From positions 372,001-436,000 of the forward strand of contig JARKND010000004.1 in the NCBI GenBank assembly GCA_029309925.1: a stretch of DNA of 64,000 bases, given 5' to 3'. The DNA comes from Fulvivirgaceae bacterium JP3-4. Lineage in GTDB: Bacteria; Bacteroidota; Bacteroidia; Cytophagales; Cyclobacteriaceae. The notes under the pieces were generated by a model. The model did not search any database, was not told where the DNA came from, and saw only the letters and a list, made by a program, of their open reading frames with translations. This document shows, piece after piece, positions 1 through 64,000 of this stretch. The translations under genes were made by a program, and so were the position numbers. Position 1 is the first letter of the stretch. Every line of letters starts with the position of its first letter.

Positions 1-985
1 GTTTTCCCATGGCAAGTGCAAGGCTTGAACCCAGGCCCGCATTCTGAAGGCCGACTTCAATGGCAATCGTTCGGCAATCCTTCTCGTTCATGCGAAGGGC
101 TCTTGCCGACCAGTATCCCAGGAAGTACCCGCTCATATTGTGCATCAGTACCGCCAGTATCAGCATCGGCCCCACAACAAGTAAAGAGTCACGACCTGCC
201 GAAGTAATGACAACAATGATGAGCGCGATTCCCGCCATGGAAAGGACTGGCATGACTTCATCAAGCCATTTGAACTTTCCATGCAAGAAGAAATTGAATA
301 TTAGACCTGCTGTAACAGGAATGATCACAATCTTCGTAATGTCCCACACCATTGCCCAGAAATCGATCTCCACATATTGACCCGCGAGCAGGCTCATAAA
401 AAAAGGAGTAACGAACGGGGCGATGAAGGTCGAGATTGCCGTAAGCGTAACCGATAACGCAAGGTTTGCGCGCGCGAGATACGTCATCACATTTGACGCC
501 AGTCCATTGGGGCAACTTCCGATCAGAATGATTCCGGCTGCAACCTCATCCGGGAACCGAAATATTTTTGTGATCATGAAGGCGACCATCGGCATGATCA
601 GGTAATGACACATCACACCCGCGATCACACCTTTTGGCATTCTTACCACCCGGGCAAAATCTTTCAGGCTCAGCCCGGTGCCCATGCCGAACATGATGAT
701 CTGCATCAGCGGAACAATCAGCTTCGACAACTTAAAGTCGCCCACCTGTATGAAGTAGTGGGGGAAATACATTGCCGCGCTCACCGCAGCGAAGATCATC
801 ACCGTAAAAGAATAGCCTTTCAATATCTCGTGTTCACGAAACCGAAAAGCAATCGCTAAAAAGAAAAGTATCAGCAACCACCCGGCTACATCATGCCGGC
901 CGAGATAAGTAGTAACACCAAAAAGAATCGCTAAAACAATTGAGACAAAAAGAAGGACTTTCGAACGCACAGAAGCTGTTGCCAT
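1..985 (-). CDS. Bile acid:sodium symporter (BASS) family transporter, 3' end cut by window edge
   Basis: The minus-strand frame opens at the ATG at 985-983 (MATASVRSKVLLF) and stays open to the edge, giving about 328 residues without a stop. It is almost entirely hydrophobic with many predicted membrane segments. It carries family-like stretches such as GTGLSLKDFARV and, near the end, EVGLQNAGLGSSLALAMG, which resembles the conserved E-GxQN region of BASS transporters. These inner-membrane carriers couple sodium to uptake of organic anions. It follows SusD on the same strand after a hairpin, so it may be the last gene of the locus or a separate unit; the substrate here could be a sugar-derived acid (inference). 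Family call is fairly secure, substrate unknown. Confidence 0.85.
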   Translation of the reverse strand, partial: MATASVRSKVLLFVSIVLAILFGVTTYLGRHDVAGWLLILFFLAIAFRFREHEILKGYSFTVMIFAAVSAAMYFPHYFIQVGDFKLSKLIVPLMQIIMFGMGTGLSLKDFARVVRMPKGVIAGVMCHYLIMPMVAFMITKIFRFPDEVAAGIILIGSCPNGLASNVMTYLARANLALSVTLTAISTFIAPFVTPFFMSLLAGQYVEIDFWAMVWDITKIVIIPVTAGLIFNFFLHGKFKWLDEVMPVLSMAGIALIIVVITSAGRDSLLVVGPMLILAVLMHNMSGYFLGYWSARALRMNEKDCRTIAIEVGLQNAGLGSSLALAMGK

Positions 986-1020
986 AGTAGAACATGTAAG
1001 AAACGGTAGAGCCAGGAAAG

Positions 1021-1056
1021 AACAGGGAAGCAACTCTTTCGTTGCTCCCTGTTTTT
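1021..1056 (-). terminator. Hairpin between SusD and the BASS transporter gene
   Basis: Arms AACAGGGA-GCAAC and GTTGC-TCCCTGTT pair almost perfectly around a short loop. The better T-run lies on the plus strand, and the minus-strand side has only a broken one. It sits about 25 bp past the SusD stop, so it is a plausible weak or bidirectional terminator. Confidence 0.5.
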
Positions 1057-1080
1057 GCTAGTTAACCCAATTAAACCTTC

Positions 1081-2613
1081 TTATTGTTTATCCCACCACA
1101 CTCTGGTGTTGAGTGCATCAGGACCCATGCGACTAATGGCTTGTCCGACATTCGCGGCATTTACGGAACCTTCTGACACCGGATAGGTAAGTCTTCTGAT
1201 GAAATCGACTTCCTTTCCCGGATATGGATTGGGCGCTAACACGGGGAAACCTGTGCGTCTGTAGTTCGCAAATAATTCTGGTCCACCCGGGAATGACGCA
1301 ACCCAATATTGTGTGTTGATCTGTTCCAATGCAGTAGCCGGATCAAATGGATGACTGGAAATGTAATTTTCTATGTCGGCAGCTGGTACAGCCGAAGCTG
1401 CATCGAACAACGCCATTTGAGCCATGCTCTGTCTGACACCTGTTTCAAAGTAGGTGGCAGCTGAGCCGGTAGTAATCCAGCCTCGGGTCCTTGCTTCCGC
1501 AAGAAGCAAATTTGTCTGCGCTGCAGTCACCATGAAATAAGGCGCAGTCAGCTTCATCATTCTTCTTCGGTCTACCTGGCTGAAATCGTAGAAGCTTGCA
1601 AGACCTAGTCCGGTAGCAACTGCACCGATCGTGCTGTTGTCGTGGCCCATCGGCATACCAACCTGATCAGCCACGTTTGTCGTTGCCTTATCTACTGTCT
1701 GAGACGCTCCTGATGTTGCACCCTTATATCTTACCGCAATTGAAACAAGGCGCGGGTCATTGGAATTTTTGAGATAATTAACAAAAGGTGCGGTGAGGTA
1801 GAAGTTAGCGGCTTCTGTTCCGTTTAATGTTACCGACATTCCATTCGTATAGTTTCCATCGTGACGCACAAGAGCATTGTCTGCATTTGTCAGAATGAGC
1901 GAGTTCAACGGAATGGACGCCACGATTTGCTGTGCTCTTGCAGGATCAACTTTGCTGAGTCTCATCCCTGCACGCAATAGCAGCGAATAACCGAACTTTC
2001 TCCACCTGTCAATGTTGCCGCCATACAACACGTCCGCAGTTTCAATTCTTCCCGCAGGGTCAAGCGCGGCAGAGGCTGCCGTTAATTCTGCGATGATGTC
2101 TGCGTAAATGGCTTCCTGCGAATCGTACTCCGGAAACAACTTCTGATCGCTGTATCCCTTGCCGGCCGCAGTGTAAGGGATATCACCATACTCATCAGTA
2201 AGAACCATAAAAACATACGCCTGGAGGATTCGCGTCATGTTATACAAATTGGCGCGAGCCGGGTCGTCTTTGGTCTTGCGGATGATGTCAACTGTATTGC
2301 GTACGCAATTTCGATAATAGCCTTGCCAGACAGATTGCGTAGCGTTACGGTTATCCTGGTTGTAATTCGCTCCCGTAAGCACTCCCGAGTTTGGAGAAAC
2401 GATTTGCTGCACAATTCCTAAATCATAAATCAAGAATCCGCCTCCGGCAAAACCGGTCGCGTTGATGTTTAACACCACGTTATTGAGCTGGTAAGCAGGA
2501 TCTATGTTCAACGCACCGGTCTTACTCGTGTTGAGTTCATCAAAACCGTTGTCGCACGCCTGGAGCAGCACGACTGCGAGGAGAAGTAAAATATATCGCT
2601 TTAACTTTTTCAT
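1081..2613 (-). CDS. SusD/RagB-family nutrient-binding outer-membrane lipoprotein (SusD-like 2 type)
   Basis: Surface glycan-binding partner of the SusC transporter just upstream. The ATG at 2613 is chosen rather than an earlier in-frame start at 2640 because it directly begins a lipoprotein signal (MKKLKRYILLLLAVVLLQAC, lipidated Cys20) and leaves a 13-bp gap to the SusC stop instead of an overlap. The roughly 510-residue length and alpha-helical TPR-like segments fit SusD. The C-terminal part (ELFANYRRTGFPVL, then PYPGKEVDFIRRLTYP) matches the usual SusD ending in which the strain-specific final residues follow a conserved RRLTYP-like block. Co-transcribed with SusC; captures oligosaccharides at the cell surface. 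Confidence 0.93.
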   Translation of the reverse strand: MKKLKRYILLLLAVVLLQACDNGFDELNTSKTGALNIDPAYQLNNVVLNINATGFAGGGFLIYDLGIVQQIVSPNSGVLTGANYNQDNRNATQSVWQGYYRNCVRNTVDIIRKTKDDPARANLYNMTRILQAYVFMVLTDEYGDIPYTAAGKGYSDQKLFPEYDSQEAIYADIIAELTAASAALDPAGRIETADVLYGGNIDRWRKFGYSLLLRAGMRLSKVDPARAQQIVASIPLNSLILTNADNALVRHDGNYTNGMSVTLNGTEAANFYLTAPFVNYLKNSNDPRLVSIAVRYKGATSGASQTVDKATTNVADQVGMPMGHDNSTIGAVATGLGLASFYDFSQVDRRRMMKLTAPYFMVTAAQTNLLLAEARTRGWITTGSAATYFETGVRQSMAQMALFDAASAVPAADIENYISSHPFDPATALEQINTQYWVASFPGGPELFANYRRTGFPVLAPNPYPGKEVDFIRRLTYPVSEGSVNAANVGQAISRMGPDALNTRVWWDKQ

Positions 2614-2626
2614 GATTACACTTCGG

Positions 2627-5600
2627 TTAAAATTTAACATTCAGGTTGAAGCCTATGTTTCGTGTGGTTGGCAAACCTGTTGATTCCAGTCCGACCAGGT
2701 TGTCAGAAGAATAGCCGAACGATTCAGGATCAATGTTAGGCACCCACTTCTTAAGCATGAGCACGTTGTTGGCCACGAAGTCGAGGCGAACAGCCCGGAA
2801 TGGCAAAGACTTGGGAATAAACTTGGTGAAGTCATAGCCGACTGCGATCTGCCGCAGTTTCCAGTAGCCAGCGTTGTAAACAATTGGCTCAACGAGGCCC
2901 TTGGAACGAACCACTTCATAGAACGGTTGAACCGGGAATACATTCACCTGGTTGACTTCACCCGTTGGTGTCACGCCATCTCCGATTATTCCTGTTTCGC
3001 GACCTGGCAGTGTCTCCTTGTGCAGACCGTGACGATATGCATTGAAGTTTGTACCCGAGATCATCTTGCCACCGAGTTTGAAGTCGATGAGGAACGAGGC
3101 CGTGATACCTTTGAATGTAAATGCGTTGGTAAAACCGCCAACCCATTTTGGCAATGCACTTCCATAGTAGATCATGGCTGGAGTTGCCAATGCGATTCCA
3201 TTCGTACCATACACGATTTGTCCTGCATCATTTCGCAGATAACCGAAGCCGGCAAGCTGACCAAGTTCTTCACCCACGACATGGCGAAGCTCACCATTGA
3301 AAATGTGTGTTCCTACCGTGATCCGTTCACCGGGTGTATCCGTGAGCAAACTTTCAACTTTTGTGATGTTGTAAGCTCCGTTGAAAGTGAAGTCCCAGGT
3401 AAAATCTGTTGTCTGAACCGGAATCAGGTTGAGCATGATTTCAAGTCCGCGGTTTGTGCTTTCTCCGCTGTTGATAAAAATGTTTACGTATCCGGAAGCA
3501 TCTGAAACCTGGGCCTGCACAATCTGATCCGTTGTGACTTTGTTATAGGCTGCAAGATCAAGGCCTACACGTTCATTCAGGAATTTCAATTCAAGACCAA
3601 CTTCAGTTTCCGCCACGCGCATAGGTACAAGGTTGCCGTTAGGGATCAGGTTGCCTGACGGACCTCCGACAGGTTGCAACGCTCCCGAAGGATTTGCAAA
3701 CAGGTTATTGTTTGTACCGTAAAACAACAGGTTAGAATAAGGAGCAACATCACCGTCACTGCCCACTTCTGCATACGCAGCGCGAAGTTTACCGAACGAC
3801 AACCAGGAAGGTCGCTCAAACGATTCTGTGAACACATAACCAATCGACACCGATGGGTAAATGATGCTGCGATTTTCAGGCGACAACGTTGAGAACCAGT
3901 CATTGCGCAAGGTTCCGTTCACGAAGAGTGCATCATTATACGACACCTCGACTGATCCGTAAAGCGAGTTAACTGACCGCTCAGATAATGAATAAATAGG
4001 ATCTTTCACGCGGCCGTTCATTACCGTGTAGAGATCGCGAATGACAAATTCAGAAACCTGCACGTTGTTAACATCGGAACGTCTGTACATGTGGTTACCT
4101 CCGAAATTCACGTTCAAGCCAACTTTGCCAAATTCACGGTTGGCCCCAACGAGGAAGTCAGCATTGATTTCCCGGAAACGGCTTGCATCCTGGGTAAATT
4201 GTCCGTTGACAAAACCGGGTTGCGCGGCCGCGAGCGAAGCCTGACCTGTCGGGAAGTTGTTGTAGCTCTGATCGCGCGACCAGTAGTCCTGGCCAATGCG
4301 TCCCTGAACGAAAAGCCATTTCAATATTTCGTAACGGGCGGAGACGTTTCCAAAAATGCGATCGCGTCTGATGTTGTTGAACTGCCTTGCAAGCGTGAAA
4401 TACGGGTTCGTTCTGTTCATGAATCGTGAATAGACAAACTCATTTCCCAGGGCGTTGTATTTCTTCTGGTCAAGAAGATCCAAAGGCATTGAATTTGACA
4501 AATTATAGAGCGCCACCGGTATTGTGTTATCCTGGTTTCCTACGTTCGGTGGATTCCGGTTGTATTCGTTCGAGTAGTTGATGTTACCTCGGAAAGACAA
4601 CTTTTCACTCAATGAATAATCAAATCCGAAGTTTGCAGTTTTGCGATTATACGAGTTGTTTGGCGTGATACCCTTGCTGTTAAGATCAGCAATCGAAAAA
4701 TTGAATCCTCCTTTGTCACTTGAGGTTGCCAGTGAAATGGTGTGTGTTGTAGACTGACCATTGCGATAAAACTTTTTGATGCGATCGCGCACCGGCTCGT
4801 AAGGAACTTCCACACCGTCAAACAAAATCTGTGTCATGCCGGGTTGAAAACGTTCTCCAAATGACCATTGACCTGATGTTGGATTAGCTGTAGTGGGACG
4901 AACTCCATTCTCACCCTGGCCATACTCATATTGATAATCCGTAAAATCAAGAGGGGTATCGTTGGTGTAGTTGACGTTATAAGTCACTCCAATACCTTGT
5001 CTTTCGCCCTTTGATTTTGTTGTGATCATGATCACGCCATCTTTTGCGCGGGAACCGTAGAGTGCCGATGCCGCTCCACCTTTCAACACCGTCATGCTTT
5101 CAATATCATCCGGATTGATACTGAGCAAGCCATCACCACCATCCGAAGTAACACCGCCACCACGTGTTCCGATCGATCCGTCAGAGCCTGCGTTGTTTGG
5201 ATTTGTTCCGAAGTTTGTGTTATCAATAGGCACACCGTTGATTACGATCAGCGGGTTGTTTTGCCCCGAGATAGAAGATTGTCCGCGAATACGGATTTTT
5301 GACGTACCACCCGGCCCTGTACCCAGTGACGAAATGTTGACACCGGCAATTTTCCCCTGCAGGGCGTTCATCGGATTTGTGGTCCGATTCACCGCGAGTT
5401 CACTGGCCTTCACTTTTGATGTTGCGTAACCCAGACTCTTTGTAGACTTCTCAATACCCAGCGCTGTCACAACAATTTCGTCCAGTGAGGCTACATCCGG
5501 TGCCATCGTAATATCGATGACCGTCCGACCGGAGACTGGCACTTCCTGAGTCGCGTAGCCAACGAAGGAGAAAACCAGAACATCGTTTTCTCCCGGCACT

Positions 5601-5845
5601 TCAATGGAATACTTTCCATCAGAATCGGAACTGGTACCGTTGCTGGTACCTTTCACGATTACGTTCACACCGGGAAAGGCAACACCATTTTCATCAGTGA
5701 TGCGGCCAGATATGCTGACCAATGGTTTGCTGTCAGCGTCACCATGCATAGAAGATCTGCCCGGATTGTCCGGACGATCTTTTCCCACCAGCGTTCCGGT
5801 GAATAAAACCAGAACGACACAAAAGAATAGATAGAGATGCTTCAT
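2627..5845 (-). CDS. SusC/RagA-family TonB-dependent outer-membrane transporter
   Basis: 1072-residue outer-membrane active transporter for oligosaccharides. A signal peptide (about 1-21) is followed by a carboxypeptidase-regulatory-like beta domain (about 43-125, with FPGVNVIVKGTSNGT). A TonB-box-like LDEIVVTALGIEKSTKSLGY follows near residue 120, then a plug with RIRGQSSISGQNNPLIVING and SMTVLKGGAASALYGSRAKD, then a long beta-barrel ending in an aromatic residue (LNVKF). There is no STN domain, so unlike the 51-54 kb paralogue it need not signal to an anti-sigma factor. Regulation more likely comes from the AraC protein at 7655-8548. Forms a pair with SusD immediately downstream. Confidence 0.97.
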   Translation of the reverse strand: MKHLYLFFCVVLVLFTGTLVGKDRPDNPGRSSMHGDADSKPLVSISGRITDENGVAFPGVNVIVKGTSNGTSSDSDGKYSIEVPGENDVLVFSFVGYATQEVPVSGRTVIDITMAPDVASLDEIVVTALGIEKSTKSLGYATSKVKASELAVNRTTNPMNALQGKIAGVNISSLGTGPGGTSKIRIRGQSSISGQNNPLIVINGVPIDNTNFGTNPNNAGSDGSIGTRGGGVTSDGGDGLLSINPDDIESMTVLKGGAASALYGSRAKDGVIMITTKSKGERQGIGVTYNVNYTNDTPLDFTDYQYEYGQGENGVRPTTANPTSGQWSFGERFQPGMTQILFDGVEVPYEPVRDRIKKFYRNGQSTTHTISLATSSDKGGFNFSIADLNSKGITPNNSYNRKTANFGFDYSLSEKLSFRGNINYSNEYNRNPPNVGNQDNTIPVALYNLSNSMPLDLLDQKKYNALGNEFVYSRFMNRTNPYFTLARQFNNIRRDRIFGNVSARYEILKWLFVQGRIGQDYWSRDQSYNNFPTGQASLAAAQPGFVNGQFTQDASRFREINADFLVGANREFGKVGLNVNFGGNHMYRRSDVNNVQVSEFVIRDLYTVMNGRVKDPIYSLSERSVNSLYGSVEVSYNDALFVNGTLRNDWFSTLSPENRSIIYPSVSIGYVFTESFERPSWLSFGKLRAAYAEVGSDGDVAPYSNLLFYGTNNNLFANPSGALQPVGGPSGNLIPNGNLVPMRVAETEVGLELKFLNERVGLDLAAYNKVTTDQIVQAQVSDASGYVNIFINSGESTNRGLEIMLNLIPVQTTDFTWDFTFNGAYNITKVESLLTDTPGERITVGTHIFNGELRHVVGEELGQLAGFGYLRNDAGQIVYGTNGIALATPAMIYYGSALPKWVGGFTNAFTFKGITASFLIDFKLGGKMISGTNFNAYRHGLHKETLPGRETGIIGDGVTPTGEVNQVNVFPVQPFYEVVRSKGLVEPIVYNAGYWKLRQIAVGYDFTKFIPKSLPFRAVRLDFVANNVLMLKKWVPNIDPESFGYSSDNLVGLESTGLPTTRNIGFNLNVKF

Positions 5846-6107
5846 ACATCAAGGTTTAGTTTGATTGGATTAATTGGCCGGAAAAGATCTTATCCGTTCA
5901 TTTCTTTGTAACCTCTTCGGAAGATCGCGAGGGCCGGAAATTCCGGGCTGGTCTTTTCCATTTTGATAAAGATTCAAAATGTAGAAGACTGAATCTTCCA
6001 ATAAAGCCCAGTGGTGAATTTTAAACAAACGTTTGCGCAATCGGAAGGGGAAAACCGCGAATACGTGTCATTTTTACACGTTTTAATTAAAAAGGTGGCG
6101 AGACAAA

Positions 6108-7652
6108 TTAAGTAACGTTGATGTATTGCTCGTGCTGAAGCGTTGCAATGGCCTCAAACTCGTCATAAAGTTTCATGCTGAGTCTGTCAAAAATCGGAAA
6201 GTACTTCTGATATGCCACATGATTGTGCAAATGAGGCCTGAATGAAAGAGGCAGATCGATAGAGCGAGCCGCATCATCCAGGTTTTTAAAAACACCTAGG
6301 TCAATCGCACTCAACAGATAGGCTCCTCTTGCAATACTGTCAGGATTCGTCCCCGTATTGACGGGTTTATTAAAAATGTCCGATATCATCTGGGCAAACA
6401 ATGGAGTGGATGCAAAACTTCCATTTACAGTAAGGGTGTCGATTCTCCGATGCTCCTCCAGAATCTTTCCGATACTGTAAACCTCATAGAGAATGCCTTC
6501 GATTGTAGCACGCACGAAATGTTGTTTTTCGTGCTTGATATTAATTCCAAAGTAGCTTCCTCTCGCGTTAGCGTTCCAAATAGGCGCCCGTTCGCCAAGT
6601 AGGTAAGGCAGGAAGATCAGGCCTTCTGACCCGGCTGACACTGTTGCAGCTTCACGCATGAAATTTTCCATTGCGTAATCGATATCAAACGGACCTTTAA
6701 AATCTCCAAATTGTTTTGTAAACCATTCGAAAACAACGCCACCGTTATTTGTCGGCCCACCGGAGATATAGTAGTTCTCCGTAAGAAGATAGTTAAAGAA
6801 GCGTTGCTTTTCATCGCGGATCACGACTTTCCCCACAGTTCGCATGGCGCCACTATCCTCAATGGTGATCGTTGCTTTTCCCTCTTCCCATACACCACCG
6901 CCCAATGTTGCGAGACATCCATCACTTGAACCGATCAGAATTCTTAAATTCTCGGGCAGACCAAGTGACTTCTGATACTCCTTGCGCAATTTTCCGGGAG
7001 ATGCGAACACGGGAATGACATCAGGTAATGCGTCCGCCTTTATTCCGGCAAACGACAAAGCTTCCGGCTCCCACGAACGATTATGAATATTGAGAAGGCC
7101 CGTTGCCGATGCAAGACTATAATCCTGTACATATTCTCCTGTAAGCTGCTGAAGGATATAACTTTTAATTGACAGAAACTTATAGGTATTGCCAAAACGT
7201 TCGTTGTCGTTCCTGCTCATCCATGCAATCTTGATGAGTGGCGACATCGGATGGATGGGAGTTCCAGTAGCATCATAGATTTTTTTTCCGAAAGGTGAAT
7301 TCTTCAAGTCCAGCGCTTCTTTTTTTCCGCGGTTGTCAGCCCACGTAATCACATTTCCGAGCGGTTCCCCATTGCGGTCGATCGAAAGCACGCTATGCAT
7401 GGACGCGCTGAAACACATGGAAACCACGTGGTAGTGCTTCGGATGAACTCTTTCCGTCAGAAGATTTTTTAGGACATATAACATGGTGATGAAGATCTGT
7501 TCAGGATCCTGCTCACTGTAGTCAGGCTCTGTGTGAAAAGTAGGATACGAACCTTTCATCGAGGCAATCACTTCCCCGTTGAGCGTGAAGGCCATCACCC
7601 GCACGCCATTCGTCCCTAACTCCACTGTTATAATACACTCCTTGTTGTCCAT
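6108..7652 (-). CDS. FGGY-family carbohydrate kinase, gluconokinase/xylulokinase-like
   Basis: 514-residue cytoplasmic sugar kinase that would phosphorylate a released monosaccharide or sugar acid with ATP. The N-terminal domain has VELGTNGVRVMAF, the first phosphate-binding loop. The C-terminal domain has IGSSDGCLATLGGGVW and FLPYLLGERAPIWNANARGS, the last resembling the signature of FGGY gluconokinases more than that of glycerol kinases. It lies 2 bp after the AraC gene and upstream of SusC, so it is probably co-transcribed with the regulator. Whether the substrate is gluconate, xylulose, ribulose or fuculose cannot be settled from sequence alone. Confidence 0.88.
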   Translation of the reverse strand: MDNKECIITVELGTNGVRVMAFTLNGEVIASMKGSYPTFHTEPDYSEQDPEQIFITMLYVLKNLLTERVHPKHYHVVSMCFSASMHSVLSIDRNGEPLGNVITWADNRGKKEALDLKNSPFGKKIYDATGTPIHPMSPLIKIAWMSRNDNERFGNTYKFLSIKSYILQQLTGEYVQDYSLASATGLLNIHNRSWEPEALSFAGIKADALPDVIPVFASPGKLRKEYQKSLGLPENLRILIGSSDGCLATLGGGVWEEGKATITIEDSGAMRTVGKVVIRDEKQRFFNYLLTENYYISGGPTNNGGVVFEWFTKQFGDFKGPFDIDYAMENFMREAATVSAGSEGLIFLPYLLGERAPIWNANARGSYFGINIKHEKQHFVRATIEGILYEVYSIGKILEEHRRIDTLTVNGSFASTPLFAQMISDIFNKPVNTGTNPDSIARGAYLLSAIDLGVFKNLDDAARSIDLPLSFRPHLHNHVAYQKYFPIFDRLSMKLYDEFEAIATLQHEQYINVT

Positions 7653-7654
7653 AG

Positions 7655-8548
7655 CTAGCTTGATTTAATAGGGGTATTTCTCTTCCTGAAATCGCCTGGG
7701 GTATACCCTGTTAATTTTTTAAAGGTTGTTGAAAAATGTTGAGATGAATAAAATCCGGTTTCCAATGCGATCTGGGTTACATTGATATCTGCTTTCTTCA
7801 AAAGTTTGATCGATTCCGAAATTCTGATGTTGATAAGATAGTTCAAAGGGGAAAATCCAGTGTACGTTTTTACCTTTTCTGTGAACGCAGTTGTACCAAG
7901 ACCAACGTGTGCTGCCATCTCTTCCACTGTCCACTGGTGTGCCAGATTTTTGCGCAACGCCTGCTCTAACATGGCAAAAGTACCGGGGAAGTCTCTGCGG
8001 GAATTCGCCTGTCGGGTGGATTGCCGCGCAATGATGATAAGCAAAGTATCGAGAAGAACATTCACGCGTGTGAGATAACCGATCTCCTGGTTGAGGACTT
8101 CTGATCGCATTTCGTAAAGAACATCTCCGGCTTCTTTTGTTTTCAGCACGGACATGTTGTTGATCAGCAAAATTCTTCCCACGGTGACGCGCTCACTCTC
8201 AGTTAGGTTACTCCACTCGCCAAGATTGATTCCATTTGAACCATCGAGTTGTGCAACGCGGAATTCGAGTTTGATAAATGTTCCGATGTCGAGGTAGCGA
8301 TGGGATCCGCCCAACTCCACGCCCGGCAAGATCACTGCGAGGTCACCCGGATAGAGAACATAGTGTTTCTGATTGATGATCCATTCAAACTTACCATCGA
8401 TAACATAGTAGATCCGAAAGTTTTCTGAAGTCGTTACGGGAAATGATTCGAGCTGAATCGTGCTGTTCTTCGCAAGGGTAAACTCGACAATGTGACTAAA
8501 CATGTCGAGTTCACGCGAATGCCCTTGCTGTAACGCAAATTGATTCAT
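7655..8548 (-). CDS. AraC-family transcriptional regulator with cupin-like sensor domain
   Basis: 297-residue one-component regulator. The N-terminal half is a cupin-like ligand-binding domain (IYYVIDGKFEWIINQKHYVL followed by YPGDLAVILPGVELGG). The C-terminal hundred residues hold two helix-turn-helix motifs, MAAHVGLGTTAFTEKVKTYT and QIALETGFYSSQHFSTTFKK, ending in the typical GYTPGDFRK. Its stop is 2 bp from the kinase start, which points to one transcript. By position it is the likely sensor of the sugar released by this locus, acting on the SusC promoter or on its own operon (inference). Confidence 0.93.
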   Translation of the reverse strand: MNQFALQQGHSRELDMFSHIVEFTLAKNSTIQLESFPVTTSENFRIYYVIDGKFEWIINQKHYVLYPGDLAVILPGVELGGSHRYLDIGTFIKLEFRVAQLDGSNGINLGEWSNLTESERVTVGRILLINNMSVLKTKEAGDVLYEMRSEVLNQEIGYLTRVNVLLDTLLIIIARQSTRQANSRRDFPGTFAMLEQALRKNLAHQWTVEEMAAHVGLGTTAFTEKVKTYTGFSPLNYLINIRISESIKLLKKADINVTQIALETGFYSSQHFSTTFKKLTGYTPGDFRKRNTPIKSS

Positions 8549-8595
8549 GCCGGTTGATCCATCACAGGGGGGATTTACAGTTATGGACCAATACC

Positions 8596-10527
<1,932 letters not shown>

Positions 10528-10570
10528 TCAATTGTTGTTAACCGACAAAAATTTACCACACCTGATCGTT

Positions 10571-10642
10571 TTGGCTTTTGGCTGATGGCCATAGCTATAG
10601 CTAAAAGCCATGGCTATTGGCCATAGCTATAGCCAAAAGCCA
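10571..10642. repeat. Long imperfect palindrome made of GGCTATAGC/GGCCAATAGC-like words
   Basis: The segment starts GGCTTTTGGCT and ends AGCCAAAAGCC, with nested copies of GGCCATAGCTATAGC and TAGCC-type words between, so it can fold into a long hairpin. It sits 7 bp 5' of position 10649, the last base of the GH43 stop codon, and 50 bp before the esterase start, so it could act as an mRNA-processing or attenuating hairpin inside the operon. It resembles other word-repeat hairpins at 15.37, 59.6 and 63.0 kb in style, not in sequence. Confidence 0.7.
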
Positions 10643-10648
10643 TAGCCT

Positions 10649-12199
10649 CTACTTCACCCTGAACCAATCGAAGTCTACATATCCCCCAGTCCCCAGCGTT
10701 GCATAATTAAAAAGACAAAACTTATTTCCTGTAAATACTTTCAGACTGAAACTCATTGTAAGCTCATCTCCCAACTTCGAAAACGTTTTGTTGTCGAGGC
10801 TGTATTCAAATGATGCTTTCTTCGTGACATTGGATGCACTCGCACGCAGATAAATCTCATTTCCTTTAATCGCAGTCATTGCCACGGTACGACCATTGTT
10901 CACCATGATCACACTAGCTTCTCCGTTCTGCTTTTGCACTGCGATGTAAGCATACGGATCCTGAAACACTGCGAGGCCGGCAATGTCGCCATCCTTCATG
11001 TTTGAGATGTCCATCTTTGTAACAGCAACGGTCGGAATGTTCTGATCGCGATTGGCAAAGATCCGTTGTGTCAAAGTATTTCTTGCGTCACGCAGATTGG
11101 AAGTAACCTTCGCAGTCGTTAACCGGAGGTAGCCTTTCCGTTGTGTGAGTGACCATTTGGTCGAGTCCGGATTGTGATTCCAGCCCCATTGCATTCCTAA
11201 CGCTCCATCATCAAATTCATCGGAAGTGGGCAGCGTTGTCTTGGGATACTTCTTTCCAACATCAGGTTTCTTATAGGTTGTCACTGCTTTTCCATTAACA
11301 CCAACCATCGGCCAGTTGTCAACCCAGGTGACAGGTTGCAGCGAAGGAAATCTGCCGAATGGACCACTGTCTACAAAAAGTACCGTCCACCATTCTCCTG
11401 TTTGCGTTTTGATAAGGGCTCCCTGATGAATCCCGAAATTTATTCCCTCTGTCCAATCCTGAATCACAACCTTCTGCTCATACGGACCATAGATGTTCTT
11501 CGACCGAAGCGCAACCTGTATGCCATCAAGCCCTCCGTAAGTACAATAGAGGTAATAGTAGCCATTGATTTTATAAACGTGTGCACCTTCAAGACCTCTG
11601 CGAATGTCACCGGTGTAGACAAGTGAATCGCGACCTATCGGAGCGAGGTTTTGATCAACTTCAGTGATTGAGATCTTCGAGTATCCATGCGCGACATAGA
11701 TCTTTCCATCGTCATCAAAGAATAAACCCGGATCGTAAAATCCTTTAGGAAGTTTCCTGATCTCCCACGGTCCTTCCGCTTTTGAAGACGTACATAAGAA
11801 TCCACCTTCATCCAACGTGATGAACAGCAGGTAAAACTTTCCATCCTTGTATTTCAAACTGGTAGCCCATTGTCCGTGTGAATACCGGTGACAATTCTCC
11901 AGATTATAACACGGACTAAAATCAAACCTCGGCACGGCATTGCTGCAGTATTCCCAATTGACAAGGTCTTTGGATTTGAGAATTGTGACGCCTGGGAAAA
12001 TGAACATGGTCGTGCTTACCATGTAATACGTGTCGTTTACTAGAATTACGTCAGGATCGGGAAAGTCTGCGGGGATTAATGGGTTTGTGTAGTGAGTATC
12101 GTCCGCGAGTTTTTGACCAAATGAAGTTGTTATTACGAAGAGAAACGTAACAAGATGAGCGGTACAAAAAATGTTTCTCTTACTCATAGCCGGATTCAA
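10649..12199 (-). CDS. Glycoside hydrolase family 43 (beta-xylosidase/arabinofuranosidase type) with C-terminal beta-sandwich
   Basis: 516 residues, exported (signal in MSKRNIFCTAHLVTFLFVIT, so the ATG at 12187 is an alternative start). The five-bladed propeller of GH43 is visible with its three acidic residues: the base in DFPDPDVILVNDTYY, the pKa modulator in FYDPGLFFDDDGK and the acid in GLEGAHVYKINGYYYLY. Residues from about 330 onward form a concanavalin-A-like C-terminal domain as in GH43 beta-xylosidases. Likely trims xylosyl or arabinosyl units in the periplasm. Its upstream region borders the GxxExxY element, which separates it from the GH95 gene. Confidence 0.93.
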   Translation of the reverse strand: MNPAMSKRNIFCTAHLVTFLFVITTSFGQKLADDTHYTNPLIPADFPDPDVILVNDTYYMVSTTMFIFPGVTILKSKDLVNWEYCSNAVPRFDFSPCYNLENCHRYSHGQWATSLKYKDGKFYLLFITLDEGGFLCTSSKAEGPWEIRKLPKGFYDPGLFFDDDGKIYVAHGYSKISITEVDQNLAPIGRDSLVYTGDIRRGLEGAHVYKINGYYYLYCTYGGLDGIQVALRSKNIYGPYEQKVVIQDWTEGINFGIHQGALIKTQTGEWWTVLFVDSGPFGRFPSLQPVTWVDNWPMVGVNGKAVTTYKKPDVGKKYPKTTLPTSDEFDDGALGMQWGWNHNPDSTKWSLTQRKGYLRLTTAKVTSNLRDARNTLTQRIFANRDQNIPTVAVTKMDISNMKDGDIAGLAVFQDPYAYIAVQKQNGEASVIMVNNGRTVAMTAIKGNEIYLRASASNVTKKASFEYSLDNKTFSKLGDELTMSFSLKVFTGNKFCLFNYATLGTGGYVDFDWFRVK

Positions 12200-12300
12200 G
12201 CATTCGAACTCTAGGATAAGTTATAAGTGTAAATATTACATTTATACGCTAATAATGCAAGGAATGAGTGCAATATCCGAGTTTTGTTTTTTATAGCAGA

Positions 12301-12341
12301 GGCTTTCAACGCGGAGACGCGGAGTTGCGGAGTTCGCGGAG
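12301..12341 (+). repeat. Left 41-bp inverted repeat of the GxxExxY element
   Basis: Begins GGCTTTCAACGCGGAGACGC and ends GTTCGCGGAG. It is built from CGCGGAG and GCGGAGTT words and lies 52 bp before the GxxExxY start codon. Confidence 0.9.
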
Positions 12342-12393
12342 AATACAGGAATTAGGATATTTTAACATAGTGTGCAGTTGCATAATTTTCGAG

Positions 12394-12795
12394 ATGGAAA
12401 CTACGCGATTGACGAATCAAGAATTGAATGATCTGGCAGGGGTCATACTGGATGCAGCGATCACTGTACACCGGGCTATTGGCCCAGGTCTTCTTGAGTC
12501 AGTTTATCAAGAATGTCTGGTGATGGAGCTGCGGAAACGCGCAATCAAAGTTGAAAGAGAAGTGCATGTACAACTGCACTATCAAAACGAACCTATTGAT
12601 AAAGCGTACAAAATTGATCTTCTTGTTGAAAATGAAATCATACTGGAGCTCAAATCAGTCGAATTCATCCTTAAAGTTCATGAAGCACAAATCGTGAGCT
12701 ATCTGAGACTATCAAACCGAAAGCTCGGCTTCCTAATTAACTTCAATGTTCCACTGCTGAAGCAAGGCTTCAAACGCTTCGTCAACAACTTCTAA
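12394..12795 (+). CDS. GxxExxY family protein (PD-(D/E)XK nuclease-like)
   Basis: 133 residues from the ATG at 12394 (METTRLTNQELNDLAGVILD); an earlier in-frame start at 12268 would read through the left inverted repeat and is rejected. The name-giving motif is GPGLLESVY. The following KIDLLVENEIILELKSV fits the D...ExK catalytic core of the PD-(D/E)XK fold, with strands and helices in the expected order. No biochemical role is established for the family to my knowledge. The gene is plus-strand inside a minus-strand operon-like run, and its stop is 7 bp from the right inverted repeat, so gene and repeats look like one unit. Confidence 0.9.
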   Translation: METTRLTNQELNDLAGVILDAAITVHRAIGPGLLESVYQECLVMELRKRAIKVEREVHVQLHYQNEPIDKAYKIDLLVENEIILELKSVEFILKVHEAQIVSYLRLSNRKLGFLINFNVPLLKQGFKRFVNNF

Positions 12796-12802
12796 AAAAT
12801 TC

Positions 12803-12843
12803 CTCCGCGAACTCCGCAACTCCGCGCCTCCGCGTTGAAAACC
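12803..12843 (-). repeat. Right 41-bp inverted repeat of the GxxExxY element
   Basis: Reverse complement of the left repeat at 39 of 41 positions (CTCCGCGAACTCCGCAACTC...). It ends 29 bp from the GH95 stop codon, so it may also serve as that gene's transcript end. Confidence 0.9.
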
Positions 12844-12872
12844 GTTCTTTGAAAAGCAACCCTCTCAAGCAT

Positions 12873-15329
12873 CTACTCCGCAACAAACGTATACATCTTC
12901 CCCGCAACAGTAGCAACATCATACACCACCGTCTCTCTAATATTCAGCAACTGCACATCCGCCTTTGACGAAACAATCGGCTTAGCCGTCTCATCCACAA
13001 AAAAGAATCCATTGCTGTTCTCCCCTGACGCCACCGTAAGCGACTTCCCATCACTGAACTTCACAGAACCCGGAACACGTAACCTCAAATTCCCGCCAAG
13101 ATTCGACTTGATGACCACCTTAACTATCTTTCCGTCCTTCCAATCCATGCTAACAATTTCAAATCCACCGCGAGCACGCAAACCAGTAACACGACCAGTC
13201 GGCCAGCGGTCAGGAAGTGCAGGTAGTAGATGCACGGTACCATCAGAACTTTGCATCAGCATTTCTGCAATGCCTGACGTGCATCCAAAGTTGCCATCAA
13301 TCTGAAACGGAGGATGTGCATCGAACAAATTATTGTACGTACCTCCACCACCTGGATTTGTTCCGACAGGTGTCAGCTGATCCTGGATCAACTTGTAAGC
13401 ATGATTTCCATCCAGCATGCGCGCCCACCAGTTGACCTTCCAGCCCATACTCCAACCCGTTGAGACATCTCCGCGATGCGCAAGTGTTTTCGCTGCCGCG
13501 GAATGAAGCTGCGGTGTGCGATACGGTGAGATCTGGTTCGATGGAAAAAGTCCATACAAATGCGAGATGTGTCGATGCTCGTCTTTTGGATCATCGATGT
13601 CTTCGAGCCATTCTTGTAATTGTCCATGCTGACCAATGTGCATCGGTGGAAGCTGGTTACGCATGGCTCGGAGTGTATCCGCAAAAGATTTGTCACTGTT
13701 GAGAATTTCTGCTGCGCGAATCGTGGTGCTGAAAATATCAAACACGATCTGGTTGTCCATGGTGGTGCCGGCATCGAGGGCGGTTTCTTCATGAGCCTTC
13801 GGAGCATTCTCAGGCGACATTCCGGGATTCACCACCAGCCATTGATACTTCGGGTGCTTCACCAGGAAGTCAACATAGAACAGAGACGCGCCTTTGAAGA
13901 TGGGATAAATGGATTGCAGATACTTTTTGTCGCCACTGTACAGATAACGCTCCCACAGATGCTGACTCATCCATCCGGCACTCGCATTCCAGCATCCCCA
14001 CAACGGACCGTCTACTGCACCCGTTGCGCGCCAAATGTCGGTGTTGTGATGCGCCACCCATCCGCGCGCGCCATACATGACACGCGCTGTCTCCTTCCCT
14101 GTTTGCGAGAGATCGTTCACCATCTGCAAAAAAGGTTCGTGCAGTTCCGAGAGATTCGTTTTCTCAGCCGGCCAGTAATTCATCTCCGCATTGATATTGA
14201 TCGTGTATTTGCTATCCCACGGTGGCTTCATCCATTGGTTCCAGATTCCCTGGAGATTGGCAGGTTGTCCACCCGGCTGCGATGACGAGATGAGAAGATA
14301 ACGCCCAAACTGAAAATACAAGGCTGCGAGGTGCGGATCATTTGAATTCCTGAAATTCTTCAACCGTTCATCGGTCGGAAGTTTGCCTGCATCAGACGTC
14401 CCAAGATCTAATGTCACACGATTGAAATATTTCTCATACGCAGCGACATGTGACTTTCGCAACTCATCAAATGATTTCGAATACGCCTTGTCGAGATAAT
14501 CCTTCGCGCGTGCCTGATCATCACCACTGATGTCATTATAGTTATTGAAATTCGTTGCAATTGAAATGTAGATCGTAACCGCATTCGCCTCTTTCACGAT
14601 CAGAGAAGTATCCGTAGCAGTCAGCGTCCCTCCTTCTGATTTGAATCGTGAGATCCCGGTGAAATGAATCTTCCCCTCAACTCCTTCATGATCGCTTGTG
14701 GTTCCTGCAACAATCAACTCATTGCCTCGCGCAGAAACCTTGGCCTTTGTCTGAGGTGTCGGAAAAGTTGCTGTGAATGAAAGACTCTTCGGTTTGCTTG
14801 CCGTCAAACGCACAGCGATCACCCGATCCGCAAGTGAAGCAATCATCTCCCGCACATAGTTAACATCGCCAACCGTGTACGAAACTTTCGCCACCGCCTT
14901 CTCCAAGTCAAGATCGCGATAGTAATTTGTTGGCGTTTCATGACCATTTAATGTCAACTCCAGATTTCCCACCGGCTGAAACATCTGTCCATGAGATTTC
15001 TTCGTGATGATCGTCTTACCAACCAGTTGCTCTGCCTCCTTGTACTTCCCATCGAAAATCAACTGCTGAATCTTCGGCAGCGCAGCCAATGCCTCCGGAT
15101 TATCGTTCCGGTTAGGACTCCCACTCCACACCGTATGCTCATTCAGCTGCAAGATCTCCTTCTCCGGATTTCCATAGATCATCGCACCAAGTCTTCCGTT
15201 CCCGATAGGCAAAGCATTTTCCCACGTCTTCCCTGACGGAGTTTTATACCAAAGCTTAAGAGGCGTCTTCTCCTGGGCCTGGGCAGTGATCACAAGCAAC
15301 AAAAGAAAAACGAACACAATGTTCTTCAT
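12873..15329 (-). CDS. Glycoside hydrolase family 95 (alpha-L-fucosidase or alpha-L-galactosidase)
   Basis: 818 residues with a signal peptide ([19 protein letters not shown]). The N-terminal beta-sandwich holds the family block [20 protein letters not shown]. The (alpha/alpha)6 barrel has [50 protein letters not shown] and [17 protein letters not shown]. These contain the Asn, Glu and Asp positions known to be catalytic in GH95, so it looks active. It would remove terminal fucose or L-galactose from side chains such as those of xyloglucan or glucuronoarabinoxylan. Length and domain order are normal for the family. Substrate cannot be fixed from sequence. Confidence 0.93.
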
Positions 15330-15432
15330 TACACTAAACGTTTAAGGAAATAAATTCATCTACGAAAAAAGTGGCTTCAAGCTGCAAGCTGCAAGCCCTC
15401 AGGAAGCATTGTTAATACCTTCTAAAAAACTC

Positions 15433-15501
15433 CTCCGCGAACTCCGCAACTCTGCGCCTCCCGATGCGATCGATCGGGATCTGCGATCCGCGTTGAAAAC
15501 C
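15433..15501 (-). repeat. Solo third copy of the 41-bp repeat, interrupted by a 28-bp palindromic insert
   Basis: The first 28 bases and last 13 bases match the right inverted repeat at 12803-12843, and the match extends outward on both sides (TTCTAAAAAA before, TTTGAAAAGCAA after). The outer match on the gene side covers the last codons of the GxxExxY gene, so this is probably a remnant right end. The insert at 15461-15488 begins CCGATGCGATCGATCGGG. Confidence 0.8.
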
Positions 15502-15528
15502 GTTATTTGAAAAGCAAAGCCCTGCCAC

Positions 15529-16557
15529 TCAGATCTCAATCATCGCCTTAACCACCCCCGTACCTGGCTTGAGCCAGCTATCAAAATATTTCGTCACATC
15601 ACCGAAAGCAGACCGATGCGTAATATACGTCTCCGGTTTCACAAGATTCTTCTTCAACGAATCAATCACATGCTCAAAATCCTGTCGCGTAGCATTGCGA
15701 CTACTCATCAGTGTGCCTTCACGTTTATGAAACTCCGGATGACTAAATGAAATATTCTCCCGCTGCAAACCGATGAGAATGTAACGTCCACCGTGCGCCA
15801 TGTATTGAAACGCGTTGTTGATTGCTTTGATGCTCCCGGTCGCATCGATCACGACCGAAGGCATGTCTCCGCTGGTGATCTCACGAAGAAGATCGATCAC
15901 ATCAGGCCGCGTGGCATTAATCGCGTAATCAACTCTCAGTTTATCACGACAAAAATCCAGGCGTTGCTGATTAATATCCAGTGCAATCACCTTTGCCCCT
16001 GCGATGCGCGCTAACTCCATTGTACCAATCCCGATCGGACCCGCTCCCACCACCAGCACAAATTCACCAGGCTTCACCTCTGCCCTTCTCACACCGTGCG
16101 CACCGATGGCCAGCGGTTCAACCAACGCCATGGCATCAAGCGAAAGTCCATCACTATGTAATAAGGAGTTGGACGGAAGAGACAGATACTCCGTCATGCC
16201 ACCATCGATGTGAACACCACACACCTTGATGCTCGTGCAGCAGTTCGGCTTGCCGGTGCGACAAGCAATACAAGCACCACAACTGAAGTATGGGATCAGC
16301 GACACAACCTCACCCGAACGAAAACCCGGAGCGTTGTCTGCTGACACCAATTCTCCCGCCAGCTCATGTCCAAGGATGCGCGGATAACTGAGAAACGGTT
16401 GTGTGCCTTCATACGCATGAAGATCCGTGCCGCAAACACCGATGCGTCTGATTTTAATAATTGCATGATTCGGCTGAAGCACAGGTTGCCCGATGGTTTG
16501 ATACGCAAACTTTTTGGGTTCGCTGCACACCAGTGCCCGCATGGTTGTTGTATTCAT
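15529..16557 (-). CDS. Zinc-binding alcohol/polyol dehydrogenase (MDR family)
   Basis: 342-residue cytoplasmic NAD(P)-dependent dehydrogenase. Catalytic zinc ligands are in RIGVCGTDLHAYEG and GHELAGELVS. The structural zinc cysteines are in CGACIACRTGKPNCC. The Rossmann motif is VVGAGPIGIGTMELA. Related proteins oxidise L-galactonate, sorbitol or other sugar derivatives. Next to a GH95 enzyme and 9 bp from the GH43 stop it probably handles a released deoxy- or L-sugar (inference). The solo repeat lies 28 bp beyond its stop. Confidence 0.9.
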   Translation of the reverse strand: MNTTTMRALVCSEPKKFAYQTIGQPVLQPNHAIIKIRRIGVCGTDLHAYEGTQPFLSYPRILGHELAGELVSADNAPGFRSGEVVSLIPYFSCGACIACRTGKPNCCTSIKVCGVHIDGGMTEYLSLPSNSLLHSDGLSLDAMALVEPLAIGAHGVRRAEVKPGEFVLVVGAGPIGIGTMELARIAGAKVIALDINQQRLDFCRDKLRVDYAINATRPDVIDLLREITSGDMPSVVIDATGSIKAINNAFQYMAHGGRYILIGLQRENISFSHPEFHKREGTLMSSRNATRQDFEHVIDSLKKNLVKPETYITHRSAFGDVTKYFDSWLKPGTGVVKAMIEI

Positions 16558-16566
16558 CGTACGATT

Positions 16567-17709
16567 CTACATCACCGGCTTGCCATACGCGCTGATGGTC
16601 TTGATCGAGCCATCCGCTTCATGCGTCAACGGTGTCACTTTAATATTTCGCAAATGTGTTTTGCCCGACAGCACACTGTCATGATAAAAGAGATACCACT
16701 TGCCATCAACCTCCACGATCGAGTGATGATTCGTCCATCCGAGCACCGGATTTAAAATCACACCCTTATATGTAAACGGTCCGTAAGGACTATCGCCTGT
16801 CGCGTAGCAAATGAAATGCGTATCACCCGTTGAGTAAGAGAAATAGTATTTGCCATTGTACTTGTGCAGCCACGATGCCTCGAAGAATCTCCGGTTGTGA
16901 TCACTTTCTGCGAGCGGCTTTCCGTTTTCATCGAGGATCTCCACTTCCTTCACCGGCTCGGCAAATTGAAGCATGTTGTCCGCCAGGCGCACAACGCGAG
17001 GCCTGATGGCCGCACCGCCAGCGTTCAGGTCGGTCTTCGATCCGTTCGCATCATACTTTCCATTCTTCCAGCGCTGCAATTGTCCTCCCCAGATTCCACC
17101 GAAGTACATGTAGTGTTTTCCATCGCTGTCTTTGAAAACCGCAGGGTCGATACTGTAACTTCCCTCGATCGGTTTTGCTTCCGCTTTAAACGGCCCCTCC
17201 GGAGCATCGCCAACGGCAACGCCAATTCTGAACACATCCTCTTTATCCTTCGCGGGGAAGTACAGATAATACTTACCATTATTGAATGCAGCATCCGGTG
17301 CCCACAACTGCCGGCCTACCCACGGAATGTCTTTTTTATCAAGCGCAACGCCATGGTCCGTCACCTTTCCACCAATGCTGTCCATCGACAGGATGTGATA
17401 ATCCTTCATGTCGAAATGCGAGCCGAGATCATCCTCCGGCACCTGCGCATCGATATCATGAGACGGATAGATATAGATCCGCCCGTTGAAAACATGAGCC
17501 GATGGATCCGCAGTGTAGATGTGACTGACTAACGGCTGAGAGATCGCCTTCAAGGTATCCTCCTGCTGCTTAGTCGTATCCGAAGCCACCTCCGTACTTT
17601 CTGCCGGACGCGTCCCGCACGAAAACATAACACTACCGGAAAAGATAATTGTACATATTACAATTATTGTGAAGCGAAGACTTGTGAACTGGTTAAGATT
17701 AAAAGTCAT
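16567..17709 (-). CDS. GH43-family lipoprotein
   Basis: 380 residues. The N-terminus is a membrane-targeting segment ending VMFSCG, so Cys31 is probably lipidated. GH43 acidic residues are recognisable: base in YTADPSAHVFNGRIYIYP, modulator in YSIDPAVFKDSDGKHYMYFG and acid in RRFFEASWLHKYNGKYY. Such enzymes cleave arabinofuranosyl or xylosyl linkages. It is the first gene of the minus-strand run in this locus, so the promoter should lie in 17710-17935. Confidence 0.92.
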   Translation of the reverse strand: MTFNLNQFTSLRFTIIVICTIIFSGSVMFSCGTRPAESTEVASDTTKQQEDTLKAISQPLVSHIYTADPSAHVFNGRIYIYPSHDIDAQVPEDDLGSHFDMKDYHILSMDSIGGKVTDHGVALDKKDIPWVGRQLWAPDAAFNNGKYYLYFPAKDKEDVFRIGVAVGDAPEGPFKAEAKPIEGSYSIDPAVFKDSDGKHYMYFGGIWGGQLQRWKNGKYDANGSKTDLNAGGAAIRPRVVRLADNMLQFAEPVKEVEILDENGKPLAESDHNRRFFEASWLHKYNGKYYFSYSTGDTHFICYATGDSPYGPFTYKGVILNPVLGWTNHHSIVEVDGKWYLFYHDSVLSGKTHLRNIKVTPLTHEADGSIKTISAYGKPVM

Positions 17710-17935
17710 GATGTAGATAGATTATTGGATTTGATGGAGTACAAGGTAAGAAAAAAAGGGGAATGTTGATGGGGAAGAATTATGGCATGCCCCTGCTGAC
17801 GCACATGCCTGGGCTACGGGTCGGGCTATGCGCTCCAACAATCCGCCCACATGCCATTTCGGTTTCCGCTTCTATCCCTCATGCGGATTCATCCACCGAA
17901 TTGCAATATCAATTGACAATTTATAAGTTAGATGA
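17710..17935. other. Non-coding border between the utilisation locus and the accessory island
   Basis: No convincing gene. The stretch 17785-17885 is GC-rich (GGGCTACGGGTCGGGCTATG, later CTTCTATCCCTCATGCG). To my recollection it resembles phrases found between genes in other Bacteroidota genomes, so it may be a repeat remnant. The start of the island is placed here. Confidence 0.35.
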
Positions 17936-18667
17936 ATGGAGCTATTTGCCAAAGCAAAATTAAAACCAATCGGGACAGCCTTCGAAGAACTTGGCGTCTT
18001 GCACACTTTTGTTTTTTTAGGGTCTTTCGTAATAATTTTTTTCTTTGAGGACGTAAAACAGGATCAGGCACCTCTTTCATCTAGATGGTTGATCGCGGGG
18101 ATAATCTCATATACCGTTTTTGCCTTTTATTTTGGCTGGTTTTTCACCTCAATCGTTCCTAGAAACTATAAGCGTCACGGTGTGATATCGTATTTACAGC
18201 GCAGGACAATGGACATTTCAATTTTAATTAGTTTCGTAATAATGGAGTTGATTGAAAGAGGAAATGGTGGAGATCCAAATAAACGTGATCGGTCCGATGA
18301 AGAATTAGCTGCTATTTGCGGCAGGGTAAAGGTATACCAAACATTCAAGCCGCATTTCGAACGAAACGATGACTATGCGGATTTCTACGAATATTTTTCT
18401 TTTATTGCTACACAAATAAACGCAACAGCAGAGAAAATCCTCTTACTCGTTGATGTGTTAACCGAAGAAGAAATCAGGATTTTATTCCAGATTGAAAACG
18501 ACACCAATTCAGCGCTAACAAGAAACCTTAAATTCTCAGCAGGGAAGATCGACAATCAGCCTGCTACTGCCTATATTCCAGAGGCATATGCGTATGCAAT
18601 AAACAGGCTACGAAAGAATTCGAAAGCGCTTCTTCGGTCTGTGGGGATACCTGACTCAATAGCTTAA
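17936..18667 (+). CDS. Hypothetical membrane protein
   Basis: 243 residues, family not recognised. Two strong transmembrane segments lie at about 23-38 (VLHTFVFLGSFVIIFFF) and 51-73 (LIAGIISYTVFAFYFGWFFT). A third hydrophobic stretch, DISILISFVIMELI, is near residue 95. The remaining 140 residues are soluble and mostly helical. AT-rich relative to the flanking utilisation locus and on the opposite strand, consistent with acquisition. A membrane-anchored helical protein in an accessory island could be part of phage defence, but nothing specific supports that. Confidence 0.75.
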   Translation: MELFAKAKLKPIGTAFEELGVLHTFVFLGSFVIIFFFEDVKQDQAPLSSRWLIAGIISYTVFAFYFGWFFTSIVPRNYKRHGVISYLQRRTMDISILISFVIMELIERGNGGDPNKRDRSDEELAAICGRVKVYQTFKPHFERNDDYADFYEYFSFIATQINATAEKILLLVDVLTEEEIRILFQIENDTNSALTRNLKFSAGKIDNQPATAYIPEAYAYAINRLRKNSKALLRSVGIPDSIA

Positions 18668-18707
18668 CAATGCGGCTATTGGATTTCGACCTTAAAGACG
18701 CGACAAA

Positions 18708-18881
18708 CTACTCATCATTTACAGCCGCCTTCTTACTTGTCCCGAATTTTGGTATTAAGCTAGATCCCGGTATTGGAGGCTTGTCGTCATGTGATTTGTG
18801 TTCAAGTGTCAGACTCGGAATATATCCACACATTTCTACCATAGATGCAATTAATTTCTCATGTAGTTGGTGGTTTGACAT
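18708..18881 (-). CDS. Small hypothetical protein overlapping the end of the coiled-coil gene
   Basis: 57 residues (MSNHQLHEKLIASMVEMCGY..., C-terminus KKAAVNDE). Its ATG lies inside the last codons of the gene at 18859-19650, in another frame, an arrangement usual for translational coupling. Composition is protein-like, with charged residues and a proline-rich DDKPPIPGSSLIPKF. It is preferred over the plus-strand reading frame that covers the same bases. Function unknown. Confidence 0.5.
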   Translation of the reverse strand: MSNHQLHEKLIASMVEMCGYIPSLTLEHKSHDDKPPIPGSSLIPKFGTSKKAAVNDE

Positions 18882-19650
18882 CGCTGTCCGGCAACTTGTC
18901 AAGTTCTCGCTTGTATGCTTCATACGACTTAGAAAGTGTTTCCTTATACACGTACTCTTGTTGCAGGCGCTTGTATTGGCTCTGTTGTTTAGAAGCAATT
19001 GCCAACCAAACTGCTGGTATAAAGAAAGGTAGTCTAGCTAATATATGTTGAAAGGAATCTTCCAAGTTGTTTACGTCTTTGTAACAGTACCAACCGAATG
19101 TCATCATTCCTCCAACAGTCAGTCCGAATACAGCTGCCCACATTATGACCGGCCATTTATAATTTTTCTTTTGGTCTTCGTATGCCTTCGATAATCCTGT
19201 TGCTGTTGCACCTGGTAGCAATCCTTCAATCTTATCGTATAAGGTCTTGTATTTAGTTTGCCAGTCAGTTTCTAAATCCTCGTTGGCTTTCTTATTGTTT
19301 TCAAATAGTGTATCTAATTCTTTCTTGAAACCTGTTGTTTTCAATTTGTCATTGCCATGAATGAACTCTTTGAATTCATTTAATTGATCTCTAATTTCTG
19401 TGGCTGACTTTAAAAACTGCTCTGAAGTCTTATAATGTCCGCTAACAGTTTCGAATTTCGAACTTGAAACAAAATCATCGGTAGTAAAGTAGTCTTTGTA
19501 ATGCTCATTAATTTTACCCAACTGTTCATTATACGTCTCTATTTGTTTCTTTAATTCATACACCTGATTTGCAAACGAATCAGTTTGTTCTGGAACTTGG
19601 GACGACAAGCTGAAGGTGGATGCGCATTCGAAACCTTCAGCCCTGCACAA
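18859..19650 (-). CDS. Coiled-coil protein with two C-terminal membrane segments, probably 5'-truncated
   Basis: The frame encodes a long charged coiled coil (about residues 25-150), two transmembrane helices (VIMWAAVFGLTVGGMMTFGW and LARLPFFIPAVWLAIA) and a second helical tail (SQYKRLQQEYVYKETLSKSY). Family not recognised. The first fifteen residues from a TTG start are encoded by the outer edge of a neighbouring F1 repeat. No ATG occurs before the membrane segments. Either an alternative start is used or the native 5' end was lost when the repeat arrived. The coiled coil plus membrane layout recalls two-component effectors of defence islands, but this is only an analogy. Confidence 0.65.
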   Translation of the reverse strand: MCRAEGFECASTFSLSSQVPEQTDSFANQVYELKKQIETYNEQLGKINEHYKDYFTTDDFVSSSKFETVSGHYKTSEQFLKSATEIRDQLNEFKEFIHGNDKLKTTGFKKELDTLFENNKKANEDLETDWQTKYKTLYDKIEGLLPGATATGLSKAYEDQKKNYKWPVIMWAAVFGLTVGGMMTFGWYCYKDVNNLEDSFQHILARLPFFIPAVWLAIASKQQSQYKRLQQEYVYKETLSKSYEAYKRELDKLPDSDVKPPTT

Positions 19651-19856
19651 CCCAATTAAAATCCGTCATTCCGCGCATTCTGAATTGTCTATGAAATGCT
19701 GAGTGCTGCTGAGCGGAATCCCTTTGCCTTGGTCGCGTTCTTCGAAGACCTTTTCATAGACAAATCGTCATCGAAGGGATTCCGCTCAGCGCAGCGCAGT
19801 TCTTCGTGGTTAGTGCGCAAGCGCGGAATGACGGGTCGATTGGAGTGCGTGCGCAT
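19621..19856 (+). repeat. F1 palindromic element, isolated full copy
   Basis: Shows the complete F1 layout: outer arms GTCATTCCGCGC / GCGCGGAATGAC and inner arms TGAGCGGAATCCCTT / AAGGGATTCCGCTCA, with TCTATGAAATGC and CTTTTCATAGA between them. It ends in the usual GATTGGAGTGCGTGCGCAT. Its left edge enters the reading frame of the coiled-coil gene. Confidence 0.9.
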
Positions 19857-19891
19857 AAAAATTTGTACATTAGTTAAAGTCAACTATTGTC

Positions 19892-20344
19892 ATGGCTGAC
19901 GCTAAAACAAACAAGTTTATTGGAATATATGGAGGCGCGATCTTGCTGATCGTTGTTATCTCCCTTTTTATTGGAAAGAATACCGATCACAGTTCTGACC
20001 TTGAGAAACCAATATCTCCTGAAGCTGTTGATGCTGCCATCGAAAAGCATAAGGCAGCAACTAAGGATGCGAAAAATACTCAAACAAGCACCAAAAAAGC
20101 CGTAGTAAAGGACACGGAGGTCGTGAGGAGAAGAATCGTGACAATCGATGGAACGGATGATGTTGGAGACGTCATTCCAGAACTAAATCTATGGGAGAAC
20201 TATCAAACGCGCACCTGGGCCGGACGAGTAAAACACGGAGAGAAAGTATTCTTCATCAGACGTGAAGGCGATGGAGTGCTTGTGGAAACAAAGTCAGGAT
20301 TAAAAGGATGGATCACCTATTGGTTTATCAAAGAGGAGAAATAG
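19892..20344 (+). CDS. Membrane-anchored SH3-like domain protein
   Basis: 150 residues. A short N-terminus precedes one transmembrane helix (FIGIYGGAILLIVVISLFIG). A charged, Lys-rich linker follows. The C-terminal 50-60 residues (RTWAGRVKHGEKVFFIRREG, then KGWITYWFIKEEK) look like a bacterial SH3 (SH3_3) domain. Such domains often bind peptidoglycan or peptides. The protein would be anchored in the inner membrane with the domain outside. No partner gene is obvious. Confidence 0.75.
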   Translation: MADAKTNKFIGIYGGAILLIVVISLFIGKNTDHSSDLEKPISPEAVDAAIEKHKAATKDAKNTQTSTKKAVVKDTEVVRRRIVTIDGTDDVGDVIPELNLWENYQTRTWAGRVKHGEKVFFIRREGDGVLVETKSGLKGWITYWFIKEEK

Positions 20345-20412
20345 TTATATCATTATAAAAAAGAATTGTCAAATATACTTACTGTCGGGCTTGCCACCTA
20401 TCCCCAGGTCAA

Positions 20413-20613
20413 TCAATTTTCCATGAGTCCGCTCACTAGCAAAATGATTTGAATCGCCATCGCGACAGCAAAAATTATCGTGATCGTCCTCAGGTGTCTT
20501 TTAATTTTCCCCTCGTTGGTCGTCCCTCTTACTTGTCTTCGGATGAAAGGAGTCCCCACGTAAAATGCAACTATTCCAACAATCGAAGCAATAAGCAATG
20601 CTTTATCTGTCAT
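20413..20613 (-). CDS. Small two-helix membrane protein
   Basis: 66 residues with hydrophobic segments LIASIVGIVAFYVGTPF and TIIFAVAMAIQIILLVSGL flanking a basic loop (RRQVRGTTNEGKIKRHLR), as expected for a small inner-membrane protein with a cytoplasmic loop. Family not recognised. An F2 repeat lies about 215 bp 5' of its start. Confidence 0.6.
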   Translation of the reverse strand: MTDKALLIASIVGIVAFYVGTPFIRRQVRGTTNEGKIKRHLRTITIIFAVAMAIQIILLVSGLMEN

Positions 20614-20826
20614 TCTTTAATTCAATTTTCTGTCCCGTGGCTTACGCAAAAACGTTCGTGCATGAGGCGTAGCTGGAATATCCTTTTCTGTGTTATTTTT
20701 CGATATTGACTTTTCCTGTTCTCAATCTGGTCTTTTCGAATTTAATACATACACTTAGCTATCTAGCGTGGCTATGACACCAACATGTGGATACATGCGC
20801 TGGTTAATGTTTTTCAAATTGTAATC

Positions 20827-20931
20827 GAGACTCCCGGTGGGCTAATGATCGGATTGGATCTGGCGGGGCAAGGAATCGATAACTAAAATAATAAACTCTC
20901 CCATACAGGGCAATACCTAAATGCGAGTAAT
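20827..20931 (-). repeat. F2 repeat, copy A
   Basis: About 105 bp running from GACTCCCGGTGGGCTAATGA through GGGGCAAGGAATCGATAACT to CCATACAGGGCAATACC and ATGCGAGTAA. Four other copies share this order. The surrounding 20614-21028 gap holds no supportable gene; a short frame at 20804-21001 is just the translated repeat. Confidence 0.9.
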
Positions 20932-21028
20932 AAAAATAGCTCAAAAGCGCAGCTATGAATAGTTGAAGCGCATGTAATGCACTAGCTCGAATAAATACCA
21001 TGTTAGCGGCTGGCCGCTTTAATCAAAT

Positions 21029-21739
21029 CTAAAATTCAGGTATAACTCCGATTAAAGTCGCTGTCCCAGTAGCTGTACCGTTAGGAAAAAAAACTTCAAC
21101 CCCTCCACCTGCAAGTCCAAAATTTGGCACAACCGTCCCAAAGTAGACAGGAGTGCCGGGATCGGGAATTATTTTGAATAAATACGTTGCAGGTATTCTT
21201 GATGGCAACGCATATCGTCCAACTGCTGCTGCACCGCTTGGAACGACTATCAGGTCATTGGTTGTCGTCCCGTACGTGCCTGGAGCCACACTTCCGTCTT
21301 TCCTAATTCTCTTATCGTTTCTATGAGCAGACAGTCGATAGAATTCATCTCCGCGTCTTGTTAAGTAGGTAAACGGTGGATATGTCGTTGGACTTATATT
21401 CAATGTAAAAAGAGAATTCGTTGCTACGGTTGGCTCCAGTCGCAACGTATCAGAACCTAATTCTTCAGATTCAAGTCTTTCAAAATCTACGATTATTGGT
21501 TGATGAAATGGTCGTGGGGAAAACTGTCCAAGTACTCCCTGATCGTACCATATGAAGTTAACAGGGTCAAGCGTGTCGTTATAGTCAATAGTGAATTCTG
21601 CATTTAGGATAATTTTTATCTTCTTTATGTCACTTATGTTATTATCAACAATCTGATAACCCATACCAGTCTCGGGTTGGGTTAGTAGTTTCACCTGAAA
21701 ATCAACTCCAAGTCTTTTAATAGTGTCCTTATTTATCAT
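21029..21739 (-). CDS. Hypothetical beta-rich protein
   Basis: 236 residues, no recognised family, no signal peptide or membrane segment. Composition is rich in Thr, Pro, Gly and aromatic residues with alternating strands (LFTLNISPTTYPPFTYLTRR) and a glycine-rich C-terminus (NFGLAGGGVEVFFPNGTATG), suggesting a beta-sandwich or a prophage/contractile-particle-like structural protein. It follows the broken FRG gene on the same strand with a 118-bp AT-rich gap. Confidence 0.6.
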   Translation of the reverse strand: MINKDTIKRLGVDFQVKLLTQPETGMGYQIVDNNISDIKKIKIILNAEFTIDYNDTLDPVNFIWYDQGVLGQFSPRPFHQPIIVDFERLESEELGSDTLRLEPTVATNSLFTLNISPTTYPPFTYLTRRGDEFYRLSAHRNDKRIRKDGSVAPGTYGTTTNDLIVVPSGAAAVGRYALPSRIPATYLFKIIPDPGTPVYFGTVVPNFGLAGGGVEVFFPNGTATGTATLIGVIPEF

Positions 21740-21857
21740 GCAAATTTTCGCTATAAGCTTATCGCTAACATTCTGACATAAAGAGTTTGACTTCCTTAAT
21801 TAAAATTAAACACACAAAGGCAAAATAACTTATCTTGGCTTGCAAAGTCGTGTCGCT

Positions 21858-22650
21858 TTAACGCATCTTTTCCCAGCAACGTATCTCTGCTAAATCTCTT
21901 AGTGATTTTCCAAATCCTCCTAAGTCAGGGAATAATGAATTTCCTGTGACGTTCACTGTCCTTAATCTTGACAAGAATTCCAGTTTTACGTTTTTATTTA
22001 TTCGAAGTTTGAAGCAATTCTTATTTGCAATTGTCCCCAACGTTTCATCGATTTGCATTTCATGATCGCAAGAAATATCGGTGCAAACTGTAAAACATCC
22101 TTGCTGCGCAATCGATCTTTCACTGTGAAAGTTGGATATAATACATTCAACAATCTTTTGATTTAATAGACTATCAAACTGTTCGTAAAAATTAATTTCT
22201 GGATAGTTCTCTTTATTTTTTACATAAAGGGCGTCCGTAAAAAAGCAATACACTATCCCGTCTGCTTCATATCCACTATCCACCGCAAAATATAAAGCCA
22301 CAAATGGCGAATAAGTCCAATCAATTAACCTGGTTGGACAACCAAAGTGCTGCATTATTGTCCACCAACACAATGTTGTCTCCTAATTTAAAGTTCCTTG
22401 TTTTGATCTCCTTGTAGGAATGCGACTTCGATGTAAATTCTCGAAATAGAGTTCTTTCGAAATTTTCCGCTTCATTCTTACCTAACTTGTGTTTACGAAT
22501 TATTCTCATTAAAGAACTGTCCAAATCCCAGTCAAAATTTGACTGTCCCCGAAAAAACCAATATGGAAGATAGGATCCATGTACTTGCTTGCTTTCTACA
22601 AAGTCAGTAAAGTCTTTCCATTTGTCGATTTGTTTTTCAGTCCAACTCAT
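21858..22650 (-). pseudogene. FRG-domain protein gene split by a frameshift
   Basis: The first part (from 22650) encodes the start of an FRG domain: YLPYWFFRGQSNFDWDLDSS, including the name-giving FRGQ. The second part (to 21858) resumes one base out of frame with the expected continuation IMQHFGCPTRLIDWTYSPFV and ALYFAVDSG. The break lies near 22380, so a single-base insertion or a two-base deletion is enough. Together they make about 260 residues, the usual length for an FRG protein. FRG domains occur in toxin-antitoxin and phage-defence contexts. Decay, a sequencing error or programmed frameshifting are all possible; no obvious slippery site was seen. Confidence 0.8.
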
Positions 22651-22719
22651 AAGTCGATTGTGGCTTTACTGGCAGCTAGTGGATATATGCACACTTGCTA
22701 ACGTTTTCTAAATTGTATT

Positions 22720-22826
22720 CTGGATTCCTAGTGGGCTAATGATCGGATTGGATCTGGTGGGGCAAGGAATCGATAACTAAAATAATAAACTCTCCCATAC
22801 AGGGCAATACCTAAATGCGAGTAAAA
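22720..22826 (-). repeat. F2 repeat, copy B, fused to an F1 half-copy
   Basis: Same core as copy A. It continues through a ~105-bp linker (containing CATCATGTATGATG) into an F1 half-copy at 22931. The same composite recurs at 25645-25970. The FRG start codon is about 70 bp away. The gap 22651-23650 contains only repeats. Confidence 0.9.
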
Positions 22827-22930
22827 GATTATCCGGCACGCGTGCGAACCAAATTGAATCGTAGTTGCGCGTATTCTCATCATGTATGATGTGCTCCGGG
22901 TAGTCCAGCACAATTGCCCACTAATTGCGA

Positions 22931-23610
22931 GGAAGCTTTTCATAGACAGCCAGCCATCATCGGGATTCCGCTCAGCATAGGGAAGTTCTTCGTAGTTATT
23001 GCGCAAGCGCGGAATGACGGATCGATTGGGGTGGGTGCGCATTCCAAACGTTCAGCCTCGCACAACCCAATTAGAACCGTCATCCGCGCATTCTGAATTG
23101 TCTATGAAATGCTGAGTGCTGCTGAGCAGAATCCCTTTGCCTTGCACACTAGCTACAAAGAGCTTTTTCATAGACAACTCGCAATCATCAGGATTCCGCT
23201 CAGCATAGCGCAGTTCTTCGTAGTTATTGCGCAAGCGCGGAATGACGGATCGATTGGAGTGGTGCGCTTTCATAAACGCGTTCAGCCCTGCACAACCCAA
23301 TTTTAGAACCGTCATTCCGCGCATTCAGAACTCTCTATGAAATGCTGAGTGCTGCTGAGCGGAATCCCTTTGTCTTGCACACTAGCTACGAAGAGCTTTT
23401 CATAGACAACTCGCAATCATCGGGATTCCGCTCAATCTAAGTTTGCTCTTCGTAGTTATCTCGCAAGCGCGGAATGACGGGTCGATTGGGGTGGGTGCGC
23501 ATTCCAAACGTTCAGCCTCGCACAACCCCCAATTAGAACCGTCATTCCACGCATTCAAAAACGGTCAGCCCTTGACAACCCCATTAAAAATCCGATTCGC
23601 ATGCGTGCGC
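22931..23610 (+). repeat. F1 cluster: one half-copy, two full copies, one 5' fragment
   Basis: The half-copy 22931-23050 is followed head-to-tail by full copies 23051-23280 and 23281-23510, then a 5' fragment to about 23610. The junctions all fall at TGCGCATTCCAAACG / TTCAGCC. Outer and inner palindromic arms are conserved while the spacers vary, which suggests that the folded structure matters. Confidence 0.9.
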
Positions 23611-23650
23611 CTGAACATACACATAAAGTACAGTAAAATAATTGTCGGTC

Positions 23651-23986
23651 TTAATGCCCTTTTCCCCTCCTCCTCTCCTTCTCGCTCATCAGCGCCAGGT
23701 AAACTTTCATGGTTCGTTTCATCAAAGATCTGGAATCGCCTTGAAGTTTGCGGGACTGTTTTTCAATGAGCCGGAAGTAGAATTGAAAGATCTCATCTGA
23801 GCCATCGTCAAGTTTCAGCTGGGAGAGAATGGGTTTCGCGAGGTGCGGTTGATAGGGACAGTCCCCCATGTCGAGTTGATCGAGAATGCTGAAGAGCTTT
23901 TGACTTTTCAGGTCTTCGCGGATGAGATAGAGGGTGAGGTCCAATGAATCCGAAAGTTTCGTCATTGGAAAAGATCTTGTTTTCAT
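23651..23986 (-). CDS. Hypothetical helical protein
   Basis: About 112 residues from the ATG at 23986; the internal ATG at 23965 (MTKLSDSLDLTLYLIREDLK) is an equally good start. Predicted mostly alpha-helical with a basic C-terminus (SEKERRRGKG). Family not recognised. It is divergent from the XRE regulator gene 70 bp away, a layout typical of a regulator next to its target or of a toxin-antitoxin pair, but neither protein shows a toxin signature. Confidence 0.65.
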   Translation of the reverse strand: MKTRSFPMTKLSDSLDLTLYLIREDLKSQKLFSILDQLDMGDCPYQPHLAKPILSQLKLDDGSDEIFQFYFRLIEKQSRKLQGDSRSLMKRTMKVYLALMSEKERRRGKGH

Positions 23987-24056
23987 AAGCAACAATCACC
24001 CAATATACCCAATTTGGGGATACGAACCAAAATAGTATGTCGTGATCTTTACAATC

Positions 24057-24275
24057 ATGGCAAAGAAAACCAAAGTTGCTAAACCGGCATACAATCGAAT
24101 TAAGGATGTACTCGAAGAAAAGGGTAAGACTCAAACATGGTTGGCAGAGCAACTCGACATGGATTTCAAAACAGTCACGCGCTACATTCACAATACGCGA
24201 CAGCCCACCTTTGAGACTTTCTTCCAGATTGCCAAAATTTTGAAAGTCAACCCGAAAGAGTTGCTTAACTCTTAG
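24057..24275 (+). CDS. XRE-family helix-turn-helix regulator
   Basis: 72 residues from ATG 24057 (MAKKTKVAKPAYNRIKDVLE); a GTG 15 bp earlier is possible. A single lambda-repressor-like domain: KTQTWLAEQLDMDFKTVTRY gives the helix-turn-helix and the end KILKVNPKELLNS is standard for this group. It binds DNA, most likely its own divergent promoter shared with the gene at 23651-23986. Confidence 0.88.
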   Translation: MAKKTKVAKPAYNRIKDVLEEKGKTQTWLAEQLDMDFKTVTRYIHNTRQPTFETFFQIAKILKVNPKELLNS

Positions 24276-24316
24276 ATGAAAAGAAGTACCCTGCACCTGA
24301 TTAGGCGAATACCAGG

Positions 24317-24338
24317 AGTCGTCCCGAAGCGGGAGACT
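24317..24338. terminator. GC-rich hairpin between convergent genes
   Basis: AGTC-TCCCG and CGGGA-GACT pair around AAG with one bulged base. It lies between the ends of the XRE gene and the gene at 24358-25047, but lacks a T-run on either side, so termination is only a suggestion. Confidence 0.35.
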
Positions 24339-24357
24339 ATGCTTGACGCAAGGATCA

Positions 24358-25047
24358 TCAGTTTTGAAGTGTTCGTTGATAGCTCCAAATTAAGTTGTCG
24401 AGTTTTTTGGCCGTAATATTAAACCCTTGATTTTTTAATCGCTCAGTCACGGCAGTAAGAATCAACTGACAGTCATTTAAACGTAATTTCTGTCCCGTTA
24501 TATTTTCTAAAAAACGAAGTATCATCCTGTCAGGTTTGATCAAGTCGTCTGAGCCTGCCAGCATAAAAAAGTACTTCAACGAAATTCCACTTTTTTGTCC
24601 GGGGATTTGTCTTATTTCATTTTCAAATTGTTGATTAGTAATAATTCCCGCTATGTCACTAAATTGTTCGACTTTAAATTTTTGTAGAACCTTTAGAAAT
24701 AATACCACCCCTTCTGATTTTAATATTCCATTTTTTGTCGATGTCCTTTGGCGATTCTTAAATACTTTTTCCGTTAAGTCGATTATGGTCATCTGTTCGA
24801 TTAACCCTAAGACGTCAGTAGTGGTTAACTCGTTTTTTCTAGAGCATCTCTCGATTTTGTAGTAATCGCAAAATCGTCTGATCACGTTTTGAACACTCTC
24901 ATATTTAACTCCAATAGAGAATACTGAATCTATTACGCAAAGTGGTAAGTGCCCATAATTATATTCGTCTTGTAAAACGAATTCCTTTTTGTCCGCAAAC
25001 TGCGCTGAACAAAAAGTCTCCACCTTTTCAATTACTTCGTTATTCAT
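24358..25047 (-). CDS. Hypothetical protein, possibly HhH-GPD-like
   Basis: 229 residues, all helical, no signal peptide, AT-rich codon use. The segment IRQIPGQKSGISLKYFFMLA followed by KPDRMILRFL resembles the helix-hairpin-helix plus Asp region of HhH-GPD base-excision glycosylases (hairpin, then a conserved Asp before a helix). The upstream part has LCVIDSVFSIGVKYESVQNV, also plausible for that fold. If so it may recognise or repair modified DNA. The resemblance is by eye only and other helical folds are possible. Confidence 0.6.
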   Translation of the reverse strand: MNNEVIEKVETFCSAQFADKKEFVLQDEYNYGHLPLCVIDSVFSIGVKYESVQNVIRRFCDYYKIERCSRKNELTTTDVLGLIEQMTIIDLTEKVFKNRQRTSTKNGILKSEGVVLFLKVLQKFKVEQFSDIAGIITNQQFENEIRQIPGQKSGISLKYFFMLAGSDDLIKPDRMILRFLENITGQKLRLNDCQLILTAVTERLKNQGFNITAKKLDNLIWSYQRTLQN

Positions 25048-25212
25048 GTCTATCCAAATAAAATAACTATAGCTATCCGCAGAATGATTTTGGGGCGACC
25101 TGCTCCGTCACTGTCAATTGTGACCGAATGCTATTTTAAACACAAACTACGAATCACTCTGAACCCCCACAATGGCACATACACATTGTTAACGGCTGTG
25201 CCTTGACATCAC

Positions 25213-25626
25213 TTACTGATTCGGGTAGATCGTTGTGTTTGTTCTAAGGTCTGTTATGTAAATCGTGTCTGGCCGAACCATTGCTCTTAGACTGTCATAG
25301 TGCGCATGAACCCGTATCTCTTTCTCTCTGTTTCCTTCCTTGTCGTAAACGTAAAGTAGGTCAACGAAGTCTGTAGTGTCCTTGACAACGTATGTCGAGT
25401 CGAGAAAATAATGTGTTCTTTCTTTAACTAGTTGTCCTTTGTTGTCGTAAGAGTAAAACGAGTGAAAGTTGATATCGTTGTCTGGCGCATTCTCATTCCC
25501 ATATTTCTCAATGAGTCGCCCCTCGCTGTCCTTTACTTCAAAATATGTCGGTGTCCAAGAAGGTGATTTCGAACATTGAAATAATGTCCAGCACATAAAA
25601 GCTAAAAGAGTAAGTCTTGTTGTCAT
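25213..25626 (-). CDS. Hypothetical lipoprotein with YD-repeat-like C-terminus
   Basis: 137 residues. The signal MTTRLTLLAFMCWTLFQC makes Cys18 the likely lipidated residue. The mature part has strand pairs such as SFYSYDNKGQLVKERTHYF and LLYVYDKEGNREKE, like RHS/YD-type beta units. Probably an outer- or inner-membrane-anchored small protein. The F2 repeat starts within 20 bp of its start codon, the closest of the five cases. Confidence 0.7.
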   Translation of the reverse strand: MTTRLTLLAFMCWTLFQCSKSPSWTPTYFEVKDSEGRLIEKYGNENAPDNDINFHSFYSYDNKGQLVKERTHYFLDSTYVVKDTTDFVDLLYVYDKEGNREKEIRVHAHYDSLRAMVRPDTIYITDLRTNTTIYPNQ

Positions 25627-25644
25627 CTGTCAGGCATTGCCGTT

Positions 25645-25756
25645 ATCATCTGGACTCCCGGTGGGCTAATGATTGGTGGGGCGAGGAATCGATAACCAAA
25701 ATAACAAACTCTCCCATACAGGGCAATAGCTAAATGCGAGTAAAAGCTTATTCGGC
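25645..25756 (-). repeat. F2 repeat, copy C, fused to the large F1 array
   Basis: Slightly shortened near its start (GATTGGTGGGGCGAGGAATC) but otherwise matching copies A, B and E. Linker and F1 half-copy follow as in copy B. Confidence 0.88.
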
Positions 25757-25850
25757 ACGCGCGCGGAACCAAATTAACCGAAGTTGCGCGTATTCTCATC
25801 ATGTATGACGTGCTCCGGTTAGTCCAGCACAATTGCTCACTAATTGCGAG

Positions 25851-27384
25851 GAAGCTTTTCATAGACAGCCAGCTATCATCGGGATTCCGCTCAGCATAGC
25901 GCAGTTCTTCGTAGATATCGCGCAAGCGCGGAATGACGGATCGATTGGGGTGAGAGCGCATTCAAGAACGTTCAGCCCTGCACAACCTCAGTTTGAACCG
26001 TCATTCCGCGCATTCTGAAATAACTAGGAAATGCTGAATGTTCTTGAGCGGAAACCCTTTGCCTTGGTCGCGTTCTTCGAAGAGCTTTTCATAGACAAAT
26101 CGCGATCATCGGGATTCCGCTCAGTATAGTGCAACTCTTCGTAGTTGTTGCGCAAGCGCGGAATGACGGATCGATTGGGGTGGGTGCGCATTCCAAACGT
26201 TCAGCCCCGCACAACCCCCAATTAGAACCGTCATTCCGCGCATTCTGAAATAACTATGAAATGCTGAATGTTCTTGAGCGGAAACCCTTTGCCTTGCACA
26301 CTAGCTACGAAGAGCTTTTCATAGACAACTCGTAATCATCGGGATTCCGCTCAGTATAGTGCACCTCTTCGTAGTTATTGCGCAAGCGCGGAATGACGGA
26401 TCGATTGGGGTGGGTGCGCATTCCAAACGTTCAGCCCTGCACAAACCCCGATTAGAACCGTCATTCCGCGCATTCTGAATTGTCTATGAAATGCTGAGTG
26501 CTGCTGAGCGGAATCCCTTTGCCTTGCACACTAGCTACGAAGAGCTTTTCATAGACAACTCGTAATCATCGGGATTCCGCTCAGTATAGTGCACCTCTTC
26601 GTAGTTATCCCGCAAGCGCGGAATGACGGATCGATTGGGGTGGGTGCGCATTCACAGAGCTTTTCATAGACAACTCGCCAGCATCGGGATTCCGCTCAGC
26701 ATAGCGCAGTTCTTCGTAGTTATCTCGCAAGCGCGGAATGACGGATCGATTGGGGCGGGTGCGCATTCACAGAGCTTTTCATAGACAAATCGCAATCATC
26801 AGGATTCCGCTCAGTATGGCGCAGTTCTTCGTAGTTAGTGCGCAAGCGCGGAATGACGGATCGATTGGGGTGGGTGCGCATTCAAAAACGTTCAGCCTCG
26901 CACAACCCAATTAGAACCGTCATTCCGCGCATTCAGAACTTTCTATGAAATGCTGAGTGCTGCTGAGCGCCTGCCTGCCGATGCGATGGCATTGCGGGGC
27001 GGTAGGGAATCCCTTTGCCTTGCACACTAGCTACGAAGTGCATTTCATAGACAACTCATAATCATCGCGATTCCGCTCAGCATAGCGCAGTTCTTCGTAG
27101 TTATCTCGCAAGCGCGGAATGACGGGTCGATTGGAGTGGGTGCGCATTCACAGAGCTTTTCATAGACAACTCGCCAGCATCGGGATTCCGCTCAGCATAG
27201 CGCAGTTCTTCGTAGTTATCTCGCAAGCGCGGAATGACGGATCGATTGGGGCGGGTGCGCATTCACAGTGGTTTTCATAGACAACTCTCCATCATGGGTA
27301 TTCCGCTCAATCTAAGTTTGCTCTTCGTAGTTATCCTGCAAGCGCGGAATGACGGATCGATTGGGTGAGTGCGCATTCCAAACG
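25851..27384 (+). repeat. F1 array: four full and five half units in direct orientation
   Basis: Half 25851-25970; full 25971-26199, 26200-26429 and 26430-26653; halves 26654-26768 and 26769-26890; full 26891-27149; halves 27150-27264 and 27265-27384. A half unit is always the right half, from GAGCTTTTCATAGACAA to GGGTGCGCATTC. The full copy at 26891 carries a ~36-bp palindromic insert (26970-27006, with CCGATGCGATGGCATTGCGG). No gene is supported in 25627-27484. The array ends 100 bp before a GIY-YIG gene. Confidence 0.92.
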
Positions 27385-27484
27385 TGAACAGTCATTTCAC
27401 CATTTGCATCTTAAAATGTCCAATTGATGTCGTGTGAGTGCAGGCTTATTGCGTCAAATGTAATAACATCCCCACATTCGAGCC

Positions 27485-27805
27485 ATGAACGAAATTTCAT
27501 TAAACCATGCCGCCTGGGTTTACATTCTTACAAACAAAAACAACACAGTCTTTTACGTTGGGATAACTAACGACCTGCGCACAAGAGTTTGGGAACACCA
27601 GAAGAAACAAAATAAAAAATCATTCACAGCCCGATACAACGTTCACAAACTTGTGTACCTCGAAGGTTTTGAATTGATCGCTGATGCGATCGCGCGTGAG
27701 AGCTATATCAAAAATCAAACACGAATTTGGAAGATTGAACTGATTAAAAGTATTAATCCAAACTTGGATGAGTTATCACCGAATTTATATTTTACCATGG
27801 ATTAG
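27485..27805 (+). CDS. GIY-YIG nuclease family protein, copy 1
   Basis: 106 residues, a stand-alone GIY-YIG domain. The motif pair is AWVYILTNKNNTVFYVGITN (VYI...YVG replaces GIY...YIG as in this subfamily), followed by the Arg in LRTRVWEHQ and the catalytic Glu in AIARESYIKNQTRIWK. These small proteins are predicted to cut DNA with one metal ion; their cellular role is unknown. It starts about 100 bp after the end of the large F1 array, in the same orientation as the array. It is about 85 percent identical by eye to the copy at 30464, and resemblance continues into the upstream gap. Confidence 0.93.
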   Translation: MNEISLNHAAWVYILTNKNNTVFYVGITNDLRTRVWEHQKKQNKKSFTARYNVHKLVYLEGFELIADAIARESYIKNQTRIWKIELIKSINPNLDELSPNLYFTMD

Positions 27806-27826
27806 GTTCATTATCAAAGTCCGAAG

Positions 27827-28159
27827 TCATTTATCCTTCTTCTTTTTCTTGAGTTTTGGTTCTGGCAATTCTTTGACAGTAAGTCTGACCAACTTCTTCA
27901 GCCAGTCACGGTCGTCCAGTTTTTCTGTGATTAAAAAACTTGGTTTTGCGCCTGGATATGGTGGTGCTTCAACAACTTCCTCAATAAATGTCCTCCCTGC
28001 AAGTGTTGGTTTAATAAATAGTTTATTGTCACAAACGAGTCCAAATAATTTGTCGTCAAAATAAAGTCCGTATTCACCAAACATTTTCTTGCAGCTGACT
28101 TGTCCGGGGAGATCAATTTGATCAAGGATATAGTCGACAAATTTCTGGTCTGACGCCAT
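27827..28159 (-). CDS. TfoX N-terminal domain family protein
   Basis: 110 residues. CKKMFGEYGLYFDDKLFGLV matches the core of the TfoX_N domain, known from the competence regulator TfoX, and the rest of the domain follows (DNKLFIKPTLAGRTFIEEVV, PPYPGAKPSFLI). A Lys-rich tail closes the protein. Stand-alone TfoX_N proteins are common in Bacteroidota with unknown roles, so a competence function should not be assumed. It is convergent with the GIY-YIG gene with 21 bp between stops. Confidence 0.9.
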   Translation of the reverse strand: MASDQKFVDYILDQIDLPGQVSCKKMFGEYGLYFDDKLFGLVCDNKLFIKPTLAGRTFIEEVVEAPPYPGAKPSFLITEKLDDRDWLKKLVRLTVKELPEPKLKKKKKDK

Positions 28160-28376
28160 GTCATTAAATTAATTGTTAATGCTTACAAGTATAGGAGAAT
28201 TGTCCATAGGATACATGTCAATTGGAATATCAATTTCGTCTTCATTGTGCCTGGACCACGACAGCCACCCAATAGCCACAACGTTGGTGTTTATAACGCT
28301 TTCGGTGCAGGAGTGTTTATTAAATGAGAAGCATGACAAACATGAGCAGTCCAAAAATACAGTGTTGGCGGGCGTT

Positions 28377-29708
28377 CTATTTCAGTACTTTTTTGAATTC
28401 CTTATTTTCGCGAATATTATCGAAGTCTTTGTGTGCGAGGCTGGTCCTGAAGATCATTCGGTCGTTGTCGGTTTGTAAACTCTTGTTTGCTTCAGTCAAA
28501 AATGCCAAAGCTTTTTTATTCGCGCCAGCTTTGGCATGAAGCCTTCCGCTCTCCATGAGTACGAAAAGGGTCCTGGGATTTTTCGAGTTGTAGTCCGTAA
28601 GTTGCTGAATGGCGTCCGGCAGATTGTTTGCCTGCTCCAATATTTCAACTTGAAATAGCAGCGAGCCCACCTTCTCTTCATCTGTTGTCGCAATTTCCCT
28701 CAGGCGTTTTACCAGCGGTAAAACAAACTTGCTGTTAATTGAGTCGTTATTTAACGCACGATAGCTATCAATTACTCTGAAAGTGCGATAATAATCTTTC
28801 GGGTACTCTTTTAAGATCTTCTCATTGTGCTGGATAAGGCTTTCAATTTCGAGCTCAGCCATTTTCGCATAACAGTTCGCAAGCAGTCCGTAAGCTTCCA
28901 TTAAAGATTCATCCTTTACCATGAAATCTGTCAATGCCAATTCACTTACGTAAGTTTTAAGATTTTTCTCGGCCAGGTGGTAGTTTTTAAAATGGTCTTT
29001 AAGAATAATCGATGAGTACAAGTATCCATTAACCATTCTCAGGTCTCTTGGTCGTACGTTCTCATAGTGCTTTATCACTTTGCCATAATAGAATAGTGCG
29101 CTGTCGTAAACTTTGTGGTCGTCATACAGATTCGCCAACTTCATGTAGGCCTGCCCATATTCAGGGTCCATTTTCATTATCTTGTGGAAATAATATATCG
29201 CACTGTCTATTTTTTCTGGGATTGTTGCCAGGCGCATCCCCAGCCATATGTAATTGCCGACATGGTCAGGTTCGATTTTCACAGCTTTTCTTAAGTAGTC
29301 TAAAGCAGAAGCTTTATCACCTTCTGTCCACTTTACTGTAGCCATCAGCGTATAAGCATCGCCTAATTTTGGATTAAGCTTTATAGCCTTCTGTGCAAAC
29401 CATTTCTGGTTTTTAAATTCATCCTGATCATCACCATCGTAGGTTTTGAATTTATAAACGTGTCCTAAAAATGCATAGGCTGCTCCATACAATGAATCTT
29501 CGTGGATTGCCTGCTGAAGGTAATAGACTGCGCTATCGCTTCCGGTTTTAGTCCAGTTCCACATGTGGTCATAATAGGCTTTCTTGAAATAAGTGAATGC
29601 CTTTTCGTTCGTTGACCCAACTCTGTCGGCTCGTTTGTAATAATTAAATCCGCTCTGTCCGGAAGCAACGGTTGAAATCAATAGTAAAGTCAGCGTCCAA
29701 CATTTCAT
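28377..29708 (-). CDS. TPR-repeat protein, exported
   Basis: 443 residues with a signal peptide (MKCWTLTLLLISTVASGQS). Repeated TPR pairs run through the whole chain, for example YGAAYAFLGHVYKFKTYDGD, LGDAYTLMATVKWTEGDKAS, DHVGNYIWLGMRLATIPEKI and YGQAYMKLANLYDDHKVYDS. No catalytic domain is attached. It is probably a periplasmic scaffold or binding protein. An F2 repeat lies about 80 bp 5' of its start. Confidence 0.88.
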   Translation of the reverse strand: MKCWTLTLLLISTVASGQSGFNYYKRADRVGSTNEKAFTYFKKAYYDHMWNWTKTGSDSAVYYLQQAIHEDSLYGAAYAFLGHVYKFKTYDGDDQDEFKNQKWFAQKAIKLNPKLGDAYTLMATVKWTEGDKASALDYLRKAVKIEPDHVGNYIWLGMRLATIPEKIDSAIYYFHKIMKMDPEYGQAYMKLANLYDDHKVYDSALFYYGKVIKHYENVRPRDLRMVNGYLYSSIILKDHFKNYHLAEKNLKTYVSELALTDFMVKDESLMEAYGLLANCYAKMAELEIESLIQHNEKILKEYPKDYYRTFRVIDSYRALNNDSINSKFVLPLVKRLREIATTDEEKVGSLLFQVEILEQANNLPDAIQQLTDYNSKNPRTLFVLMESGRLHAKAGANKKALAFLTEANKSLQTDNDRMIFRTSLAHKDFDNIRENKEFKKVLK

Positions 29709-29784
29709 ATTTTCAGGTTTAAGTTGTTCACCCTTTCGAAAATGACTGCTAACTACTGCAGATAGCCTTGCTAAAGTCTTCCAA

Positions 29785-29895
29785 TTGGCATGGAGGTTCC
29801 TGAGCTGTCGGATTGGATTGGTGGGGCAAGGAATCGGTAACTAAAATAATAAAGTCTTCTGTACAGAGCAATAGCTGAACGCGGGTAAAAGTTTG
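29785..29895 (-). repeat. F2 repeat, copy D, fused to F3
   Basis: More diverged copy (GGGGCAAGGAATCGGTAACT, then TGTACAGAGCAATAGC) that runs directly into an F3 element at 29914. Confidence 0.8.
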
Positions 29896-29913
29896 TTCGG
29901 CATGCGGGCGATT

Positions 29914-30060
29914 CACCTCGCCCTGGTCCCTCTGCTCAGGGAGAGGATGGCTCCCGATCAAAGTTCAATTGAACCATTAATCGAGGCGCGCTTCGATAAT
30001 AGAAAAAATTTGTAAAGCCGGTCACCTTCTCCTCGAGGAGAAGGGATGGCGAGGAGGTGA
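29914..30060 (+). repeat. F3 repeat, copy 1
   Basis: Contains CTCCCGATCAAAG, AATCGAGGCGCGCTTC and the palindrome CCTTCTCCTCGAGGAGAAGG, ending GAGGAGGTGA. Copies recur at 32932-33103 and 39739-39874. Confidence 0.8.
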
Positions 30061-30069
30061 AGTGGGGAC

Positions 30070-30352
30070 GAAATGCTTAAGGTGGGGTGCGCATTTAGAA
30101 AGGTTCAGTGCCTGCGAAGCCCAATTAAAATCCGTCATCCCCGTAGCTATCGGGACGCGCATTCTGAAATGACTATGGAATGCTGGATGCTCCTGAGCGG
30201 CACCCTTTGCCTTGGTCGTGTTCTCCGAAGAGCTTTTCATAGTGAGTGATCATGGCAAAGGGTTTCCGCTCGTGAACGGCTCGCTTTTCATAGAACGCGC
30301 AGCAAGCGCGGAATGACGGATCGATTTGGTGGGCGTGCGCATTCTGGGCGAG
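30070..30352 (+). repeat. F1 element, diverged full copy with palindromic insert
   Basis: Retains the outer GCGCGGAATGACGG arm and the TGCGCATTC ends but has rearranged inner arms. A small palindrome (CCCCGTAGCTATCGGGA, 30138-30155) interrupts the left CCGTCATTCCGCGC arm. It ends about 110 bp before the second GIY-YIG gene. Confidence 0.8.
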
Positions 30353-30463
30353 CAACAACTCATGTAATTTACATCGTCAACCGTCCAATTACTGTTCATA
30401 CAGGACTACAGCCTTGCATTTAGTCAAGCACATAAGCACATTCCGCTCAGAAGATCACGATCT

Positions 30464-30751
30464 ATGCACACAGCCTGGGTTTACATTCTTACAAACAAAA
30501 ACAAAACTGTCTTTTACGTTGGGATAACTAACGACCTGCGAACAAGAGTATGGGAACACCAACAAAAACAAAATAAAAAATCTTTCGCTGCTCGATACAA
30601 CATTTGCAAACTCGTGTACTGCGAAGGCTTTGAATTGATCACCGATGCCATCGCGCGTGAAAGCTATATCAAAAATCAATCAAGACTTTGGAAGATTGAA
30701 TTGATTAAAAGTATTAACCCAAACATGGATGAGTTGTCAACGGATTTTTAA
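30464..30751 (+). CDS. GIY-YIG nuclease family protein, copy 2
   Basis: 95 residues, close paralogue of the gene at 27485-27805. The domain is complete: AWVYILTNKNKTVFYVGITN, LRTRVWEHQQKQNKKSFAAR and the Glu in AIARESYIKNQSRLWK. It begins directly at the domain, lacking the first ten residues of copy 1. It is bracketed by F1 elements on both sides (ending 30352 and starting 30797), all in the same orientation. It looks intact and active by motif. Role unknown; association with F1 palindromes is the strongest clue. Confidence 0.93.
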   Translation: MHTAWVYILTNKNKTVFYVGITNDLRTRVWEHQQKQNKKSFAARYNICKLVYCEGFELITDAIARESYIKNQSRLWKIELIKSINPNMDELSTDF

Positions 30752-30796
30752 TTTTCTGTTAATTGCACTTATCATCTAACCTCCCCACTATCAGAG

Positions 30797-31270
30797 ATAC
30801 CGATTGGGGTGCGTGCGCATTCCAAACGTTGAGCCCTGCACAAACCCTAATTAGAACCGTCATTCCGCGTATTCTAAATTTTCTATGAAATGCTGAATGT
30901 GTCTGAGCGCCTGCCGATGCGATGGCATTGCGGGGCGGTAGGCAGGGAATCCCTTTGGCTTGGTCGCGTTGTTCCAACAGCCTTTCATAGACAACCAGCC
31001 ATCATCGGGATTCCGCTCAGTATAGTGAAACACTTCGTAGTCATCGCGCAAGCGCGGAATGACGGATCGATTTGTGTGGGTGCACATTCCAAACGTTCAG
31101 CCCTGCACAACCCAATTACAACCGTCATTCCGCGCATTCTGAATTTTCTATGAAATGTTGAATGTTCCTGAGCGGAATCCTTTTGCCTTGGAGACTAACT
31201 CCGAAGAGCTTTTTATTGACAACTTGTAATCATCGTGGTTGTGTTACGTATAGTTTTGGTCTTCGTACTT
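30797..31270 (+). repeat. Two F1 elements, one full with palindromic insert, one decayed
   Basis: Full copy 30797-31095 carries the insert CCTGCCGATGCGATGGCATT... (30910-30945) at the same position as the copy at 26891. The second copy 31096-31270 keeps its left half but decays on the right. Confidence 0.88.
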
Positions 31271-31385
31271 ATTTCGTTTACGCCTGAATCAGTCTATAGT
31301 CCAGCGATCTCTTGGCTAGGGCTAACGTTATCAAGCTTTTTGACTGAGAGGTAAGAATCCAATATTGCCACCGCATGGTCAATTG

Positions 31386-31416
31386 GAAAACAGTTGGTGA
31401 CATGTCACACCGTTTT
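31386..31416 (-). terminator. Intrinsic terminator-like hairpin after the gene at 31512-32717
   Basis: GAAAAC and GTTTTC close a stem whose core is the perfect palindrome GTGACATGTCAC. On the minus strand the stem is followed by a short T-rich stretch. It lies about 95 bp past the stop codon. The rest of 31271-31511 shows no gene. Confidence 0.45.
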
Positions 31417-31511
31417 CTATTAATACCAGATCGTCTTCTGTTTTCTCGATTTCTAACAAGATCCTACAGCGAAGGCATTAGATAAACATGTTGACACTTG
31501 TGCCTTTAAAC

Positions 31512-32717
31512 TCAAAGTACCCTAGCTGTATACTTTAGAGTTTTCTTATTATCAATTAATTCCTGCAAGTTGATGTCAACAATAAGCGTTTCAATAGCTA
31601 GCTGTTTCTTTTTTGTAAACTCACCTTTTTGCTTTACAATTAACTCGTCCCTTGCGATGCCGTTTTGCTTAGCAATGTCTAGGGACTTCTCAATGTTAGC
31701 ATGATAACTGGCAAGTATGTTGAAATACTCATTATACTGAAACTCGAACTGATTAACTAAATAAATCAATTCTTCAAGCCGATTGTTAGCCTCCTTTAAG
31801 CCACTAATGTCTTTTAGAATTTTGTCGTAGCCTACTACCATCGTTTGAGGATTCGTGTATTTAGTCTCCAATTCAACAAAATATTGCTTTGTCCAGTCGC
31901 TCTTGAATTTGTTAAATACATTGACCAAGTAAATATCCAATTTTTCATTGTCAGCCTTATTTGGAAGTTTGTAATTCAGAAAATTGGCATACACTATCAG
32001 TTGCTCATATAGTTTTTGTTGCAGGAGACCAAGTTCTTCGATCTGATGGATAACATTGTAGTTGAACCCCTGATTAGCATTATTTAGGGCTATGTAGTAC
32101 TGGACATACTTGTTTAATGCATTTTCTAACCTTTTTATTTTAGTTTGGTCGATTTCACTCTTAACTATTCCTGTACTTCTTACCAGGCTGATAATGTTTG
32201 TTACGATGCTTATTGCGGGTGTCAGTTGAGGGATACTTCTTATCAGCGGACTCTTCGTAATAGAGTCTGCCGCTGCAACAATCTTTCCTCCGAGATTGGT
32301 TCTCTGGGGATTTATATTAACCTTAACCATCTCAACGACTTTTTCATTGAGAGAGAACCCTAATATTTGGCTCTCTGGATTATTTAGATCGTTTATCAGC
32401 TTTTCAAAATCATCATTTATGTTCTTCGATTTCAAGTCGATGATTCTTGTACTTAACAATTTAAAGGTCTCAGTTCCATTTGTAACATTACTTTTCACTA
32501 TTTCATATTTTTCTTTGAATTCAAGCTCCTTCCCGGTTAGCAAACCATTTAAACTTGTGTTGTTAGATTCGCTTAGCTTCCGAAGGCTTTCCAATTGGTT
32601 TAGCATGTCAAGTATTGCCACCGAGTCAGCCGTTTGGAGTGTGTATTTCGCCTTCTGTTGACCAAAACAGTAACTAGTCAAACCAATGAGTAGGAAAATG
32701 AGTAGGATGTTTTTCAT
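31512..32717 (-). CDS. Exported coiled-coil protein of unknown function
   Basis: 401 residues from ATG 32717 (MKNILLIFLLIGLTSYCFGQ, a clear signal peptide). The longer frame to 32804 would begin inside spacer sequence next to an F2 repeat and is rejected. The mature protein is almost wholly helical, with heptad-like stretches (VAILDMLNQLESLRKLSESN, LEELIYLVNQFEFQYNEYFN) and no membrane anchor near its C-terminus. Family not recognised. It resembles periplasmic or spore-coat-like helical bundles only in general shape. Confidence 0.75.
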   Translation of the reverse strand: MKNILLIFLLIGLTSYCFGQQKAKYTLQTADSVAILDMLNQLESLRKLSESNNTSLNGLLTGKELEFKEKYEIVKSNVTNGTETFKLLSTRIIDLKSKNINDDFEKLINDLNNPESQILGFSLNEKVVEMVKVNINPQRTNLGGKIVAAADSITKSPLIRSIPQLTPAISIVTNIISLVRSTGIVKSEIDQTKIKRLENALNKYVQYYIALNNANQGFNYNVIHQIEELGLLQQKLYEQLIVYANFLNYKLPNKADNEKLDIYLVNVFNKFKSDWTKQYFVELETKYTNPQTMVVGYDKILKDISGLKEANNRLEELIYLVNQFEFQYNEYFNILASYHANIEKSLDIAKQNGIARDELIVKQKGEFTKKKQLAIETLIVDINLQELIDNKKTLKYTARVL

Positions 32718-32805
32718 ATTTAATTTAGGTTGATATCTCCGATTGCGAGCACATTTCTGCCACCTCGTGCATACAACACAAGCTGACTTTTGCAATGTCA
32801 TCAAG

Positions 32806-32912
32806 ACTCCCAGTGGGCTATTGATCGGATTGGATCTGGTGGGGCAAGGAATCGATAACTAAAATATTGGAAGCTCCCACAGAGGGCAATACCTACAAGG
32901 GAGTAAAAATTT
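32806..32912 (-). repeat. F2 repeat, copy E, fused to F3
   Basis: Shares GGATTGGATCTGGTGGGGCA and AGGAATCGATAACTAAAATA with copies A and B. It diverges in the second half and continues into F3 at 32932. Copies D and E therefore share an F2-F3 composite, copies B and C an F2-F1 composite. Confidence 0.88.
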
Positions 32913-32931
32913 ATCCGGCATGTGCGCGAAG

Positions 32932-33103
32932 CACCTCGCCCCAGGTCCCTTCGCTATGGAAGGGATGACTCCCGATCAAAGCTCAAATGAACTGTTAATT
33001 GATGCGCGCTTCAAAAACAGGGAAAACGGTAAAGGCCCTTCTCATCGAGGAGAAGGGATGGTCGAAGATCGCGCTGAGCGAAGCGAAAGCGGGGGATGAG
33101 GTG
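32932..33103 (+). repeat. F3 repeat, copy 2
   Basis: Contains CTCCCGATCAAAGCTCAAAT, GATGCGCGCTTC and TCATCGAGGAGAAGGGATGG. It is extended relative to copy 1 by GCGCTGAGCGAAGCGAAAGC. No gene is present in 32718-33170. Confidence 0.8.
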
Positions 33104-33170
33104 ATCCCCAATGAAATGCTGAGCCCGGATCTCTGAACTGCCAATAAGTTGCATTCCCACAAACTCAAGA

Positions 33171-34481
33171 TTAACCCTTATGATGGTGGTGCGTCACTCC
33201 TTTGCTCTCTTTTGACGGGTCCACGATTTCAAAATGTCCCATCATGCCTGCCTCGTGGTGCTCGATTATATGACAATGGTACATCCACGCCCCGGTGCGA
33301 TCAGGCATCCACGCAATCTTCACACGGCTCAGGGGCTTCAGGTTGATTGTGTCTTTCCACGAAATGTATTCGGGTGCTTTGCCGTCAACCTCGAGTACCT
33401 GGAAGAAAAATCCATGAAGGTGGAAAGGATGATCCATCAAACTTGCATTTCTGATTTCCCATATTTGAAGTTCTCCCATCGTGACGGGTTTATCGGCAGC
33501 ATGCGTCTTACCATTCACGTTGAAATCAATACCATGTTTTAAACTCGGATCAACAGACAATTTCACTTTCCGGTTGACTGCTGCATCGCGGCTTGACAAT
33601 GGCTGAATGGTGCGCAACTTTTCTGGCATCCTGAACACCGAAGGCCTGGCAGCCCCAACGTTCACAGTTGCATAAGTCCCTCTCTTTGCTTTAAACATTG
33701 TCATACGATTATATTCAAGCGACTCAATGGCAATGCTCTCGCCTTCCGCAAAGGGGCCAACTAAGATATCGGCACGTTCGCCCGGGACAATCAACAGCTC
33801 ACTCATTTCGACCGGATACTCAAGTAATCCGCCATCGGCTGCAATGAGTTGAAACTTCCTTCCTCCCATAAACAAACGGAAATATCTGGCGCTGGACGAA
33901 TTGACGAATCTCCAACGTTCAGTCTGACCAGCATTCATTTCAATTCGATAGTTTTCTTTTCCGTTGATCAATAAGGTCTGACCCTCGCGGCCATCGTGCC
34001 TCTCGATCCAACGCAAAATGGAATTTCCTTTTTTAAAGTCATTACTTTCGGAGAGTTTCATGTCGTCAATCATTAGCACGCGGTCTGCGTCCACAACAAC
34101 AGATGTGTCTTCTTCAACAATGAGCGCGCCATACATGCCTCTTTCCATCTGCTCTGTTTCATTCTGATGCGAGTGATACCAGAAAGTACCGGCATCCGGA
34201 ACTACAAACCGGTATTCAAACTCTTCTCCTGGTTCAATCGGTTTCTGAACTGAGTCAGTGCCATCCATCTCAGAAGGGAGTTGTATGCCATGCCAGTGAA
34301 TGACTGTCGATTCTTTGAGATCATTTTTCACTTTCACTACAAGGGTATCCCCTTTTCGTGCGCGTAATGTTGGTCCAGGGACAGACTCGTTGAATCCCCA
34401 TGCATTGATGGTTTTGCCTGCAGAAATTTCCCATTGAAATTCAGATGCTGTAAGCCGATAGGTTTGCGTGTTGGTCTTCAT
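33171..34481 (-). CDS. Multicopper oxidase
   Basis: 436 residues, cupredoxin domains with all four copper-ligand blocks: HWHGIQLP, FWYHSHQNETEQ, HPFHLHGFFFQV and YHCHIIEHHEAGMMGHF. The Met after HHEAG is the usual type-1 axial position. Oxidises a substrate (metal ion or phenolic) and reduces oxygen to water. No signal peptide is seen: the frame starts MKTNTQTYRLTASEFQWEIS and is closed upstream by a stop with no alternative start, so the protein is either cytoplasmic or its leader was lost. A His-rich tail (THHHHKG) may bind copper. It is divergent from the esterase gene at 34725. Confidence 0.93.
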   Translation of the reverse strand: MKTNTQTYRLTASEFQWEISAGKTINAWGFNESVPGPTLRARKGDTLVVKVKNDLKESTVIHWHGIQLPSEMDGTDSVQKPIEPGEEFEYRFVVPDAGTFWYHSHQNETEQMERGMYGALIVEEDTSVVVDADRVLMIDDMKLSESNDFKKGNSILRWIERHDGREGQTLLINGKENYRIEMNAGQTERWRFVNSSSARYFRLFMGGRKFQLIAADGGLLEYPVEMSELLIVPGERADILVGPFAEGESIAIESLEYNRMTMFKAKRGTYATVNVGAARPSVFRMPEKLRTIQPLSSRDAAVNRKVKLSVDPSLKHGIDFNVNGKTHAADKPVTMGELQIWEIRNASLMDHPFHLHGFFFQVLEVDGKAPEYISWKDTINLKPLSRVKIAWMPDRTGAWMYHCHIIEHHEAGMMGHFEIVDPSKESKGVTHHHHKG

Positions 34482-34724
34482 GTGAATTGTTTTCAGTTGG
34501 TTTTGGTGTCACTAACGGTGGAACTCAACAATGGGATTTACAAGATTACAGGAGTGACTTTACATAATTATCAGAATTCCCGCTTAGAAGATCAGAATTG
34601 CAGCCATGGCCTGATCTGACGTATTAAGTTGTCCTTTTATGACGTGTTGTTGACCTAGGCAACGATGAAAAGGCCTGCAATCTTTGTCTCATCAAAACAA
34701 CATTATTATCAACCCACACAAATT

Positions 34725-35549
34725 ATGAAAACACAATTCTTAAAAATCGCCAAGAGCCGTGTCATGTTAATCGTCATTGCCCTTCTATGTGTACTAGCAT
34801 CCTGCAGCGAAGAAGTATTTAACCCCGCGCTGGTTCGGGAATTCAAACTCCAGTCGCAAACGAACGGTGCGATGTACACCATCACTGTCGGATTGCCTTC
34901 GGGTTATGATCCAACCACTCAAAAGTATGCAGCCATTTATTTACTGGACGGAGAGGAAGACTTCGATTTCGTTGCGAATAAATGCGCGGAGATTTCAGCA
35001 AGCCACGCCACCCCAAACGCGATCGTTGTTGGTATCGGTTACGGCAATGACAGAAGCATTGACTATACGCCAACCAAAGTAAGTTCAGTTACGGGAGGTG
35101 CGCCTGACTTCATGGAATTCATCGAAGACCAATTGATTCCGACAATAGAAAAAGACTTCGGTGCTGACACAACAAGAATGAGTCGTGCAATCCTTGGTCA
35201 TTCCTATGGCGGACTTTTTGGGGCGTTCGTTTTTACAGTCAGAAATAAGTTATTCGGTAATTATCTTATCCTGAGTCCGTCTCTCTGGTTTGACAATGAA
35301 GTGACGCTCTTGCTGGAAAAAGAAAGAAGATCAATTAATAAAGACCAGCGGCAACAAGTATTCCTGGGCATAGGCCAGATGGAAAACTCCGGGAGAATGC
35401 AGGCTCCGTTTGACGCATTCTATAACGCCCTTCAGGAGAACTATTCAAATACGAGTGTTTCCAGGAACAAAGAAAAGAATCTGGATCACATGGGTTCTAA
35501 GAATCCCAATATCATCAATGCTCTCAACTACTTTTTCGATAACCAATAA
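34725..35549 (+). CDS. Lipoprotein alpha/beta-hydrolase, esterase family (IroE/Fes-like)
   Basis: 274 residues from ATG 34725, chosen because it opens the lipoprotein signal ending LASC (Cys27); the longer frame from 34665 has no signal. PF00756-type fold: AAIYLLDGEEDFDFV, the nucleophile elbow ILGHSYGGLFGAFVF, and the His near LDHMGSKNP. Relatives hydrolyse siderophore esters or other acyl esters. It heads a plus-strand cluster of genes about 20-50 bp apart. Confidence 0.85.
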   Translation: MKTQFLKIAKSRVMLIVIALLCVLASCSEEVFNPALVREFKLQSQTNGAMYTITVGLPSGYDPTTQKYAAIYLLDGEEDFDFVANKCAEISASHATPNAIVVGIGYGNDRSIDYTPTKVSSVTGGAPDFMEFIEDQLIPTIEKDFGADTTRMSRAILGHSYGGLFGAFVFTVRNKLFGNYLILSPSLWFDNEVTLLLEKERRSINKDQRQQVFLGIGQMENSGRMQAPFDAFYNALQENYSNTSVSRNKEKNLDHMGSKNPNIINALNYFFDNQ

Positions 35550-35569
35550 CAGTCATAACAATCACGATC

Positions 35570-36184
35570 ATGAAAACAAATATGCTTTTAGTCATTGCGT
35601 TTGTCTCTACAATAAATTCCCCAGCAGTTGCTCAGGCATCGCAGGTAGCAAACGACAAGCTATCTTACCCTTATCGGATTCTGACGATTGAACCGGGCGT
35701 TGGTATCCACACGAATTTCGGTACTGATATTCTGATCACCAATCTGGTTCAATGGAATCCGCGGAAGCACCTCAGTCTGGCATCGCACTCGTCATTCAAC
35801 ATTAATAATGTTACGCAGCGCAACTTCAATTTTATCAAAACGAATTACAACTATTCGCTTAATCAAAAATTCGGAGCCGGTGCAACGATCTATCGAAAAA
35901 AGAGCTCTCATTCATTTTTGATGATGGTGGGTATTAAATATACCGCTTTCCAGGAATCGCTTGAAAATCCGGATCTGGAAAAAGTCACGACAACGATTGC
36001 TGCAGTAAGTCCTGACTATGGATTGATGTACAGCATGAAGCGAGGAAAAAAGAAATATTTCTTCAGCTATCGGATGTATGTGCCCCTGAGCCCCTGGCCT
36101 GCCAAAGGAACAGATATGAATTATCTCGATGGTAATCTAAATAATGTCGCGCTGGAATTGGCGCTTGGAATCAAGCTCAAATAA
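35570..36184 (+). CDS. Hypothetical exported beta-barrel-like protein
   Basis: 204 residues with a signal peptide (MKTNMLLVIAFVSTINSPAV, cleavage near AQA). Alternating amphipathic strands such as GVGIHTNFGTDILITNLVQW and HSFLMMVGIKYTAFQE, and an ending LALGIKLK, suggest a small outer-membrane beta-barrel. Family not recognised. Placed 20 bp after the esterase gene, so probably co-transcribed. Confidence 0.7.
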   Translation: MKTNMLLVIAFVSTINSPAVAQASQVANDKLSYPYRILTIEPGVGIHTNFGTDILITNLVQWNPRKHLSLASHSSFNINNVTQRNFNFIKTNYNYSLNQKFGAGATIYRKKSSHSFLMMVGIKYTAFQESLENPDLEKVTTTIAAVSPDYGLMYSMKRGKKKYFFSYRMYVPLSPWPAKGTDMNYLDGNLNNVALELALGIKLK

Positions 36185-36212
36185 TCAGCATGGCTCTGAC
36201 TTGAAAAATCTC

Positions 36213-37124
36213 ATGAAAAAGATAGCATTTATAATACCTCCAACCGTTGAGTTGTTGGACCTCGCAGGACCGGTTCAGGTTTTTACCGAAGCCAAATTTC
36301 AGGGATTTGACGTTGACATCGAATTCTTTCTTTACGAAAAGAGTCCGGTTAGTACCTGTGGTCTTGTCTTTGGAAAAATCCAGGGTTTCAAAAAAGCCCG
36401 ATTGAATGAAGGAGACTTTGTTTTCATTCCAGGAATGGACCAGGGTTATCTTCAAAGCTCATCCTTCAAAAGTAAAAAGGCATTTTTCAAGTGGTTGAGA
36501 GACTGTCATGAGAACAAAATAAATGTCTGCTCGGTATGCAACGGTGCATTCGCTTTAGGTGAAGCTGGCTTATTGGATGATGTGGAGTGTACAACACATT
36601 GGAGACGTGTTGAAGAACTCCAACGCAGCTATCCAAAAGCTAAAGTGTTAGACAATGTTTTGTATGTGAAAAGAGACCGTCTCTGTACCAGCGCAGGAAT
36701 CAGCGCAGGGATTGATCTTGCATTATCAATTTTGGAGGAAATAGCAGGAAGCTACTTCACTCATAAAGTTGCGCGGGGCCTTGTCTTTTACCACCGTGGG
36801 AATGGTCAGCGCAGTCAGCCGAGCCACTACCTCAATTTTCGAAACCACATCAATATGAAAGTCCATGAGGTTCAGGATTACATTGTCCACAACATTGACA
36901 GCGACAATCCCATTGGAGTATTGGCTGCTGTTGCAGGTATGAGTGCACGAAACCTGACGCGCCTCTTCCGGCAAACAACCGGAATCACGATCAACCAATA
37001 CGTGACAAACCTGCGTGTCGAGACAGCGAAAGGCTTGCTCAAAGACCCTCAAAACAGTTTGGCCTATATCGCTTCAAGGTGTGGCTTTAAGTCTGCCCGA
37101 CAGCTCCAAAGAATTCTAAAATAA
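36213..37124 (+). CDS. GlxA-family regulator: DJ-1/PfpI-like domain plus AraC DNA-binding domain, copy 1
   Basis: 303 residues from ATG 36213 (MKKIAFIIPPTVELLDLAGP); the longer frame overlaps the previous gene and is rejected. The N-terminal 180 residues form a class-I amidotransferase/DJ-1-like domain with the elbow Cys in NVCSVCNGAFALGEAGLL. The C-terminus has two helix-turn-helix motifs (VLAAVAGMSARNLTRLFRQT and YIASRCGFKSARQLQRIL). Regulates nearby genes in response to an unknown ligand, likely the MDR and DUF6010 genes between it and its paralogue at 38569. Confidence 0.92.
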   Translation: MKKIAFIIPPTVELLDLAGPVQVFTEAKFQGFDVDIEFFLYEKSPVSTCGLVFGKIQGFKKARLNEGDFVFIPGMDQGYLQSSSFKSKKAFFKWLRDCHENKINVCSVCNGAFALGEAGLLDDVECTTHWRRVEELQRSYPKAKVLDNVLYVKRDRLCTSAGISAGIDLALSILEEIAGSYFTHKVARGLVFYHRGNGQRSQPSHYLNFRNHINMKVHEVQDYIVHNIDSDNPIGVLAAVAGMSARNLTRLFRQTTGITINQYVTNLRVETAKGLLKDPQNSLAYIASRCGFKSARQLQRILK

Positions 37125-37164
37125 GATTGAAACAACTATCAATACAAATCAAAACGAAAAGAAA

Positions 37165-38118
37165 ATGAAAGCAATAACCTACACTCAATATGGCCTCCCC
37201 GAAGTTCTTCAACTTAAAGAAGTGCCGAAGCCCGCACCAAAAGACAACGAAGTGCTTGTGCGCATCAAAGCAACCGCAGTAAATTCAGGCGACATACGAT
37301 TGCGCAAAGCAGACCCGTCTGCCGTCAGATTTTTTTTCGGTTTGCTAAGACCAAAGGTCAATATTCTCGGAAGTGTCTTTTCCGGTGAAGTTGAAAGTGC
37401 TGGGAAACTGGTCAAACGTTTTAAGGTTGGCGACCAGGTCTTTGGACATACAGATATGCGTTTTGGTGCATATGCAGAATATATCACAGTTCCTGAAAGC
37501 GGATCATTAAGCCTGAAGCCCGGCAATATTTCACATGATGAAGCCGCAGCTATTCCTTTCGGTGGAGTCACCGCGTTGCACTTTTTGAAGAAGGTAAAGC
37601 TACAGCCAAATCAAAAAGTTCTTGTCGTGGGCGCTTCGGGCGCAGTCGGAAGCGCGGCCGTTCAGCTGGCAAAATCATACGGAGCAATTGTAACCGCAGT
37701 GTGCAGCACTTCGAATATTGACCTGGTGAAATCTATTGGGGCGGACAAGGTGATTGACTATACAAGGGAAGATTTTACACGCAACACGGACATCTATGAT
37801 CTGATTTTCGATGCTGTCAATACTGTGTCGGTTTTCCGATCCTTAAAATCACTAACAGAAAATGGAACGATGATTCTAAGCGCAGCCGGGATGACAGAAA
37901 TGCTTCAGGGTCTTTGGATTTCAGCAACCAGCAAGAGGAAGGTAATTACCGGTGTAATCAGCCATAGCACCGAAGATATTGATTTTCTAAAGGCGCTTAT
38001 TGAAAAAGGCCTGTTCAAACCTGTAATAGACAGAAATTACACGTTAGAGCAAATAGCTGCAGCGCACGCTTATGTTGAGAAGGGACACAAAAGAGGAAAC
38101 ATTGCCATCAGTATCTAA
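37165..38118 (+). CDS. NAD(P)-dependent alcohol dehydrogenase / quinone oxidoreductase (MDR family, zinc-free)
   Basis: 317 residues. The N-terminal GroES-like fold opens MKAITYTQYGLPEVLQLKEV. The Rossmann motif is VVGASGAVGSAAVQLA. Structural zinc cysteines are absent, as in quinone reductases. It reduces small quinones or enones with NADPH, so a detoxification role is likely. It lies 40 bp after the GlxA-like gene and is a likely target of it. Confidence 0.9.
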   Translation: MKAITYTQYGLPEVLQLKEVPKPAPKDNEVLVRIKATAVNSGDIRLRKADPSAVRFFFGLLRPKVNILGSVFSGEVESAGKLVKRFKVGDQVFGHTDMRFGAYAEYITVPESGSLSLKPGNISHDEAAAIPFGGVTALHFLKKVKLQPNQKVLVVGASGAVGSAAVQLAKSYGAIVTAVCSTSNIDLVKSIGADKVIDYTREDFTRNTDIYDLIFDAVNTVSVFRSLKSLTENGTMILSAAGMTEMLQGLWISATSKRKVITGVISHSTEDIDFLKALIEKGLFKPVIDRNYTLEQIAAAHAYVEKGHKRGNIAISI

Positions 38119-38129
38119 ACAACTACGAT

Positions 38130-38513
38130 ATGACAAGCTTTGTAATTGGTCTTTCTACGACCGTAGCGATTGTTGCTTTTGCTGAGATCTTCAGAAAACT
38201 TGATCTGAAATTCATTGCCGCACTTACGTTAGCCGTGATTCCGTTTATCTACATCGGTTTCTCCATTCATCCGCACGCCCTGGCACTTACAATTCCGGCA
38301 GCATCATTTTTTCTGATGTTCGCCTATTGGGGTTACAAAAGGAATTACATGTTGATCGTTGCCGGGCTCGTACTGCATGGGCTGTGGGATGTGGGCTTTC
38401 CGCACCTAAGCACAATAGCACCACATGGCTATGATATCTTTTGCATAACCATTGATGTTTTGCTTGCGCTCTATTTCTACTGGAAGCTGAAACCCGAAAA
38501 TATCAAAGCATAA
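38130..38513 (+). CDS. DUF6010-like membrane protein
   Basis: 127 residues, four transmembrane segments (for example FIAALTLAVIPFIYIGFSIH and FFLMFAYWGYKRNYMLIVAG). The pair HGLWDVGFPHL with an earlier HPHAL fits the small DUF6010 family as I recall it. Starts 11 bp after the oxidoreductase stop, so co-transcribed. Function unknown. Confidence 0.75.
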   Translation: MTSFVIGLSTTVAIVAFAEIFRKLDLKFIAALTLAVIPFIYIGFSIHPHALALTIPAASFFLMFAYWGYKRNYMLIVAGLVLHGLWDVGFPHLSTIAPHGYDIFCITIDVLLALYFYWKLKPENIKA

Positions 38514-38568
38514 TTCAAAAAGCTACGTTTAGAAATTATCGGTAACTTGGATTATTAAAATCCAAAGG

Positions 38569-39480
38569 ATGCTAAAAGTAGCTTTTGTTGTTCCTCCCTA
38601 CGTGGAACTATTAGACCTTGCCGGACCAGCCCAGGCATTTACTGAAGCGAAATCACACGGACTTGACGCAGCGATTGAATTTTTCAGTTATCATGAGAAG
38701 ATAATTTCTACCGCAGGCGTTGGTTTGGCCGAGATAAAAAATTACAAAGAAGCAAACTTGAATGCAGGTGACTTCGTCTTCATACCGGGCACAGACCATG
38801 ACTATTTGCGAAGCGCTGAGTTTAGTTCAGAGAAGGATTTTTTTAAATGGATCGCTCAGTCTGCCGACAATAAAGTAAATACCTGCTCGATATGCACGGG
38901 TGCATTCTTTTTAGGCGAAGCGGGATTGCTTGATGACCGGGAATGTACCACGCACTGGAGGCGAACAGATGAACTGAAAACACGCTTCCCGGGAGCAAAA
39001 GTGCTGGCCGACATTCTGTATGTCAAAAGCGAAAATATTTACACCAGCGCTGGCATCAGTGCCGGCATTGATTTAGCGCTGGCGATTTTAGAGGAGCTGA
39101 AGGGACCTAATTTCGTGCATAAAGTTGCCAGGGGTCTGGTAGTGTACCACAGGCGAGACCCTTCGCATTCGCAAAAAAGCATTTACCTCGACTTCAGAAA
39201 TCACATTAATCCTAAGATCCACGAAGTGCAGGATTTTCTTATCAACAACCTCAGCAGCGAAAATTCTATTGAAGACCTGGCTGGAATGGTGGCCATGAGC
39301 CCGAGAAATCTCAGTCGTGTTTTCAAGGAGTCAACAGGGCTGACAATCGTGGAGTATCTTACGGAGCTTCGCAGGGAAACTGCAAAGACCTTGCTCAATA
39401 ATCCTGATTACACCATCGATTACATAGCATCACAGTGTGGATTCAAATCTGCAAGGCAACTGCAACGGATCTTGAAATAA
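38569..39480 (+). CDS. GlxA-family regulator, copy 2
   Basis: 303 residues, same length and architecture as 36213-37124 and clearly paralogous through both domains. DJ-1/PfpI-like part with CSICTGAFFLGEAGLLDDRE; AraC part with LAGMVAMSPRNLSRVFKEST and YIASQCGFKSARQLQRILK. Two copies flank a reductase and a membrane protein, implying tandem duplication of the regulator. They may answer to different ligands or compete for one operator. Confidence 0.92.
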   Translation: MLKVAFVVPPYVELLDLAGPAQAFTEAKSHGLDAAIEFFSYHEKIISTAGVGLAEIKNYKEANLNAGDFVFIPGTDHDYLRSAEFSSEKDFFKWIAQSADNKVNTCSICTGAFFLGEAGLLDDRECTTHWRRTDELKTRFPGAKVLADILYVKSENIYTSAGISAGIDLALAILEELKGPNFVHKVARGLVVYHRRDPSHSQKSIYLDFRNHINPKIHEVQDFLINNLSSENSIEDLAGMVAMSPRNLSRVFKESTGLTIVEYLTELRRETAKTLLNNPDYTIDYIASQCGFKSARQLQRILK

Positions 39481-40384
39481 GACGACAAACATTCCTGATG
39501 TGACTGCCGGAAGCCAGTTTTATTCGAGTCCGCCATATTGGTAACACACCTACGGTCTCTCGCAGCCATTGCAAGCGCATTGGCTTGCCCATCAGCGCAC
39601 GCAAACTCCATGGTTTATCATTAATTGCACATCCCACCGCGGTTCCTCTCCTCATGGCGACTGCGTCAGACAACTCTCGCGTCTCTCGCGTGTCGGGGTC
39701 CTGAAGCAGAGACCCCGCCAGGACATCATGACGTTTTCACCTCACTCTCATTCCCTCTCCTAAAGGAGACTCGAGATCAAAGCTCACTGAACTGCTCATC
39801 GAGATGTGCTTTAGTCACAGGAAAGACTGATAGAGGCAGTCACCTTTCTCCTTGAGCAGAAGGACTGTCGAAGATACTCGTCTTCGCTGCCTTACGTGTA
39901 CGCCTATGGGCTACAGCACAGTGACTCATGACATCCAGTCGGATGACAGAGATCCGCTGGCACAACAAGCTGACTCCCGCGTGAGCGATCGCAACGGAAA
40001 GCCCGGACCCCGATGGTTCTTCGCGGTTAGAGTGCAGGCTTTATAAAGTTCGCAGGCTCAGGATGACGGCCGTGCGCAGGCGGGAGGACTTGCAGTGCAG
40101 AGCGCGACCCCGATTGCGTTGGCCTCTCGCGGTTGATGAGCACTCTTAAATTAGCTTCCGCAGCTTTAGGTGACGACCGCGCGGGGGAATCGGGGGCACG
40201 CCCAACAAACAAATCTGTCATCCCTTTCAAACAATCCCGACAGCGAATCGCATCCGACCTTGCACGTGGGATGATCAATGAGATGCTAAAACGTCAGCCG
40301 CCACCTACTCTCCTTTACCGCCCGCCTCCTCCCGTTCGAGGTATGACTTTTTTAATTGTCGTTTTGTATTTAAAACACATCAGA
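39481..40384. other. Gene-free, repeat-derived region
   Basis: No frame with protein-like composition. It contains CGGGGTC...GACCCCG (a hairpin at about 39695-39718, around CTGAAGCAGA) whose relative is at 43053-43072, and an F3 copy at 39739-39874. The remainder is GC-rich and looks like decayed repeats. The longer frame that reads through here into the transpeptidase gene is not believed. Confidence 0.6.
39739..39874 (+). repeat. F3 repeat, copy 3
   Basis: Aligns with the copies at 29914 and 32932 through GAGATCAAAGCTCA-CTGAAC, TCATCGAGATG and CACCTTTCTCCTTGAGCAGA. More diverged than the other two, and the only copy outside the accessory island. Confidence 0.65.
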
Positions 40385-42073
40385 ATGTTTCGCGTTGTCG
40401 GATGCTTGTACATCATGCTTTTTTTACTCGCTGGTTTTGCTATTACCGGATGCAAAACATATTACAGTGAGAACATCGATACGGTCGCTGCACCGATCAA
40501 TACAGTTGTGAATGAAATTCCTGTAGCGCACAGGTATTATCACGAGAAAGTCGAGAGCAAGACGGAGACGTTCTACAGGGCGAATAAGATGACGAAGAAA
40601 TGGCTTGAGAAGAAACACCCGAGTCCGGAGTTCAAGGCGTTTGTCGATGAGGTGAAGGACTCATTTAAATATGGCATCAACCCTGACGATTATAGCATTG
40701 CCGAACTCGAAGCGGCCGTTGAAAAACTGTACAAAAACCGGAAGCGCACGGAGGCGGAGATGTCGGAACTTGATATTCGTATCACAGCCTCCTACTTTCT
40801 ATTCACCACACATCTGCTTGAAGGCCGCATACGCAATGCAGGCGCTAGAGATTATATCTGGAAACGTGGCACTCCGCATGAAGATGATGTAGCAATGCTT
40901 CTTGAAAATGATTCTAAAAGGGAGCTGAGGAAAGAACTCGAAGACCTTCAGCCAAAAGATGGTCAATACGATAAGCTCAGGGAAGCGCTTGCACAATATC
41001 GCGCGCTCGAAGATCACGAGGGGAAGTCAATTAACATACCGGATGCTTTTCGATTGAAGCCTGGCGATACAAGCGAATATGTTCCGGCTATAAAAAAACG
41101 TCTGATGCTTACCAATGATCTCAAGCGTAACAAGGCGGCCCGCGACTCGATGGTATATGACAGCGCGCTTCTGCACGCAGTGAAACAATTTCAAAGAAGG
41201 CACGGACTGGAGGAAGATGCGTTGATCAATAAAGAGCTGGTCGGGTATCTGAATATGCCATTTAAAAATATGGCGGACATCATCGCGCTGAACCTTGAGC
41301 GCCTCCGCTGGCAACCGCACTTGCCTGTGAAAGGTGAATACATTGTAGTAAATGTGCCCGAGTATGTGTTGCACATCTACGACAACAAAAGAGAAACGCT
41401 TAACATGCGCGTGGTGCTGGGCTCAGAGTTCAATGCGACACCGATCTTCGCTGACACGCTAAAATACATTGTGTTCAGTCCGACCTGGAATGTGCCGAAA
41501 AGTATTCTCGAAGAAGAGTTTTTGCCGAAGTTAAAAGAAGATCCGTACCACTACAGTGACGACTTCACGTTTTTCAAAGGCGGGGAAGAGATCGATCCCG
41601 GTGATGAAGATTGGAACGCTGAGGATCTCAACATCGCTGCCTACCAGGCGGTGCAGAGACCGGGACCATCGAATTCACTTGGGTATGTGAAATTCATCAT
41701 GCCGAATAATTTCAACATCTACCTGCACGACACTCCTGCAGATCGGTTGTTCAATAAAAAAGATCGTGCGTTCAGCCACGGATGCGTAAGGTTGGAGAAA
41801 CCATTCGAGCTTGCAGAATATCTGTTGCGTGATCAGAAACGCTGGAACAAGAAGTCGATCGCTGAACTCGCATCGCTGGAGGAGCCGAAAACCGTCCACT
41901 TAAAGAAAACTTATCCGGTGCACATTGTCTATCGTACCGCTTGGGTGGATGATGACGGACTGGTCAATTTCCGAAAAGACGTCTATGGTCATGACGAACG
42001 TCAACTGGCACAACTTCGGGCCAATAACAATCAACTCATCGGCTATGCTCCCGATGACGCTGATCCTAAATAG
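40385..42073 (+). CDS. L,D-transpeptidase, YcbB-like, lipoprotein
   Basis: 562 residues from ATG 40385, which opens a lipoprotein signal (MFRVVGCLYIMLFLLAGFAI, then TGC with Cys23). Order of parts: a helical scaffold domain, a peptidoglycan-binding-1-like segment (LLHAVKQFQRRHGLEEDALI), then the YkuD catalytic domain with the nucleophile in RAFSHGCVRLEKPFELAEYL. Forms 3-3 crosslinks in peptidoglycan or attaches proteins to it, in the periplasm. Length is normal for the YcbB type. Its stop overlaps that of the convergent transpeptidase-like gene by 8 bp. Confidence 0.92.
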   Translation: MFRVVGCLYIMLFLLAGFAITGCKTYYSENIDTVAAPINTVVNEIPVAHRYYHEKVESKTETFYRANKMTKKWLEKKHPSPEFKAFVDEVKDSFKYGINPDDYSIAELEAAVEKLYKNRKRTEAEMSELDIRITASYFLFTTHLLEGRIRNAGARDYIWKRGTPHEDDVAMLLENDSKRELRKELEDLQPKDGQYDKLREALAQYRALEDHEGKSINIPDAFRLKPGDTSEYVPAIKKRLMLTNDLKRNKAARDSMVYDSALLHAVKQFQRRHGLEEDALINKELVGYLNMPFKNMADIIALNLERLRWQPHLPVKGEYIVVNVPEYVLHIYDNKRETLNMRVVLGSEFNATPIFADTLKYIVFSPTWNVPKSILEEEFLPKLKEDPYHYSDDFTFFKGGEEIDPGDEDWNAEDLNIAAYQAVQRPGPSNSLGYVKFIMPNNFNIYLHDTPADRLFNKKDRAFSHGCVRLEKPFELAEYLLRDQKRWNKKSIAELASLEEPKTVHLKKTYPVHIVYRTAWVDDDGLVNFRKDVYGHDERQLAQLRANNNQLIGYAPDDADPK

Positions 42074-42857
42074 ACGCAGCAGTTTGCGGGAGTACGCTTT
42101 CGAGGCCTTTAATCATTCTCTCGAAATCAAGATACACTGATGATTTCAGATAGGTCGCCTCGTTGTAGTAGGCGAAGATCACCGTTTTATTCTTGATTGT
42201 ATTGATCACTGATTTGTTGATTTCAACCGGCAACGCTGGACAACCCTGGCTCCTGCCGATGCGGCCATTTCTTCTGATCCAGTCTTCACTGACATAATCG
42301 GCAGAATGAATTACCACAGCACGCGACCTGAGATTGCCGTTGTACTGTTTCTCCTGGCCATCGAGTCGAAGGCTGTACCCTTTGCTTCCTACATAGCTTT
42401 CGCCCGTTACATAAAATCCGAGGCTGCTCGCGTTAGAATGAGGCTTGTTTGAAAATGTTTTCGCGAGATTCTCACCGGTCGTGCGTCCATGGGCAACAAG
42501 AGAATGAAACTTCAATTTCTTTTCATCCAGGTCGATGGTATAAAAACGTTTCTCTGTACTGGGTTTTGTGAAGTCTATGATGGTAATCAGGTTTCGCTTG
42601 CCGACCTTCCCTTCGTTTCGTAAAGAATGATAGCCAATGATGCCCTGCTCGAAAACATTATAATCAAGGTCGTAGGATGCAAGCCCGATGTGATCATACA
42701 GCCGCTTCACAGAGTCCACAAAATTATGTCTCGTCAATTTTAAAAGATTCGGAGAACTAACTTCCGTAAATGGAGTTGTCGAAGAGTCAGAATAAGGCTG
42801 GTTGAAACTGGAGAAAGAAAATAAAGCGAGTATAGGTAAGAGGAGGATTTTCTGCAT
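42066..42857 (-). CDS. Murein L,D-transpeptidase catalytic domain family protein
   Basis: 263 residues with a signal peptide (MQKILLLPILALFSFSSFNQ). The catalytic block is RSRAVVIHSADYVSEDWIRR with the Cys in GRSQGCPALPVEINKSVINT, characteristic of the short murein L,D-transpeptidase catalytic family (PF13645) rather than classic YkuD. Acts on peptidoglycan in the periplasm. Convergent with the YcbB-like gene, the two coding ends overlapping by 8 bp, so read-through from either would be antisense to the other. Confidence 0.88.
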   Translation of the reverse strand: MQKILLLPILALFSFSSFNQPYSDSSTTPFTEVSSPNLLKLTRHNFVDSVKRLYDHIGLASYDLDYNVFEQGIIGYHSLRNEGKVGKRNLITIIDFTKPSTEKRFYTIDLDEKKLKFHSLVAHGRTTGENLAKTFSNKPHSNASSLGFYVTGESYVGSKGYSLRLDGQEKQYNGNLRSRAVVIHSADYVSEDWIRRNGRIGRSQGCPALPVEINKSVINTIKNKTVIFAYYNEATYLKSSVYLDFERMIKGLESVLPQTAASI

Positions 42858-43097
42858 GCGCTGTTTTCTTATTAGGGTTCCGAAGAAGAACTCACATTCA
42901 ACGAAGAAAATTCCAGGAGCGTATGGCTATTCGCGAAGATTTTTAAGCGGCAACAGATATTTACATCTCAACACTAAATATTAAAACTCGCACGTAACAT
43001 AGGCCCCGCCTCGGCACCCGCTGCCTCCGATAAGCTCATGTCTCTCACATGTCGTGGTCCTGAAGCAGAGACCCAACAAAACCCTTTAAAAAGAATC

Positions 43098-43123
43098 AAT
43101 CCCGATACAAAGCGACCGGGATT
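43098..43123 (-). terminator. Intrinsic terminator after the SDR gene
   Basis: AATCCCG pairs with CGGGATT; on the minus strand the stem is followed by GATTCTTTTT. It lies 25 bp beyond the stop of the SDR gene. The adjoining 43036-43075 segment is related to the repeat near 39.7 kb. Confidence 0.55.
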
Positions 43124-43147
43124 AAAACTCAAATCTTAAATCAACTG

Positions 43148-43915
43148 TCAAATAAATATTCCTCCGGCAACTTCGATGCGCTGAGCATTCACCCATTTCG
43201 CATCATCACTGCAAAGAAACGCCACGACACCCCCGACATCATCAGCAACACCGACACGACCGAGAGCAGTTAGGGATGTGATCATGTTGTTGAGATCTTT
43301 ATTATCGCGAACTGCACCTCCGCCAAAATCAGTTTCAATTGCTCCTGGTGCTACTACGTTCACGCGGATTTTACGAGCGCCTAATTCTTTCGCCTGATAT
43401 TTTGTAAGGGTTTCCACTGCGCCTTTCATCGTTCCGTAGGCGGAGTAGCCGGGGAAAGAAAAGCGCGCAAGGCCTGACGAAATGTTCACGATGCTGCCTC
43501 CATCATTCAAAAGCGGGAGAAGTTTCTGCGTGAGAAAATACGGTGCTTTCAGGTGAATGTTTACCATATTATCGAATTGCTCCGGGGTTGTGTCTGTAAA
43601 CGACATGTGGGTTCCGACACCTGCGTTATTCACCAGTGCATTTATCTTGTCTGTCCCGAAGTTATTCTTCAAAGCGGACTGAACATTTGTTACAAATGAA
43701 TCGAATGTTTGGGTGAGTGCCACATCAAGCTGAAGGGCGTGTGCCTTTCGGTTCTGTGTTTTTATCTGGTTGACTACATGATCAGCTTCGTCTTTCCGGC
43801 TGTGGTAGGTGAGGATAACGTCAAAACCTTTTGCTGCCAGCTGCAACGCCATGTCTTTACCCAAGCCACGGCTGCCGCCCGTTACCAGGGCGATTTTGTT
43901 TTTTGTGCTTGCCAT
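43148..43915 (-). CDS. Short-chain dehydrogenase/reductase
   Basis: 255 residues. Cofactor loop TGGSRGLGKDMALQLAAKG, NNAGVGTHMSF, catalytic Ser in IVNISSGLARFS and the YxxxK pair in YSAYGTMKGAVETL. Classic NAD(P)-dependent SDR of the FabG-like group; substrate unknown. The AraC gene upstream on the same strand (76 bp away) may regulate it. Confidence 0.93.
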   Translation of the reverse strand: MASTKNKIALVTGGSRGLGKDMALQLAAKGFDVILTYHSRKDEADHVVNQIKTQNRKAHALQLDVALTQTFDSFVTNVQSALKNNFGTDKINALVNNAGVGTHMSFTDTTPEQFDNMVNIHLKAPYFLTQKLLPLLNDGGSIVNISSGLARFSFPGYSAYGTMKGAVETLTKYQAKELGARKIRVNVVAPGAIETDFGGGAVRDNKDLNNMITSLTALGRVGVADDVGGVVAFLCSDDAKWVNAQRIEVAGGIFI

Positions 43916-44020
43916 TTTTTTGATTGATTTAATAGCACAAAGTTGATCGCGTTACGGTTCGATTACGTTGCGCGGATCAATCGGGTATTTGCAAAATTCA
44001 AATAATGGGCATCAGGAAGG

Positions 44021-44944
44021 TTACCCGCGAAAGGCAGCGGGAGAAACCTGATTCTGCTTTTTGAAGAAATTGGAAAAATGCGCCACCTCTTCAAAACCAA
44101 GGCTGTAAGCGATCTCCGAAACATTCCAATTGGTCTGTTTCAGCAAGATTTTCGCTTCCTGGCTCAAACGGCTGGCAATGATTTCAGTAGTGGTCTTTCC
44201 TGTCGTTTCTTTTAACACTTTGTTGAGGTGGTTCACATGTACTCGCAGCGCATCGGCAAAATCTTTTGCTGTCTTCAATTGCAAAACCTGCGTTGTGTTT
44301 TCGATCGGAAACTGGCGCTCAAGAAGCTCAATGAATAAACTGAAAATTCGTGTCGATGCATTGATCTGAAGAAGACTCGGCTTCACCGGTTGCAGCTTTT
44401 GTCCATAGTGAATCAGCTCGAGCAAATAGTTTCGAAGCAGGTCATACTTGTATGGATACTCCGACTTAATTTCCACATGCATTTTCTCAAAAACCGAGTT
44501 GAGCTCCTGATACTGTTGCACGGAGATCTGAAAAACGAAATCACTTTGCGGTGAGAAGATCGGAAGCTTATCTATTTCAAAACCCGTTTTTGATTTGGGC
44601 ATGAAATCTGGCGTAAATACGCAAAAGTGTCCGGCCTGATTGGTGTCAAGCGGAGTGTAGCGATAGGGCATTTTGGGTGTGGCGAACAACACACCATAGT
44701 CTTCTATCTCCAGCACTTTGTCCGCATAGTCTACCCTGTTGCGACCTTTAACCAGGCTGATCTTGTAATACGTTCTCCGGTTATACGGCATGACCACATT
44801 TTTCTTACAATACATGTCCGCAATGTTAAAAACGTTAAAGTGACCGATATCGCGAGTACTCTGGTCGTCCAGGAAGTAATTGAGTTCGGAGCAAACGGTG
44901 CCGAAGATTTCCTGATAAAAATCTTTAACTGCGGTTGTGGTCAT
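44021..44944 (-). CDS. AraC-family transcriptional regulator
   Basis: About 307 residues from ATG 44944 (MTTTAVKDFYQEIFGTVCSE). N-terminal cupin-like sensing region, C-terminal helix-turn-helix pair (AKDFADALRVHVNHLNKVLK and EIAYSLGFEEVAHFSNFFKK, ending VSPAAFR). It lies directly upstream of the SDR gene on the same strand, and such pairs are common in which the regulator controls the dehydrogenase. Confidence 0.92.
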   Translation of the reverse strand: MTTTAVKDFYQEIFGTVCSELNYFLDDQSTRDIGHFNVFNIADMYCKKNVVMPYNRRTYYKISLVKGRNRVDYADKVLEIEDYGVLFATPKMPYRYTPLDTNQAGHFCVFTPDFMPKSKTGFEIDKLPIFSPQSDFVFQISVQQYQELNSVFEKMHVEIKSEYPYKYDLLRNYLLELIHYGQKLQPVKPSLLQINASTRIFSLFIELLERQFPIENTTQVLQLKTAKDFADALRVHVNHLNKVLKETTGKTTTEIIASRLSQEAKILLKQTNWNVSEIAYSLGFEEVAHFSNFFKKQNQVSPAAFRG

Positions 44945-45080
44945 AGGTTGCAAAATTCAAAGGTTGCCGTTCGATGGGAACAGCGGGCGGGGGTGGAAAG
45001 TTCGCGCAATGGACTTTTTATTGATCCGAATTTTACAGCGTACTGGGGCGAAGTTGCTGTTCATAAATTCTTTTGTACCC

Positions 45081-45431
45081 TCATGTCTTGTCGCTAGCAA
45101 TCACGAACGCGGTCAATTCATCCATCTTACCATTTCTAAATCTCCATACATCGCAATACATATGCTCGATTTCCGTTCCATCTTTGTCCGTGGTAGTGAT
45201 CGTTCCAAGCGCAGTCAAATAATCTCCTTCGGCAATTAATTTTGTGACAGTGAAATTTGGCGGCTCGGTGTAATTCTCTTTCATGTACTCGCGCACCTGC
45301 TGCTTGCCTTTAAGGACCCTCTCCCCTACGAAGTTCCACACGATACCTTCATTACAGAATTCGAGGAATTTCTCGTTGTCGCCACGGGCAATTGCTGCAT
45401 TGGCTTTTAGTAACGTTTCCTTATTTGACAT
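45081..45431 (-). CDS. SnoaL-like / NTF2-fold protein
   Basis: 116 residues with the pattern of the SnoaL group: EKFLEFCNEGIVWNFVGERV, KQQVREYMKENYTEPPNFTV and IEHMYCDVWRFRNGKMDELT. Such small cone-shaped proteins bind or isomerise small molecules; no specific substrate is indicated. Cytoplasmic. Stands alone between the AraC and CbpM genes. Confidence 0.85.
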   Translation of the reverse strand: MSNKETLLKANAAIARGDNEKFLEFCNEGIVWNFVGERVLKGKQQVREYMKENYTEPPNFTVTKLIAEGDYLTALGTITTTDKDGTEIEHMYCDVWRFRNGKMDELTAFVIASDKT

Positions 45432-45697
45432 ACATCGCTTTTGAGTTGTATCTATCTAACCTGGACGCGATAAAAATCCGGACCACTTGTTGCTCGTGAG
45501 TCACCATGGCAAAATAATAGCATACTTCTCATATCATGATTCAGCCAGAGTAAATCGTGTAGTGAAATGTAATCTATCAATTGCTAAAGGCTGTTCGCTT
45601 CGTAGTAAAGGCATAAGCGCTTCCACGAGTGCCTTACGCAAAGGCGCGATGTGCGCGATGGTTCGCGATGGAAGCATCAGAACTTCGGAGGAGGTGC

Positions 45698-45997
45698 TTA
45701 TTGACTGCGCTCATATACTTTCAGCAAATTGGTGAGATGCGTGATTCGATTTTGCATTTCTTCCATGCGCTTCAACAGATGAGCAATCGTCTCGATTCCT
45801 TCAAAGTTAATATCAAGTTCAAAGTGAAGGCGCATGATTTTCTCTATGCGCGGTAACTCAGATGCAGGGAAAAATATTTTCTCGTCTACTATTACAGTTT
45901 CAATCAGGTCATAGTCCTTCAATGACTGGATGAACGACAGCTCAATATTGTGATGTATACAAAATTCACCTGCCTGTATGAGATCTTCCTTTTGCAT
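45698..45997 (-). CDS. cbpM: Chaperone modulator CbpM
   Basis: 99 residues. MerR-like helix-turn-helix and coiled-coil region (FEGIETIAHLLKRMEEMQNR, then THLTNLLKVYERS) as in CbpM, which binds the J domain of CbpA and inhibits it. Located 6 bp after the CbpA-like gene on the same strand, the conserved pair order. Confidence 0.85.
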   Translation of the reverse strand: MQKEDLIQAGEFCIHHNIELSFIQSLKDYDLIETVIVDEKIFFPASELPRIEKIMRLHFELDINFEGIETIAHLLKRMEEMQNRITHLTNLLKVYERSQ

Positions 45998-46003
45998 AAC
46001 ACT

Positions 46004-46879
46004 CTACTTAAGTTGTGATAGTTCGGTAAACAATTCTTTTTGTTTGTCAGTAAGCTTCTCAGGCAACCTGACCTCGTAGGTAACATATAAATCGCCACGC
46101 TGTCCTTCGTGTTTGTACACAGGGACACCTTTTCCTTTCAGTCGTACTTTTGTTCCAGGCTGCGTGACCGGAACAACTTTCATTTTCACTTTTCCATCCA
46201 ATGTATCAATCGTCACATCACCGCCAAGCAGAGCAGTATACAAAGCGATCCGCGCTGTTGTGTACAGATCATTGCCAACACGTTTGAAGTTTGGATCATC
46301 CTCAATTTGAAATGTGATGTACAGATCTCCAGCAGGACCGCCATTAACACCGGGCGCACCATAACCCTTAAGCTTAATCATCTGCCCATCCTCAACACCT
46401 GCGGGTATTGTGATCCGTACGTTCTTTCCGTTGACAGACAACGTTTGCTTGTGCGTGTGCATAACATCCGTCAACTTCAAATGCAACTCGGCATTAAAAT
46501 CCTGTCCACGAAATTTCGCCTGGCGGTATCCGGATTGCTCGCCAAACATTGACTCAAAGAAGCTTGAAAAATCACCTTCAGAAAAATCGTCCGTGGTATA
46601 CTGTTCCTGACGAGGCGGGGGCCTGCGTTGCTTTTGTTTTTCAAACTCCTCGGCATGCTGCCAGTCTTTGCCGTACTGATCGTACTTTTTGCGCTTCTCC
46701 GGATCACTCAGCACCTCATTGGCTTCATTGATCTGTTGAAATTTCTTTTGTGCTTCCTTGTCGTTGGGATTCAGATCGGGATGGAGCTTCCGGGCGAGTT
46801 TGCGGTAAGCCTTTTTTATGTCCTCTGGAGTTGCATTTTTATCGATCCCTAAAACATTGTAGTAATCAATAAATTCCAT
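46004..46879 (-). CDS. cbpA: CbpA-like DnaJ co-chaperone
   Basis: 291 residues. J domain at 1-70 with the HPD in [20 protein letters not shown], a Gly/Phe-poor linker ([20 protein letters not shown]) and two C-terminal beta domains ([20 protein letters not shown] and [13 protein letters not shown]). No zinc-finger cysteines, which fits CbpA rather than DnaJ. Stimulates DnaK ATPase. Co-transcribed with cbpM. Confidence 0.93.
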
Positions 46880-47277
46880 AAGGAAGAATTTGGTAAGGAA
46901 AAATCAAACAATCCTGAACATAAAATAATACCAGAGCCTGAAACTAATGAAAAAAACCCATTCCTTGACGGTGGGTGTGCGCTGCCTGACCATTCGCAAA
47001 ACCAATAACTCATCAGGCACGATTTATTGTCGTGAAAACTGCTTCAAATTGATCTGAACTGCGCTTGAGCTCGAAAAACGAAAATAAATTCTTGCTTCTA
47101 CTTATCCTGCTGCTGATTTGAGCGTCTATCGTGGCAGTAGTGATCAAAAAGGTGTGCCTATTCACTGCGAAGTTCGCGAAGACAGTTTAACTATCATTGT
47201 GCAGGAGGAGCACCAGGTTTATTGGAAAAGGTGAAAATGCAGTCTGTAAATTACCTCGTGTTCACTAAAATTGCTCT
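46880..47277. other. Intergenic region without a supported gene
   Basis: Divergent promoters for cbpA and the porin must lie here. A weak hairpin (GCCTGA...TCAGGC, 46994-47020) is visible. A short plus-strand stretch near 47075-47155 reads like a membrane helix but has an internal stop. Confidence 0.4.
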
Positions 47278-48363
47278 ATGAACAAACTTACATTTGTTTT
47301 TCAGCTTTTGTCGGTACATATATATGCCCAGGTTGTAAATACACCTACCATCGACTCAACTGACAACGTTGCGCGTAAGATTGTGGTGGAAGGTTATGTG
47401 GACAGCTACTACGCTTACAATTTTAATGAGCCGGCAAATCGGGACCAGCCCTACCTGGTGTCGATGGCACGTCATAACGAGTTCAACATCAACCTGGCTT
47501 ATATCGGTCTGAAATATTCCGCCTCCAGAGTGCGAGCGCGCGTTGTCCCGGGCTTTGGCACCTATGTAAATGCAAATTATTCACGTGAAGATGCGTCCCT
47601 TAGAAATCTCATCGAAGCTAATGCTGGTGTTCGCCTTTTCAAGAACCATAATGTCTGGCTTGACGCTGGAATTTTAAGCTCACCATATGCCAATGAGGGC
47701 CCGATCTCGAAAGATCACCTGGCGTATACAAGGTCGCTGGCAGCAGAGAATGTGCCTTACTATTTGGCAGGCGCAAAGCTTTCGATGCCCCTGACCGACA
47801 AACTAAACGTGAACTTGTTTGTGGTGAACGGATGGCAGCAGATCAGAGATGAAAACAGCAACAAATCATTCGGCTCTCAGCTCGAATTCCGTCCAAATAA
47901 GACCTGGCTTTTGAACTGGAATACCTTTGTCGGAAAAGAAAACGCACTTAAAGACTCAACAGCGGGAAGAAGATACTTTTCAGACTTTTTTCTCACCTAT
48001 GACAAAGACAGAATTTCCCTTACCAGTTGCATTTACTATGGGATACAAAAAAATGAACAAGACAGCTTTGCCTGGTGGCAGGGCAACATCATTACGCAAA
48101 TTGTTGTTACGAAACAGCTTTCGACAACCATCAGGTTTGAATACTTTGATGACAGTCACGGAATCCTGGTGTTGCCGATAACAGGAAATAATCACTTTGA
48201 AACATTCGGTGTGTCGTTAGGGGCTAACCTCAAAGTTGACCAGAATATTCTCTTCAGGGTAGAAGGGCGTCAACTGATTGCGAAAGATCCAATCTTTCTC
48301 GATAACAATAGTCCAACTAAGTCGAGCTTTGCATTGACAGGGAGTTTATGTGCATGGTTCTGA
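47278..48363 (+). CDS. Outer-membrane beta-barrel porin (BBP2-like)
   Basis: 361 residues with a signal peptide (about 1-18, MNKLTFVFQLLSVHIYAQ). After the opening KIVVEGYVDSYYAYNFNEPA, amphipathic strands alternate through the chain (EFNINLAYIGLKYSASRVRA, KTWLLNWNTFVGKENA), ending in Phe (LCAWF). This is the pattern of the putative beta-barrel porin-2 family (PF07642). A passive diffusion channel for small solutes. Specificity unknown. Confidence 0.85.
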   Translation: MNKLTFVFQLLSVHIYAQVVNTPTIDSTDNVARKIVVEGYVDSYYAYNFNEPANRDQPYLVSMARHNEFNINLAYIGLKYSASRVRARVVPGFGTYVNANYSREDASLRNLIEANAGVRLFKNHNVWLDAGILSSPYANEGPISKDHLAYTRSLAAENVPYYLAGAKLSMPLTDKLNVNLFVVNGWQQIRDENSNKSFGSQLEFRPNKTWLLNWNTFVGKENALKDSTAGRRYFSDFFLTYDKDRISLTSCIYYGIQKNEQDSFAWWQGNIITQIVVTKQLSTTIRFEYFDDSHGILVLPITGNNHFETFGVSLGANLKVDQNILFRVEGRQLIAKDPIFLDNNSPTKSSFALTGSLCAWF

Positions 48364-48486
48364 TTTTATAGCTTCCTTTCGGAATGGACTAATAACCGAC
48401 TGAGATTTCAACACGATGAGATTGATGATCAAGCAGCGCCAGGAACATCATAAAAAAAAAGCCCATGGGAATCAACTGTTTCAGTG

Positions 48487-49512
48487 CTAATTTTCTCCTG
48501 ATGGCACTTTGATAGCTCTGCCCGGTGTCACCGGCTCTCCAAAAAAAGGTTTGCCATTTTGCCATGTGAATTTCTGCATTCGCATCGAACGTTCATCGCC
48601 ACAGCCTGCTCCTGGATTTAAATTAGCGTGATACGTTAACCAATCTTCATCTCCGTCTTTTGATTTAAAAAAACTATTGTGTCCTGGACCATACGCAAGT
48701 GCGGCAGCATTCTTAGTAAGAAGGGGTTGATCTGACTTTACCCACGATGATGCATCGAGCAGATTTCCGCTGGTGGCAGACAATAAGCCAATGGAGTATT
48801 CATCGGTCCAGCATCCGCTTGCCGAGTAAGTAATAAAAACGTTGTCGTGAATAAGAAATTGCGGAGCTTCGTTTACTGCCGGAACTCCACCTGCCAATTC
48901 CCATGGCAGCCCGGGTGAAGAAATTTTTATCCTGTCACTTATTGGCGTCAGCGGATCAAGCATTTTAACGATGTAAATATCCTGCCTGATGTTTTCATCT
49001 GACTCCCATCCGGACCAGGCAAAATAATGAACTCCGTTTATCGTTCCGAGCGTTCCGTCAATCGCCCACTTATCTCCGGGCAAAGGAAGTTTACCTTTAT
49101 CAACCCAGGTTCCCTGTAATGGATCGTCCGATGTATTTTCGAGCACCCACATGCGATGATTCTCATTTTTACCATCATCGGCAGCATAGTAAATATACCA
49201 GCGATCGACTACGTAATGAATTTCAGGCGCCCAGATGTTTTTTGAATTTAATCCGGTAGCTGGCGGAGTCCAGATAATTTTGTTTTCAGCCAGCGCAAGG
49301 TCGCTCATCTCCTCCGTAACCAACAGCGTTATGTTATCACCGGTCGTAAACGTGACATAGTATTTCGCACCGCGCTGGAACACCCACGGATCAGGTGACG
49401 AATTCAATACCGGATTCTTAAACGTGTTTGCCTCTACCGGAGGTGGTGTCGGGTCTGACTTTTCCTCACACGAGAAAACTAAAAACAAAAAGAAAAATAA
49501 GACAACTCGCAT
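48487..49512 (-). CDS. GH43-family lipoprotein, arabinanase/arabinofuranosidase type
   Basis: 341 residues from ATG 49512, which begins the lipoprotein signal (MRVVLFFFLFLVFSC, Cys15); the earlier start at 49539 falls in the terminator hairpin. GH43 residues: base in LNSSPDPWVFQRGAKYYVTF, modulator near DKWAIDGTLGTINGVHYFAW, acid in VPAVNEAPQFLIHDNVFITY. PGHNSFFKSKDGDEDWLTYH follows as in arabinan-active members. Follows the SusD terminator by 18 bp, so it needs its own promoter or read-through. Likely the surface enzyme of this locus. Confidence 0.9.
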   Translation of the reverse strand: MRVVLFFFLFLVFSCEEKSDPTPPPVEANTFKNPVLNSSPDPWVFQRGAKYYVTFTTGDNITLLVTEEMSDLALAENKIIWTPPATGLNSKNIWAPEIHYVVDRWYIYYAADDGKNENHRMWVLENTSDDPLQGTWVDKGKLPLPGDKWAIDGTLGTINGVHYFAWSGWESDENIRQDIYIVKMLDPLTPISDRIKISSPGLPWELAGGVPAVNEAPQFLIHDNVFITYSASGCWTDEYSIGLLSATSGNLLDASSWVKSDQPLLTKNAAALAYGPGHNSFFKSKDGDEDWLTYHANLNPGAGCGDERSMRMQKFTWQNGKPFFGEPVTPGRAIKVPSGEN

Positions 49513-49522
49513 CTGCTGTGAA

Positions 49523-49557
49523 TATAAAAAAGAAGGCACCAGTTGTGATGCCTTCTT
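49523..49557 (-). terminator. Strong intrinsic terminator after SusD
   Basis: AAGAAGGCA (49530-49538) and TGCCTTCTT (49549-49557) pair perfectly with a 10-base loop; on the minus strand the stem is followed by a run of Ts. It ends the sigma/FecR/SusC/SusD unit about 10 bp beyond the SusD stop. Confidence 0.88.
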
Positions 49558-49567
49558 ACAACGTTAC

Positions 49568-51097
49568 TTACCAGTTTGTATTTTGGTCGAGCTTCGGATT
49601 GATATCAATTTCCTGTTGAGGGATCGGAAGCAATTCATGCTTTCCCACAACAAAATTTGCAAATGCCGGGTCTCTGACGGCAAGGCCCGGACCGAGATCT
49701 CCCCAGCGCGCCAGATCGTTCCAGCGGTGACCTTCACCAGACAATTCTGTAATCCGCTCATGTTTGATCTGGTCAAGAAATTGTGGCTGAGTCAGCCCTG
49801 GTTTTGCTGCGGTGAGTGTTGGCAGCCCGGCTCTTTGCCGTACGCGATCAACGTACTGGTAAGCAGCTGCTGTACTGCCAGTAGCATTCAACGATTCAGC
49901 GTACATCAACAGCACATCGGCATAGCGTATATACCTCCAGTTGTTTGGTGAATTGTATCCTTCAAAATTCTTCCAATGATCGTTCTGAAATTTTCTGAAC
50001 CATACACGATTATTGCCTGGACCATACCGCTGCGTGAATGTCTGGCCGTAAACCATCGTTGCACCGGGACCAGCAGGATCTGTAAAATCAAAGAGGAGTG
50101 AATTCGCCAGTCGCGGGTCGCGCTGACCACCGGTTGTCGTTTCGGTAAACTCATTGGTGAGCCAGCGATGTGCTTCACCATCTGACCAACCCACTCCGCT
50201 CGGGCCAAAGAATTGCGCTATTGAGGTTCCGTAGTTGAGATTGTCGGGTCTTCCCATATCAGTGTCATCATCGTGATTTTCACCGGCATTCAACTCAAAC
50301 TGCCACTCGAAAACCGACTCTACGTTATTTTCCGTGCTGATCATGAAGTTGTCGCGATGAGAAGGCGTCAGATTGTAAAGGGCTTTACCCGGCCCTTCGA
50401 CCAGCCATTGCAAGGGAACCAGAGCGCTTGTATAATCGCGCTGCTGCATGTGTGCCTTGGCAAGCAAAGCATACGCTGCACCTTGTGTTGCACGACCTTT
50501 GTCCGGTGCCGCATAGGTTGTCGGCAATGCGGTGGCGGCTTCTGAAAGATCCTGTTCGATCTGTGCCCAGATCACATCCATGCCGGCCGTTGCAGGCTTG
50601 TCTTCAGGTGTAGACGTCTGGAGCATCAGCGGTACGTTTCCCCAGAGCGAAACAAGATTGTAATAAAACAGTGCACGCAGGAATTTCGCTTCTCCGATCA
50701 CGCGTTGCTTCATCGTTTCATCCATATCGATCTTCGGAACATTGTCCAGTACCTGGTTTGCACGAAACACGCCTACATAAAGATCCTTCCAGATGTCATA
50801 AGCACCCCAGAAATTATAATCGGTGATGATAAACTGATCCATATTGTTTACGATCTCTGTTGCGGGGCTTGTGCTTCTTCCTTCATCCGAACGAACAATA
50901 TAGTAGAATGGCATCCACCGCGAGATTGCGCCACGATGCAACGTACTGTATACTGCATTCACACCTGCAACCGCATCGCCACCATTTTTCCAGAACGCTT
51001 CCACGGTGGCTGCATTCGGATTAACGATATCGAGGTCCCGTTCACAGCTTGTACTAACAAAGCTGGCCAGAATTGAAAGTATTATTATTTTTTTCAT
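49568..51097 (-). CDS. SusD/RagB-family lipoprotein
   Basis: 509 residues, signal MKKIIILSILASFVSTSC with Cys18 lipidated. Standard SusD composition: N-terminal SusD-like part (NPNAATVEAFWKNGGDAVAG), then the C-terminal RagB/SusD domain with GGQRDPRLANSLLFDF and NNWRYIRYADVLLMYAESLN, and ending LLPIPQQEIDINPKLDQNTN. Binds the glycan at the surface for the SusC upstream. The SusC stop is 14 bp away. Confidence 0.95.
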   Translation of the reverse strand: MKKIIILSILASFVSTSCERDLDIVNPNAATVEAFWKNGGDAVAGVNAVYSTLHRGAISRWMPFYYIVRSDEGRSTSPATEIVNNMDQFIITDYNFWGAYDIWKDLYVGVFRANQVLDNVPKIDMDETMKQRVIGEAKFLRALFYYNLVSLWGNVPLMLQTSTPEDKPATAGMDVIWAQIEQDLSEAATALPTTYAAPDKGRATQGAAYALLAKAHMQQRDYTSALVPLQWLVEGPGKALYNLTPSHRDNFMISTENNVESVFEWQFELNAGENHDDDTDMGRPDNLNYGTSIAQFFGPSGVGWSDGEAHRWLTNEFTETTTGGQRDPRLANSLLFDFTDPAGPGATMVYGQTFTQRYGPGNNRVWFRKFQNDHWKNFEGYNSPNNWRYIRYADVLLMYAESLNATGSTAAAYQYVDRVRQRAGLPTLTAAKPGLTQPQFLDQIKHERITELSGEGHRWNDLARWGDLGPGLAVRDPAFANFVVGKHELLPIPQQEIDINPKLDQNTNW

Positions 51098-51110
51098 AGT
51101 TGAAGCCCTG

Positions 51111-54100
51111 TTAAAATTCCAAATTCAGTCCGAGAGAAATAACGCGGCTTGCCGGCCAGTTTCCATTGTCCAGTCCACGCTCATACAATCCCGATCCAAC
51201 CACGTCAGGATCCAGACCGGTATATTTTGTGATCGTAAACAGATTCTGTGCGCTAACGAAGAAACGCGCGTTGAGCAGACTCGCCTTTGACACCAGGTTT
51301 GCTGGCAACCTGTAACCAAGTTCGATGTTGCGTAAACGGAAATATGAACCGTTTTCCAGCCAGCGTTCACTGTCGCCACGGTTGTTCTCTACAATGCCTT
51401 GTTCCGTATCCCGACCCAGTCTCGGATCACTTGTTCCTGTGTTGCTTTCCGTCCACGGACTGATTTCGCTTCTGAAGTTTGTATGCTGATATCCATCGAG
51501 CACATGCCGGACGTCATTGTAGATCTTGTAACCGAACACTCCGACAAACTGAACATTTAAGTTGAATTGCATGTAGGATGCATTGAACTGCATCCCGGTT
51601 TGCAGCTTCGGCCACGGTGATCCGACAAAGTCACGATCTTCCGCGTTGATTGCGCCATCATTATTTTTGTCGATGTACTTTACATCCCCAGGCTTCGCGA
51701 ACGGCTGAATAACTGTTCCGTTTGAACTTCTGTATGCATCAACCTCCGCTTGCGTCTGAAACAATCCATTTGTTCTGAGCAGATACCACTCGCCAAGTGA
51801 ACGTCCTACCTTTGTTCTTGTGTTGCCGATCTGGATGTAGTCAATTCCTTCTCCGCGATTACCAACATCCTCAACGGTGTTCTTAATCGTTGTTGCATTC
51901 GCAGAAATATCCCACTTCAAATTGCGAACACTGTTCCGATAGGTCGCGGCAATTTCAAATCCGGTGTTCCGTACTGATCCGGCATTTACAAACGGATTCC
52001 CGCCAAGGTTACCAAGATATCCTGCTACAGGCAATTGCAGCAGCGCACCTTTAGAAAGTGAGTTGTATGCTTCAATTGATAGCGTGATCCGATTTTCAAG
52101 GAACCCGGCATCAAGTCCGATGTTTTTTACAATACGTTCCTCCCATTTCAGATCCGGGTTGGCAAGTTGCGCCTGGGTGATGCCTACGTATGGTCTCTGG
52201 TCTGTGCCAAAAACCGCGCGTGGTGCATTGTTAATGTATGCCGTGTAGTCCCACGACCCGAGTGGCACGATGCCGAGTTCCCCGTAAGAAGCGTGGATCT
52301 TCAGATCATTCAGCACCTCAAGGTTATAAAAGCTCTCTTCGCTGATTCTCCACGCAAGTGCTTCCGAATGAAACACACCTGTTCTGAAATTCTCACCGAA
52401 CCGTGAGTCCTGGTCCACTCGTCCTGTTAACGTCAGCAGGTATTTGTCTTTGTAAGAATAATTTGCACGACCTAAATATCCAAAGATCCTGTAGTCCACC
52501 GGAACACCACCGCTGGAAGTAGCCACACCGTTGGCAGAGCCAATCGTAGTCATGTACTGACCGTTGTATACCTGAAGGTCAGTTCTTCCTGCCGAAGTAG
52601 ATTCGCGTGTGGTGTGCTGCTGACTAATTCCAACTACACCATTGATACGATGCGCTCCGAACTCTTTGTTGAAATTAAGCGTGTGCTCAAATAATGTGCT
52701 GAGAAAACGCGAGCGCTCTTCATCAATGGAACTGGGTTTAGGCGCGCCATTGAACTGCCACACTCCTACCTTGCGCAAGGTCTTGTTAAAATCAAAACTT
52801 ACTTCCGCGCCAACGTTGAATCTGTATTTCAGCCAATCGGCAAGTTTTACATCCAGGTATGTGTTACCTACAAGCTTCGCGTAATTACTTGTGCCAAGGG
52901 AAAGGTTATTTACGGCAACGGGATTGTAAGCATACGTGACAGCATCAACGGTACCGATTCCCCAGCCTTCCGGATTGGTTGCTGAAATATAGGATTGATC
53001 TTTAACAGGAATAACGGGCAACATAATTGCCATGTCGTAGAATGGATTTCCTTCGCGCGGTGTCTTGATATTCGAGTTGGTGAGAACCAGGTTCTCCCCG
53101 AACGTAACACGTCCGCGGGTGGTTGAGCTGTTGATCCTGAGACTTCCACGTCTGAACGAATGGCCGATGAGCACTCCTTCGTTTCTGAAATAACTTCCGG
53201 AGATCAGGTAAGTGCTTGACGTGCCTCCACCGGACAACGTCAGATTATAATCTTCGAGAGAACCTGTTCGGAGCATTTCATCCTGCCAGTTTGTATTTAC
53301 TGAAGGATTAAACGCAGTAGAGACGCTGGGAAGCGGAGTCAGCCCCGAGTTCTGATATTGCTGTGTCTGCGTGGCAGCGAACTCCCGGTTGTCCATGAGA
53401 TCCCACCGCTTCGGAATACTTTGAAAACCATACTTCGCAGAAAAGCCAACTTTTGGTGTTCCTTCTTTGCCTCGTTTAGTAGTAATGATGATCACACCGT
53501 TTGCAGCGCGCGAACCGTAGATCGCTGCAGCAGATGCATCCTTCAGGATCTGGACTGATTCAATGTCATTATTGTTCAATGTTGTGTTAGCATCGGCAAT
53601 CATTCCGTCAATGACATAGAGCGGGTCAGTATTTGTAAAGCTGGCTGCACCCCGGATTTCGATTCGCGACATCTGGCCTGGAGCACCGCCCGAACGGACT
53701 GTCACACCAGGGGCAAGGCCTTGTAAACTTTCTGCAACAGAGGTAGAAGTAACTGCGCCTGCAAGGTTTGGATTCACAACCGAAACTGCCCCGGTTAAAT
53801 CTTTCTTGTCGATCGTTTGATATCCGATCACGACAACTTCGTTGAGCGATGTAACGTCTTCTTTTAAGGTTACTGAAATATTTGTGCGTCCGCCAATGGC
53901 TTCCTCAATGGTTGCATAACCGATAAAAGAAAAGACCAGCACGCCATTATTCATCTGCTCTTCGGATAATTCTAAGCGAAAATCTCCATTTTCATCCGTA
54001 GTAGTTCCGGTGGATGTTCCTTTCAACACAACGTTCACACCGGGTATGGCAACGGCACTGTTATCCGTCACCTTCCCGCTGACGATGGCAAGGTCTATCA

Positions 54101-54482
54101 CTTCGGGTTTAATGGTTTCGTGCCGTTCAACAGGAATAACGGAAATCGTTGTGTTGATCCGTTTGAACTGCAGGCTGCCTTGGAGTGAAAGATCTTTCAG
54201 AATCTCTTTTAAGGAAGTGCTTTCCGTGTAACGCAAATCAAACCGTTTTTGCAGCGATTTAATATCGTCAGTGTAAGCGAACTTAAAATCCGTCTTTCCT
54301 TCTATTTCACGGAGAATGGTAATCAGTTCGGCATTGTCAAGCGTGATAGAAACCTTGACCTGATCGAGTGTCTGACCAGTGGTATTTCCCAGCACAAAAT
54401 TCATGCAAAGCGCCTGGATTATAAAAAGCCGCAATGTGAACCTGGAAATGACCATAAGTAGTCTGGGTAAAACTATTTTCAT
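51111..54482 (-). CDS. SusC-type TonB-dependent transporter with STN signalling domain
   Basis: 1123 residues from ATG 54482 (MKIVLPRLLMVISRFTLRLF); an upstream start at 54509 is less likely because the signal peptide begins at MKIV. Order: signal peptide, STN domain (about 50-105, ILREIEGKTDFKFAYTDDIK), carboxypeptidase-regulatory-like domain (IPGVNVVLKGTSTGTTTDEN), TonB-box-like region (SLNEVVVIGYQTIDKKDLTG), plug (VQILKDASAAAIYGSRAANG), then barrel ending LNLEF. The STN domain contacts FecR in the periplasm, linking ligand uptake to sigma activation. Confidence 0.96.
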   Translation of the reverse strand: MKIVLPRLLMVISRFTLRLFIIQALCMNFVLGNTTGQTLDQVKVSITLDNAELITILREIEGKTDFKFAYTDDIKSLQKRFDLRYTESTSLKEILKDLSLQGSLQFKRINTTISVIPVERHETIKPEVIDLAIVSGKVTDNSAVAIPGVNVVLKGTSTGTTTDENGDFRLELSEEQMNNGVLVFSFIGYATIEEAIGGRTNISVTLKEDVTSLNEVVVIGYQTIDKKDLTGAVSVVNPNLAGAVTSTSVAESLQGLAPGVTVRSGGAPGQMSRIEIRGAASFTNTDPLYVIDGMIADANTTLNNNDIESVQILKDASAAAIYGSRAANGVIIITTKRGKEGTPKVGFSAKYGFQSIPKRWDLMDNREFAATQTQQYQNSGLTPLPSVSTAFNPSVNTNWQDEMLRTGSLEDYNLTLSGGGTSSTYLISGSYFRNEGVLIGHSFRRGSLRINSSTTRGRVTFGENLVLTNSNIKTPREGNPFYDMAIMLPVIPVKDQSYISATNPEGWGIGTVDAVTYAYNPVAVNNLSLGTSNYAKLVGNTYLDVKLADWLKYRFNVGAEVSFDFNKTLRKVGVWQFNGAPKPSSIDEERSRFLSTLFEHTLNFNKEFGAHRINGVVGISQQHTTRESTSAGRTDLQVYNGQYMTTIGSANGVATSSGGVPVDYRIFGYLGRANYSYKDKYLLTLTGRVDQDSRFGENFRTGVFHSEALAWRISEESFYNLEVLNDLKIHASYGELGIVPLGSWDYTAYINNAPRAVFGTDQRPYVGITQAQLANPDLKWEERIVKNIGLDAGFLENRITLSIEAYNSLSKGALLQLPVAGYLGNLGGNPFVNAGSVRNTGFEIAATYRNSVRNLKWDISANATTIKNTVEDVGNRGEGIDYIQIGNTRTKVGRSLGEWYLLRTNGLFQTQAEVDAYRSSNGTVIQPFAKPGDVKYIDKNNDGAINAEDRDFVGSPWPKLQTGMQFNASYMQFNLNVQFVGVFGYKIYNDVRHVLDGYQHTNFRSEISPWTESNTGTSDPRLGRDTEQGIVENNRGDSERWLENGSYFRLRNIELGYRLPANLVSKASLLNARFFVSAQNLFTITKYTGLDPDVVGSGLYERGLDNGNWPASRVISLGLNLEF

Positions 54483-54668
54483 AAGTTTGTAATGGTTTGA
54501 GTGTAGCAATATTTCTCAGACTATAGTCCGGGGTCATTCGCCAAAATGTTCAACCCGGACTATTATTTTTCGCATAGTTAAGGAGGATGACGATTGTTGA
54601 TTGAGGTTGTTGTCATATGATTGGGTTTAAGGTGTCAAAGTCCCAGTTTCAAGTTGCAGGTTGCAGGT
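54483..54668. other. Short intergenic region with word repeats
   Basis: Between FecR and SusC. The stretch 54645-54675 (GTTTCAAGTTGCAGGTTGCA...) is a low-complexity word repeat of the type described at 59.6 kb. The SusC promoter, presumably dependent on the sigma factor upstream, should lie in this gap. Confidence 0.4.
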
Positions 54669-55637
54669 TTAAAGCTTACAACCTTTTCCGTTCAGGGAGA
54701 TATTCTTTTCGTCTTTAAAAATTGCTTTTGCCTTTAGCAGGAACTCAAAACTTTTGATAACGTTCTCGAGCGATTCATCTTTGTATTGGCCCGAGATCGT
54801 GCATGCCTTCAATGCAGAGGATCGAATTTCTATTTTTGCGTCATACCAGTCTCCGAGAATCAAGACAGCTTTTTCAAGCGGGGTTTCACGAAAGACGAGC
54901 ACATTATCTTTCCAGCCAATGAAATCATCCACATTCACTTTCTCCCTTGTAATGACATTTTCGGTATCAACCACTGCCTGGTACCCCGGCTCCATCACTA
55001 CCTCCTGCGCTGGAGAATTTACGTTTACCTTTCCGGTCACAAGCGTCACCGCGACTTGATCATCAGCGGTTGCGTTTACGTTGAATGTTGTGCCGAGGAC
55101 TTTTACCGATGACGACCTTGCCTGCACTGTAAATGGACGTGAAGGATCGTGGGTCACTTCGAAATAGGCCTCACCGCGGAGCGTCACTGCACGACTTTCG
55201 GTGAACGAAGGTGAATATGAAATTGAACTGTTCGCGTTCATATGAACTTTTGTACCGTCAGGCAATTCGAGAACCATTTTTTCACCACGCCTGGTGCTTT
55301 CGGTTTTTACGAAGGCCACATCCTTCTGCTCCACAACAGTTGACTCCATTGCTACACGCTGATATATCCAAAGCGAAAGCATGATCAGCGATACCGCTGC
55401 CGCAGCCTTGAACCATGATTTGAAATAGAATGGGGTTTGTCTTTGCGCAGAGAGGCGTTCATTGATCTTCAGAAAAATCCGTCTCTTTTTATCATTGAGG
55501 CGCTCTGGACCTTCTTCAGGATGTTCGTCAACATAGGAAGCGAAGAATTCATCTACGATCTTCTTTTCTTCCTCCGTTGCTGTGCCATTCAGATACCTGT
55601 CTAAAAGGTGTCGGAATTGTGATTCATTAATGCTCAT
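54669..55637 (-). CDS. FecR-family anti-sigma factor
   Basis: 322 residues from ATG 55637 (MSINESQFRHLLDRYLNGTA). N-terminal cytoplasmic part binds the sigma factor; single membrane helix AAAAVSLIMLSLWIYQRV near 95-112; periplasmic FecR domain (TRRGEKMVLELPDGTKVHMN, SSISYSPSFTESRAVTLRGE) and a DUF4974-like end. Senses the state of the STN domain of SusC and releases or activates the sigma factor. Starts 64 bp after the sigma gene. Confidence 0.94.
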   Translation of the reverse strand: MSINESQFRHLLDRYLNGTATEEEKKIVDEFFASYVDEHPEEGPERLNDKKRRIFLKINERLSAQRQTPFYFKSWFKAAAAVSLIMLSLWIYQRVAMESTVVEQKDVAFVKTESTRRGEKMVLELPDGTKVHMNANSSISYSPSFTESRAVTLRGEAYFEVTHDPSRPFTVQARSSSVKVLGTTFNVNATADDQVAVTLVTGKVNVNSPAQEVVMEPGYQAVVDTENVITREKVNVDDFIGWKDNVLVFRETPLEKAVLILGDWYDAKIEIRSSALKACTISGQYKDESLENVIKSFEFLLKAKAIFKDEKNISLNGKGCKL

Positions 55638-55701
55638 GTACCTATAGGTTGCACACGATTGCACTATCCCCTATGCGAGGAAAAAATAAATGCCGGAAAC
55701 T

Positions 55702-56268
55702 TTAGAGTGTGAATAGAAAGAACAGTACAGCAGACTGTTCCACAGTGGTTCGCAGCACCTTCAATGCTTTTGTGATTTGATTCTCCACAGTCTTGGGAGA
55801 GATATTGAGCTGCGCGGCAATTGTCTTGTTGGAAAGCAATTGAAAACGGCTGAGGTAAAAAACTTCCCGGCATTTCTCGGGCAACGCAGAAATTACTTTC
55901 TGAAGCATCTGCTCCATTTCCTGCGCCTCAAATTCATCCTCTACGATATTCGCGAAGATGACCTTATTCATTCGTTCGAGATGTTTCTCGCTGATCCTGC
56001 CTGCACGCAGTTGCATAAAGCACTGGTACTTCACAGACTGATATAGATATGCTTTCAGACTGTCGATCTGCCGCCCGCCACCATGCTCATAAAAAGATAC
56101 AAAGACCTCCTGCACCACATCCTCCGCTTTCGCTTCATCCTGAAGTATCCGCAGGGCTAGCCGATACAGCTCTTTCCAGTATCGTTCATACACCAACTCA
56201 AACGCGTGCTTGTTGCCACTCGCAAAGAGCTGCAATAGCTTCTGATCGGAAACTTCGGTCACGTGCAT
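55702..56268 (-). CDS. ECF-type RNA polymerase sigma factor (FecI-like)
   Basis: 188 residues from ATG 56268 (MHVTEVSDQKLLQLFASGNK). Region 2 contains VYERYWKELYRLALRILQDE and AKAEDVVQEVFVSFYEHGG; region 4 contains ALPEKCREVFYLSRFQLLSN and KTIAAQLNISPKTVENQITK. Directs transcription of the SusC/SusD genes when freed by FecR. First gene of the operon. Confidence 0.95.
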   Translation of the reverse strand: MHVTEVSDQKLLQLFASGNKHAFELVYERYWKELYRLALRILQDEAKAEDVVQEVFVSFYEHGGGRQIDSLKAYLYQSVKYQCFMQLRAGRISEKHLERMNKVIFANIVEDEFEAQEMEQMLQKVISALPEKCREVFYLSRFQLLSNKTIAAQLNISPKTVENQITKALKVLRTTVEQSAVLFFLFTL

Positions 56269-56544
56269 AAGGTGAATGTACCATAAGTTAGACAAAAGGG
56301 CGATTAAAGAGATTTAAATCGATAGAAATGTGTTTTTCGAGTGGGAGACGGGTAAAAAAATACACAGGCCCGCATGCTTTGCATAAGTGGTGAAGGAATC
56401 AATCCTGTGAGTAACTTTTAAGTGCCAACTTCTATTCTTGGAAGTCATCACAAAGCTGGGGAAGGCTCCAGTTCAACATCTGGCCATTCAACCGGAAAGC
56501 CTCGATTTCCATGCTGTCGTAGAATGCACGAGCTGTCGAAATTA

Positions 56545-57783
56545 TCAGTTGGCACGGGCAATCGCGTCCAGCCTCCTCAATAATGGCGGATGCGAATAAT
56601 GAAAGAACACATACCAGGGATGCGGATAAAGATTGCTCAGCGAATCAACAGACAATCGCTTCAAGGCTTCCGCTAATGCGGGGCCACTGTAAGTCTCACG
56701 AGCGTAGGCATCAGCTTCGAATTCGTTCTTGCGGCTGTACATGCTCATAAACAAGCCGGTAATTCCTGAAATCGGTGCAAAGAGGATCGTGAAGACGATC
56801 AGGTTGAGGTGAATGGCCTGCTGTGTGCCACCCAGTGCGAGCGAAAGATTTTCATTGTATACCATCAGCGAAAGCACAAACAACATGAAAAACACCTGGA
56901 TGATCGACAACACAAATCCCCATACGATGTGCTTCTTCTTAAAATGTCCAACCTCGTGGGCCAGAACGGCCACCAGCTCTTCCGTTGTGTGTCGCTGGAT
57001 CAGGGTATCGTATAACACGATCTTTTTCTTCTTCCCTATTCCTGAAAAGAAAGCATTGGCTTTATTGGAGCGCTTCGAACCATCGATGACAAAAATGTTG
57101 TCGAGTGGAAATTTCACTTTTGCAGAAAACGTCTCGATTGCGGTCTTCAATTCTCCATCAGGTAATGGCGTGAGCTTGTTGAACAAAGGCAGGATCAGCG
57201 ATGTGTAAACCATGTTCATGAAGAAAATGAATGCCGCAGCAATCAGGGCAAACCAGATCCAGAATGACGGACCGATCGCCTGGATAAGATATATCAGCAA
57301 TGCCAGCAACGGAGCACCGATGATTGCACCGAGAAGGTATCCTTTTATCTTATCAACAAAGAATGTTTTTAACGTAGTCTTGTTGAACCCGTACTTCTCT
57401 TCGATTACAAACACAGAATACAGTTGGAAGGGTATTGTAAGAATGTCGGAAGCAATGGCCAGGATCCCAAAGAATGCAAGTGCGAGCAAAATTTCATTTC
57501 CGATAATCGGCCGAAGAACAGAATCCAGCCAGCCAAAGCCGCCTGCAATCAGCATCACCATCGACAATAGAAAACTGAAACCAGAGGTGATAAATCCAAA
57601 GCGCGACAATTCTTTGTGGTACTCCAGTGACTTCACATATTTAGTCCGATCGTAGAATGTTGCAATGTCGTCCGGAATATCCGTTCGCTGTGCTTTGAGA
57701 TTGATGTAGTCGAGGAACTCACCGAAGAGGTAACTGACAACAGAGATAGCGATGATGATGTAAAGAATTGTCTGAGGAGCCAT
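56545..57783 (-). CDS. M48-family CAAX-type zinc protease (Ste24/HtpX-like membrane metalloprotease)
   Basis: 412 residues with about six to seven membrane segments. Zinc site HEVGHFKKKH at about residue 280, third ligand Glu in RKNEFEADAYARET. The arrangement of an N-terminal membrane domain and catalytic domain between membrane helices matches Ste24-type proteases. Degrades or processes membrane proteins at the inner membrane. 276 bp upstream, as far as the sigma-factor gene, show no gene. Confidence 0.93.
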   Translation of the reverse strand: MAPQTILYIIIAISVVSYLFGEFLDYINLKAQRTDIPDDIATFYDRTKYVKSLEYHKELSRFGFITSGFSFLLSMVMLIAGGFGWLDSVLRPIIGNEILLALAFFGILAIASDILTIPFQLYSVFVIEEKYGFNKTTLKTFFVDKIKGYLLGAIIGAPLLALLIYLIQAIGPSFWIWFALIAAAFIFFMNMVYTSLILPLFNKLTPLPDGELKTAIETFSAKVKFPLDNIFVIDGSKRSNKANAFFSGIGKKKKIVLYDTLIQRHTTEELVAVLAHEVGHFKKKHIVWGFVLSIIQVFFMLFVLSLMVYNENLSLALGGTQQAIHLNLIVFTILFAPISGITGLFMSMYSRKNEFEADAYARETYSGPALAEALKRLSVDSLSNLYPHPWYVFFHYSHPPLLRRLDAIARAN

Positions 57784-57836
57784 AGCAACAATTCTACAAA
57801 AATTATTCGGGATTAGTTCAACCGACCGACAGCTCG

Positions 57837-58553
57837 CTAGCGCTTGAAAAGCTTGTTTCCGAGGATGTGGTTTACCACCTCATCTTTCAACGTGCGGCTG
57901 ATCGGAATCCGGGCCTGCCCCATCAGGATTTCGTTGCCCTCAATGGCCTTAACCTGTGGAATAGAAACAATATATGACTTATGAACCTTCATGAACTGCT
58001 CTTTCGGCAACTGGTGTTCCAGGCTCGTCATGGTGATGTACGTGATGAGTTTCCGCGTAAGCGTGTGAATGACGGCATAATTCTGAAGGCCTTCGATGAA
58101 CGTGACCTCGTTGAAGTAGATCTTTTCAAACTTGCTGTCACACTTCACGAAGAAGTGATCTTCTGCAACCTTATCGCTGCCATGAGATTTCTTTAAGCAA
58201 TGTAGGTCGAATGCCTTTTGTGCGGCCTTCAGAAAACGTTCGAACGTGATGGGCTTCATCAGATAATCAACCACATCGAGGGCATAGCCTTCCAACGCAT
58301 ATTCGGAATAGGCAGTTGTAAAAATGACAAGCGGGGGATTCTTCAGCGTCTTCAGAAGATCTATTCCCGTGAGCTTCGGCATTTGAATGTCGAGGAAAAG
58401 TAAATCCACCGGATGCTGATTCAACATCGCAGTTGCCTTCAACGCATTTTCACACTGGCCCACCAGGTTCAGAAATTCAACTTCCCTGACGTACTCTTCA
58501 AGTCCCTTTCGCGCAACCGGCTCGTCATCTACAATCAGACAATTTAATTGCAT
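57837..58553 (-). CDS. LytTR-family response regulator
   Basis: 238 residues. Receiver domain at 1-120 with the phosphoacceptor Asp in DLLFLDIQMPKLTGIDLLKT and Lys in YLMKPITFERFL; LytTR DNA-binding domain at about 135-238 (KIYFNEVTFIEGLQNYAVIH, KEQFMKVHKSYIVSIPQVKA). Paired with the kinase 2 bp upstream. Bacteroidota LytTR systems commonly control cell-surface or stress genes. Confidence 0.95.
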   Translation of the reverse strand: MQLNCLIVDDEPVARKGLEEYVREVEFLNLVGQCENALKATAMLNQHPVDLLFLDIQMPKLTGIDLLKTLKNPPLVIFTTAYSEYALEGYALDVVDYLMKPITFERFLKAAQKAFDLHCLKKSHGSDKVAEDHFFVKCDSKFEKIYFNEVTFIEGLQNYAVIHTLTRKLITYITMTSLEHQLPKEQFMKVHKSYIVSIPQVKAIEGNEILMGQARIPISRTLKDEVVNHILGNKLFKR

Positions 58554-58555
58554 AA

Positions 58556-59575
58556 CTAATTCAGTTTAAGTTCCAGACTCACCTCGAACGCCTTATCTTC
58601 ATTCTTAATGGTCAGATTGTGTCTTGAAGGATAGAGCAGCTCCAACCTTCTGCTTGCATTCTTCAAACCGATACCACTTCCGGAAGATGATTTTAGAGAA
58701 GCGGTATCACACGTGTTCTTCACCGTCATCAAAAAAGAGCCATTCTCCCGTTGAAGCCGGATGTTGATTTCATTTCCATTAGGAAAGTGTGAGACATGTT
58801 TGAAGGCATTCTCCACAAAAGGTATCAGCAACAATGGCGCAATCCGGAATCCTTTTACATCCTCATGTTCAAAGATGATCTTGTAATTATCATCCTTGCG
58901 ATGTCGCTGCAGGTCAACATAGTTTTTCAGGTATGAAATCTCTTTTTCAATATCGACATCGTGACCGTTGCACTCATAAAGCTGATACCGCAACATTTCT
59001 GAAAACGATGAGAGTGTCTCGCGCGCTTTTGCGTTTTGTTTATCGATCTGAAAATAGATGGTATTGATCGAGTTAAATAAAAAGTGTGGATTGATCTGTG
59101 CCTTCAGGTAATCAAGCTCAGTATTCAGTTTTTCAATTTCAATCTTGCGAATGTGTTCACGCTGTTCATACCATTCCCGACTCAACTGAAGCGCTACCGC
59201 GAACGCCATATAGAAGAAGGCAATCGAGAGATTATAAAAGGTGTTGTAGAAAAAGAATTGTTTTTCCGGGTCACCCAAAACATAACCGTACAGGTAAACG
59301 TCATGTGCATTCTTTGCAAATACATAGACAGCAAAATCGAGGATCAAAAAAGCAACATAAGCAAACCAACGTTTTGGCTGGGCGAACTTCGGAATGAGGA
59401 CAAAAAGATTCAGGTAGATGATGAAAGCAAGAAGCGCGTTTCTCAGAACGATCTCACCAAGGAAATGCCCAAAACCGACCTTGTTCACAAAATGCAACCG
59501 CGTGAACATATGGAAGCCGATGGTGGCAATCCAGAAGATCACGTGATCGAGTTTGTATTTCCAGAACCTTTCCAT
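58556..59575 (-). CDS. LytS-like sensor histidine kinase
   Basis: 339 residues. Four to six N-terminal membrane segments, then a histidine-kinase domain (PF06580) with the phosphoacceptor His in LKAQINPHFLFNSINTIYFQ and an ATP-binding region with LLLIPFVENAFKHVSHFPNG. No separate sensing domain, so the membrane part probably senses membrane state or a small molecule. Partner of the response regulator just downstream. Confidence 0.95.
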   Translation of the reverse strand: MERFWKYKLDHVIFWIATIGFHMFTRLHFVNKVGFGHFLGEIVLRNALLAFIIYLNLFVLIPKFAQPKRWFAYVAFLILDFAVYVFAKNAHDVYLYGYVLGDPEKQFFFYNTFYNLSIAFFYMAFAVALQLSREWYEQREHIRKIEIEKLNTELDYLKAQINPHFLFNSINTIYFQIDKQNAKARETLSSFSEMLRYQLYECNGHDVDIEKEISYLKNYVDLQRHRKDDNYKIIFEHEDVKGFRIAPLLLIPFVENAFKHVSHFPNGNEINIRLQRENGSFLMTVKNTCDTASLKSSSGSGIGLKNASRRLELLYPSRHNLTIKNEDKAFEVSLELKLN

Positions 59576-59930
59576 AAAGCTTAAAGCATAAAGCTCAAAG
59601 CTGAAAGCTTGAGTTGTCTTATTGTCGAGGTACAGTTCATACAGATGTAAACGGAATCGTAAGAATACTTCTACAAGCTGGTGAAATCTAGTTTTAAGCT
59701 TTTTGCCTTCAGCTTTCAGCTTTTCCCTCCCTAAATGTACGGCATTTTATAAAATGAGATCGGTCGAAAGCTGGCAGTTCGTCAAGGATTTTGGGCAGGA
59801 TGTCAGATTCGCGCTTTTGTTTATCCGATTTAACCGTAATTAAGCGTAAAGGCAAAGCTGAAAGCTTACCGGTGCCTGAACGTTTACGTCACACAATCGA
59901 AAATACGCGTCAATTCCAATCCTTAATGCT
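59576..59930. repeat. Word-repeat hairpin region (AAGCTGAAAGC type)
   Basis: 59579-59612 (AAGCTTAAAGCATAAAGCTC...) and 59692-59726 (TTTTAAGC...CAGCTTTCAGCTTT) are inverted relative to each other, and the words recur at 59850-59868. They could form long hairpins between the divergent kinase and dioxygenase genes. No gene is supported. Confidence 0.65.
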
Positions 59931-60557
59931 ATGGCCTATTCACATCGACTTGCTTTCTGCTTTCTGATTTCAGCATTCAGCTTTTTCTTCGCATGCGCGC
60001 AGGATCGTCAAGTCGGTGACGGCTGCGAGGGATGCGAAGGCGTCTACGAATATGGCAACAGGAAATTGAACGCTGTTGATACGCTGCCGGATTTCAACGA
60101 CAAAGGGCCGAAGATGCTTGTGACGGGTACGATATTTAAGAAGGACGGCAAAACTCCTGCGAAGGACGTTATACTCTATATATATCATACAGACCAGACC
60201 GGTGAATATCCCACAAAAGGAAATGAAACCGGTTGGGGCAAAAGGCACGGCTACATTCGCGGCTGGATCAAAACAGGAGCCGATGGGAAATACTCTTTCT
60301 ACACACTTCGTCCCGGAGCATACCCGGGAAGACAGAACCCGGAACACATCCATCCCACTATCAAGGAACCCGGCTACAGCGCGTACTGGATTGACGAGTA
60401 CTTGTTTGAAGATGATCCGATCTTATCAAAGCATGAAAAAGACAGCCAGCCCGGCCGTGGTGGAAAAGGAATCATCAAAGTGACGAAAGACAAGAACGGC
60501 ATGCAGATCGCCAGACGGGACATCATTCTCGGCCTGAATGTTCCCGGTTACCAATAA
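59931..60557 (+). CDS. Intradiol-ring-cleavage-dioxygenase-like lipoprotein
   Basis: 208 residues. The signal ends FFFAC, so Cys22 is probably lipidated. The domain matches the protocatechuate 3,4-dioxygenase-like family: VTGTIFKKDGKTPAKDVILY, YHTDQTGEYPTKGNETGWGK, YSFYTLRPGAYPGRQNPEHI followed by HPTIKEPGYSAYW. A Tyr pair and the HIH are present, the usual iron ligands. Secreted versions occur in many Bacteroidota; the natural substrate is not known. The bases encoding the signal peptide (59944-59993) are themselves made of the CTTTCTG/CAGCTT words. Confidence 0.88.
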   Translation: MAYSHRLAFCFLISAFSFFFACAQDRQVGDGCEGCEGVYEYGNRKLNAVDTLPDFNDKGPKMLVTGTIFKKDGKTPAKDVILYIYHTDQTGEYPTKGNETGWGKRHGYIRGWIKTGADGKYSFYTLRPGAYPGRQNPEHIHPTIKEPGYSAYWIDEYLFEDDPILSKHEKDSQPGRGGKGIIKVTKDKNGMQIARRDIILGLNVPGYQ

Positions 60558-60590
60558 CTGCTACTTTATCCGAAAGCTCTTTTATGCTGC

Positions 60591-62927
60591 CTACTTCTTT
60601 GAAAGTAAATTATTGTTGAACAGCTTCAGAATCCTCTTGTATTCATCAGTCCAGCTGCTCGGCTCGACAAAAGCGTGGTCTTCCATCGGATATGCAGCAA
60701 CTTCCCAATTGTCTTTACCTAGCTCAATCAAACGTTGTTGCAGCCTCACTACGTCCTGAAAGTGTACATTCACATCAACCATGCCGTGACAAATCAACAA
60801 AGCCCCCTTCAAGCCATCGGCATAATAGATCGGTGAGCTCTTCGCGTAAGCAAGGCTGTCCATCACCGGTGTGTTGAGAATGTTAGCGGTGTAGCCATGA
60901 TTGTAATGCGCCCAGTCAGTAACAGGCCTGAGGGCTGCACCCGCTGCAAATACATCAGGCGTGGTGAACATTCCCATCAGGGTGATAAAACCTCCGTATG
61001 AACCACCATAGATCCCAATGCGCTTAGGGTCTACGTTATGCTGATCGGCAAGATATTTGGCACCATCCACGTGATCGGTAAGATCTTTTCCGCCCATGAA
61101 CTGATAGATTCCGGTGCGCCAGTCACGGCCATAGCCCGCACTCGCACGGTAATCCATATCGAGCACCGTATATCCCTGATCTGCTAATAAATTGTGGAAC
61201 ATATATTCGCGGAAGTAGCTGCTCCACCACTTGTGTGCGTTTTGCAGGTAGCCGGCCCCGTGAACAAAAATGACAGCAGCGCCATTGGGATTCTTTGGCT
61301 TGAACAAACGGGCATAAATATCCTGGTTGTCGCGCGCCTTCACCGTGACAAGCTCAGGTTCTCTCCATTGATATGACGTAAATTCCTGCGACAGCGAACT
61401 CGTGACTTGCGTTGCTTTCGCCCCTGCCTTGTTTTCCATCACGTAAAGCTCCCATGGTTTTGTGCTGGCGGAATAACGAAACGCAAGCATCTTTTCATCG
61501 GGCGAAACCTCAACCTCATGCGCACCGGTCATCGAGGTAATTTTTTCCGCCTTTCCTCCTGCTACCGGAAGCTTGTAAAAATGTTTCTCACCAGGATGAA
61601 CTTCATTGGTGATCATGTAGAATGTTTTGCCACCCGAAGACAGCTGCGCGCTCTGAACTTCGAACTTGCCACTCGTCAGCGCCCGTTTGTTTCCGGAACT
61701 CACATCTGCAACGTAGAGGTGCGAATAGCCTGTCTCTTCAGACAAAAACCATAGATTCTGATTGTCAATCCACCCGGCATTCTGACTTCCAAACGACCAG
61801 CCTAAAAAGGGACCGACCCATGCATCGTCATGCAGGCGATGAATGGTTTTTAGCTTGCGCGACTTAGGATCCAGTACTGAGATCCATCGATCCTTGTTAT
61901 CAACGGATCGCGCAACCACTGCGGCCTTCGAGCCATCATCCGACCATGTCACGTGGGTGAACAACACCTGACGCGCTTCCGGCTTTTTCTCTTTCGTTTC
62001 GTTAGACGGCTTGAAGGAAATGCGATCGTTGATCCCTTCGAGATCCGCTGTCGGAATTTGCAGGACTGTATCCGCGGCAACATCATAAATAAAAAGCTCC
62101 TGCGTGCTCAGTGCTGCGCCTACTTTCGTTCTGCCATTGATATCTTCGGTAAACCCTGATGTGGTGACGTAGTTTGGAACGATCGTGTTTTTCGGCTTTG
62201 CTTGTTTTGTCAACCGGAACGTAACATACTTTTCATCGGGCGAGATGCGCACGAGATCTACAGTTTTTTCATCGAGGTAAATTTCTTTCGGCCGAAGCGG
62301 ATTTTCACTTTTGCGGATCTTCTCTGCCATGTTCTTCTTGTCTTCGCGTTCCTTCAGCACCTGAAATGTTGAAAGCTGATCGTTGCGCAACCATTTTTCC
62401 TGGTCAGATAAGGAAGCTGGTGTGTTTTTCTTGCCTCGTTTAAAATCCGTGTATTGTGTGATCCTGCCGGAACCGATCTCCCAGCTGAATAAGTTTTGAT
62501 CGGAAGTGAAGAATATTTTCTTTTCGTCTCTGGAGAAAAACGGATTATTTTCAAACGCTCCTGTGTTCGTAAGCTGCGTGGTTTTTTTAGACACCAGGTC
62601 AATCAGAAAAATATCGCCATACTTCTCGAACACAGCCTTTGTTCTCGACTTGCTGAATTGTGGCTCATTTAACGGAAGCATTCTGCGTTCAGCCTTCTCT
62701 ACCTTCACCGGTGTCGACCCGGGCAACTGTATTTTGTAAGTAGAATCACTCACCGCGTTGACGGGATTCCACTGAAAATATACGGTGCGTGAATCAACCG
62801 ACCACACAATGTTCGAAGGCGCGGTACCGATCCATTTAGGGTCGCGCATGATTTTCTCAACCGTTAACTGTTGAGATAAAGCCGTAACCGTAGATAGGAG
62901 AAGCAACAAAAGAAACTGAAATCTCAT
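60591..62927 (-). CDS. S9-family prolyl oligopeptidase/dipeptidyl peptidase IV-like
   Basis: 778 residues with a signal peptide (MRFQFLLLLLLSTVTALSQQ). A seven- or eight-bladed propeller covers about 30-510. The alpha/beta-hydrolase domain has the nucleophile in IGIYGGSYGGFITLMGMFTT, the acid in ICHGMVDVNVHFQD and the His in YPMEDHAFVEPSSWTDEY. Removes dipeptides or short peptides in the periplasm. Converges with the dioxygenase gene with only 33 bp between stops. Confidence 0.95.
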   Translation of the reverse strand: MRFQFLLLLLLSTVTALSQQLTVEKIMRDPKWIGTAPSNIVWSVDSRTVYFQWNPVNAVSDSTYKIQLPGSTPVKVEKAERRMLPLNEPQFSKSRTKAVFEKYGDIFLIDLVSKKTTQLTNTGAFENNPFFSRDEKKIFFTSDQNLFSWEIGSGRITQYTDFKRGKKNTPASLSDQEKWLRNDQLSTFQVLKEREDKKNMAEKIRKSENPLRPKEIYLDEKTVDLVRISPDEKYVTFRLTKQAKPKNTIVPNYVTTSGFTEDINGRTKVGAALSTQELFIYDVAADTVLQIPTADLEGINDRISFKPSNETKEKKPEARQVLFTHVTWSDDGSKAAVVARSVDNKDRWISVLDPKSRKLKTIHRLHDDAWVGPFLGWSFGSQNAGWIDNQNLWFLSEETGYSHLYVADVSSGNKRALTSGKFEVQSAQLSSGGKTFYMITNEVHPGEKHFYKLPVAGGKAEKITSMTGAHEVEVSPDEKMLAFRYSASTKPWELYVMENKAGAKATQVTSSLSQEFTSYQWREPELVTVKARDNQDIYARLFKPKNPNGAAVIFVHGAGYLQNAHKWWSSYFREYMFHNLLADQGYTVLDMDYRASAGYGRDWRTGIYQFMGGKDLTDHVDGAKYLADQHNVDPKRIGIYGGSYGGFITLMGMFTTPDVFAAGAALRPVTDWAHYNHGYTANILNTPVMDSLAYAKSSPIYYADGLKGALLICHGMVDVNVHFQDVVRLQQRLIELGKDNWEVAAYPMEDHAFVEPSSWTDEYKRILKLFNNNLLSKK

Positions 62928-63004
62928 AGTATCGGAATTTTCAACAGCTAAAATAGAGGAACGATGGCGATTGGCAACAATTATTTGATAGAAGGCTGCG
63001 GAAA

Positions 63005-63173
63005 GGAATTAGGCATTAGGCATTAGGAATTTGGAATTTGGAAGTAGGAATTTGGAAGTAGGAATTGGGGACTAGGCAGTAGTGAAGAAAGTTGGAGGAT
63101 AGACTTCTACGGGTCGATGATTCTACGTGACTGAGATGGAATTTTCCAATGCCTGATGCCTAATGCCTAATGC
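63005..63173. repeat. Inverted word-repeat (AGGCATTAGG / CCTAATGCC)
   Basis: AATTAGGCATTAGGCATTAG (63008-63027) is reverse-complementary to GATGCCTAATGCCTAATGCC (63154-63173). Between them are GGAATTTGG-type repeats. Sits 22 bp before the DUF3820 gene. No gene in 62928-63195. Confidence 0.8.
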
Positions 63174-63195
63174 CTTTTTCCTACCTTGAGAACTC

Positions 63196-63426
63196 ATGAA
63201 CAACACCGAACTTCAACCAGAGCTCCTCATCACCCTGGTACAAATGAAAATGCCTTTTGGAAAATATAAGGGACTTGTGCTGTGCGACCTTCCGGTGAGC
63301 TACCTGGAGTGGTTTGCAAAGAAAGGTTTTCCGCCCGGCAAACTCGGCATGCTGCTCGCCACCCTTTATGAGATCAAAATCAATGGACTGACCTACCTGC
63401 TTGAACCGCTGAAGAAGAATCGATGA
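63196..63426 (+). CDS. DUF3820 family protein
   Basis: 76 residues with the family block MPFGKYKGLVLCDLPVSYLE followed by WFAKKGFPPGKLGMLLATLY. DUF3820 is a short, common cytoplasmic domain of unknown function, sometimes called a putative quorum-sensing-regulated virulence factor; that name should not be taken as evidence. Its stop overlaps the next start (ATGA), so it is co-transcribed with the symporter. Confidence 0.9.
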   Translation: MNNTELQPELLITLVQMKMPFGKYKGLVLCDLPVSYLEWFAKKGFPPGKLGMLLATLYEIKINGLTYLLEPLKKNR

Positions 63427-64000
63427 ATCTCAAAAAGCTCTTTACAAATCTCACCTTCTGGGTTCTCACTGCCATCACTGCGGGCGCGCTGCTCGGGCAT
63501 TTCGCTCCCGACACCGCAGTGAAGATGCAACCACTCGGCACGGGCTTCATTTCGATCGTAAAGCTCTTTATCAACCCGATCATCTTCCTCACCATTTCAC
63601 TTGGCATCAGCGGCATGAACAACCTGAAAAAGGTTGGGCGTGTGGGAGGCAAAGCAATATTGTATTTCGAAATCGTCACTACACTGGCTTTGATCATCGG
63701 TATCATCGTGGCTTACATTATACGCCCCGGGGACGGCATTGTAACCGCGGCCCCTACCCAGGACGTTGGCACCTATAAGACGCAGGCAGAAAACTTCAGC
63801 TGGCTCCAGTTCTTAAAAGACAACATTACCATCCAGGTTTTGCTGTTCTCTATCGCGTTCGGCATTGTCCTCAGCAAACTGAAGTCATCGCAGAAAATCA
63901 CCGACTTTCTGAAACTGATTTCCAAATATGTTTTCAAGGCACTGCACTTCGTGATGCTGTTCGCTCCCATTGGCGCTTTTGGCGGCATGGCTTACACGAT
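63423..64000 (+). CDS. Dicarboxylate/amino acid:cation symporter (DAACS family), cut by window edge
   Basis: Starts MNLKKLFTNLTFWVLTAITA at the ATG at 63423 and continues to the edge (193 residues). Hydrophobic throughout, with PLGTGFISIVKLFINPIIFL and TISLGISGMNNLKKVGRVGG as in Glt/DctA proteins (PF00375). The SWLQFLKDNITIQVLLFSIA segment is also typical. Sodium- or proton-coupled uptake of glutamate, aspartate or C4-dicarboxylates at the inner membrane. Confidence 0.92.
   Translation, partial: MNLKKLFTNLTFWVLTAITAGALLGHFAPDTAVKMQPLGTGFISIVKLFINPIIFLTISLGISGMNNLKKVGRVGGKAILYFEIVTTLALIIGIIVAYIIRPGDGIVTAAPTQDVGTYKTQAENFSWLQFLKDNITIQVLLFSIAFGIVLSKLKSSQKITDFLKLISKYVFKALHFVMLFAPIGAFGGMAYT

Follow-up and report, generated by a model that had tools for sequence, protein, structure and literature searches.

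Small GIY-YIG nuclease genes flanked by CGTC-tagged palindromic repeats: a putative REPtron with an unrelated enzyme

Small nuclease genes that stand next to arrays of a palindromic repeat raise the question of whether enzyme and repeat belong together. Such an arrangement is found in a 64,000-nt stretch of the 5.81-Mb genome of Fulvivirgaceae bacterium JP3-4 (JARKND010000004.1, positions 372,001–436,000; hereafter the window), where a sequence-only reading had likened two GIY-YIG genes and the adjacent repeat, F1, to REP sequences and their RAYT transposases, the GIY-YIG enzyme taking the transposase's role. This likeness is backed by the co-localisation of gene and repeat and by the covariation of four nuclease residues with the repeat stem. 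We consider it probable that these genes form a GIY-YIG "REPtron", i.e. REP-dedicated nucleases that each recognise their own CGTC-tagged hairpin and would also cleave and mobilise it.

The two nuclease genes and the F1 repeat

Both genes belong to the GIY-YIG nuclease superfamily, with PF01541 (Pfam GIY-YIG) scores of 62.9 bits (gene 1) and 58.9 bits (gene 2) against a cut-off of 22.6 and with the motif residues conserved. They are the only ones in the window, as the sequence-only reading had recognised, and represent two of the nine PF01541 matches in the genome. In a 25-protein alignment, Y13, Y24, G26, H38, and N91 are invariant and R34 and E72 nearly so; we take these residues to be catalytic. 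The AlphaFold model of the gene 1 product (mean pLDDT 90.4) has weak Foldseek matches, of which only UPF0213, the solved relative nearest in both sequence and fold (1zg2, 1ywl), reaches E < 0.001, while the weaker fold matches to Slx1 and the UvrC GIY-YIG domain start at E = 0.02 and E = 0.64, respectively. Slx1 and UvrC themselves are repair proteins of larger size with housekeeping functions.

The two proteins are close paralogues (Table 1), and a single blastn alignment (78.5% over 466 columns) spans the F1 end, the gap, and the gene, so the earlier proposal that repeat, gap, and gene were duplicated together stands. The distance of 100–110 bp given for the gap has to be revised, since the start codons lie 129 and 144 nt from the last tag base (27355 and 30319, respectively) and the shorter value is reached only when the conserved bases immediately beyond the tag are included. 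Gene 2 is indeed followed by two F1 copies, at about 30858 and 31123, and gene 1 has no F1 downstream until the copies preceding gene 2.

Table 1. Nuclease genes, F1 repeats, and duplicated blocks in the window (window coordinates)
Feature	Position	Strand	Basis
F1 pair, outlying	19663..19834	.	
F1 copies, outlying	23003..23560	.	
F1 array 5' of gene 1, CGTC-tagged half-palindromes	25853..27355	.	
REP end, gap, and gene block, first copy	27338..27793	+	blastn
GIY-YIG nuclease gene 1, 106 aa	27485..27805	+	PF01541, protein alignment, AlphaFold
Codons for residues 77–82 (NQTRIW) of gene 1; 77–79 and 82 covary with REP stem bases 4–5	27713..27730	+	
F1 pair 5' of gene 2, left half diverged	30130..30319	.	
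REP end, gap, and gene block, second copy	30302..30754	+	blastn
GIY-YIG nuclease gene 2, 95 aa, paralogue 84% identical to gene 1	30464..30751	+	PF01541, alignment
F1 pair 3' of gene 2, with a 34-nt insert recurring at 26973–27006	30857..31065	.	
F1 copy 3' of gene 2, right half decayed	31122..31276	.	

F1 consists of two CGTC-tagged palindromes joined head-to-head, in agreement with the large palindrome of outer and inner arms described before, and one unit folded as single-stranded DNA gives z = -6.3. In the array upstream of gene 1, complete head-to-head pairs are spaced 230 bp and lone right halves 115 bp. The exact tag-arm CGTCATTCCGCGC occurs at 26 sites in the genome, compared to 0 for the reversed control, and 22 of the 26 fall within C4:391664-403135 (window 19664–31135), 11.5 kb around both nuclease genes. 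This clustering is therefore beyond chance; some of the 22 sites are due to local tandem copying, and positions 22719–23556 duplicate 25649–26475 at 87%. F1 is almost confined to the nuclease gene cluster and wide dispersal is not seen in this genome; that the nuclease drives the spread of F1 is what we infer.

CGTC hairpins near the nuclease gene across phyla

The test suggested by this locus, whether such nuclease genes co-localise with palindromes elsewhere, was strongly positive across phyla. A CGTC-tagged hairpin lies within 500 bp of the gene in 59 of 80 relatives' loci from many phyla, and on both sides in 43 of them. In an unbiased tag scan of these loci, CGTC ranked first of 256 tags, with 223 occurrences near the gene vs. 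20.0 expected from the far density, an 11-fold enrichment. Hairpin density reaches 3.9 and 3.7/kb in the 250 bp on either side of the gene and is ~0.05–0.25/kb at 3–10 kb; per intergenic kb, it is 4.63 near the gene vs. 0.26 elsewhere (~18-fold). Another GIY-YIG clade of the same genomes, represented by 20 low-scoring matches picked before inspection of their flanks, served as control and has a CGTC hairpin at 4 of 20 loci, with none on both sides.

This pattern was replicated beyond the 80 loci in 20/27 and 13/18 further family loci as well as in 23/28 gammaproteobacterial and 20/30 alphaproteobacterial loci with strict stems. A looser count of the gamma- and alphaproteobacterial set used 59 of its 60 loci (L212 omitted, E 4e-12) and holds a few doubtful hairpins (e.g. 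L200, L207, L242), which the strict stem rule drops. Some loci occurred under two names (L025/L096, L028/L053, L063/L136, L112/L205, L115/L138), and recounts exclude these duplicates. Among 13 plasmid loci, sampled from 33 records and counted without one hairpin of untypical stem (L165), 9 have REPs, 8 of them on both sides, and 4 have none. IMG/VR contains 18 loci, and no match was found among 50,697 phage records. The REP orientation (+,-) is the commonest in all four sets (e.g. 24/51 and 14/21).

The usual hairpin of the 80-locus set has a stem of 5 bp whose 5' arm is followed by GA (G in 135 and A in 138 of 149). The stem length was set to 5 bp after viewing the sequences, as most Bacteroidota REPs have stems of this length, and later sets were scored by this rule; a tag scan of 29 family loci with perfect 6-bp stems did not have CGTC among the tags listed. 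The partner of a tag's own stem is present for 195 of 349 tags vs. at most 31 in the control with other stems, and the stem pairing is thus no artefact of how the hairpins were picked. Because stems differ between loci, F1's own letters found few matches in the relatives' flanks.

Genes without repeats, repeats without genes, and a lack of enrichment had been named beforehand as observations that would speak against the pairing. The first two are partly seen, but the enrichment described above is pronounced. A CGTC hairpin within 500 bp is absent in 21 of the 80 relatives and at 8 of 10 Chryseobacterium loci, so the nuclease gene can persist without REPs. Such repeats also occur in some genomes with no close clade gene, e.g. 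G047 with its 14 ATTGC REPs. Co-occurrence at the genome level is moderate (21/30 vs. 30/68, p = 0.015).

Residue–stem covariation and competing explanations

The REP stem sequence varies by locus and covaries with nuclease residues 77, 78, 79, and 82. The analysis left out 43 of 134 proteins, 38 for lack of a hairpin inside 500 bp and 5 whose stems looked spurious by eye. Residues 78, 77, 79, and 82 rank as the top four of 90 columns by mutual information, and the same holds without duplicate loci. Stem base 4 is G in 47 of 49 cases with G78 and in 2 of 39 without it. When trained only on proteins less than 60% identical, residues 77–79 and 82 predict stem base 4 at 85%; the nearest whole protein achieves 43%–46% and random columns no more than 54%. 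Residues 77–82 were selected on the proteins also used in this prediction, so that the independent evidence comes from the hold-out and plasmid counts only. In the hold-out, G is found at stem base 4 in 2/2 proteins with G78 and 3/51 without (p = 0.007, duplicates removed); its informative cases are two G78 and one K82 only, its stems mostly have C at base 4, and a constant guess is overall about as good as the residue code. When the key columns are omitted from the tree, which also leaves out 61 of 206 proteins that had no hairpin or a stem other than A[TC]NN[CT], supported branches provide a single independent contrast, and residue code and stem may thus share a common ancestry. The four-residue covariation supports recognition of the REP by the nuclease.

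The window genome itself holds a second nuclease/repeat pair. Its clade member L006 (K77, Y78, S79, K82) has CGTCACCTCGAG repeats in its flanks, where 5 of the 6 genome copies are located. These have T in fourth position beyond the tag, matching the residue code; the pairing is imperfect and was missed by the 5-bp hairpin rule. No convincing repeat was found at the paralogue L003, whose two flanks have no 12-mer in common.

Sequence alignments of related plasmids reveal that the REP-gene-REP unit is present in some and absent in others. In A. lipoferum it lies between sufB and sufC and is missing in three aligned relatives, and in Sphingobium it is aligned in two and missing in four. The Azospirillum, Sphingobium, and Shinella comparisons are too diverged to resolve exact unit ends or target-site duplications. 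GIY-YIG is a classic homing fold, and the nuclease might be a free-standing homing endonuclease that lands on pre-existing REPs and does not spread them. In two of the four empty Sphingobium sites (TYG74, TYG64), the exact position of the unit is taken by a single palindrome that is CGTC-tagged at either end, and the unit resembles this palindrome opened at its centre. However, the other two (TYG72, TYG65) carry different, untagged palindromes, and no CGTC palindrome is present at the three aligned Azospirillum empty sites. In the window genome, the exact repeats hardly occur away from the nuclease genes, which suits REPs made near the gene better than a scattered host target. We regard homing alone as unlikely.

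We give much less credence to a domesticated nuclease in host service that resolves REP cruciforms or processes REP transcripts for chromosome maintenance or mRNA turnover. The weakly Slx1-like fold and the Chryseobacterium copies retained without REPs, which are possibly domesticated, are consistent with such a role, but the patchy distribution, several paralogues per genome, copies with in-frame stops, and presence or absence between relatives typify selfish elements. It is scarcely credible that REPs and small genes simply gather in shared, tolerant intergenic DNA without a functional link. Both are intergenic, and the 500 bp around the gene are 44% intergenic vs. 13% far off, but the enrichment remains per intergenic kb, the pattern is absent around the other GIY-YIG clade, and the residue–stem covariation would be left unexplained, shared descent aside.

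In the favoured GIY-YIG REPtron, each nuclease would recognise the hairpin of its own palindrome by the CGTC tag followed by A and the variable stem bases, of which bases 4 and 5 may be read by the turn between the two C-terminal helices (residues 77–79) and by residue 82. The autonomous element would be REP(+)-gene-REP(-) with outward tags, ~410–470 bp from tag to tag, and REP pairs without the gene its putative non-autonomous derivatives. Once the REP is extruded in hairpin or cruciform form, the enzyme might nick or cut it in the manner of Slx1 on branched DNA, and host repair or replication could then fill the break with a copy of the element or of the REP, leading to the spread or maintenance of both. 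Since GIY-YIG enzymes act by hydrolysis and do not pass through a covalent intermediate, joining would be left to host enzymes. Whether this amounts to a new class of prokaryotic selfish elements, with a ~100-residue nuclease, a residue code (77–79, 82) for its own hairpin, and cut-and-repair spread, that provides the missing enzyme of the CGTC REPs appears to us evenly balanced. A second GIY-YIG clade may do likewise with tRNA genes.

Comparison with known REP and GIY-YIG systems

The CGTC REP superfamily occurs in several phyla, includes Neisseria dRS3 and Rickettsia RPE-4/-6, and is defined by a stem of 8–9 bp starting from AT, a loop of 4–5, a CCA tail, and head-to-head dimers with outer tags; no dedicated transposase is apparent and no associated enzyme gene was reported (Di Nocera, De Gregorio, Rocco 2013, PMC3733652). 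F1 is a variant of this superfamily. It likewise has CGTC at one end, directly before an AT-initial palindromic stem, and forms head-to-head dimers with the tags outside, but differs in its 7-bp stem (ATTCCGC), its long loop (>30 nt), and its CCC tail. It also lacks the high, dispersed copy number, although such repeats are dispersed in other carriers. Alpha- and gammaproteobacterial relatives conform to the published stem, loop, and tail, as exemplified by the gammaproteobacterial CGTC-ATTCCCGC-GAAG-GCGGGAAT-CCA (L187) with stem 8, loop 4, and tail CCA. We found no earlier report of a GIY-YIG nuclease with CGTC REPs in the literature searched. The sequence-only reading had not connected F1 with a described repeat superfamily.

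GIY-YIG homing endonucleases of the I-TevI type share the fold, and gene gain at the recognition site is possible in both, whereas the nuclease of the window is free-standing, single-domain, without an intron, and located between its own hairpins. A parallel is found in the RAYT/REPtron system (TnpAREP, GTAG REPs), in which a single gene likewise lies between inverted tagged palindromes and REP dimers elsewhere are likely non-autonomous forms. Its enzyme is an HUH tyrosine transposase (IS200/IS605 superfamily) and its tag GTAG, in contrast to a GIY-YIG protein of ~95–105 aa and CGTC here; the unit is thus not a RAYT, but may work like a REPtron. If so, the REP lifestyle evolved with unrelated nucleases, a residue-to-base code would predict nuclease-repeat pairs, and very small hairpin-directed enzymes become available for study, including a candidate enzyme for the CGTC REPs, dRS3 and the Rickettsia palindromic elements among them, that were catalogued in 2013 without a dedicated transposase.

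F1 and the paired nuclease genes

F1, the palindromic repeat of the window, consists of two half-palindromes arranged head-to-head with CGTC tags (the four bases before the stem) at the outer ends. Each half reads CGTC-ATTCCGC-loop-GCGGAAT-CCC, and the reversed copy follows after a spacer. F1 is a variant CGTC REP (a CGTC-tagged hairpin) with a long loop and a low copy number. Full pairs are spaced ~230 bp apart and right halves alone 115 bp, and a single unit folded as DNA yields z = -6.3. The genome (5,807,927 bases) contains 26 exact CGTCATTCCGCGC sites (reversed control: 0), 22 of them within C4:391664-403135 (window 19664-31135); the remainder occupy two places on contig C5, two sites each, where tblastn found no match to the nuclease protein. 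The two GIY-YIG genes are 84% identical, and one alignment (27338-27793 vs 30302-30754, 78.5%) covers F1 end, gap, and gene in both copies. A non-F1 segment of ~95-220 bp also recurs here, with five genome matches, all within this ~12 kb.

Positions of nuclease genes and of the non-F1 segment
Feature	Position	Description
GIY-YIG gene 1	27485-27805	GIY-YIG domain match
GIY-YIG gene 2	30464-30751	GIY-YIG domain match
Non-F1 segment	20829-20930	
Non-F1 segment	22719-22941	
Non-F1 segment	25640-25860	
Non-F1 segment	29816-29910	
Non-F1 segment	32798-32928	
Another clade member, same genome	C1:2504238-2504516	K77, Y78, S79, K82

CGTC hairpins around related nuclease genes

Matches to protein 1, encoded by gene 1, occur in 71 of 98 same-family genomes, with a patchy distribution and often several per genome; some copies carry in-frame stops. 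The first family loci inspected are flanked mostly by other repeats on F1's plan rather than by F1 itself, with stems after CGTC such as ATTGC, ACCCT, ACTCT, ATCGC, and ACTGC and the complement downstream. For a wider sample (one genome per species, 84,980 species), the best 80 of at least 573 relatives were retrieved with flanks of up to 10 kb on each side. They are labeled Bacteroidota, Chlorobiota, Proteobacteria, Chloroflexi, Cyanobacteria, Omnitrophota, Patescibacteria, Spirochaetes, Acidobacteria, and others, although many are metagenome bins and labels may be wrong.

All 256 four-base tags followed by a 5-base stem, a loop of 3-50, and the complement were compared between the DNA within 800 bp of these 80 genes and that beyond 3 kb. 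CGTC ranked first, with 223 hairpins near the gene vs 20.0 expected from the far density, at 61 of these best 80 of at least 573 loci. These hairpins are densest within 250 bp of the gene, at 3.9 and 3.7 per kb on its two sides, compared with ~0.05-0.25 per kb 3-10 kb away; for intergenic DNA alone, the figures are 4.63 per kb within 500 bp and 0.26 per kb at that larger distance. At least one CGTC hairpin lies within 500 bp at 59 of the best 80 loci (43 on both sides), as well as at 21/29 (13 both sides) and 15/20 (11) family loci, or 20/27 (12) and 13/18 (10) once loci shared with the 80-locus set are removed. A different GIY-YIG clade from the same genomes served as a control and has such hairpins at 4/20 loci, never on both sides and none with a stem starting in A. 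Under a strict rule ([CT]GTC tag, stem A[TC]NN[CT], duplicates removed), REPs were found at 23/28 loci of a fresh gammaproteobacterial set (21 both sides) and 20/30 of an alphaproteobacterial set (9 both sides); a looser rule gave 26/29 and 21/30. CGTC ranks first among tags in the former and second in the latter, behind GTCA, which is the CGTC tag shifted by one base. Among plasmid loci, 9/13 have a REP (8 both sides); the other four are from Sinorhizobium, R. tumorigenes, and Novosphingobium.

The most frequent layout has a + REP upstream and a - REP downstream, tags outward, with a median tag-to-tag distance of 409-466 bp. The stem of these repeats is a real one: the complement of their own stem follows 195 of 349 CGTCA occurrences near genes, selected without requiring a partner, vs a mean of 21.7 and a maximum of 31 in 200 trials with stems swapped from the same pool. 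The 5' arm is typically followed by GA (G in 135 and A in 138 of 149 unique hairpins).

CGTC hairpins are absent within 500 bp at 21 of the best 80 of at least 573 relatives, and no convincing REP lies near L003, a paralogue in the window genome. Since 8/10 Chryseobacterium loci (L050, L061, L069, L071, L076, L077, L087, L095) have no CGTCA hairpin within 500 bp, the nuclease gene can persist without REPs, and these copies are possibly domesticated. At another locus, L012, a close relative of the window protein (55%) has no CGTCA hairpin within 500 bp. Each side of this gene instead carries three copies of a 221-nt repeat, six in all, which may belong to a type with a different tag.

A second small GIY-YIG clade (L140-L159 and, in the window genome, L001, L002, and L008), which we read as UPF0213/YhbQ-like, is linked to tRNA genes. 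At 15 of its 20 loci, the matched stretch has one no farther than 200 bp away, often at 35-45 bp; L001 and L008 are each ~40 bp from one, and L002 is a tandem second copy of L001. L140 (G096:C1:3226018-3230722) comprises ~14-15 tandem genes with a ~346-bp period beside two tRNA-Asp genes. No tRNA gene was found at 49 REP-clade loci across the whole retrieved stretches.

Unit polymorphism, REP dispersal, and a probable residue-to-stem code

In A. lipoferum 4B, a REP-gene-REP unit lies between sufB and sufC and is missing in three aligned relatives with ~94% identical flanks. Sphingobium TYG46 and MM7A carry a unit; at this place, TYG74 and TYG64 have one palindrome with CGTC at both ends, and the palindromes of TYG72 and TYG65 are different ones lacking the tag. 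Shinella PSBB067, XJ20, and H4-D48 also lack the unit at the compared site. On a Planktothrix agardhii plasmid, REP-gene-REP has an MmeI-type restriction gene on one side and, on the other, drmA of a DISARM locus. The pattern CGTCATTGCGA-N3..33-GCAATC was found in 30/98 family genomes (reversed controls: 0) and in 10/10 genomes chosen from carriers (3-49 copies each; at least one is also in the family sample). A clade gene, by an author-set cut of best E up to 1e-15, is present in 21/30 family genomes with this REP type vs 30/68 others (p = 0.015); in one genome (G047), 14 REPs occur with no close clade gene.

In 91 labeled proteins, residues 78, 77, 79, and 82 share the most mutual information with stem bases 4-5 (excess 0.88, 0.79, 0.65, and 0.41 bits; next 0.31, 90-column median 0.045), and the same four lead without duplicate loci (88 proteins; 0.87, 0.78, 0.66, and 0.39). 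Roughly, [AG]G[SN]R pairs with ..GC, K[WY].R..K with ..TC, and an aromatic residue 82 with ..CC or ..CT. The four residues predict base 4 at 85% from training proteins all <60% identical, the columns having been picked on the same proteins, vs 46% for the nearest whole protein (43% without duplicates) and at most 54% for four random variable columns. With duplicates out, G occupies base 4 in 47/49 cases with G78 vs 2/39 with other residues, and in 2/2 vs 3/51 in the hold-out plus plasmids (p = 0.007). The code was correct for 39/47 hold-out stems vs 11/47 for the nearest neighbor (including duplicate L205), although always guessing the same base would score about equally well because most of these stems have C at base 4. 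In a tree built without the code columns, supported branches were too scarce for testing residue-stem covariation by independent contrasts. The clade member on contig C1 is flanked by CGTCACCTCGAG repeats whose fourth post-tag base, T, matches the code; five of the six copies in the genome are no more than 360 bp away from this gene, and pairing within the repeat is imperfect. An AlphaFold model (mean pLDDT 90.4) places residues 77-79 in a turn that joins helix 65-76, which contains E72, to helix 80-90.

Possible mechanism and relation to known REP systems

The closest solved relatives by sequence and fold are UPF0213 proteins of unknown function. Among enzymes of known action, Foldseek matches are weak, led by Slx1 with E values starting at 0.02 and probabilities of up to 1.0, and followed by UvrC, whose E values start at 0.64. 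The nuclease may cut its own REP when this is extruded as a hairpin or cruciform, and repair would then copy the REP or the whole unit into breaks. The main rival to such copying is that the nuclease homes into REPs.

Among the papers listed, with preprints and most subscription papers outside this scope, we found no link between GIY-YIG proteins and REPs or other repeats by title or abstract start, and no paper in the searchable literature combining "GIY-YIG" and "repetitive extragenic palindromic". CGTC REPs were defined by Di Nocera et al. (PMC3733652), who state that these repeats seem to be without a dedicated transposase; the accessible text of RepRanger 2025 (PMC12306157) mentions neither "transposase" nor "endonuclease". 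The GIY-YIG/CGTC REP system is not a RAYT, but it would work like a REPtron.
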